From a virus: a DNA stretch of 30,768 nt. The stretch is taken from IMG/VR virus record IMGVR_UViG_3300050821_005345, positions 1 through 30,768 of that record. One strand, given 5' to 3'. Below, piece after piece: positions 1-30,768 of the stretch. The position numbers and the translations under genes are program-made. Position 1 is the stretch's first letter. Every line of letters begins with the position of its first letter. The notes under the pieces are model-generated. The model worked only from the letters and a program-made list of their open reading frames with translations, was not told the DNA's origin and ran no database searches.

Positions 1-1001
1 ACTTCCATCGTCGGCACAAACGAAGTCAGTAGACCGTTGCCGTCTTTCGCCGCGTCGATTCCCGTCTGCAGCTGCTGCACGCTCTGCTGGGTGGCGCGGT
101 ACTGGCCCTCCGCCTTGCGGACGTTGCCGCGGGCTTCGCGCTCGACCTGGGCGATTTCCGACGCGCTACGCTTCTCTCCGGGACTTTCGCCGGGGATTTT
201 CGTTTGGCCCAGGTCCTTGATGTCCTTGCCGGTGGCAGCATCGACTTTGATCATGTGCGGAACGCCATTGACGATTCGGACGACATCGTTCGTCTTTTTC
301 TCGGGCACCGCCTTCTCGGGTTTTGCCCCCGCCTTCGCTTCATTCATCGCCGTATAGGCTTCGAGGTAGGTGTAGGGCTTCTGGGTGTCCGGATTCGTCC
401 GTGGCTGCCCGTTCTCACCCATCATCAGATCGTGAATCGTGGTCTCTTCCGGAGTCAGCCCCTCTTTTGCGGGCGGGTGTTCCTTGTCGTAAAGTTCCGC
501 CGCCGTTTTATATTTCTCCTGGGCTTGTCGCTGCGGTTCCTGATAGATCTGATCCATCAGCTTCGTGCCTTGCTCCGGGTTGCGGTAGGCCGCCGCGCCG
601 ATTGCGATCGGTGTCAAAATCTTCTCCCACGTCTTCATCTTCGGAGCTTGGAATTCCGGGTCGCTGGGTTGAGGCCGCAGTCCGCGCGTGGACGGGGACG
701 TGAAGCCTTGTGGTCCGCCGATATGCGAGGCCATCCCGCGACCTTCGAGATCTTCGGTCGAGCCCGCGACTGGCGGCGCGGCAGGTGAGCCGATATGTGA
801 AGCCGCGATGTGCGAATCGAGTGAATGCCCTTCCAAATCTTCTGTCCCCGCAGCCGGTGCCGCGGCTTCCGCCGGTGCTGGCAATCCGCGCACCGCGGTC
901 GAAGGCACAGCTTCCGCCATCGATGGGCGCGCAATTCCCGCCAGGCGCGGATCGTCTAGCTCTTCGTCCCAGGGTTGTCGGCTATCGTCGAGATCGGCCA
1001 T
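1..1001 (-). CDS. Phage protein of unknown function, 3' end outside window
   Basis: The reading frame is open from the ATG at 1001 to the left edge, giving 333 visible residues with the C-terminus missing. The start overlaps the stop of the PAPS-reductase-like gene by one base, so the two are probably translationally coupled. The N-terminal ~100 residues are Ala/Pro/acid-rich and low in complexity, with two copies of a TEDLEG...SHIG motif (about residues 53-71 and 82-95). Residues ~120-140 are followed by a Lys/Glu/Gln-rich segment, probably helical and coiled coil towards the edge. I do not recognise a family. Its place at the distal end of the virion-gene block suggests an internal virion or ejection protein, but that is inferred from position only. 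Confidence 0.75.
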   Translation of the reverse strand, partial: MADLDDSRQPWDEELDDPRLAGIARPSMAEAVPSTAVRGLPAPAEAAAPAAGTEDLEGHSLDSHIAASHIGSPAAPPVAGSTEDLEGRGMASHIGGPQGFTSPSTRGLRPQPSDPEFQAPKMKTWEKILTPIAIGAAAYRNPEQGTKLMDQIYQEPQRQAQEKYKTAAELYDKEHPPAKEGLTPEETTIHDLMMGENGQPRTNPDTQKPYTYLEAYTAMNEAKAGAKPEKAVPEKKTNDVVRIVNGVPHMIKVDAATGKDIKDLGQTKIPGESPGEKRSASEIAQVEREARGNVRKAEGQYRATQQSVQQLQTGIDAAKDGNGLLTSFVPTME

Positions 1002-1804
1002 TAGACTTCACTTCCGATGTAGTCGGGCAGTTCGGGCTTCACGAAGCGAATCGTGGAATGGATGTTTGGGATCATCTCTTGCGTCTTCGGGCACTTCACA
1101 GTTTCCGGCTGATCGGGATCGAGGCAAAGCGTGCAGGCGTGGTAGTGATCGCTGTTGAAGGTCAGGTCCCGAAATTCGCGGAAGCCGTCGTTCTCGTCGT
1201 AGCGCCGGAGATTGATCGGAACATCGAACTTGCGGTGATAACGCCACACGTCTGCGTCGGTGAAATGTCTGAGCGGGAAAGCGTAATCGCAGGAGCCGGG
1301 ATTTTCGCGGATATCCACTTTCAAGGGCAGCGCGCCCATGCAGGCATCGACGTCGCTCGACTTATGCCCCACGAAGCCCACATCCCAGGGGAAGTTGAAG
1401 GTTCCCGTCGGGCGCTGATAGAGATCAGAGTATCCGCAGAGAAAGGGCTTGCCCTCTTCGGGTGCGACCACTCCGTAAGGCAAGTAAAGGAAGCTCGTCC
1501 CAACCTGGTAGCAGTTCCCGATTTCCATGCGCCCGTTGTTTTTGGTGACCACGGTTTCGAGCGGCGCGTAGTCATAGACCTCGTAGTCGCCTTCCTCGAT
1601 CATGCGGTTGGCGAAGGCGAATTTCGCCGGCGAGAATGGCTCGCGGTGAAACACCAAGGGGAACTTCAGCCCCATGCGCTTCAGGATGTCGAGTACGACC
1701 ATTGAGTCTTTTCCGAAACTGGCCATGACGACCGGGTTGCGGTAGACGGTCAGAACTCGCTCAATCAGAGCCTGCGCCCAGTCGATTTTCTGTGTGAAGG
1801 TCAT
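1001..1804 (-). CDS. PAPS reductase / PP-loop adenine nucleotide alpha-hydrolase family protein
   Basis: The 267-residue product has an N-terminal PP-loop, SFGKDS at residues 29-34, followed by the hydrophobic strand and helix of the adenine nucleotide alpha-hydrolase fold. This family includes PAPS reductase (CysH), sulfate adenylyltransferase subunit CysD and DndC. The C-terminal third has a cysteine cluster, HxCxxCx10C at about residues 222-238. The canonical CysH C-terminal ECGLH motif is not present, so reduction of PAPS is not established. Substrate binding through the PP-loop is likely; the chemistry is open (sulfur metabolism, nucleic-acid thiolation, or other). It sits between a Gln-rich virion-type gene and the edge gene, whose start overlaps its stop. 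Family assignment is strong, precise function weak. Confidence 0.85.
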   Translation of the reverse strand: MTFTQKIDWAQALIERVLTVYRNPVVMASFGKDSMVVLDILKRMGLKFPLVFHREPFSPAKFAFANRMIEEGDYEVYDYAPLETVVTKNNGRMEIGNCYQVGTSFLYLPYGVVAPEEGKPFLCGYSDLYQRPTGTFNFPWDVGFVGHKSSDVDACMGALPLKVDIRENPGSCDYAFPLRHFTDADVWRYHRKFDVPINLRRYDENDGFREFRDLTFNSDHYHACTLCLDPDQPETVKCPKTQEMIPNIHSTIRFVKPELPDYIGSEV

Positions 1805-1814
1805 ATTTCAGCGA

Positions 1815-2417
1815 TCACAGAGCAGCCGCGGCCGCGGTTCCGATCGCGCCGATCGCGGCGGTGCTGTTGCTGGCGCCGCCCTTGCCCATCCGGTCGGAGA
1901 TCGCTTGATTTGAACTGTTCATGTAGCCGAGCGAGCTTCCGATGTCGGTGCCGTAGAGGCTTTGCAGTTGTTGCAGCGCTTGCTGTTTCTGCTGCTGCTG
2001 CAGGTTTGCCTGCGCCGTCTGAACGCCGAGCGCCTTGGTAGACAAATCCTGTTGTGCCGCCCTCGATCCTGACCCGATCGCGCCCTGGAAGCCTCCAGCA
2101 TTGCGCGTCCGCGCGGCCTGAAGATTGGCTTGGCCAGTGATCCCCGCGGTCGAACCGCCCTCGGACTGCTGCGCCGCCGTGTTCATGTAGGCTTGCTGCT
2201 GCGGCGTGTAGCCAGTCGGGTTGGCGGCCTGCGATTCCAGTTCCGGGGTGAGGAAACTGGTGATTCCCTGGCCCTGGCCGTAGAGCTGCTGTTGGGCGGC
2301 CTCGCCCGTGGTCGCATTCGACAGCAACAATTTCTTGTTGGTCGACGACGACGACCCCCCGAGCGGGACTCCGGGGATGCTAGTGAGCAGTGTTCCTTCT
2401 ACGCCTGTGCCAGCCAT
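1815..2417 (-). CDS. Gln/Ala-rich putative virion-associated protein
   Basis: This 200-residue protein is rich in Gln, Ala, Ser and Gly. A long central segment (about residues 85-150) has QQQQK and QALQQLQ runs that look helical, and the C-terminus is a small hydrophobic Gly/Ala stretch ending in AAAAAL. There are no cysteines and no recognised enzymatic motif. It lies 15 bases downstream of the nozzle-like gene with only a weak upstream ribosome-binding site (AAGAAAG). Composition and position resemble the internal or ejection proteins that follow tail genes in podoviruses, but no specific family is recognised. It is probably a real gene and probably virion-associated by context. Confidence 0.65.
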   Translation of the reverse strand: MAGTGVEGTLLTSIPGVPLGGSSSSTNKKLLLSNATTGEAAQQQLYGQGQGITSFLTPELESQAANPTGYTPQQQAYMNTAAQQSEGGSTAGITGQANLQAARTRNAGGFQGAIGSGSRAAQQDLSTKALGVQTAQANLQQQQKQQALQQLQSLYGTDIGSSLGYMNSSNQAISDRMGKGGASNSTAAIGAIGTAAAAAL

Positions 2418-2432
2418 GTTGTTTTAGCTTTC

Positions 2433-5400
2433 TTACAGCGCCATCTGCCGCCGCGGCGCGATCGGGTCGACCATTAGACCCGGAATCAACTTCTGCAGGC
2501 GGAACTGCACGTCGGTGGTTCCGGGCAAGGGCGCGACCTGCACTTTGTAGAAAATCCGCTCGCCGCGGACCGCGGTGGTCCACATCAGGTCGTAAGGCTG
2601 CGCCGTGCCCGTGTCTTCATCGGCGGCGAGCTGGCGGAAGGAACTGGGGGGCAGGGGATTGTTCAGTGAGTCAACGTAGGGCGTGAAGTAAAACAGCCCG
2701 ACGCCGGCGACGTAGGCAGTCAGCCGTTTCGCCAGCTTTCGCCCGGTGCCGAGCTGCAGCTGCTGCTCCTGGTCGTGATTCACGAAGCCGTAAGTGAAGT
2801 AATAAAGCCCATCGCTGCCGGCGCCGCCGATCGCGCCATAGTCGTCGTCGGTGAGCTTGTCGGGATTGAGTTCGTAGAAGTTGCCGAAAATCCCGCCCAG
2901 GCAAAACTCGATTTCGTTGTCGGGACGCTCGATGAGCTCACCTGTGTTAATGGCCAGGTTCCAGCGCGTCCACTTGCGGGTTAGGTCGCTCGACTTCATC
3001 AGACCGGTAAGCGTGATGTGCAAAGGCGACGCCCCGGAAATCTGCACCGCGGTATCGAGCTCGCGGTAGTCCATCACCAGAATCAGGTTCGGAGTAGTAG
3101 CTTCGCCGATCGGAACGCCGATGTAGATGCGCCGGTTCGAGGGATCGTTTTTCACCCAGATGGTTTGCTGCGCGGCGAAATTGATCTGCTTCCAAAAGGT
3201 GTCGTACTCCTGCGAGATTTTCCAGTGATCGCCGCCTCCGAACAGATACAACCCCTTCGGATCGGCGGAAACGTCCCAGTCTTCCGCAGCATCGCCCGAG
3301 CCGAACTGCCCCGGATCGCCGCCCCGCAAGCTCATCACGCCCACCGAGCGGGTGATCTGGTTCACCGTCCAGTCGTCCGGTTCGTTGTCGTTCGAGCTGA
3401 ACTCGTGCACTCCGCCGGCGGTCTTCAGCAGGCTGTTATTTTTTTGCAGCGAGAAGCAGCGGATCGGACCGGGATCGTCTTCTGGTCCCAGATTGCCGGT
3501 GGACAGCGCCATCGCTTCCGGATTCTCGACATAGCTCCAGCGCGAGAGATTGTCGCGGAAGGGATCTTCGACAAAAATGATTTCATTTTCCCCCAGCGTG
3601 ACCGTGGCCACGTTTGAGAGATTCACTTCATACACCGAGAGCAGGAGATCGGGCGGAATGACGCCGGGGGTTTCGAGCGTGAAAGCGACCAGGGCCGTAA
3701 AGGCTCCGGCTGTCGACAGCGTGTTGATCGGGATCGTCGCGGTCGAAGAGAATCCGGTCAAGACGCTGGTCAGCGACACGATCACATCACCGGGAAGATT
3801 CGGCGCACTCACTTTGGCCCAGAACCGGACCTGATACTTCGTGTTCGGCGAAATGATGGGATCGCCGAAGCTGTCCTGGTAGGCCGGTTGTGTGAGCAGG
3901 CCTTTCTGGCTCGCCGTGCCGTCCCCGGTGATCTGCCAGACCTGCCCAGCCGCCCAGGGACCGCCCGCGACCAGAACGCCGCCTACATTGCCCGCGGAAT
4001 TCCACCCCAGCGGCGCGGTCAGCACTCCGGAGAGATAGCCACCGCAGAATCCTAAGTTCAGGAAGTTTTCGATCTTGTTGTAGTCGCCCCAGCAAGACAG
4101 GCGTGATTCGTAAGCGAAGAAGCCGAGCACCGGGCCGAGCACTGCCTGGTCGAAGAGATCATTTCCGATTTGATCAATAGGGACGGCCGCGAAAAGGGTG
4201 TTGTCGGGAACGTCGAAGGTGTATGAGGTCGACGTGTTGTCGGGAACGAGCGTCGATTGCACGACGACTGGCGCGGGAAGAATGCCGGAAGGATTCGGCA
4301 GCGTAACACTGGCCGGGATGATGAAGTAGTTGTCGCCCCCAGTGCCAGTGAAGCCGAGCACCCGAGCTACGACGTTCGCCGGGCCGATGGGCAGGTTGGT
4401 TGCGGTCCATTTACTGTTGCCCGCGCTGACGAAACGGCCCGCTGGCGACGGTTTCGAGATGTAACCTTGCCGCGTCAGCCACATCACTACGACCTGGTGC
4501 ACGCCGACCGAACTTTGCCCCCCCGGGTTCAGTGTGCCGCCGGTGGCGTTTCCGGTGGCGGTGACGAGTTGAGGAGAGGTGTCTACCGAAAACAGGAAAT
4601 GGGTGGCGTCGACGACTTCGATCACCTGCCAGACGGTCGGGTTCAGGATCGCTGCGGTGTAAGCGACGCCGCTCTGGTTGGCTGTGAGCTGTGTTGTGAC
4701 CGTAAGACTCGTCGGCGAAGTCACGGTCGCGATCGTGGTTTCGACGCCGTTGACGGTGATCATCTGCCCGATCAGGCCCTCGGTGAATAGGGATCCTGAC
4801 GTCAAGCTCACAATGAAGCCGGTTGCGTCGGTGTCGACGTCGCCAGAAAAACTGACAGCCGGCCCAGCATTATTCGGGTTGAATCCTCCGGAGGCGGGCA
4901 CCGCTCCGGTGATCACGCAGTAGTCGCCATTCAGCAAACCATGCGGCGCAGCAGCGGTGCACAGCGCGGCTGGAAGGTTCGCAAACCCGCCGGAGCCGGC
5001 ACCAAGCCCTGTGGTCTGATTGTAGAAGGTAAGCGAAAGCCCGGTTGCGGCCACGGTGAGGATGTTGAAAATGCCGTTGTAGCCGGCGGGCGCGCCGAAG
5101 ACGATGATCTCCTGGCCCGGGATGTAGTTCGTAGCACTGCCAAAGGTCAGGGTGCAGATGTTGCCCGCTTCGCTCGCGCCTGTGATCGCGTTTAGGTAGC
5201 CGGTGGCGTTGGTGTCGAGCCCGGTGGACGTGATCGCGACCGCGCTCTGCAGATCGGCCACGGTGGGCGGCGCCCCCGGCCCGTCCATCGTCACGCGGTC
5301 GAGGAAGGTCCCGTCGTACTGCAACGGAACCCCTTGGCCGTGGAGCAAATCGGAGGAAGCGAGATACTCCCGGCCAAACGCGGAAACCGATTGCATGTAG

Positions 5401-5735
5401 AGGCCGGGGGTGATCGCGAAGATCGTCGCGTAGGTTCCTGGCGAGTTCGCAACGTCTTCCACGTAGAGCGTGCCCGTCGCGTCGAGAAACAGGGTCAGGG
5501 GATCGTCGTTCGGCTGGACAAAAGTTTTGGTGTAAAGAATGGGCGCGCCGGTCGGAGATTCAAGCACTCCGGCCAGGCCCCAGCGGGAGAACACTTCGCC
5601 CGGCAGGAACATCACTTCCTGATTGTCGGGCGAGACTCCTTCCGGGCAGTCCGAAGGCGCGAGCTCCGAGTCGGTGCCGCCAAACAGCGACAGGGGGACA
5701 TCGACTACGGGAAGCTCTGGTGCGATTGCAGCCAT
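2433..5735 (-). CDS. Large structural protein, tail nozzle / tail tubular B-like candidate
   Basis: This 1100-residue protein is the largest in the window. It is rich in Thr, Val, Gly and Asn and has the composition of an all-beta virion protein. The N-terminus has FGG followed by PEGVSPDNQEV and FSRWGLAGV (about residues 18-57), a layout like podovirus nozzle proteins (T7 gp12 type), which begin with a GG motif, a 'pure/observed' segment and an R-x-G turn. Residues ~165-400 hold repeated Ig-like or beta-sandwich inserts, one shared with the adaptor candidate at 6647-7681. The C-terminal half (about 790-1090) resembles the beta-propeller-like body of such proteins. It lies downstream of the adaptor candidate, as expected for a nozzle. 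Tail fibre or baseplate protein is an alternative. Confidence 0.6.
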   Translation of the reverse strand: MAAIAPELPVVDVPLSLFGGTDSELAPSDCPEGVSPDNQEVMFLPGEVFSRWGLAGVLESPTGAPILYTKTFVQPNDDPLTLFLDATGTLYVEDVANSPGTYATIFAITPGLYMQSVSAFGREYLASSDLLHGQGVPLQYDGTFLDRVTMDGPGAPPTVADLQSAVAITSTGLDTNATGYLNAITGASEAGNICTLTFGSATNYIPGQEIIVFGAPAGYNGIFNILTVAATGLSLTFYNQTTGLGAGSGGFANLPAALCTAAAPHGLLNGDYCVITGAVPASGGFNPNNAGPAVSFSGDVDTDATGFIVSLTSGSLFTEGLIGQMITVNGVETTIATVTSPTSLTVTTQLTANQSGVAYTAAILNPTVWQVIEVVDATHFLFSVDTSPQLVTATGNATGGTLNPGGQSSVGVHQVVVMWLTRQGYISKPSPAGRFVSAGNSKWTATNLPIGPANVVARVLGFTGTGGDNYFIIPASVTLPNPSGILPAPVVVQSTLVPDNTSTSYTFDVPDNTLFAAVPIDQIGNDLFDQAVLGPVLGFFAYESRLSCWGDYNKIENFLNLGFCGGYLSGVLTAPLGWNSAGNVGGVLVAGGPWAAGQVWQITGDGTASQKGLLTQPAYQDSFGDPIISPNTKYQVRFWAKVSAPNLPGDVIVSLTSVLTGFSSTATIPINTLSTAGAFTALVAFTLETPGVIPPDLLLSVYEVNLSNVATVTLGENEIIFVEDPFRDNLSRWSYVENPEAMALSTGNLGPEDDPGPIRCFSLQKNNSLLKTAGGVHEFSSNDNEPDDWTVNQITRSVGVMSLRGGDPGQFGSGDAAEDWDVSADPKGLYLFGGGDHWKISQEYDTFWKQINFAAQQTIWVKNDPSNRRIYIGVPIGEATTPNLILVMDYRELDTAVQISGASPLHITLTGLMKSSDLTRKWTRWNLAINTGELIERPDNEIEFCLGGIFGNFYELNPDKLTDDDYGAIGGAGSDGLYYFTYGFVNHDQEQQLQLGTGRKLAKRLTAYVAGVGLFYFTPYVDSLNNPLPPSSFRQLAADEDTGTAQPYDLMWTTAVRGERIFYKVQVAPLPGTTDVQFRLQKLIPGLMVDPIAPRRQMAL

Positions 5736-5747
5736 GAAGTGAGAAAA

Positions 5748-6194
5748 CTAGAAAGTCACGGGCGTCGGGTTGGTCTGCGTGCCGTGGTAAATGAATGGTG
5801 AAGTTTCAGAAGTAGAGAAGCGCGAGGCGGCCCGGAAATAGAGCGGTCCGAGGCCCTTCAGGTATTGCTGCGCGCTCTTTGAGATGCCGTTGTCGATCTG
5901 GACTACACTCCCTGGCGTGAAGTTCGGCGTCGTCGAATATTCGATCAGGTAGTTGGTCCCCGCGGGCGGGTTCTCGTGCGTGATCGCAATCGTGCCGTGT
6001 CCATTCGCAGCCGAAACATTGAGCGCGGTCGGGGCTGAAGGTGGCGAAGTCTTTCCCGTCACCGAGGCGTTGGTCTGTGTGGCCACAGCTTGGGTCTGCG
6101 AAACAATGTCATCGAGGGCGCGCGCCAGATGTTGATCTATCGACTGGACGTGCGCCCGGTTGACGTAGTTCGCGCCGCTCTGGGAAAGAGCCAT
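5748..6194 (-). CDS. Small virion protein with FN3-like domain
   Basis: The 148-residue product has a helical N-terminus (about residues 1-45) and then a fibronectin type III-like domain. That domain opens with PSAPTALNVS, has a central NYLIEYSTTPNF strand, and closes with PLYFRAASRFSTSETSPF (about residues 50-140). FN3 domains are frequent in tail and head-decoration proteins, where they bind surfaces. The gene lies 12 bases upstream of the nozzle-like gene and 3 bases downstream of another small virion-like gene, consistent with one transcript. The FN3 call rests on strand pattern and the P-x-A-P-x-x-L start, without a search. Attachment to the tail tip or to a fibre is possible but not shown. 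Confidence 0.65.
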   Translation of the reverse strand: MALSQSGANYVNRAHVQSIDQHLARALDDIVSQTQAVATQTNASVTGKTSPPSAPTALNVSAANGHGTIAITHENPPAGTNYLIEYSTTPNFTPGSVVQIDNGISKSAQQYLKGLGPLYFRAASRFSTSETSPFIYHGTQTNPTPVTF

Positions 6195-6197
6195 CGC

Positions 6198-6620
6198 TTA
6201 CAGCTTCGGGAAAGTAACTTTGCCCGAGATCGTGTCGCCGCTCACTCCGGCCGGGATCGCGCCGGCGGTCAGTTCGGTCAGTCCAGTCTGCGCCGCAGCG
6301 CCGGTGAAAATCTGCACGGTGCCGTTGGTCGCGTTGGTCCCCGGAACATAGTGGTAGACGTAGAGATTCGCTTGGCCTGGCGTGCGCGAGGATTCGAGTG
6401 AGACCGGAGTGAGTGGATTCGCCCCAGTGGGCAGGCTTGCGCCAGGTGCGGCGTTGCCCACAGCAAAAAGCTGGGTAAGATCGACAGGGATTCCACCGGC
6501 AGCGTAAACCGTGCCGACGGCGAAGGCGAGAGTAAACCAGAGGGTGAGTGTGTCCTGATCTTCCGTGATGACCTGCTGGCCAGTGACGGATGATTGTTGC
6601 AGTGCGTAGGTGACTGCCAT
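6198..6620 (-). CDS. Small beta-rich virion-type protein of unknown function
   Basis: This 140-residue protein is rich in Thr, Gly, Ala and Val. It is predicted all-beta from alternating hydrophobic strands such as TLTLWFTLAF and NLYVYHYV. It has no cysteine, signal peptide or catalytic motif. A good ribosome-binding site, AAGGAG, lies 7 bases before the ATG. It is placed between the adaptor candidate and the FN3-like gene, so a minor tail or decoration role is likely from context. No family is recognised. Confidence 0.65.
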   Translation of the reverse strand: MAVTYALQQSSVTGQQVITEDQDTLTLWFTLAFAVGTVYAAGGIPVDLTQLFAVGNAAPGASLPTGANPLTPVSLESSRTPGQANLYVYHYVPGTNATNGTVQIFTGAAAQTGLTELTAGAIPAGVSGDTISGKVTFPKL

Positions 6621-6646
6621 AAAAGTTCTCCTTCAGAAAATCTGGT

Positions 6647-7681
6647 TTAGCAACTACCGCCGCGCCGCGAAGCGCCCGACTGATAGACCGCCCGCCGCCG
6701 CACGTTCGTGTACTGCAAAAGTTTCCCTTGTCGGTTGGTCAGGATCTCGTTGACCGCGAGGTCGCCCTTCGCCATGAAGTCGTCGCCGGCTGATTTCGCT
6801 CCGCGCGGGGTGACGAAAATTCCCGCCGAGTAGTAAGCCAGCGCATCCGAGCACCGCATGATCGGAATGACGGTCGACGCGAACGACCCGGAGACGGCGA
6901 TGTCTGCCAGAAACGCGCGATAGCTGATGCGCACATCGAGCGGCAGGATCGCGCCGGGGAAATAGATGGCATCTTCGCGCCAATCCCACATCCCATTCCA
7001 GCTCCCCTTCACTCGATCTGGCAGTCGCCCCACGGTCACATTCATGGGCTTAAAGCCGAGCGGGTTGACCACGCCGATCCCGACCGATTGCCGCTCCCAC
7101 AATTCATTCGGCGACATGAAGTCCTGCGGCAGCACCGGACAGACGCCAGTAGCCGGCGGCGGGACTGCGGGACTCCACAAATTCTTGCCGTCGAAAAAGT
7201 TCGTCCAGTTCACCCACTGCTGCACTGCAGGGTCGAGAGAGCCAACGACGGGCAGGGAATAAAGCACGGTTTCGTTTCGGGTGCGGGGATGGGAGGACTG
7301 ATCGAGTTTCTGCTGCAGCTTGCGCCAGGCCAGATTCACCGTGGGCACGATGTAGGCTTGCGAGTCGGCGAAGATGTCGCCGGTGGGAAGCAGTGCCGAG
7401 TAAGCGACGCCAGCCTGCACACCAGCGGTCGCGACCAGCAAGAGTGTGGTGGCCGAAGTCACCAGCGCCACGGTGTAGCTGATGCCGTTGATGACGATGG
7501 GCTGGCCGTTGAGCAGATAGGTGAACTTGTTCCCGCTGACCCAGCTCACCACGAGTGCGTTGGTATTCACGACGCCGGCGACGTTGGGGTTGATGCCCTG
7601 GATGTAGTCGCCCAGATAGGTGCGGGTCTGCGCGGTGACGGTGGCCAGGGTATCGTAGGGAGCTTGGGGAGCGAGAGGCAT
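6647..7681 (-). CDS. Putative head-tail adaptor protein
   Basis: This 344-residue protein has a short N-terminal helix (TLATVTAQTRTYLGDY) typical of the start of phage adaptor subunits. Residues ~42-98 form a beta module, and residues ~100-344 carry a helical and beta body with aromatic-rich segments (QQWVNWTNFFDG, FMSPNELWERQ, GMWDWREDAIYFPG). The beta module is closely similar to one inside the 1100-residue nozzle-like protein. It lies downstream of capsid genes and upstream of tail genes, where podovirus adaptors sit. The start codon is only 9 bases from that of a plus-strand gene, and no strong ribosome-binding site is seen. The adaptor assignment is moderately supported; minor tail protein is the alternative. 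Confidence 0.55.
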   Translation of the reverse strand: MPLAPQAPYDTLATVTAQTRTYLGDYIQGINPNVAGVVNTNALVVSWVSGNKFTYLLNGQPIVINGISYTVALVTSATTLLLVATAGVQAGVAYSALLPTGDIFADSQAYIVPTVNLAWRKLQQKLDQSSHPRTRNETVLYSLPVVGSLDPAVQQWVNWTNFFDGKNLWSPAVPPPATGVCPVLPQDFMSPNELWERQSVGIGVVNPLGFKPMNVTVGRLPDRVKGSWNGMWDWREDAIYFPGAILPLDVRISYRAFLADIAVSGSFASTVIPIMRCSDALAYYSAGIFVTPRGAKSAGDDFMAKGDLAVNEILTNRQGKLLQYTNVRRRAVYQSGASRRGGSC

Positions 7682-7690
7682 GGGGTTAGA

Positions 7691-7939
7691 ATGCGGAAAG
7701 TGAAAGGAACTATCTATCTGCGAACGCTGTGCAACTGCGCATCACACTTCAACGACGTGGAGTGGCCGCCGCCGCGGATATACGAAATCCCCATTTTTCG
7801 AGAGGTCGTTCCCGTGCAGATGCACGCTACCGCAGAGCGACCGGCGAGCACAGTCACAAAGAAGCGAGTCTTCGAGCTGTACGAAATCAAACCGGGGCCT
7901 CGTCCAAGCGCTCATTACCGCGAAAGGTGGGAAGGCTGA
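7691..7939 (+). CDS. Small protein of unknown function, first gene of an inverted two-gene cassette
   Basis: The 82-residue frame starts at an ATG at 7691. It begins MRKVKGTIYL, has CNC near residue 15 and aromatic/proline runs (EWPPPRIYEIPIF), and ends basic (RPSAHYRERWEG). The frame stays open further upstream inside the opposite-strand adaptor gene, but that part reads as a shadow. Its TGA overlaps the ATG of the next gene by one base (TGATG), implying coupling. It runs antisense to the surrounding structural operon. No family is recognised. Balanced composition and coupling to the Tat-leader gene argue that it is real. Confidence 0.6.
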   Translation: MRKVKGTIYLRTLCNCASHFNDVEWPPPRIYEIPIFREVVPVQMHATAERPASTVTKKRVFELYEIKPGPRPSAHYRERWEG

Positions 7940-8349
7940 TGAACCGGCGCAACTTTCTCTCGACTCTGATCGGCGGCGTCGTCACAGCGGCTGCGGTGCG
8001 CACGTTTCCGTTTCGTGTGTTCAGTTTCCCGACGCAACTCACCGGCAACTGGGAAGGGCTACACATCGATCCCTTTCCGGGTGTGCTCACGACTCCGAAG
8101 CTCTTCGCTGGGCCTCACGGCTGGGGCCTAAATGCAATCCCTTACCGCGTCAATCCCTATCTGCCGGTGAATGAAATCTGGCTGATCCGTGAACCGAAAG
8201 TGCAAGCACTTCATCTCCACGAAGGGCCACGCGCCGGACAGGACATCCGAGAAGTCATTGAGCCCGGGCAGATTCTCCGCATCATCGACTTGAAACCCGT
8301 GGAAGGGAAAGAGCCATTGCTCACGAGTCTGCGCTGCGGGATTCTCTAG
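7939..8349 (+). CDS. Exported protein with twin-arginine (Tat) leader, unknown function
   Basis: The 136-residue product begins MNRRNFLSTLIGGVV, which fits the twin-arginine pattern R-R-x-F-L followed by a hydrophobic segment of Ala, Val, Gly and Ile. Tat leaders direct folded proteins across the inner membrane. The mature part has a Trp/Gly/Pro-rich start (HGWGLNAIPYRVNPYLP) and a beta-strand C-terminus (LRIIDLKPVEGKEPLLTSL). The fold looks small and compact, but I do not recognise it. It is coupled to the preceding plus-strand gene, and its stop overlaps the stop of the convergent minus-strand gene by three bases. A moron-like or envelope-modifying role is possible but unproven. Confidence 0.65.
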   Translation: MNRRNFLSTLIGGVVTAAAVRTFPFRVFSFPTQLTGNWEGLHIDPFPGVLTTPKLFAGPHGWGLNAIPYRVNPYLPVNEIWLIREPKVQALHLHEGPRAGQDIREVIEPGQILRIIDLKPVEGKEPLLTSLRCGIL

Positions 8350-9047
8350 ATCGACTTCGCCTTGATCTCCCCCGCTTCCTTCGAGTCCTGCCGCGATCCG
8401 CAGTGCCGGCACAGCAACGCGCCCTCGATGATCGGCTCTTTGCAGAACACGCACTTGCCCATCGTGTGCTCGGCTACGCCGAACAGCGGCGACTGCCCCA
8501 GCAGCTCCGCGGCTTCGTTGTAAAGTTCCGGATCGCGCGAGTTCACCGGGAAGACGTGCCCGCGAAGCTTGAGATTCGAGCCGGTGTCGTAGACCAGGCG
8601 CAACATCTGATGCACCTTCTTGCGCGCGCCATCCAGCTCTTTCTTGGTAGGCTCTTCGTTCTCGGTGACGAACACGCCCCACCAGGTCAGGTCTTCGGCG
8701 TCGATCGACAGTCCGCCGCGGCCTTCGTGGATCAGGGCTTTGGCTTTGTCGATGCCGTCCTCCTCGAGCCAGGCCATATTTCCGGCGCCGTCGGCCAGGT
8801 CGTAGGGCTCCATTTCGATGTTGCGGAACACCAGCGGCGTGGAATACGGCTCGCCCTTGGGACAGGCTTCGAGCACGCGCAGGCCTTTATTCAGCGGCGG
8901 GAATTCATGGCGCCGCGGTCCGACGTTGAAGACGTACACGGGCGGGAATTTCCTCGGGTCTTGCTCGCGCAGAGATTTCGGCACGGGCGGCACCCGGCGG
9001 CGGTTCACTTCGGCGGCATCGTAGCGGCCTGCAACTGGGACTAACAT
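8346..9047 (-). CDS. Conserved-looking phage protein with C-terminal zinc ribbon
   Basis: The start chosen is the ATG at 9047, preceded by a GGAG ribosome-binding site; the frame is open further upstream but lacks a comparable site. The 233-residue product has a Pro/Arg-rich N-terminus, a central charged domain (about residues 90-170, with WWGVFVTENEEP), and a C-terminal zinc ribbon with CxxC at ~199-202 and CxxC at ~213-216 (CVFCKEP, CRHCGS). The tail after it is Lys/Glu-rich. The gene lies downstream of the capsid block, a region used by head-completion and connector proteins. Function is unknown; metal or nucleic-acid binding is likely for the ribbon. Confidence 0.7.
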   Translation of the reverse strand: MLVPVAGRYDAAEVNRRRVPPVPKSLREQDPRKFPPVYVFNVGPRRHEFPPLNKGLRVLEACPKGEPYSTPLVFRNIEMEPYDLADGAGNMAWLEEDGIDKAKALIHEGRGGLSIDAEDLTWWGVFVTENEEPTKKELDGARKKVHQMLRLVYDTGSNLKLRGHVFPVNSRDPELYNEAAELLGQSPLFGVAEHTMGKCVFCKEPIIEGALLCRHCGSRQDSKEAGEIKAKSI

Positions 9048-9075
9048 GATGGACTCCTTCGATATATCAAAATTG

Positions 9076-9663
9076 TTATAACTGCTTGAATTCCCCGGCC
9101 CTGGTGGCGATCCGCGCACGCAATTCCGGCGAGAGCTTCGACAGATCACCGAGCACGATGTCCGAGGAGTTGCGCTTGCCGGGGTTGCCGGCGACGGCGT
9201 TTTCTCCGAACGGGCCGTTCACGTCGTCGTAGATGTCGGAGAACTTCTGCGCCTGTGCCTTCTTGCGTTTCTCGGCCTGCTTCTCGCGCCAGGCCTTCTT
9301 TTCCCACTCGGAAAGCATCTTGCCGCGCTCCACGCACAGGATCACCTGGCGCAGGCATTCCCGACCGAGATCGCCCATCGAAACGTATTCGCCTTCCATC
9401 TGCACGATCCAGCTAAGGAAATATTCACCGCCGGACGGCCGCGGCCCCATCGACTCTTCGTCCCACGTGCCAAACTTTTCATGGGGGACAAACACTTCGA
9501 GGATCCAGCGTGGATCCACATCGTCGTAGCGCTTGCAGAGCTGGCCGAAGCGGATCTCTTCGCGGTCCGGTCCCCACACCACGCGGTACTTCGGCTGCGA
9601 GTAGATCGCGTCGACACCAAAACTGGCGCAGACTTTATCGACCCACTTGGGAGGATTTCTCAC
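9076..9663 (-). CDS. Phage protein of unknown function, capsid-proximal
   Basis: The 195-residue product has a mixed alpha/beta N-terminal half with several aromatics (VVWGPDREEIRFGQLC, WILEVFVPHEKFG). A strongly basic helical segment around residues 118-140 (EWEKKAWREKQAEKRKKAQ) is followed by a Gly/Asn-rich linker and a short C-terminal helix (LSPELRARIATRAGEF). It overlaps the upstream 57-residue gene by four bases. It has four cysteines without a zinc pattern. No family is recognised; position suggests a head-associated role. Confidence 0.7.
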   Translation of the reverse strand: MRNPPKWVDKVCASFGVDAIYSQPKYRVVWGPDREEIRFGQLCKRYDDVDPRWILEVFVPHEKFGTWDEESMGPRPSGGEYFLSWIVQMEGEYVSMGDLGRECLRQVILCVERGKMLSEWEKKAWREKQAEKRKKAQAQKFSDIYDDVNGPFGENAVAGNPGKRNSSDIVLGDLSKLSPELRARIATRAGEFKQL

Positions 9664-9833
9664 GCGGAGGCCACCTTCGGTGCGACTGGCATGTTCACTG
9701 GGTAGAAGGAACTATCAGCACACACGATCAAGAATTCCCGATCATCGGGAGCCTGGTGCATGCGGGCGCCGAATTGGAAAATCACCGGGTCACCTTGCAG
9801 GCACAGGCCGCACGTTGTCGGTTGAAGATCCAT
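9660..9833 (-). CDS. Small protein of unknown function
   Basis: The ATG at 9833 is chosen because a GGAG lies about ten bases upstream; a longer frame reaching 9902 has a low-complexity start. The 57-residue product has CGLC near residue 8 and beta-strand-like segments (PVIFQFGARMHQ, REFLIVCADSSFYPVNMPV). Its stop overlaps the next gene by four bases (ATGA), and its start overlaps the upstream gene by 44 bases in another frame. Function is unknown. Confidence 0.55.
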   Translation of the reverse strand: MDLQPTTCGLCLQGDPVIFQFGARMHQAPDDREFLIVCADSSFYPVNMPVAPKVASA

Positions 9834-9975
9834 TTGCTTGTTTCTCCGAAGCGATGACGGAGGCCACAAAGAGCCTCCGCCATAACTTCGCATCCACTTC
9901 ATTGGCGAAATCGATCACGGCCGAAATCCGGGCGTAAAAGACATCCGCCTGTTGCTTGGCTGTGAGCGGCGTCAT
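9790..9975 (-). CDS. Small helical protein of unknown function
   Basis: This 61-residue protein is mainly helical (TAKQQADVFYARISAVIDFA, then WRRLFVASVIASEKQ) and ends in a polar tail. It starts two bases after the major capsid stop codon, so reinitiation after capsid translation is likely. Its 3' end overlaps the next gene out of frame. No family is recognised. Confidence 0.55.
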   Translation of the reverse strand: MTPLTAKQQADVFYARISAVIDFANEVDAKLWRRLFVASVIASEKQANGSSTDNVRPVPAR

Positions 9976-9977
9976 CC

Positions 9978-11258
9978 CTAGTACGAAGCCGGAATTCCAG
10001 CATTCGGCCAGTACACACCGGCGCGGGGGTTATCCACGAAGAAGTTGAACCCGCCCCAGATGTAGGTGATCGTCGCTGCCGACAGACCGCCGGAAGCGCC
10101 GTAGATCGGCCACAGCGTTTGTCCGCCGAAGTCGAGCGGCCCGATCGGCTTGATCTCGCCGCGGCCCCAGTGCTTCAGCACCAGCCCGTCTATGCGGCCG
10201 CGCTTGGCGTGGATCGAGACCAACTTCGGCATGCCGCCCACGGTTTCGGCCGAGTCCGACTGCAGCATGTCGACCGCGTTCCCACCCTTCAACTGGTTGG
10301 CCACGACGATCTGCGGAGTCAGCGACAAGTTTTGCCATGCCGCATCCTGGTCCGTGTTCATGTGGATCAGGAATTCCTTGACGTTGGGGTTGTCGATGCC
10401 CAACGCGGACTTCATGGCGTTTTTGCCGCGCTGGATGGCGGCGGGAGTGACGGCAAAGCCAGCCAGGTTCACTTGTGGGGTGATCAAGCGGCCGGGATAC
10501 GCGGACCGGGCCAGGTTCAGCCAGGTTCCGGTGTTGCCGGGGTTGTTCTGGTGGTACTGCAGCGAGAACAGCGACGTGGAAGCCACGCCAGGTGCTCCGG
10601 CAATGATGCACAGATAGCCTGCGACCGTTCCCGCGGGAACCGGGCCGGTGAGATAGACCGTCTGCGTCGACGTGGTGGCATCGTTTGATAGAACGGTCAC
10701 CGTGCCGTCCGGGTTGTAGCCCACTAGCGGCGCCGCGCCCAGGGCCGGGAAGATGTTGAAGTTCATCTGGTCCTGGAACTGGTTGGCGTTGCCGACGACG
10801 ATCTGGTTGACGCCGGTCGAGACGATGGTGTCGATCGTGCCGGATCCGGTCGGGTCGGAATTGAGCAGCGACTCCAAAAACACCTTGAAGCGCTGCGTCA
10901 TCTTTTCGAGGTTGCGCTTGGCGGCGGGCTCGACGGCTTTCTCTTTGCCGTCAGTCGCCACTTCAGCGTATTTCGTGAACTCGGTTGCGGCCGAGAAAAA
11001 CACCGGCGATAGTTGCCAGTAGGTCGAGACGATGGCTTTCCCACGTCCGAAGTCGCCGCCGTCCGGATCCACCTGGCTCGGCGAAGTGCCGGAGTAGACG
11101 TCGAGGATGCCGCGCATGGCGCGTGAGGACTGCACTTCGACGTTGCGCTTTTCGATCTTGTCGAACAGCGTGGTGTCGCCCTGCATCAGCTCCTCGATGC
11201 GGGGCAGCAGTTTTTCATACTGATAGGCGATGTACTGCGCGTTGGTGCCTTGAGGCAT
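9978..11258 (-). CDS. Major capsid protein candidate (HK97-fold type)
   Basis: This 426-residue protein begins with a helical N-arm (IAYQYEKLLPRIEELMQGDTTL) and has a P-domain-like helix around residues 105-135 (KRNLEKMTQRFKVFLESLLN). Beta-rich inserts with Thr/Val/Gly runs occur at ~140-255. A late A-domain-like portion includes KEFLIHMNTDQDAAWQ and GGFNFFVDNPRAGVYWP. Size, composition and position directly after portal and scaffold-like genes all fit a major capsid protein. The ATG at 11258 has a GGGAG site 9 bases upstream and is preceded by a 205-base spacer, as expected for a strongly expressed gene. No protease gene is seen next to it. Confidence 0.75.
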   Translation of the reverse strand: MPQGTNAQYIAYQYEKLLPRIEELMQGDTTLFDKIEKRNVEVQSSRAMRGILDVYSGTSPSQVDPDGGDFGRGKAIVSTYWQLSPVFFSAATEFTKYAEVATDGKEKAVEPAAKRNLEKMTQRFKVFLESLLNSDPTGSGTIDTIVSTGVNQIVVGNANQFQDQMNFNIFPALGAAPLVGYNPDGTVTVLSNDATTSTQTVYLTGPVPAGTVAGYLCIIAGAPGVASTSLFSLQYHQNNPGNTGTWLNLARSAYPGRLITPQVNLAGFAVTPAAIQRGKNAMKSALGIDNPNVKEFLIHMNTDQDAAWQNLSLTPQIVVANQLKGGNAVDMLQSDSAETVGGMPKLVSIHAKRGRIDGLVLKHWGRGEIKPIGPLDFGGQTLWPIYGASGGLSAATITYIWGGFNFFVDNPRAGVYWPNAGIPASY

Positions 11259-11463
11259 AAAGAGTTCTCCCGGAGAATGATTTGTGGGACTGGTGCTTCG
11301 TGTGCGGGAGTCTCAGTTCCTGCGGGACGGGCCGGACACCTTCCGGCGGGGCTTCATGCGCGGGCTTCCCAGTTTCGGCGTGCTTCGTTAAGAAGCAAAG
11401 CGCCCAGGGTGTCTGATCCCTGACGAAGAGCGCGAAGCAGAACTTTGTTTTACGGCCGTTTGA
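11259..11463. other. Spacer upstream of capsid gene with small inverted repeats
   Basis: This 205-base stretch between the scaffold-like and capsid genes has no convincing gene. It contains three short inverted repeats: CCGGA/TCCGG at 11332-11346, TGCTTC/GAAGCA at 11381-11397 and CAGGG/CCCTG at 11405-11422. None is followed by a T-run on the minus strand, so they are not classical terminators. A capsid promoter, mRNA-stabilising leader or processing site is possible. The ribosome-binding site GGGAG lies at its left end. Confidence 0.45.
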
Positions 11464-12858
11464 CTATGGTCGTTTAACCTGGATCAGCTTGCCGGTTTTC
11501 AGCCGGTAGATGCCGTTCCACTTGTCGGTCAGCGGATCGGAATAGTTGATCTCTTTGGCCGGAGGTAGCGCGTTGACCTGGATCGGAGTTTCTTTGCCGA
11601 AGGTACGGGGACGCTCTCCTCCACCGCTTCCGCCTTTATCCCCATCGGCTGCTTTGCGCGCTCCCGCCTTCGGCTTGCCGAACCATTCCGCGAAAATCAC
11701 CGAGGCCACTCCGGGCTTATTTTCGGTTCCTTTGATCGCCTGGTCGTGGCGGGCGTTCAGCATGCGCACGCACTTCGCGGTGTCGCCGGAAGCGAGCGCG
11801 GCGGAGTATTTGTCCAGCCACTTCGAATCATTGAGCACTTCGTTGTGCACTGCATTGCGCACGTCTTTCAGAAAGCGCCCGTAGCGGTTGGGCTGATCCT
11901 TCTGCAGCTTCGCGAGATCGAAGCCGGACGACTTGGCCACACTCGATAGTGAGGTTTCGATCCCGCGATTGAGGTAGGGGCTAGCCTCGGTGTTGATTTT
12001 CGCGTTCCGCACCTGCTGCTTCTCTTCGCCGAGCTTGTTGCGCTCTTCGTCGAGCTTGCGCTGTTGCGGGTCGATCTGTTTTTCGGGAACCTTCTTCGCG
12101 AATTCGTTGCGAGAGTTGTAATACTTCGCCAGAGCCTTCGCCAGTTGCGCAGCCTGCGGATTGTCTTTCAAGTCAGCGAGAGTTTCGTAAATCTTTTCGA
12201 CCGGCAGGTTCTGCAGGTCGTTGACGATGACCTTCGCCATCAGGTGATCGTAGTGCTCGGGGTGGTGTTCGGAGACGTAGCCGAGCGAGTTGGTGAAGTG
12301 CTTCAGAGAGAGATCGGCGTTCTCTTTGAAACACATTTCGGTCCACTTGGGATCGCCGTTGTTAAAAAGTTCCGCATCGGCTGCGTATGCGTTCATGTCG
12401 CCCTGCAGCTTTTCGATGCCATCGACGCCGCCGAACTCCTCGATCTGGCGGGCCAGGCCGATCGCTTCCTTCACGCCGCCAGGAAAGGTTTTCTTCAGCG
12501 CCTGGTTCGCGAAGTAGATTGACCGGAGGTCTTTGTCTTGCTCGAAGAGTTCTTTATATTTGGCGGGGATTTTGCGGCCGTCGGCGAGAGCGACTTCGGC
12601 GTTTGGGTCGGTGGATCCATCACCGTCTCCAGATCCCTCAGGAGAGCCGTCCCCAAGGTCTTCCCCGGGCTCGCCTTCAGCGGGGGACGCACCGTCCCCT
12701 CCTGAATCGCCACCAGTTGCGCCACCGTCCGTCGCGCCATCTCCGCCTCCCTCGACGGCCGCAAGCGAACTCGCGCCCCCGCCGTCAGCAAAAAATAACG
12801 TGCCTGCAAGTACGAAGCGCAGAAACCAGAATTTCAGAATCAGATTAAGGCGTTGCAT
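11464..12858 (-). CDS. Scaffold-like head assembly protein
   Basis: The start chosen is the ATG at 12858, with GGAGG eight bases upstream; the frame is open further upstream inside the portal gene. The 464-residue product has a hydrophobic N-terminus (LNLILKFWFLRFVLAGTLFF), then a long disordered Gly/Asp/Glu segment (about residues 24-95). A helical, charged middle and C-terminal part follows, including DEERNKLGEEKQQV around residue 275, and the end is basic (LKTGKLIQVKRP). Acidic and helical composition and the position between portal and capsid fit a scaffolding protein. The hydrophobic N-terminus is unusual for a scaffold. Confidence 0.65.
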   Translation of the reverse strand: MQRLNLILKFWFLRFVLAGTLFFADGGGASSLAAVEGGGDGATDGGATGGDSGGDGASPAEGEPGEDLGDGSPEGSGDGDGSTDPNAEVALADGRKIPAKYKELFEQDKDLRSIYFANQALKKTFPGGVKEAIGLARQIEEFGGVDGIEKLQGDMNAYAADAELFNNGDPKWTEMCFKENADLSLKHFTNSLGYVSEHHPEHYDHLMAKVIVNDLQNLPVEKIYETLADLKDNPQAAQLAKALAKYYNSRNEFAKKVPEKQIDPQQRKLDEERNKLGEEKQQVRNAKINTEASPYLNRGIETSLSSVAKSSGFDLAKLQKDQPNRYGRFLKDVRNAVHNEVLNDSKWLDKYSAALASGDTAKCVRMLNARHDQAIKGTENKPGVASVIFAEWFGKPKAGARKAADGDKGGSGGGERPRTFGKETPIQVNALPPAKEINYSDPLTDKWNGIYRLKTGKLIQVKRP

Positions 12859-15211
12859 TGGGAAGTCCTCCAGGTGCTGGTGTGGCGAGAGGCGGCAATG
12901 GTGCAGCTCCCGCGGGTGGTGCGCCGGGTCCGCCAGGTCCACCCATTCCAGGCTTCGGCATGGGCATCGGCGGTGGGGGCGGTCCTTCGATCGGCGGCGG
13001 GAACATAAAGTTTTTCGCTTTGCCGGCCGCGACGTGCGCGTTCATGTGCAATTTGAGATCGAGCCAGACATCCATCCCTTTACGGCCGTCGCCGAGATTC
13101 TGCATGCGTTTGATCTTCTGGCCTTCCGGCGAATTCAGGATGCGCGAACATTCCATCGCTTCGTTGACGTGATCCTCGGAGTCGTCGACCGGGATGCTCG
13201 ACTTCATAATCGGCGGCTGTTGGGGCAGCGGCGGCATCTCTTCCGGCTGTTTGCCGAGCTGCGCGGCGGCCTGGGTGAGCTGCTGCTGGCGCTGTTGGTC
13301 GCGCTGCTCCATCGCGTCGTCATCTTGCTCCGGGCCTTCGCCCTTCTGCATCTCCGCCCATTCCATGATCTGCTTCTCGCGCGGATCGGCGGCGGGGATG
13401 TCGAATTCTTCGACCCCGATGGCTTCGTATATCAATTGCTGATTCGTCGGCAGCTGCAGAGTCGCCGCAAGCGATGGGTTGGTTGGGGCCGCGGCCATGA
13501 GGCCTTTTATGGTCTGGGATTTCGACGACCACGATTCGGGGAACCCTTGCGCGGAGATGGCGGTGCAGGTGAAGCCGCCACGCAGAATCAGGGGATCGAT
13601 CTCGACCGCTTCCTGCTTCCGGTTCGCGCCTTCAACCAGCGCGGCGAATTTCTGATCCCGCTTGGCTGCGATCTTCGCCGCCTGCTCGTGGATCTTCGCG
13701 GCAAAATTCTGGAACGGCACCCAGACGATCGTAAGAACGCCCAGCGATTGCTGCAATGCCTGCTGGTAAGCCTTCGCCGTCTTCTGATCCTCCATGTTGG
13801 CCCCGAACATGGCGGGCTGGTTCAGGGTCACCAGCTGCGTGAGGGGTCCCTGCAGGTTTTGAATCCAGGTTACGAGCACTCCCGGCGCTTCCACCTGCGG
13901 TTCGGGGAAGAAACTGTTTTCGAGCGGTTCGCCTTCCGCCTTTTTCTTGAAGCGGATTGCGCCGTACTGGGCGATCTGGGATTGGATGGCCTGCGCTTCG
14001 GTTTCATCCATATCGGCCCAGAGCGAGGGCACGCAATATTTCAGCAGCTCGGCGGTCAGGTTCATCGCGTCGTTGAATTCCATCTGCACCGGCACGTGCG
14101 GGTCGCCCAGTGAGTTGCGCGCCTGGCCTTCGCCCGGTTCGGCATGCAGCACTTCGATGTGGTCATCGAGCGCGCAGGCCTCCGCGCCGCAAAATGTTTG
14201 CCCCACAAACGTCAGCTTGCAGCCATCGGGGAAAATGCCTTCTTGCTCGGTCTCTTCGCCGTCGTCATCTTTGCCCTCGCCGCCCACAAAGAACAGCCGC
14301 GCTTCCTCGTCGCATTCCCAGAACGCGGCCGGCGTCAGGAACCATTCATCCTCGGTCGCGAGATAAGCCAGCGAATCCTGCGAGAGCTGCGTGATCGACT
14401 CCGCGGTTGAGATCCGCGCCATGCGCGCGATCTCATCATTCGGCGACAGCGATTTCGCGCCCGCGGCCAGGTCTTCGGCGACTTCCGCGTGCTTCTGCTT
14501 CATCGAAACGATGTCGTGATCTTTCGAGAGCTTGCAGTAGGGCCACAGCTTCTTCTCCGTCTCGTAGATTGGGACTTTCGATTCCAGCACGCCGTAGTAG
14601 CATGTTTTCTCGGTCTCGCCGCACTTCTCTGTTTTGGCGATAATGCGGCCATCGGTCCACATCAGGCGTCCGATGGTAATCTGGGCATCCTGCGCAGAGT
14701 TGTACTTGTCGTAGACCTTGAGATATTTCTCGGCTTCGCGGGAGGCGCGGATCGAATCCGATTCTTTCGGCTGGTCCGGTTCCATGCGGATCGCCGGGGG
14801 ATTCTGCGCGAACACGCTGGTGAAGATCTTCCCGTTGGCTTTGAAGATGTTGAAATCTTGGGTCTGCGTGCCTTGCTCCTGGTTCAGGTTCTCCGCGGTG
14901 TTCACTGCTCCGCCTAGCTGCCCGACCTGGAAGCAGTTGGAGTCGTTGTTCCACCAGACGTGCTGTAGGCCCAGCCAGAAATAGCGTTTCAGGGCGCAAC
15001 GCAGGATCTCGATCTGTCGTCCCCACTGATCGCGCAGGTTGTACTTGTTGCAGAGCTGGCGCAGCTGCGCGACGCGATCTTCGGGGAGATCGAGAAACTT
15101 CAGGCCGTATTTTTCTTCCAGAGTCTCTTCCTCATCCCCTTCATCGACTTGATCGTCAACGTCAGGGGGCAGGGAAGCGGTCTCTTCCGGAGTGTCGAGC
15201 AGGTTAGGCAT
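12845..15211 (-). CDS. Portal protein
   Basis: This 788-residue protein lies between the small genes that follow terminase and the scaffold gene, the usual portal position. It has an acidic N-terminus and then a helical core with aromatic-rich segments (ALKRYFWLGLQHVWWNND). A region around residues 400-520 has the portal-like pattern of a long helix and hydrophobic segments (DAMNLTAELLKYCVPSLW, GVLVTWIQNLQGPL). Gln-rich helices follow. The last ~60 residues are a Pro/Gly/Met-rich disordered tail (PMPMPKPGMGGPGGP). Length matches large podovirus portals. The stop overlaps the scaffold start region by 14 bases, and the N-terminus overlaps the upstream gene by eight. Confidence 0.75.
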   Translation of the reverse strand: MPNLLDTPEETASLPPDVDDQVDEGDEEETLEEKYGLKFLDLPEDRVAQLRQLCNKYNLRDQWGRQIEILRCALKRYFWLGLQHVWWNNDSNCFQVGQLGGAVNTAENLNQEQGTQTQDFNIFKANGKIFTSVFAQNPPAIRMEPDQPKESDSIRASREAEKYLKVYDKYNSAQDAQITIGRLMWTDGRIIAKTEKCGETEKTCYYGVLESKVPIYETEKKLWPYCKLSKDHDIVSMKQKHAEVAEDLAAGAKSLSPNDEIARMARISTAESITQLSQDSLAYLATEDEWFLTPAAFWECDEEARLFFVGGEGKDDDGEETEQEGIFPDGCKLTFVGQTFCGAEACALDDHIEVLHAEPGEGQARNSLGDPHVPVQMEFNDAMNLTAELLKYCVPSLWADMDETEAQAIQSQIAQYGAIRFKKKAEGEPLENSFFPEPQVEAPGVLVTWIQNLQGPLTQLVTLNQPAMFGANMEDQKTAKAYQQALQQSLGVLTIVWVPFQNFAAKIHEQAAKIAAKRDQKFAALVEGANRKQEAVEIDPLILRGGFTCTAISAQGFPESWSSKSQTIKGLMAAAPTNPSLAATLQLPTNQQLIYEAIGVEEFDIPAADPREKQIMEWAEMQKGEGPEQDDDAMEQRDQQRQQQLTQAAAQLGKQPEEMPPLPQQPPIMKSSIPVDDSEDHVNEAMECSRILNSPEGQKIKRMQNLGDGRKGMDVWLDLKLHMNAHVAAGKAKNFMFPPPIEGPPPPPMPMPKPGMGGPGGPGAPPAGAAPLPPLATPAPGGLPNATP

Positions 15212-15518
15212 TTACAAGGGCCGCGGCGGCTGCTTCTTCGTCGTCGTTCGCGATCCGGCAGTCGAGAAATCTGTAGTCGTTAATCCAGAAGGCAGCGTGC
15301 TTCCAGCCGCGCTCATGGTTGAATATGCGGAACGGTTCAGCTTGAAGAGGTAGGCCAAGATCGCCGTTGAGTGAATCCGGCATGTCGCCGTCGCCTTTTT
15401 TGACGAGGTAGGCAATGCGGCGCGAGACCAAGCCGCCCGACGCACCGTAGACCGAGAAGGAATCCATGTCGCCGATGAAGACGCGGAAGAGGCCCTGGCT
15501 GATGGTTTCGAGTTTCAT
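15204..15518 (-). CDS. Small conserved-looking phage protein
   Basis: The ATG at 15518 overlaps the TGA of the secreted 72-residue protein by four bases (ATGA), which supports this start over a longer one. The 104-residue product has an aromatic/beta N-terminus (GLFRVFIGDMDSFSVYGA), a Leu/Pro middle, a segment with HERGWKHAAFWINDYRFLDC, and an acidic-Ala C-terminus. It is neither secreted nor membrane-bound. It overlaps the portal start by eight bases. Function unknown. Confidence 0.65.
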   Translation of the reverse strand: MKLETISQGLFRVFIGDMDSFSVYGASGGLVSRRIAYLVKKGDGDMPDSLNGDLGLPLQAEPFRIFNHERGWKHAAFWINDYRFLDCRIANDDEEAAAAALVNA

Positions 15519-15733
15519 TCCGAATCCCGATCGGGTTGCGGCGGGTCGGGGTGATAACACTTCACGGTCACCGAATCGGCGTCCGAGGTCTCGAAGTACC
15601 AGCGGCTTGTCTCGCAGGGGTGCGAAGTGTAGAGCGTTTCCGTCTCTGGATCGGCCGCTATTACCGAGCTGCGGCCGTCGGGCACCAGGCAGATCGTGAA
15701 GAACACCGCGAAGATGGCGAGCACGAATTTCAT
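15515..15733 (-). CDS. Small secreted protein with Sec leader
   Basis: The 72-residue product has a Sec signal peptide: Lys at position 2, a hydrophobic core (FVLAIFAVFFTICLV), and a cleavage site near A26 or A27 (VIAAD). The mature ~45 residues are acidic and contain two cysteines (HPCETSR, TVKCYHPD), which could form one disulfide. The stop overlaps the next gene by four bases, and its start overlaps the preceding micro-gene by four. Function unknown; spanin-like partner or envelope factor are possibilities only. Confidence 0.65.
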   Translation of the reverse strand: MKFVLAIFAVFFTICLVPDGRSSVIAADPETETLYTSHPCETSRWYFETSDADSVTVKCYHPDPPQPDRDSE

Positions 15734-15909
15734 TGGTGCAGATCGCCGCCCTTCATAAAACGCTTGCCGAGAATCCCCCGGGCTCGGATATGCGGATTCG
15801 ACGAGTGCGATTCTTTCTCCGCTTCCTGACGCTTAGAGACGCCGCGGCTTGCAGCTGCTCGCGTCAGAGCGCCGGGGTGCTTGATCGCTTTCTTGATGAA
15901 GTTAGCCAT
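15730..15909 (-). CDS. Basic micro-protein of a phage small-protein type
   Basis: The 59-residue frame encodes a basic protein starting MANFIKKAIKHPGALTRAAA, with a KRQEAEKES segment and ending RARGILGKRFMKGGDLHQ. The IKKAIKHPGALTRA opening and the HIRARGILGKRF motif recall small proteins found in several tailed phages; I recognise the pattern but not a function. Four-base overlap with the next gene and eight-base overlap with the preceding one indicate coupling. Confidence 0.75.
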   Translation of the reverse strand: MANFIKKAIKHPGALTRAAASRGVSKRQEAEKESHSSNPHIRARGILGKRFMKGGDLHQ

Positions 15910-16126
15910 AGAGTTCCGTCAATCCATTTTTCGCGAGATCGTGTTTCGAGTTGAACCGTTTACACCAGTCTTCCGAGCGAATGGGAGAACGGACGCCCTC
16001 GCAGCGCGGCGGGGAACCAGGGATGTAATGCTTGCAATCAGAGCAGCGCTGGCCCCCATGCTGCGAAGGGTGTTGATAGCCGACTGCTTCATGGCTTCGC
16101 TTCTGGCTTGCTGGCAGTTCCGGCAC
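15902..16126 (-). CDS. Cys-rich micro-protein resembling small phage iron-sulfur/zinc proteins
   Basis: The 74-residue frame uses a GTG start at 16126; the start is uncertain. It contains GGQRCSDCKHYIP, then RCEGVRSPI and DWCKRF, giving cysteines at ~28, 31, 42 and 55. The C-x2-C...C...V...I...WC arrangement resembles small HiPIP-like or zinc-binding proteins seen in phages. An alternative frame over 15919-16092 (ATG overlapping the upstream stop) lacks this motif, so the Cys-rich frame is preferred. Cofactor identity is not determined. Confidence 0.65.
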   Translation of the reverse strand: MPELPASQKRSHEAVGYQHPSQHGGQRCSDCKHYIPGSPPRCEGVRSPIRSEDWCKRFNSKHDLAKNGLTELYG

Positions 16127-16229
16127 GTGTGGGCTTCGTTTGTGGTTCGATCAGATGTTTGCGGCCCTGCTTCCGTCCCCACTCGCGCAGGGCTTTCAGC
16201 TGGGCCGCATGTTCCTTCGTGAAGGCCAT
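16089..16229 (-). CDS. Basic micro-protein of unknown function
   Basis: The 46-residue frame begins MAFTKEHAAQLKALREWGRK and is strongly basic with a Pro/Thr/Ala tail (IEPQTKPTRAGTASKPEAKP). It follows directly on the stop of the 39-residue gene and overlaps the start region of the Cys-rich gene. It has no cysteines. A nucleic-acid binding role would fit the charge but is not shown. Confidence 0.55.
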   Translation of the reverse strand: MAFTKEHAAQLKALREWGRKQGRKHLIEPQTKPTRAGTASKPEAKP

Positions 16230-16349
16230 CTACTTTTTCGCTTTCTTCTTCAGAGGCAGGTTCTCCTCCGAAGTGGAAGCGAAATCGTGCAACTGTTGGT
16301 GCTCCGCGATCGCCATCGCGCGGCGCATCTTGATGGAGAGCGCGGGCAT
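16230..16349 (-). CDS. Basic micro-protein with LHDFAST motif
   Basis: The 39-residue product begins MPALSIKMRRAMAIAEHQQ and ends in LHDFASTSEENLPLKKKAKK. The LHDFAST...LP-basic ending is a pattern I have seen in short phage proteins, but no function is known to me. It abuts the stop of the large secreted gene with no gap and its stop is followed directly by the next ATG. Confidence 0.6.
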   Translation of the reverse strand: MPALSIKMRRAMAIAEHQQLHDFASTSEENLPLKKKAKK

Positions 16350-18068
16350 TTACAGAATCTCAATGGTGAGATCTTGCAACTGCGGCGTCGCATTGCCACC
16401 AGCGTTGTTGTGCACGATATTGAGCCGTGTAGTGAAGCCTGGCGTGGCGGTGTTCGCCAAGTTCAGCGATGCTACCGCTGCCGCGACCGTATCCTGGCCG
16501 GTTCCGACCACTGCCCCGGTCGACACCAAAGCGTAGGAAAAGTTCGCGAAGCCTGGCAGAATCGATCCCGCCGTCGCGCTGGCTCCTGAAACCGTAGTGG
16601 TAAAAGTTTCACAGAAGCTGCCTTCATAGGCCGCCGCTGTGCCCGTGCCGGTTTCAGTCAACGCGCTCAGTTTGACCGGAGAGCCGGCTGTGTTGCTTCC
16701 TGCCGCGTCCCAGTAGACGTCGATGATCTGAGTCGAGGAAGCCACATCCGTATTCAGGTACTTGCCGCAGATGCGGATTTCCTTGCCCACGTAATTCATC
16801 ACGCCCGCCGGCAGGTTGACGCTACCGATCGAGATCGGGGTCGCGCTGCCGATGCCGCCGGCCGTGAAGGTCAGGCTATGGGACAGGACTCCGTTCGCTG
16901 CCAAATGGCTTGAGGGAACATAGCCATAAGTGGTGCGCCCGTTCGCGGCGGGAGTCAAAAGCGTACCGCTGACTCCAGCCAGTTGCGGATCCACCGGAGA
17001 GGTCGAGAGCGTCAAAACAGTCACCACCGCACCGGAGCCGGTTTGCCCGTAAGTCGCGTTGGTGACGGCGCAGGCCGGAGTCACCGTCTCGACCTTCGTC
17101 AGGGTGCAGATCGCGGAGGTGAGTGGCACTTCGTAGGACAGGGAATAGGTGCCGCTGGTGAGCGAGATGTAGATGGTGTAACCGACGGCGCCGGCAGATG
17201 CGGCTGGAGCAGTCAGCGTCGCCGAGGATGACGTCGTACCAGGAGTTTGGGATTGCGTGGTCGAGCATGGCCCCTCTTGCCCCGCCACATCGACGTAGGC
17301 AATGCAGGCAAAGTATGCCGCCGCCGTCGTATAGGAGCCTGCGGGCGTGGTCGAAAACACGAACGTCGAGGAAGTCAGCGCGGTTGGAGCCGCTAAGAAA
17401 GCGCCGGTCCCCGTCTGCTGGATCGTCCAGTATTGCGGAACCCCGTTGCGGTCATCTTCGACGGCCACGCTGGCAAACGGAATGTTGCCGGCGAGCGCTG
17501 CGGTGGCTGAAGCGTAGCAGTTCGTGCAGCCGGTATACACGCCTGCCGCCCAGCTGTTATCGATGGCCACCACGCCGCCGCCGGCCAAGAAAGCGTCGTA
17601 AATCGCTTCCGCCAGGCCACCTGTTCCTGAGACCACAGGTTCGCCGTTGGCGTGCGTGAAGGAGAAACTGGCCGTGATGACGCAACTGCCGTTGCCGCCC
17701 GAGGAGTTGTAATAGCAGTTCGAAACCGAAGTCGGGGTCACCAGCTCCTGGTTCGTCGGGCCGCCTACAATGAGCGGCGTGAAAATGTTGTAAGGGAAGA
17801 TGCGGCGGCCGTCGGGCAATTTGATCGAAGCCACCATCACGGTGATAGAAGCCGTGCCGGTCGAAGAGTTGCCAGCCTGGCCGCCTCCTGGCGTCCCGAT
17901 GTAGTTGGTGGTCGCGGGGTAGTTGTAGTTCACGGCCACAAAGCGGCCGGCGTCGCGGCTCAGGTTCGAGCCGGCAGAAGGTGCATATTGGGCTTGGGAC
18001 GGCACACCCGCTGCTACAACGAGAAGGGCTGCCGCAAGAGTGAACACGAGTGTGCGGATGGTTTTCAT
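16350..18068 (-). CDS. Large Sec-secreted, disulfide-rich protein of unknown function
   Basis: The start chosen is the ATG at 18068, with a GGAG site eight bases upstream. The 572-residue product begins MKTIRTLVFTLAAALLVVAA and has a Sec leader cleaved near SQA/QY (after residue 26). The mature protein is Thr/Ser/Gly/Ala-rich and looks all-beta. It has spaced cysteine pairs (for example NCYYN...GSC, GCTNC, FACIAY...GPC, ICTLT...PAC, RIC...FCE) suited to disulfides outside the cytoplasm. There is no membrane anchor. The composition resembles tail-fibre-like or surface-exposed proteins, but an N-terminal leader is not typical of virion components, so secretion from the host cell is likely. It lies between the micro-gene chain and the His-rich gene. 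Confidence 0.7.
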   Translation of the reverse strand: MKTIRTLVFTLAAALLVVAAGVPSQAQYAPSAGSNLSRDAGRFVAVNYNYPATTNYIGTPGGGQAGNSSTGTASITVMVASIKLPDGRRIFPYNIFTPLIVGGPTNQELVTPTSVSNCYYNSSGGNGSCVITASFSFTHANGEPVVSGTGGLAEAIYDAFLAGGGVVAIDNSWAAGVYTGCTNCYASATAALAGNIPFASVAVEDDRNGVPQYWTIQQTGTGAFLAAPTALTSSTFVFSTTPAGSYTTAAAYFACIAYVDVAGQEGPCSTTQSQTPGTTSSSATLTAPAASAGAVGYTIYISLTSGTYSLSYEVPLTSAICTLTKVETVTPACAVTNATYGQTGSGAVVTVLTLSTSPVDPQLAGVSGTLLTPAANGRTTYGYVPSSHLAANGVLSHSLTFTAGGIGSATPISIGSVNLPAGVMNYVGKEIRICGKYLNTDVASSTQIIDVYWDAAGSNTAGSPVKLSALTETGTGTAAAYEGSFCETFTTTVSGASATAGSILPGFANFSYALVSTGAVVGTGQDTVAAAVASLNLANTATPGFTTRLNIVHNNAGGNATPQLQDLTIEIL

Positions 18069-18198
18069 TGGTGATGCTCCTTTTTTTGTGAAAGCGGACA
18101 GAAGTGATACCGGTTTTTCGCCCTGCAAGCTCTCATTCCGCCTGCCGCCTATCGTTTCGGCACTTGGGCTGTACGGGAAACCGGCAAACCTCAAACTC
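18069..18198. other. Short spacer before secreted-protein gene
   Basis: This 130-base gap separates the His/Asp-rich gene from the large secreted gene. On the minus strand it ends in an A-rich stretch and a GGAG ribosome-binding site. No gene, strong promoter or terminator can be supported in it. Confidence 0.5.
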
Positions 18199-18585
18199 TT
18201 AACCGTTGTCGTACATGCTGGCGAGGTCTTCGGGTTCGTCGCCGTCGGGCTCGTCGTGGCTCATGGCGTCGTCGTGGTCGTCGTCTTCTTCACCCTTGCC
18301 ATGCATGGCGTCCATGTGGTCTTTGGCGTCGGAGTAGTCGGCGTGATCTGCCATTTCTTTGTGGCCGTCGGGATGGGTGTGCACGGAGGAGTAGCTGCCG
18401 TCTTCGTGCTCGTTCAGTTCGTGATGGTGCATGCCATCGCCTTTACCGTCGGAGCCGTTGTGATCTTCGCCGTGCTCTTCCTGGTCCTGGGGCTTGGTCT
18501 TGCCGCCTACAGGCTTCGACTCGCCGGGTTTGGACATCATCCTCCGGCGGGCTTCCATCGGCGTCATTCCGTTGTGGCTGAACAT
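18199..18585 (-). CDS. His/Asp/Glu-rich disordered phage protein
   Basis: The 128-residue product is very rich in His, Asp, Glu, Gly and Met. It has clusters such as GMHHHELNEHEDGSYSS and HTHPDGHKEMADHADYSDAK, and an acidic tail (GEEDDDHDD). No cysteines and no folded domain are obvious. The ATG has a GGAG site. His-rich, acidic, disordered proteins can bind metals or coat other proteins; it lies among head-region genes. No enzymatic function is recognised. Confidence 0.6.
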   Translation of the reverse strand: MFSHNGMTPMEARRRMMSKPGESKPVGGKTKPQDQEEHGEDHNGSDGKGDGMHHHELNEHEDGSYSSVHTHPDGHKEMADHADYSDAKDHMDAMHGKGEEDDDHDDAMSHDEPDGDEPEDLASMYDNG

Positions 18586-18620
18586 GGATTACTCCTGTGG
18601 TTCAGATTCTTTGCCTTGCC

Positions 18621-19142
18621 TTATTCTTTCTCGTCTTCCTGGTCGAGCGCGTCCGCTACGGCGTTTGCTGTCCGTTCAGCTTCGGCGGTTTTTTGCTCGT
18701 TCGTGAGTGTGATGCTGTGCCGCCTTTCGGTCAGGGGCAGGCCGGCGGCAGGCTTCGCTTCGTCCGCAAATTCCGTGGCGGGAACTTCCCGCCACTCTCC
18801 CGCCCCGCGGCGGTTGCGGATCTCGGCTTCGGCGACGGTCCGGTGAAGATCGTGCTCCTGGACTTCGCGCAGGTTGTGCTGTTTCATGTACTCGCGCGAG
18901 AATTTGTGGGAGGCGTGCACCACGTCGTAGATCATCTCGGACGACGGGATGTAGCCGACCGGCATCACCTTCGGCTTCCCGTTGACGATGGGTTCGTCGG
19001 GCACGTAGCTCAGGTGGAGCGTTGGTTCCTGGTGCGCGCCCAGGTGTGAGGCTTCGGTGCGGTTAACCTGATGCACCAGGGCGTTGTAGTCTTTGCCGCC
19101 GAGCAAGAGAATCACGACATCGCCACGTTTGACTTCACTCAT
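18621..19142 (-). CDS. Conserved-looking phage protein, SH3-like start
   Basis: The 173-residue product begins MSEVKRGDVVILLLGGKDYN, a beta-strand start that could be SH3-like, followed by HLGAHQEPTLHLSYVPDEP and a helical middle (MIYDVVHASHKFSREY). The second half is charged and disordered (ALDQEDEKE). I recall phage proteins with the RGDVVILLLGGKDYNALV start, but no function. It lies between terminase-proximal small genes and the His-rich gene. Confidence 0.6.
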   Translation of the reverse strand: MSEVKRGDVVILLLGGKDYNALVHQVNRTEASHLGAHQEPTLHLSYVPDEPIVNGKPKVMPVGYIPSSEMIYDVVHASHKFSREYMKQHNLREVQEHDLHRTVAEAEIRNRRGAGEWREVPATEFADEAKPAAGLPLTERRHSITLTNEQKTAEAERTANAVADALDQEDEKE

Positions 19143-19152
19143 AAGAATCTCC

Positions 19153-19461
19153 TCATAGTCCCGCGACTCGCTGGTCGCGTTCTTTCTGTTTTGAATTGTG
19201 TTGGCGTTCGAGGTCCGCTTTCTGTTTGCGCCAGCTGCCCACCGTGCGCGGGATCGGCGTCACCGGATAATCCTTCGGAGCTTCGGGCTTCGGCTTAAAG
19301 GCGCTCCAGAGTTTCCAACTGGGCAGCGACTTGTCGAGCGGGTCACGTTTTGAACCAGCCGTCTTGACGCGCGATGGGTGCGTGAACCAAAACACCAAGA
19401 GCATCGGAACGGCCCCGCAGACCCAGCCACACAGCAGACCGATTGCGAATGTCTTTACCAT
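19153..19461 (-). CDS. Small single-pass membrane protein
   Basis: The ATG at 19461 is used because it gives a clean membrane segment near the start; the longer frame begins inside the upstream gene. The 102-residue product has one N-terminal transmembrane segment (FAIGLLCGWVCGAVPMLLV) and a long cytoplasmic or periplasmic tail that is basic and Pro/Lys-rich (PSWKLWSAFKPKPEAPKDYP, then DLERQHNSKQKERDQR). Single-pass proteins of this size can be holins, spanins or exclusion factors, but no family is recognised. Overlaps the next gene by seven bases. Confidence 0.6.
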   Translation of the reverse strand: MVKTFAIGLLCGWVCGAVPMLLVFWFTHPSRVKTAGSKRDPLDKSLPSWKLWSAFKPKPEAPKDYPVTPIPRTVGSWRKQKADLERQHNSKQKERDQRVAGL

Positions 19462-19658
19462 CGCCCTCTCCCACGCGGCAGCCGCAGACGTCCGATCGGC
19501 GGATGCTTCTGCTCGAAAAACTTCTGCGACAGAAATAACCGGTTGTGCATGCGCTGCATGTCCGCGTCGGTCATCACCTTGAAGCCTTCCTGTTTTGCGG
19601 CCTCGACGTTCTCCTCGGGGATAGAGCAGAGCGTGCCGTCTGGCGCCATCATTCTCAT
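19455..19658 (-). CDS. Small conserved-looking phage protein
   Basis: The 67-residue product has MRMMAPDGTLCSIPEENVEAAKQEGFKV, a PDG...IP...V..A...GF pattern, then a helical MQRMHNRLFLSQKFFEQK and a basic end. It starts ten bases after the terminase stop and is coupled to the membrane-protein gene. Function unknown. Confidence 0.6.
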   Translation of the reverse strand: MRMMAPDGTLCSIPEENVEAAKQEGFKVMTDADMQRMHNRLFLSQKFFEQKHPPIGRLRLPRGRGRW

Positions 19659-19668
19659 CTTGACCCAC

Positions 19669-21261
19669 TCACGAGTATGCCTTCCCGCCCAGCTTCTCGA
19701 TCAGTGACTTCACCGTGACCACTTCACCCTCGGCTGGTTTCGGCATCTCGCCGGCGAAGTCTCGGCGGACATTCTTTAGCCGTTCATGGAGTAATACTTC
19801 GCGGCTCTTCACCGACGCGCCCAGCATGAACTGCAATCCGTACCGCGCGGAGTCGGCTGGATCGTCGCCGATCTGGTTCTCCGAGAAGTTCACGCTGAGC
19901 ACATCTTCGGTGTTGTGGGGATCGCGGATTAGCGACGGAATGCACTCGACCAGGTGCGGGCAATCTTCACCGACGATCTGCCAGAGTTCGGAGTCGAGCA
20001 TCTGGGCCATCAGTCGCCATCCGCTGATGCGCGAGCCTGGGGAAGATTCCGCAGGGTGAGGTTTCGGCAGATTGTCGGGCATGGCGTCGGAGATCATCTG
20101 TCCGATCGAGCGCCGTTTTCCGGGATCGCGTGGCGAGAGCTTTCCGAAGTCCCAGGAGAAAGGGAAGGCGTCGAACTTCTTTCCGGCGCACATGACTCCC
20201 ACCGTTTTCCCCAATTCGGTTTCCCCGACGCCGCGGCCCCAGTCTTCCTTGTAGGTCACGACGCGGTTGTGCTCGTCAATCTCGTGCAGATGAACTGCGT
20301 GCGGGTGATCGAAGCCCCAATCTCCCGAGATCCATCGCTTGTGCCAGGGTTTGCTCCAAGCCTCGAACTCTTTGCGCGTGATGTTGTGGCGCGCTTTGTT
20401 GAACTGGGTGAAATATTGCCCCTCGAACACATCCCACTTGCCGTAGAGCCAGGCATCGCGCAGCCCCTTGTCGGTGATCGCCAGCAGATCTTGCCCGTAG
20501 TAGGTTCGCGTCAGGAAGTAGTCGCGGCGTTCGGCTTCCGACCAGGAGTAGAACGTGCACTCCTGGCAGGTGCAGGAATCGTCGCCTGGCCGATGGTCGC
20601 CCTGGCCGATTCCATCGCGCGCGAGCTCCGCGCGGGCCCATTCGATGTTGTCCCAACTGAAGGCCTGCAGGAACGCCCAGTGGAATTGTTTCTCTTCCGG
20701 CTTCAGGATGCCGTCGATGAACACGCGCTTCAGATACGGCAAACCCTTCGGAGGCAACCCGCTGGGGCTGCGGCCGGGCATGAAGCTATAGACCAGGGTG
20801 GGCACGATATCTGGGTTCGAGGTGCAGCGTAGCGATCCGCTCATGCGCTCGAGCTCATCCTGAGAAAACTCCTGCGCTTCGTCCGCAAAGATGTCCGCGT
20901 ACTCGGAAGAACAAAAATCGGCGACATCCTTAGAAGTCGGAGCCGACCCGAAGTAGAGCGTGGAACCGACTTCGGGAAACACCAGTTTCTTTTTTTGCTC
21001 ATTGTAGTTCCGTCGCAGCTCCGGCATTTCCTGGAAGAGCTTCTGCAGGTGCGACTGTTCGAGCTCTTTCTGCGAGCGACGAAGGATCAGTCCAGTCGTC
21101 ATGGGAAATTCGAGGCGCCGCGCGATCATGATGCGCCGCACGCCGCCCGACTTCGAGCCGCCGCGGGAGCCACCAAAGCCGATTCTGCGGCAGCGCGGGT
21201 CATTCCACAGGGCCGCGAGCAAGCTTTGCTTGGGCTGCAACCTGATCTTTAGGGCGTCCAA
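19669..21261 (-). CDS. terL: Terminase large subunit
   Basis: The 530-residue product has a Walker A motif GSRGGSKS at about residues 31-38, and a Walker B-type segment YADIFADEAQEF with DE at 127-128, as in terminase ATPases that drive DNA packaging. A nuclease-domain motif ISGDWGFDHPHAV at about 311-323 supplies a candidate metal-binding Asp (D314). A C-x-C-x2-C insert at 230-235 is unusual. The start used is a TTG at 21261, which makes a 62-base overlap with the upstream gene; a later start would shorten it. Length matches phage large terminases. Partner: the small-subunit candidate upstream. Confidence 0.95.
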   Translation of the reverse strand: MDALKIRLQPKQSLLAALWNDPRCRRIGFGGSRGGSKSGGVRRIMIARRLEFPMTTGLILRRSQKELEQSHLQKLFQEMPELRRNYNEQKKKLVFPEVGSTLYFGSAPTSKDVADFCSSEYADIFADEAQEFSQDELERMSGSLRCTSNPDIVPTLVYSFMPGRSPSGLPPKGLPYLKRVFIDGILKPEEKQFHWAFLQAFSWDNIEWARAELARDGIGQGDHRPGDDSCTCQECTFYSWSEAERRDYFLTRTYYGQDLLAITDKGLRDAWLYGKWDVFEGQYFTQFNKARHNITRKEFEAWSKPWHKRWISGDWGFDHPHAVHLHEIDEHNRVVTYKEDWGRGVGETELGKTVGVMCAGKKFDAFPFSWDFGKLSPRDPGKRRSIGQMISDAMPDNLPKPHPAESSPGSRISGWRLMAQMLDSELWQIVGEDCPHLVECIPSLIRDPHNTEDVLSVNFSENQIGDDPADSARYGLQFMLGASVKSREVLLHERLKNVRRDFAGEMPKPAEGEVVTVKSLIEKLGGKAYS

Positions 21262-21637
21262 TGTGATCGATGATGATGCGCAACGGAGTCTCGGGGTTAA
21301 AGGCGCTGTCGATGCGCTCAGGCGCTTTGCCTTCGCGGCGATCGGTGAGACGTTGCAGCTGCGTCGCGATCTGCTCCCGGTCGCTCTTGGTCAACAGTTC
21401 CCGCAAAGCCGTCATAATCTTCAGTTCGTCTTTCGGGTTCTCTTTGATCTTCTCGGCCGCGGCCTTCACTTCGTCCCAGTGCAGCAGGAAGAGCCAGTAG
21501 AACTCCTCGTCGATCGAGCTGAGCACTCGGACTGCAATGCTCTTGTCGGTCGAGAATGCGAGCTTGGCTTTGGCCGGCCGGCCCACTTTCTTCCCGGCGG
21601 CCTTGACTTGCGCACTGCGATCTCCTCCGCGTGGCAT
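21200..21637 (-). CDS. Terminase small subunit candidate
   Basis: The 145-residue product has a basic N-terminus with an AT-hook-like GRPAKAK (about residues 19-25), followed by a helical, charged middle (WDEVKAAAEKIKENPKDELK) and more helices. Size, basic DNA-binding start, and position immediately upstream of and overlapping the large subunit all fit a small terminase subunit. No classical helix-turn-helix is obvious, so the assignment rests on context. Confidence 0.6.
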   Translation of the reverse strand: MPRGGDRSAQVKAAGKKVGRPAKAKLAFSTDKSIAVRVLSSIDEEFYWLFLLHWDEVKAAAEKIKENPKDELKIMTALRELLTKSDREQIATQLQRLTDRREGKAPERIDSAFNPETPLRIIIDHIGRPKDQVAAQAKLARGPVE

Positions 21638-21642
21638 TCAAG

Positions 21643-22065
21643 TTATGCGGCTCGCGTGATTCGCACCGTCGCGGTCGTGCCCGCATTCGCCGGCGGCGTC
21701 TTCACGAAAATGCAGACGAACTGGCCAGCTACAGGAATCAGGTCGGTCGACTGGTGAGTGTTCGCTCCGTTCATGCCGTTGGTGACCGTATTGATCTGGC
21801 CGCCGGAGGGCACTTGCTGGTAGTTGAGTGATCCGTTGAGGTCAGAGTCGCTTTCCATCACGTCCAACTCGAACGCACCGGGGTTCTGGTTGAAGTCGAC
21901 TTCGACGCGGATCCCTTTCTGGCCGGCCACCGGTCCGATGGGTATCTGCACCTGCTGGGAGAATTCGCCCGCGGCCAGGGCTTCGGCGTTGAAGCCCAGG
22001 TAGTTGTTGTCCGGGAAGGTATAGCCCAGGAACGGCGGTGGATTGCGGGTGTTGTAAGAGGGCAT
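21643..22065 (-). CDS. Small beta-rich protein, possibly virion-associated
   Basis: The 140-residue product is beta-rich and polar, starting MPSYNTRNPPPFLGYTFPDN, with PIGPVAGQKGIRVEVDFN and a Thr/Gly C-terminus (TTATVRITRAA). There is a single Cys and no leader. It lies just upstream of the small terminase subunit candidate. Composition resembles head-decoration or fibre proteins, but no family is recognised. Confidence 0.55.
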   Translation of the reverse strand: MPSYNTRNPPPFLGYTFPDNNYLGFNAEALAAGEFSQQVQIPIGPVAGQKGIRVEVDFNQNPGAFELDVMESDSDLNGSLNYQQVPSGGQINTVTNGMNGANTHQSTDLIPVAGQFVCIFVKTPPANAGTTATVRITRAA

Positions 22066-22101
22066 TTTAGCCTCGGTACCGGTTTTGCTTCCTGGCCTGG
22101 A

Positions 22102-22671
22102 AAAGCAAAGAAAGCAAAGAAATCAAATTTTTAGAGCACGACTCACGGCGTTCGAAGCTTCCGCATCCGTCACCTTCAAATAAGCTCCGGTCGACGCCAT
22201 CGATTTGTGTCCCAAATATTGCCGCACGTTCTCAATCCCCGCAGAATGAATGGTTTGCATGCCGATGGTGTGCTTCAGGATGTGCGGGTGGCGCTTGCGT
22301 TTGGGAATGCCGGCGGCCTTCGCATAGCGCTGCACCAAGCGCCAGAAATGCTGCCGGCAGACCGGAAACAGTCTTTGCTTTCCGGGCACGGAAGCAGAGA
22401 AAGCAGACAGCGCCTGGTGTTCATTTAAGAGTGGATTTTCGTCCTGGACCAGGGGCTGAACCGTGCGCAAACTGCCCTTCAGTCGGGCCACCGTGATGTG
22501 CCCCGCTTCGATCGCATCTCGTTTCATTCTTACGACTTCCGTGGCCCTGAGTCCGTGGGAGTAGGCGACCAGAATCATCAAAAAATCCCGCTCGCGTTCC
22601 GCCCGCGCGGCAGCCAGAAGGGAGAGCAACTCGGGTTTGCTTAAAGCTTCCAAAGCAAAGAAAAGCAAAGA
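22102..22671. repeat. Repeated decamer AAAGCAAAGA flanking the integrase
   Basis: The decamer AAAGCAAAGA occurs at 22102-22111 and 22111-22120, then again at 22652-22661 and 22662-22671. An inverted copy, TCTTTGCTTT, lies at 22372-22381 inside the integrase gene. Copies in each pair are spaced by about one helical turn. Such arrangements can be arm-type integrase binding sites or attachment-site remnants; a chance A/G-rich motif is the alternative. Confidence 0.5.
22123..22668 (-). CDS. Small tyrosine recombinase / integrase
   Basis: The 181-residue product contains only the catalytic domain of a tyrosine recombinase, about the size of FimB/FimE. Candidate active-site residues are R41 (HGLRATEV), K64 (RLKGS), H129 with K132 at the place of the second Arg (HILKHT), H154 (LGHKS) and Y163 (GAYLKV). 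A Lys in place of the second Arg occurs, to my knowledge, in short phage integrases with LKH. Cleavage and rejoining through Tyr is expected. The start is a TTG at 22668 or slightly downstream and is uncertain. Repeated decamers flank the gene, and it stands upstream of the terminase genes. Confidence 0.85.
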   Translation of the reverse strand: MLFFALEALSKPELLSLLAAARAERERDFLMILVAYSHGLRATEVVRMKRDAIEAGHITVARLKGSLRTVQPLVQDENPLLNEHQALSAFSASVPGKQRLFPVCRQHFWRLVQRYAKAAGIPKRKRHPHILKHTIGMQTIHSAGIENVRQYLGHKSMASTGAYLKVTDAEASNAVSRALKI

Positions 22672-22705
22672 ATGAGACAGAACTTCATTTTGTCTCTACG
22701 TGCTG

Positions 22706-23059
22706 TCAGTTGAAACCGAACCATCGGAGCGCGATCGGCAGCACAGCCCGGAGCCCTTCCCACGCCAGTCCGGTGATGATCGAGGTCAATGCGATGTTCA
22801 CGATCCGGTAACCGCGGACGTAGCGCGCCTGGTCTTTGATCAGTTTGTCCCGCTGGGCAAGTCTTTCGTGCAACTCGGCGATGGTCCTGTCGCGATCGCG
22901 GACTGCGTTCTCGTTGAGCCGTGCGGTCTTCCATAATTCGTTCAGTGAGCGCAGCAGCTCTTCGTTGTCGGTACGGCGATACTGCTTACTTCGATCGGGG
23001 GAGTTGAGAGTTCCCGCCCGGGCGGCGAGGGTGAGCGGGTCAATCTGGCTGGGATCCAT
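22706..23059 (-). CDS. Coiled-coil protein with C-terminal membrane segment
   Basis: The ATG at 23059 is preferred over a GTG one codon upstream. The 117-residue product has a polar N-terminus, a helical charged middle likely to form a coiled coil (NEELLRSLNELWKTARLNE, then RDRTIAELHERLAQRDK), and a C-terminal hydrophobic segment (IVNIALTSIITGLAWEGL). Single C-terminal membrane helices are seen in tail-anchored phage proteins, including some holin-type or exclusion proteins. No family is recognised. Confidence 0.55.
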   Translation of the reverse strand: MDPSQIDPLTLAARAGTLNSPDRSKQYRRTDNEELLRSLNELWKTARLNENAVRDRDRTIAELHERLAQRDKLIKDQARYVRGYRIVNIALTSIITGLAWEGLRAVLPIALRWFGFN

Positions 23060-23225
23060 CACCGTTGCCCCCGATTTCGTAGCCGTCGAAAATCACCAAA
23101 GCCAGCCACACCATCATCGTCTCCGAGATCGGCTTCCCAGAAGTACCCCGCACATATTCCAAGTTGGCGCGGGCCAGGAGGTCCTGGGGGGAGGGCTCGC
23201 CGAGAAGTTTGCGGATGAAGGTCAC
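23040..23225 (-). CDS. Small protein of unknown function
   Basis: The 61-residue frame starts with GTG at 23225 and ends acidic (DGYEIGGNGDGSQPD). It has a short hydrophobic helix (TMMVWLALVIF) in the second half, which might be a membrane segment. Overlaps the next gene by 20 bases. Weakly supported as a gene. Confidence 0.45.
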   Translation of the reverse strand: MTFIRKLLGEPSPQDLLARANLEYVRGTSGKPISETMMVWLALVIFDGYEIGGNGDGSQPD

Positions 23226-23234
23226 GCATGGTCT

Positions 23235-23585
23235 TCAAAACGCCGGCGCGGGCTCGGCGGACCAGTCCCAATACGGGGCGGCGGCGAGCAGGGTGTTCGA
23301 TTCCAGGTGGGGGAGGGTGGGGTTTTTCTCAGTTCGGGGAGGGATGAAGCGGATGCCGGGCAGCTCGCCCGAGCACAAGTAACTCATGGAAACAGTTTCG
23401 ACCTGAATGGCGCGCGGACCGAAGTAGATCAGCTCGCGGCAAAGAATGCCTTGGGAGTGATCGTCTGGGCTGATCCAGTCGGCGCGGCCGGCTGCGACTT
23501 GCAGGGCTGCGTAGGATTCGCTTTTGCGGAGGATGGGCGGATCGATGCGCGGATTCGCTCCGCGGCCAAACACAGGAATTCTCAT
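23235..23585 (-). CDS. Small protein of unknown function
   Basis: The 116-residue product has a beta-like core (GILCRELIYFGPRAIQVETV), two cysteines and no leader. It begins MRIPVFGRGANPRIDPPI. Ribosome-binding site is weak. It is the promoter-proximal gene of the integrase-region cluster. No family is recognised. Confidence 0.5.
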   Translation of the reverse strand: MRIPVFGRGANPRIDPPILRKSESYAALQVAAGRADWISPDDHSQGILCRELIYFGPRAIQVETVSMSYLCSGELPGIRFIPPRTEKNPTLPHLESNTLLAAAPYWDWSAEPAPAF

Positions 23586-23804
23586 GGAGGGGTAGGGCTG
23601 TGGGCAGCGCTTTGGCGCGCGCGCGGCGCTGAAACGATTGGCGCAGAAGCTTCCGGGAGGAAGCTTAGCAGACGAGCACGACTCTAATCGAGCCTGGTCC
23701 CGGGTGCGATGTTACTAAAGTACACCGACCCTCCGTAACGTGTCCCTACAGGAAAACCGTGATATGTCGAGACCAGACGCCATGCGAACGTTATCTAAAG
23801 AATT
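23586..23804. other. Intergenic region with an 8-bp hairpin
   Basis: This 219-base stretch contains a perfect inverted repeat, AAGCTTCC-GGGA-GGAAGCTT, at 23647-23666. It lies upstream of the minus-strand small gene and of the plus-strand micro-gene, so a divergent promoter with an operator-like site is possible. No T-run follows the hairpin, so it is not a standard terminator. No other gene can be supported here. Confidence 0.45.
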
Positions 23805-24014
23805 ATGCGACTCGTCCTCTCACCTTACGCGCACGATCTGCACTGGTCCGGTCAGGGCTGCGCAGACGACTGTCCCGCCTGCCGCTGGGTGACGGAACAG
23901 GAAGCGCAACCGCGCCTCAAATCCAGGCGAAAAAAGGATAGAGTTTCCGATCGACGCTCGCCGGCGGGAATTACTTCGGTCACCGAGGAAGTGGGCGTGG
24001 GGCACGGGGCGTAG
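23805..24014 (+). CDS. Cys-containing micro-protein candidate
   Basis: The 69-residue frame reads MRLVLSPYAHDLHWSG, then GCADDCPACRWVTEQEA with cysteines at ~19, 23 and 26, followed by a basic tail (LKSRRKKDR). The C-x3-C-x2-C pattern suggests metal binding. It is isolated on the plus strand between minus-strand genes, and the ribosome-binding site is weak. It may be a real small gene but evidence is limited. Confidence 0.4.
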   Translation: MRLVLSPYAHDLHWSGQGCADDCPACRWVTEQEAQPRLKSRRKKDRVSDRRSPAGITSVTEEVGVGHGA

Positions 24015-24021
24015 GCCCACT

Positions 24022-24348
24022 TCACTCTTCGCCGAGGACCTTGAATTCAAGGTGGCGCACTTTGTCACCGTCCGTCGTGTCGACTTCGAGCTTCGTGTGT
24101 CCGGAGTTTCTCCAGCGCCCGGTGTACGTGCCCTTGTGCAGCCACTCTTCGTGGACCAGGTAGATGTTCGCGATCTTGTAGGTCACCCCGTCCACTTCGG
24201 CCAGCATCGAGTGCCAGTTGTAGGTCCCGCCGACGGTTGCGGTCGCGTAAGCGCCGGTTTCCATGGTGACGGCCTTTACGGTGACGGTGGTATCGGCGGC
24301 CCAGGCGAGTGAACTGCACAAGAGAATCGCGATCAGGAAGCGTTTCAC
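24022..24348 (-). CDS. Small secreted protein with Sec leader
   Basis: The 108-residue product has a clear signal peptide: KR at positions 2-3, a hydrophobic core (FLIAILLCSSLAWA) and a cleavage site at AWA/AD after residue 17. The mature part is beta-rich (TVTVKAVTMETGAYATATVG) with a conserved-looking aromatic and His segment (YLVHEEWLHKGTYTGRW). It has no lipobox and no further cysteine in the mature part. It could be a phage-encoded envelope or superinfection factor, or a host-derived cargo gene. Family unknown. Confidence 0.65.
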   Translation of the reverse strand: MKRFLIAILLCSSLAWAADTTVTVKAVTMETGAYATATVGGTYNWHSMLAEVDGVTYKIANIYLVHEEWLHKGTYTGRWRNSGHTKLEVDTTDGDKVRHLEFKVLGEE

Positions 24349-24446
24349 GGGTTGCCCTCCAGTGCCGATCCTAGCCGCCAGGCCGAGAGATGCAAGAGCA
24401 CGAACGGAGCATTACTTTGGGGACTTACTTTTGCCCTACCGATCGC

Positions 24447-24494
24447 GGCTCCTCGAGGAACCGGCCGGCGAGCTCGGGCCCGAGCCAGGCCTGG
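24447..24494. repeat. Cluster of tandem palindromes
   Basis: Four palindromes lie close together: a near-perfect one around TCCTCGAGGA (24450-24459), CCGGCCGG (24461-24468), GCTCGGGCCCGAGC (24472-24485) and CCAGGCCTGG (24485-24494). The block sits in a 158-base non-coding gap between two minus-strand genes, and the rest of that gap holds nothing I can support. It could be a protein-binding or structural RNA element; no T-run supports a terminator. Confidence 0.5.
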
Positions 24495-24506
24495 CACACT
24501 CGTAGG

Positions 24507-24710
24507 CTAAGAGTTCTTCTTCTTACCGAGGTAGAAGTTGAGAATCCTGTCCCCATCGCGCCATACCAGGTAGTTATATAGACCTGACTTTACGCGGATG
24601 TGGGCATGGGCGTAGCTAGTACGCAACCCATCGCTCGTTTTCACGTAAATTTCAGGGATTTGCGGTTCTGGCCTACGCGGTCGCACGATCGTCTTTTTCG
24701 GTTTCTGCAT
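24507..24710 (-). CDS. Small basic protein of unknown function
   Basis: The 67-residue product is basic, starting MQKPKKTIVRPRRPEPQIPE, with a second half IRVKSGLYNYLVWRDGDRIL ending NFYLGKKKNS. The Y-x-Y-x-x-W-R-x-G...YLG layout resembles a short three-stranded DNA- or RNA-binding module seen in small proteins that read '...YWYLRWREGGK...YLG', but I cannot name the family. A GGAG site precedes the ATG. The start codon and ribosome-binding site lie inside the inverted repeat at 24708-24735. It reads divergently from the recombination operon, a position often held by regulators. Confidence 0.6.
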   Translation of the reverse strand: MQKPKKTIVRPRRPEPQIPEIYVKTSDGLRTSYAHAHIRVKSGLYNYLVWRDGDRILNFYLGKKKNS

Positions 24711-24735
24711 TGCGGCGGACTCCGATTCCGCAATG
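24708..24735. promoter_or_regulatory. Operator-like inverted repeat overlapping a start codon
   Basis: CATTGCGG at 24708-24715 and its exact complement CCGCAATG at 24728-24735 form an 8-base inverted repeat with a 12-base gap. It covers the start codon and ribosome-binding site of the basic 67-residue gene and lies in the divergent control region. It could be a repressor operator or an RNA hairpin hiding the start. Confidence 0.5.
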
Positions 24736-24751
24736 TAGGGTAAAATAAGTG

Positions 24752-24781
24752 TTGACCGAACGCAAGCGAAATGAGAGAATA
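24752..24781 (+). promoter_or_regulatory. Possible promoter of the recombination operon
   Basis: TTGACC at 24752-24757 resembles a -35 box, and a GAGAATA stretch 17-18 bases further on is a weak -10 candidate. It points towards the plus-strand operon starting at 24858. Position fits; the -10 match is poor. Confidence 0.35.
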
Positions 24782-24796
24782 TTTGTGTAGACGCCC

Positions 24797-24823
24797 CGAG
24801 CGCGTGCTTCTAACACGCACTCG
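24797..24823 (+). promoter_or_regulatory. Leader stem-loop before the recombination operon
   Basis: CGAGCGCGTG at 24797-24806 pairs with CACGCACTCG at 24814-24823 with one mismatch and a seven-base loop. It lies in the presumed 5' leader of the plus-strand operon, 34 bases before the first ATG. No T-run follows, so control of translation or protein binding is more likely than termination. Confidence 0.45.
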
Positions 24824-24857
24824 AGGCTAACCAGACGAACCTTTATCGGAGGCTCAC

Positions 24858-25154
24858 ATGGCTGCACAGCATCTTACCGTTCTCCCCCCTCTCGAATTTC
24901 CACAGATCCAGCTTTTGCGCTCGACCCTCGATCCGCTCACCCGGATGGTGGACCGCGTTCTGCTCGAATCCCAGCTTTCCCTCTGTTGCTACGAGTCTCC
25001 GGAATCCCGGCCTGGGGCTTGCGACTCCGTACCGTGCAACCAAGCCGCTACCGTGCATCACCTGGCTTTAGAGCAGGAGTTCTGCGCGAAGCACTTCCGG
25101 ACCGTATGGTACGTCGAACAAGCGCGGCTTGCAGCGGAGGTGAGCTGTGGCTAA
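24858..25154 (+). CDS. Small Cys-rich protein opening the recombination operon
   Basis: The 98-residue product has a helical, Leu-rich N-terminus (about residues 15-45) and then cysteines at ~55, 60 and 76 with His at 79 (CDSVPC, FCAKHF), a pattern suited to a zinc site. A GGAGG site five bases upstream supports the ATG. Its stop overlaps the start of the annealing-protein gene by eight bases, so the two are coupled. No family is recognised. Confidence 0.65.
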   Translation: MAAQHLTVLPPLEFPQIQLLRSTLDPLTRMVDRVLLESQLSLCCYESPESRPGACDSVPCNQAATVHHLALEQEFCAKHFRTVWYVEQARLAAEVSCG

Positions 25155-25899
25155 CGGACACGCCCTTACCAACGCCGAACTGGTCCCGGTCGATCTGACT
25201 CCCGTCGAGCTGCTGCGGATCGCCGTCACCCAAAACGCCAACATCGACCAGCTCACGAAGCTGATGGACCTACAGGAACGCTGGGAGCGCCGCGAAGCCA
25301 AGCGCGCCTACGATGCCGCGATGAAAGCGTTCAAAGCGGAATCGCCGCGCATCACCAAAAACCACCGCGTCTGTTTCGAGGCTAAAGACCGCTCGAAGGG
25401 CACGACCGATTACAAGCATGCGACGCTCGATCACGTCTGCGATGCGGTCATCGGAGCATTGTCAAAGGTCGGAATTTCCCACCGCTGGAAGGTTTCCCAG
25501 GCTGGCGAGTGGATCACCGTAACCTGCATCCTCACGCACGAACTCGGGCATGCGGAAGAAACTTCGCTGATGGGCTGCCCTGATAACACCGGCAACAAAA
25601 ACTCGATTCAAGCGGTGGGCTCGACTGTCACCTACCTGCAGCGCTACACGCTTCTGGCCGCAACCGGACTGGCAACGTCCGACTCCGACGACGACGGCCG
25701 CGGCGGAGCTGCAGCGTCCGCGGGAATCTCCGAGAAGCGCCGCGCGGAGTGTTGCTCCTGGATCGCCAACGCGCCGAACGTGATCGAGCTGCGGCGGAAT
25801 TACTTCGAAGCCGTCCGCGAAGCCCGAGCCGCAAAAGATCGCAGCGCTGAAGCTGCTTACATCGCAGCCAAAGATGTGAGGAAGAGGGAACTCCGATGA
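25147..25899 (+). CDS. erf: ERF-family single-strand DNA annealing protein
   Basis: The 250-residue product matches the ERF layout. An N-terminal helix with KLMDLQERWERREAKRAYDA leads to a core with YKHATLDHVCDAVIGALSKV around 89-108, and then QAVGSTVTYLQRYTLLAATG followed by an acidic DSDDDG (about 160-190). ERF proteins pair complementary single strands in phage recombination, usually beside an exonuclease, as here. The GTG at 25147 has GGAGG seven bases upstream. The C-terminal part is helical and charged. The next gene starts within the stop codon. Confidence 0.9.
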   Translation: MANGHALTNAELVPVDLTPVELLRIAVTQNANIDQLTKLMDLQERWERREAKRAYDAAMKAFKAESPRITKNHRVCFEAKDRSKGTTDYKHATLDHVCDAVIGALSKVGISHRWKVSQAGEWITVTCILTHELGHAEETSLMGCPDNTGNKNSIQAVGSTVTYLQRYTLLAATGLATSDSDDDGRGGAAASAGISEKRRAECCSWIANAPNVIELRRNYFEAVREARAAKDRSAEAAYIAAKDVRKRELR

Positions 25900-26207
25900 T
25901 CTGCAAACATTGCGGTAAGCCGATTGAAGAACTGAATCCGCGTGGGCACCTCTACCGCTACACGCACCGCGACGCCGCGCAGACTCGTTGCCGTCGCGCC
26001 GAGCCGGGTGAGTACATCCACAGCACCGAAGAGCTCATCACCGAATTCCTCGACCAGATCGCGGAGGCTTTCGATGCCGATGACGCGGTATCGCCGACCA
26101 CGCTCTTCGTTGATCCGGTCGACGGCGAAGCCATCACCGCGCTCGGACTCTTGCAGCGCATCCGTCTCGGGAAAGTTGACCTGAGAGAAAAGCAGGTGGG
26201 ACGATGA
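25896..26207 (+). CDS. Small zinc-knuckle protein of the recombination operon
   Basis: The 103-residue product begins MICKHCGKPIEE with cysteines at 3 and 6, His near 18 and 24 and Cys near 32, forming a candidate zinc knuckle. The rest is an acidic helical segment (STEELITEFLDQIAEAFDAD) and a basic end. Overlaps both neighbours by four bases (ATGA), so it is cotranslated with the annealing protein and nuclease and may assist them. Function unknown. Confidence 0.65.
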   Translation: MICKHCGKPIEELNPRGHLYRYTHRDAAQTRCRRAEPGEYIHSTEELITEFLDQIAEAFDADDAVSPTTLFVDPVDGEAITALGLLQRIRLGKVDLREKQVGR

Positions 26208-26887
26208 CCCCCGCCGAACTCCTCAACATCGAGCAGGGAAGTTACGAGTGGGCGCAAGCCCGCTGCGGCCTGGTCACCGCCTCCAGGTGCGCCGACGTCA
26301 CAGGTATGTCGAAGGGCACAGAGACGGCCGCGCGACGCAACTACCGCTCGGAGTTGATCTCGGAGATTCTCACCGGCAACCCTTACCCGCAATATCTCTC
26401 CCAGGAAATGAAGTGGGGCATCCTCCAGGAACCGTCCGCGCGTGTGGCCTACGAGCTGCAGCACGATGTCCTGGTCGAGACGTGCGGCTTCATCCTTCAC
26501 CCTGGAGTGGATCGCTTCGGCGCTTCCCCGGATGGCCTGGTCGGAGACGATGGCCTGATCCAAATCAAATGCCCGAACACTTCCACGCATCTCGCCTGGA
26601 TGCTCTCGGGCTCGATCCCGGTCGAGCACATGCCCCAAATGCTCGGGGAGATGAGCTGCACCCAGCGCGCCTGGTGCGACTTCGTGTCCTACGATCCGCG
26701 ACTGCCGGAACACCTACAGCTTTACGTCCGCCGCTTCGCGCGCGACCCGAAGCTGATCGCCATCCTGGAACGGGAGGTGGAGCACTTCAACCGGCAACTC
26801 GACGAACTGCTGGCCGCGCTGCCACAGAAGCCGCAGGGAGTAGTTTTGTGTATGGACCAGGTCGCGGAGGACGAGGTGCAGTTTTGA
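26204..26887 (+). CDS. YqaJ-like / lambda exonuclease family nuclease
   Basis: The 227-residue product has QGSYEWAQARCGLVTAS near the N-terminus, WGILQEPSARVAYE (about 71-84), and GASPDGLVGDDG followed by LIQIKCPN (about 106-125), the family's active-site region. Catalytic candidates are D110, position 120 and K122. Position 120 is Gln where Glu is usual in the E-x-K motif. The C-terminal part is helical. This family makes 3' single strands for an annealing partner, here the ERF protein. Activity with Q120 is uncertain, although Q-x-K occurs in Mrr-type nucleases. Confidence 0.85.
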   Translation: MTPAELLNIEQGSYEWAQARCGLVTASRCADVTGMSKGTETAARRNYRSELISEILTGNPYPQYLSQEMKWGILQEPSARVAYELQHDVLVETCGFILHPGVDRFGASPDGLVGDDGLIQIKCPNTSTHLAWMLSGSIPVEHMPQMLGEMSCTQRAWCDFVSYDPRLPEHLQLYVRRFARDPKLIAILEREVEHFNRQLDELLAALPQKPQGVVLCMDQVAEDEVQF

Positions 26888-27206
26888 TCCGCCGCCGCCC
26901 CATCCCCCGCTCCCGCGACTATCCCACCGAATCCCTGCGGTATCAAATGATCCTGGACGGAGCCGTGCGGGTGTATCCGGACGGAAGGGAAGTCTGTCAG
27001 GATTCCCCGGCCGGCTGGCGCGAATACAAGCGAAGGGTTTCGGTGATGCTCCAGAGGCAGGGAAGGCGTTGCTGCCGGTGTAATCGCCCGCTATCGCTAG
27101 GAAACGCCACTTTTGAGCACCAGCGGCGTCGCGGGATGGGAGCAGCGTGGAGAGACGACAGAATCACGGGGCGGCGCACTGGGCTTGCAATGGGGAGAAG
27201 GGTTAG
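26884..27206 (+). pseudogene. HNH endonuclease, apparently frameshifted
   Basis: The gene starts at TTG 26884, overlapping the nuclease stop by four bases. Residues ~62-94 read CCRCNRPLSLG, then FEHQRRRGMGAAWRDDRI, the first half of an HNH domain with zinc-type cysteines and the first His. The expected second half, NHGAAHWACNGEKG, is present but in the -1 frame from about 27162, ending at TAG 27204-27206. Uninterrupted, the first frame instead runs to 27240 with a basic unrelated tail. The corrected end would meet the convergent gene's stop exactly. A one-base deletion, a sequencing error or programmed slippage are all possible; no slippery heptamer is seen. Confidence 0.65.
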
Positions 27207-27550
27207 GCCAGTTCTTTCCCGCAGTGCGGGCAGATTTTGAAAAGCAGGACCGGCGGGCCGGGGCAAATTCTCATGTGGTCGTCAAGCGCGCGCCGATACG
27301 GATCGTGATTCAGCAGGTGTCTCGCGATTTCGTGCAGACGTACGGCGTCAGGCTTTGACAACATCGCCGCTTCTTGCTGATAGGGAAGTTGGAGCGCAAA
27401 GTCCGCGAGCAGCTCTCGGATATCACAGACTCCTCCGTTCTCCGTTTGCACAGTAAAATTCCCGCGATTCTCGGCGCCGAATCCGACTCGAAACCACCAG
27501 TCGGCAGCTAGGGATTGAAGCTCTTTGTATCGCTGCGCATCGCCGATCAC
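27203..27550 (-). CDS. Small protein with C-terminal zinc ribbon
   Basis: The GTG at 27550 is chosen because GAGGAG lies eight bases upstream and the start overlaps the preceding stop by four bases. The 115-residue product has a helical N-terminus (QRYKELQSLAADWWFRVGF), another helix, and a C-terminal CPHCGKELA with a further Cys before it (C96, C107, C110). It converges with the HNH gene. No family is recognised. Confidence 0.6.
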   Translation of the reverse strand: MIGDAQRYKELQSLAADWWFRVGFGAENRGNFTVQTENGGVCDIRELLADFALQLPYQQEAAMLSKPDAVRLHEIARHLLNHDPYRRALDDHMRICPGPPVLLFKICPHCGKELA

Positions 27551-27801
27551 CCGTTTTTCTCCTCGTCGGCATGCTCCACGATCACCCCACCCCGAATTCC
27601 GTAGATTTCCTCGAACGAGTGAACCAGGAATTGCAGGCACATGTAGGCTTCGAGCGGGCTGTCTGTGTTGGCCTTCAGCAAATCGTGAACTTTGCCCGTG
27701 ACTTCCGAGAACTTCTTTTTGCGTTCCGGAGTCATCTCCATCGCGACGGATTGAGTGTCAGGCTGCTGCAACGCGGCTGGCGCATTTGGTGAAAGCTTCA
27801 T
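27547..27801 (-). CDS. Small helical protein of unknown function
   Basis: The 84-residue product has a polar start, a helical middle (TPERKKKFSEVTGKVHDLLK), a hydrophobic segment AYMCLQFLVHSFEEIYGI and an acidic tail (EHADEEKNG). Overlaps both neighbours by one to four bases. Function unknown. Confidence 0.6.
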   Translation of the reverse strand: MKLSPNAPAALQQPDTQSVAMEMTPERKKKFSEVTGKVHDLLKANTDSPLEAYMCLQFLVHSFEEIYGIRGGVIVEHADEEKNG

Positions 27802-28022
27802 CAGTTCTCCCGAAACTTCGCGATGAATTCCTGCATCGTGCGGATCATGCCCTCGCGCTGGGCCGAAGAAATGTAGAACAGATCGTTGCGGGGATGGAAA
27901 CCGAAGATCAACAGAGTGAAGCCGTAACCGGGCGGCATTGTTTCTTTCATCTTGCGGCCCACCTGGCGCAGCAGTTCCTCGATCTTTTCATCGCGGACTT
28001 CGTAGGTCATCGGTTCGCTCAC
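27801..28022 (-). CDS. Small conserved-looking phage protein
   Basis: The GTG at 28022 overlaps the upstream stop (GTGA). The 73-residue product has KIEELLRQVGRKMKETMPPG, then YGFTLLIFGFHPRND and FYISSAQREGMIRTMQEFI. The MPPGYGFTLLIFGF...FYISSAQRE pattern is familiar from small phage proteins of unknown function. Not a membrane protein. Confidence 0.65.
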   Translation of the reverse strand: MSEPMTYEVRDEKIEELLRQVGRKMKETMPPGYGFTLLIFGFHPRNDLFYISSAQREGMIRTMQEFIAKFREN

Positions 28023-28219
28023 TGCTTGGTTCCTTCCTCTCTCCAGATTTGCTGCCGCGCCTGGTCCACGTCGAGGCCTAACTTTGTCCAGGCTTCGTCC
28101 GCGTCTTTGCGTCCCCGGGTATAGCCTTCCTTGTAACACCAAACCAGCAATTCGCGGATGGAGATGATGAGGAGCGCGAAGGCAATCACTCCGCAGAGAA
28201 CGCCGATGGCGACGTTCAT
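28019..28219 (-). CDS. Small membrane protein
   Basis: The ATG at 28219 overlaps the upstream TGA by four bases. The 66-residue product has one N-terminal membrane helix (AIGVLCGVIAFALLIISI) and a charged C-terminal part (GRKDADEAWTKLGLDVDQAR). Function unknown; exclusion or membrane-anchoring roles are possible. Confidence 0.65.
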   Translation of the reverse strand: MNVAIGVLCGVIAFALLIISIRELLVWCYKEGYTRGRKDADEAWTKLGLDVDQARQQIWREEGTKQ

Positions 28220-28605
28220 GCCGAGGCCTCTGCTTTCTGATACACCTGGCCGAGAACGATGCGGTGTTCTTCGGTCGAGACATGCGCCATCCAACTCGGC
28301 GGCAAATCGGCAGATTTCCCGTCCCAACCTGAGAAGCCAAACATCTCCGCGATCGTGAACGCCACAATCGGGTTCGGATAATTCTCCGAGGGAACCGAAA
28401 TCGAGAGATGCCGGAAGGTTCCTTGCGGCGATTCGGAAATGGTGAACACACAACGATAGCTGCTCAGGGTCGCAACAAAGTGATAGTCATCGCCAGGGAC
28501 GCGCGAATCTTTTCCGGGACGATACCAGTGTTTGGGATCGAGCGCATAGACGAGCACGCGCTGCACTTCTTTGCGGGCATAGCCGTCGATGACCAGAGCT
28601 CTCAC
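28216..28605 (-). CDS. Phage protein of unknown function
   Basis: The 129-residue product uses a GTG start at 28605 that overlaps the upstream stop by four bases. It has a beta-rich core (FVATLSSYRCVFTISESP), then RHLSISVPSENYPNPIVAFT and a segment EMFGFSGWDGKSADLP. No catalytic motif is recognised. Confidence 0.65.
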   Translation of the reverse strand: MRALVIDGYARKEVQRVLVYALDPKHWYRPGKDSRVPGDDYHFVATLSSYRCVFTISESPQGTFRHLSISVPSENYPNPIVAFTIAEMFGFSGWDGKSADLPPSWMAHVSTEEHRIVLGQVYQKAEASA

Positions 28606-28982
28606 GCCATCACCCTCGTTTCACAGGGACAGAACTTTCCTTCCCCGAGGTACTTCCCGCAGTCGGTTCGCCCTTCGTGTTCGTGGCCGCAGTCGGGGCA
28701 GGTGTGGTCCCGACGAGGCTGTTGAGCAAGATTTTGCGTGAGGCTAAGTTGCGGAGTTGGGGCACGCGGAGCTTTAGTTAGACCTAAAGGCAGTTTCGCC
28801 GCTTCGGCCAGTTCGAGCAGCCATTCTTTGAAGTCACAAGCATCGCGCACTCTGCGGAGCGGGCGCGTCGGCGGGGTGGAGAGTTCGGCTTCGTAGATGT
28901 GATCGGCCAAGTACTGAAAGATCACGTTCGCGTCCTGCGGGCCGAGCAGCCGCAGATCGTCGATCAGCTCTTTTGCAGTCAT
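28602..28982 (-). CDS. Small protein with C-terminal cysteine cluster
   Basis: The ATG at 28982 has a weak AAGG site. The 126-residue product has a helical N-terminus (MTAKELIDDLRLLGPQDANV), a basic linker and a Cys-rich end: CPDCGHEHEG, then DCGKYLGEGKFCPC (C95, C98, C108, C118, C120). Five cysteines suggest one zinc site. Function unknown. Confidence 0.65.
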   Translation of the reverse strand: MTAKELIDDLRLLGPQDANVIFQYLADHIYEAELSTPPTRPLRRVRDACDFKEWLLELAEAAKLPLGLTKAPRAPTPQLSLTQNLAQQPRRDHTCPDCGHEHEGRTDCGKYLGEGKFCPCETRVMA

Positions 28983-29031
28983 AGAAGACCTTCGCAAAGT
29001 TGGCCGGGGTGGGGGTTGCCCCGGCTCAGGG

Positions 29032-29232
29032 TTATACCAACGGCAACAACACGGGCATCACAACCGGAAGACAGTCAGGCCCCGGACATTTGTCAGGGCA
29101 CTTTTTTGTTATCGGGCCGTCAGGCGGGCACAATGGAAGCGGACCGCCATCGGCTATACTGAGAACCGGGGCGCCACCAGCGCCCAGGTAAATCAGCCCA
29201 GCCAGACAAGCCGCAAAGAAAAGTTTTCGCAT
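29032..29232 (-). CDS. Small secreted Pro/Cys-rich peptide
   Basis: The 66-residue product begins MRKLFFAACLAGLIYLGAGG, a Sec-type leader, followed by a Pro/Cys-rich mature part (LCPPDG, KKCPDKCPGPDC) and a hydrophobic C-terminus (VVMPVLLPLV). A strong AGGAGG site lies six bases before the ATG, next to a long hairpin. The hydrophobic end might be a second membrane segment. Function unknown. Confidence 0.65.
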   Translation of the reverse strand: MRKLFFAACLAGLIYLGAGGAPVLSIADGGPLPLCPPDGPITKKCPDKCPGPDCLPVVMPVLLPLV

Positions 29233-29248
29233 AGGTTTCCTCCTTTCC

Positions 29249-29278
29249 CCCGCGTCCCACCTAGCCGTGGGACGCGGG
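29249..29278. promoter_or_regulatory. Perfect 12-bp stem-loop upstream of the secreted peptide gene
   Basis: CCCGCGTCCCAC at 29249-29260 and GTGGGACGCGGG at 29267-29278 pair perfectly around a six-base loop. On the minus strand it lies four bases upstream of the AGGAGG site of the secreted peptide gene. There is no T-run after it on the minus strand, so it is an unlikely classical terminator; on the plus strand AAAATT follows. Confidence 0.55.
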
Positions 29279-29293
29279 AAAATTGCTCAAAAC

Positions 29294-29590
29294 TCAAGTC
29301 GCCTCCCCAAACAAAGCCAGTTGTTCCTTCGCTTCGATCGACCACCCCGGGTGCCGCGCTTTCCAATCGTCGTAGTGCTTCTGGTGAAGCGGGCAGAGAT
29401 GCTTTCCTGGCGCAACCTGTTTTGCATGGCGGGAGCAGATCGGCGCGTCGCAAGTGCCGGACTTTCGAGACGCGATTTTCCAATCGCAGAGAATGGTGGC
29501 CTGCCGTCCGCAGGCGCAGAACTTGCGGAATGCGCGCAGCCCGCAGAGCAGCAGGGAATTGCCATCGGAGAGTTTGATCTCATCGCACAT
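29294..29590 (-). CDS. Small protein with multiple zinc-type cysteines
   Basis: The 98-residue product has FCACGRQATILCDW, then GTCDAPICSRH and HLCPLHQKHYDDWKARHP, giving Cys/His at ~25, 27, 35, 47, 52, 55, 66 and 69, enough for two zinc sites. The TCDAPIC...H...CPLH pattern is familiar from small phage zinc-binding proteins. Overlaps the upstream gene by 11 bases. Confidence 0.7.
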   Translation of the reverse strand: MCDEIKLSDGNSLLLCGLRAFRKFCACGRQATILCDWKIASRKSGTCDAPICSRHAKQVAPGKHLCPLHQKHYDDWKARHPGWSIEAKEQLALFGEAT

Positions 29591-29792
29591 GGAATAACTC
29601 CTGCTGCTCCGGGCTGCGGAGCTTGCGCCGCAATTCGTCGATGTCGATCACCTGGTGCTGCGCCTCCAAGCGCGCGATGCAATCCAGGCACGGCCCTTTT
29701 CTGCGATCGTCGATGCGGTGCTGGGTGTGCTTCTGGCACTTGCCACACCAGAACTCGGCGGAGATGGTGTTGCGGGAGAAGTGTTCGCTCAT
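29580..29792 (-). CDS. Small zinc-ribbon protein
   Basis: The 70-residue product has CGKC at 16-19 and CLDC at 35-38, a compact zinc ribbon, followed by a helical C-terminus (IDIDELRRKLRSPEQQELF). Overlaps the J-domain gene by four bases (ATGA). Function unknown, nucleic-acid or protein binding is possible. Confidence 0.7.
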   Translation of the reverse strand: MSEHFSRNTISAEFWCGKCQKHTQHRIDDRRKGPCLDCIARLEAQHQVIDIDELRRKLRSPEQQELFHVR

Positions 29793-30451
29793 GCGGATCT
29801 CTCCGAGAGTTCGAGCCGGGCGGCGTCGCGAGCCTGCACAATTTCCTCGAACTTGTTTCGATCCCCGCCTTTGTCCGGATGATGAACTTGCGCGAGAACG
29901 CGAAACCGTTCTTCGATGTGCTGCATCGTCACCTGCGCAAGAGTCACGCCGAGAGTTTCGCGCCAGTGCTGGGTCGCGCGTTCCGGGAGCGCTGCGAATC
30001 CGAGGAATGCTCGTTCTAGAATTGCGCCGCCGCCGTGACGTTCAATCGCTCGCATCGCTTCGAGAGTCGCGGAGATGGCAGCAAGGTTGTCGGCAACGCG
30101 CGTGTAGCGGTCGATGGCCATGCAGCGCATTGCCTGCTTGTCGCTTTTCTTCCAGTACACCGCGGCGCCCGGATCGGCGGGTTCTTTGTCGGAGCGCGGT
30201 AGGCCGTCGAGACGAAGCGGAACATTCGTCGAGATGATGATGTTCCAATCGGGAACTCCCATGCGGCGAAGTTCTGCGAGTAAACGCCGGACCGCATCGG
30301 CAACCGAGAGAGGCTGCTTCGCCGTGTAGGCCGCAGGCCCTTGCGCCTCAATCCTCTCGCTCTTGTTGAACTGAGCACGCGTGCGCGACGAAGACTGAGT
30401 GCGCTTCCAGCCGTCCGGCCATGACAACGGAAATGCGGTGCGCTCGCTCAT
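29789..30451 (-). CDS. J-domain (DnaJ-like) protein
   Basis: The 220-residue product ends in a J domain: ERFRVLAQVHHPDKGGDRNK with HPD at about 191-193, followed by FEEIVQARDAARLEL. J domains recruit and stimulate Hsp70 (DnaK). The N-terminal ~140 residues have a Trp/Pro start (FPLSWPDGWKRT), an Arg/Ser linker and a mixed alpha/beta part (NIIISTNVPLRLDG). An N-terminal extension and C-terminal J domain are unlike host DnaJ, where J is at the start. A role in replication or host chaperone use is inferred. Overlaps the upstream gene by four bases. Confidence 0.85.
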   Translation of the reverse strand: MSERTAFPLSWPDGWKRTQSSSRTRAQFNKSERIEAQGPAAYTAKQPLSVADAVRRLLAELRRMGVPDWNIIISTNVPLRLDGLPRSDKEPADPGAAVYWKKSDKQAMRCMAIDRYTRVADNLAAISATLEAMRAIERHGGGAILERAFLGFAALPERATQHWRETLGVTLAQVTMQHIEERFRVLAQVHHPDKGGDRNKFEEIVQARDAARLELSERSA

Positions 30452-30768
30452 GCGGTCCTGATTTTCCGGGGCGGGCTTGTTGCCCGGCGCTGCAACGGAA
30501 TTACACCTTCGTGGGCTAACTGCCCGCCCCCGGAAACTCTGGAACTGGCTGACAAAGAATCCGAGACAACCCGCGGGTTCGAGCCGCGTATATGCCCTGA
30601 CTCGGACTGCTGGGGCCGAACAGCTCCAGTTCCAAACTTTTGTTCAAGCAAAATTGGTACCCACTTGGCAGCGCGCCACGACACTTCGAGCAGCACACCT
30701 TCGCGCACGCGGACAAACTCGTGATCACCGAAGTGGAAGTCTTCGCGGATGCACTCTGGGAACGCGCA
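30448..30768 (-). CDS. Phage protein of unknown function, 5' end outside window
   Basis: The frame is open from the right edge to TGA at 30448-30450, which overlaps the J-domain start (ATGA). The visible 106 residues begin within the gene with FPECIREDFHFGDHEFVRVR, then GVLLEVSWRAAKWVPILLEQ, followed by a low-complexity Ser/Gly/Arg C-terminus (SLSASSRVSGGG). The first part looks like a folded alpha/beta domain. No family is recognised. Confidence 0.6.
   Translation of the reverse strand, partial: CAFPECIREDFHFGDHEFVRVREGVLLEVSWRAAKWVPILLEQKFGTGAVRPQQSESGHIRGSNPRVVSDSLSASSRVSGGGQLAHEGVIPLQRRATSPPRKIRTA

Follow-up and report, generated by a model that had tools for sequence, protein, structure and literature searches.

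The window, here meaning the whole stretch of DNA that was analysed, is an IMG/VR virus contig of 30,768 bases that comes from a soil phage. An earlier note on its sequence had described a coupled plus-strand gene pair within a minus-strand virion block; both open reading frames were confirmed and the neighbours all lie on the minus strand. The pair and the other genes discussed here are the following.

6647–7681, minus strand: connector-position gene of family f16, divergent from the cassette; the family is common to relatives.
7687–7692, plus strand: −10 box TAGAAT, 13 nt before the in-frame GTG 7700; putative promoter, from which both genes would be transcribed as one leaderless mRNA.
7700 (GTG)–7939 (TGA), plus strand: gene 1, 79 aa, or 82 aa if read from ATG 7691; placed by its ORF and the geometry of the −10 box.
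7939 (ATG)–8349 (TAG), plus strand: gene 2, 136 aa, a Tat-type leader followed by a cargo.
8346–9047, minus strand: zinc-ribbon gene, convergent with gene 2 and overlapping it by 4 bases.
9978–11258, minus strand: major capsid protein, family f9, matching phrog_14242.
12845–15211, minus strand: portal-position protein.
19669–21261, minus strand: terminase.
22123–22668: integrase.
25147–26887, plus strand: Erf annealing protein and RecE exonuclease.

Connector and tail genes are also found on the minus strand of this operon. The zinc ribbon of the 8346–9047 protein is C-terminal (PF13248 at 0.003, and several PHROGs without assigned function), and its gene belongs to the structural operon. The name “adaptor”, which the earlier note gave to the gene at 6647–7681, is supported by neither Pfam nor PHROGs, and no matches were obtained with this gene as a search query.

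Genes 1 and 2 overlap by one base (TGATG), and the gene 2 protein begins with MNRRNFLSTLIGGVVTAAAV. The first start codon had been placed 9 bases from the opposite gene, which is correct for ATG 7691 (the opposite gene starts at 7681), but GTG 7700 is the likelier start of gene 1, because its distance from TAGAAT is the leaderless geometry of the family described below. No family was detected for gene 1 in Pfam or PHROGs. In two other loci (L098 and L104) the gene 1 proteins upstream of the leader gene are mutually related (MR..NQWK...GI...FEWPR), a likeness at the level of sequence hinting that gene 1 also falls into recurring families.

A database search of both proteins, proposed earlier, gave unequal results: gene 1 had no detectable relatives, and gene 2 led to about 100 through its leader. 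In fact, the proteins retrieved with gene 2 as query are alike only over the first ~34 residues, which define the next feature.

7939–8040, plus strand: conserved leader, residues 1–34 (MNRRNFLSTLIGGVVTAAAVRTFPFRVFSFPTQL), with about 100 relatives and codon saturation.

The family was gathered by leader-alignment searches and a local profile scan, with search patterns that set no RR requirement. It comprises 106 distinct entries, 104 of them with usable cargo, and corresponds to about 100 different proteins encoded on viral contigs from soil. Such retention of the gene 2 leader is not due to chance. There are two leader subtypes, ...AAVRTFPFRVFSFPSEI and ...ALEQAIPFNRVWSFPKEI. The motif RRxFL occupies residues 3–7 (MNRRNFL in the window), RR and F6 are invariant in 90/90 full leaders, and replacement of R by K was never seen. 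At these invariant residues synonymous codons are free to vary, to the point of saturation, so the leader is selected as a protein.

The Tat signal that had been read in gene 2 is supported at the level of the family, by sequence models. Pfam TAT_signal (PF10518) matches 45 of 100 members and TIGR01409 (NCBIfam) 43 of 100, and these two lead all other families by far in the member tallies. The window protein on its own, however, is missed by TAT_signal even at E ≤ 0.5 and by TIGR01409 as well, so that it is read as Tat-type on the strength of its family. Like Tat signal peptides, the leaders possess RRxFL with R never K and a weakly hydrophobic, Gly/Ala-rich stretch (mean Kyte-Doolittle value of 1.5 over residues 5–20). 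Unlike them, the motif runs on into RT(F/W)PFRV(F/Y)SFP or AIPFNRVWSFPKEI across unrelated cargos, with RV(F/Y/W)SF present in 86/90 leaders, and V-x-S stands where A-x-A is expected, with no clear A-x-A site. No hydrophobic segment was found in the cargos.

We compared the leader consensuses with isolated phages (50,697 phage records) and obtained none or chance matches only, while the whole gene 2 protein gave one weak match among isolated phages, in a Streptomyces phage (E 0.5). No description of such leader-cargo proteins was found in the literature. To our knowledge, no protein architecture is known in which a constant export-type leader is joined to permuted capsid, terminase or portal fragments, and the leader-cargo proteins are an undescribed phage family. 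One leader copy, frame-shifted, is located on an acidobacterial MAG contig (L094:10001–10300) whose 10-kb flanks contain no recognised virion gene families; from this single contig we infer an acidobacterial host.

The cargos, roughly 45–130 residues in length, differ almost every time and look unrelated. We built profiles from the neighbouring gene families and ran them against all cargos. As a result, 41 of the 104 cargos match major capsid, terminase, portal or connector profiles (iE ≤ 0.01); at this threshold neither reversed cargos (0/104) nor shuffled ones (0/520) match, and other small ORFs on the same contigs do so in 11 of 796 cases, several of which are genes cut by contig ends. The sources include the P22-type coat (phrog_283), the window-type capsid (phrog_14242), portal (phrog_156), terminase (phrog_979), connector (phrog_12985) and head closure (phrog_578). 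Coat-derived fragments are scattered across the whole coat protein, and virion-protein pieces recur in permuted order across many independent cargos. One polypeptide (L023) even joins terminase and capsid pieces, which rules out the cargo as a single unidentified domain. The fragments are short and diverged, with 24–73% identity to their sources, and for 63 of the 104 cargos no source was detected. Since the leader served to gather the family, and the profiles were drawn from neighbouring genes, sources distant from virion genes are under-sampled. In libraries independent of these contigs, portal and major-head families are among the top cargo matches, these matches being few.

Moreover, the capsid type of the cargo fragment agrees with that of the phage's own capsid in every case in which the latter lies in the fetched locus. 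The cargo tends to lie nearer to the phage's own homologue than to the average one (mean quantile 0.265, n = 27, Wilcoxon p = 4e-4), though the own homologue is rarely the best match. Judged by these profile matches, the cargo detectably holds in-frame head-morphogenesis fragments of the own-phage type in about 40% of the members. This make-up, exchangeable and partly consisting of head-protein fragments, is visible only through comparisons.

Some candidates were set aside. Matches to the f7 profile were discarded as probably due to low complexity, and the tails PPVAQLKS, SHTPS and ISLRS, considered as protein modules, arise at least in some cases where the 3′ end of the neighbour is read through in antisense. 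That assembly artefacts explain the family in general is ruled out by the many independent contigs. At one locus (L070:9989–11121) a 746-base tandem repeat doubles the start of the leader gene and is probably either misassembled or duplicated only very recently, and the cargo match of the repeat copy to the adjacent antisense ORF was left out of the evidence.

In the window itself, the cargo can be divided into two modules, listed here with the capsid segment concerned.

8041–8097, plus strand: module 1 (TGNWEGLHIDPFPGVLTTP), resembling the major capsid segment TGTWLNLARSAYPGRLITP.
10476–10532, minus strand: the segment of the phage's own capsid that module 1 resembles.
8134–8316, plus strand: module 2 (AIPYRVNPYLPVNEIW...HEGPRAG...LKPVEGKEP), residues 66–126, homologue of a small gene in L137.

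Module 1 (residues 35–53) is 63% identical to the cargo of L011, which matches the capsid profile at 5e-6. Compared directly with the window capsid it agrees at 9/19 residues, a likeness that is weak alone (profile iE 0.1), and the whole window cargo against its own capsid gives a shuffle p of 0.0055. The homologue of module 2 is a small independent gene situated immediately upstream of a terminase-like ORF (0/2000 shuffles), and a search with the module 2 alignment returned no viral relatives. The AlphaFold model of the window gene 2 protein has no confident fold (pLDDT 35). From these alignments gene 2 appears as a composite, with a virion-protein source recognised for one of its two modules only.

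Of the matches obtained by reading the cargo DNA in six frames (iE ≤ 1e-3), 29 fall in the coding frame, 0 in the two shifted sense frames (+1/+2) and 4 in antisense, the last mostly overlaps with the 3′ end of the convergent neighbour. The 29:0:0 split argues for selection at the protein level. Homologous cargos (L014/L072 and L033/L103) have dN of 0.3–0.5 with saturated dS, which indicates purifying selection. Swaps have also left traces: in L006/L120 the leader has a dS of 0.22 versus 0.02 for the cargo, and L033/L040 have unrelated middles and a shared 3′ end of 91% identity. A mobile leader and promoter trap could gain nearby virion fragments by Erf/RecE-type annealing, most cargos then being functionless, and the mosaic cargos with swaps between conserved flanks, the annealing recombinase in the window phage and the low cargo conservation among members are what this would produce. 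However, such a by-product would not keep the source frame as strictly as found here, nor would its homologous cargos be under purifying selection or its leader be so strongly selected; this already disfavoured explanation is improbable.

As for expression, a −10 box starts exactly 12–13 nt before the start codon in 31 of 53 antisense copies, compared with 1–2 of 53 in control windows, and this position implies a leaderless mRNA and a promoter of the gene's own. In many antisense copies without their own box, a coupled small upstream gene carries it, as in the window. Antisense copies are therefore probably transcribed from their own promoter into leaderless mRNA that carries either the leader gene by itself or a single coupled small gene ahead of it. 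A generic sigma-70 scan found no two-hexamer promoter in the window, and a terminator search of positions 7500–8500 found none. In P22-type phages the leader gene usually runs in the opposite direction to the late operon and is located mostly between head closure and connector, and it also occurs at other operon junctions. The Hc3–connector gap is typically about 200–500 bases where the leader gene sits between them; the two genes abut in four loci without it there (L134, L138, L108 and L009). In the other lineage the leader gene is either antisense, as in the window, or on the same strand. Same-strand copies have no promoter and are located among terminase, portal, scaffold and capsid genes. 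An integrase gene is present in 15 of the 31 records with an antisense copy, against 1 of the 12 with a same-strand copy (p 0.017), an association that is suggestive only, since the records are partly fragments.

The moron character put forward earlier is supported by an own promoter (read from sequence), by junctions that vary and that relatives keep closed, and by antisense placement; among relatives, no longer gene on the minus strand takes the cassette's place. Inverted orientation as the mark of a moron is apt for the window and many other copies, but same-strand copies exist. Like phage morons, the family combines a putative independent promoter with inter-gene insertion, often on the opposite strand, and sites empty in relatives. 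The window cassette without terminator, the same-strand promoterless copies and the virion-fragment cargo are unlike them. On these features the leader-cargo gene is best described as a moron-like, cargo-swapping accessory cassette. We are highly confident of its anatomy, namely a Tat-type leader selected as protein, an exchangeable in-frame cargo with head-protein fragments, and a putative promoter in antisense copies.

What the protein does is a more tentative matter. It could be an accessory of the virion or its assembly, whose capsid-like cargo docks on the particle and whose leader is a membrane or virion anchor with no export signal. The same-strand copies among head genes, which may be made late, and the leader residues RV(F/Y/W)SFP, conserved beyond any cleavage site, would suit this role; antisense copies with their own promoter opposing the late operon, and modules derived from different proteins in different phages, would not, and we regard it as very improbable. 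An ordinary Tat-exported moron, much as the earlier note proposed, might alter the host envelope or block superinfection from the periplasm, the fragments being raw material for fast-evolving domains. The Tat-type leader, the absence of hydrophobic segments from the cargo and the moron architecture agree with this, but it leaves the recurrent in-frame, permuted, same-type head pieces in independent cargos unexplained, and it is unlikely.

We tentatively favour a different possibility, suggested by sequence comparison: the cargo would imitate segments of the real capsid, terminase or portal and bind their partners, and such a mimic, together with the partner it holds, would be taken by the leader to the Tat translocase or membrane, the partner thereby being removed or blocked. 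Tat exports folded complexes including signal-less partners, a hitchhiker co-export (PMC4273604), by which a mimic could remove its partner. The partner might be the assembling virion proteins of related phages, so that superinfection is interfered with from a prophage or early in infection; a prophage-encoded protein, Tab, that blocks virion assembly provides a precedent (PMC10884400). Alternatively, it might be host immune sensors for capsid, terminase or portal, as CapRel senses phage capsid (PMC9712102). Interference with kin phages is rated slightly above the sensor decoy. The Tat-type leader, the head-protein origin of many cargos, the own-type cargo match, the in-frame fragments, the purifying selection and swapping of cargos, the own promoter and the integrase association support the mimic, as do the integrase, Erf and RecE of the window phage. 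Against it, Tat export leaves the cytoplasm, which is the site of both assembly and sensors; same-strand promoterless copies may be co-expressed late, when self-poisoning of assembly would carry a high cost; no source could be detected for 63 of the 104 cargos, and for the window's module 2 the match is a small gene without assigned function. Short diverged fragments and the pLDDT of 35 for the window protein also count against it. The general formulation, a fast-evolving system of interference at the protein level in which shuffled, in-frame own-class fragments behind a Tat leader would bind the partners of the real proteins, the Tat pathway would remove the complex and virion genes would serve as the library, is doubtful but worth stating.

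The sensor option can also be taken as a separate explanation, a counter-defence decoy in which early-made fragments occupy CapRel- or Avs-type sensors and the Tat leader drags the sensor away. Described immune sensors bind whole folded domains, and the fragments are short by comparison; connector fragments occur too. The proteins from which cargos are drawn are also described as triggers of sensors (PMC9712102), cargos favour the type of the phage itself and its kin, and the host-type −10 promoter lies on the early strand, yet on balance we find the decoy rather unlikely.

Two known systems bear a partial likeness to the family. With Tab-type assembly blockers the mimic would share its proposed effect only, prophage block of kin virion assembly, whereas Tab targets the tape measure of the tail and is paired with an anti-Tab (PMC10884400). 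As in polymorphic toxins, a constant N-terminal targeting part is followed by a swapped C-terminus between conserved flanks; unlike in these, no toxin family appears among 100 members (Pfam, PHROGs and NCBIfam tallies) and there is no immunity gene, the downstream neighbours of antisense members being virion genes on the other strand. If the mimic reading is true, phages turn pieces of their own kinds of virion proteins into inhibitors or decoys, and this would be relevant to kin exclusion and to the evasion of immunity that senses capsid and terminase. Irrespective of function, the family is a natural set of about 100 selected proteins, many with capsid fragments.

Related late-operon proteins of ~140–170 residues are encoded at L114:11448–11972 and L120:19690–20103, both on the minus strand, and end in a segment like the C-terminus of the P22-type coat. 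At L032:5591–6778 there are three successive overlapping small genes, the first of which has no leader and strings together capsid-like, HP-motif and terminase-nuclease-like segments; thus fragment proteins are not confined to the leader family.
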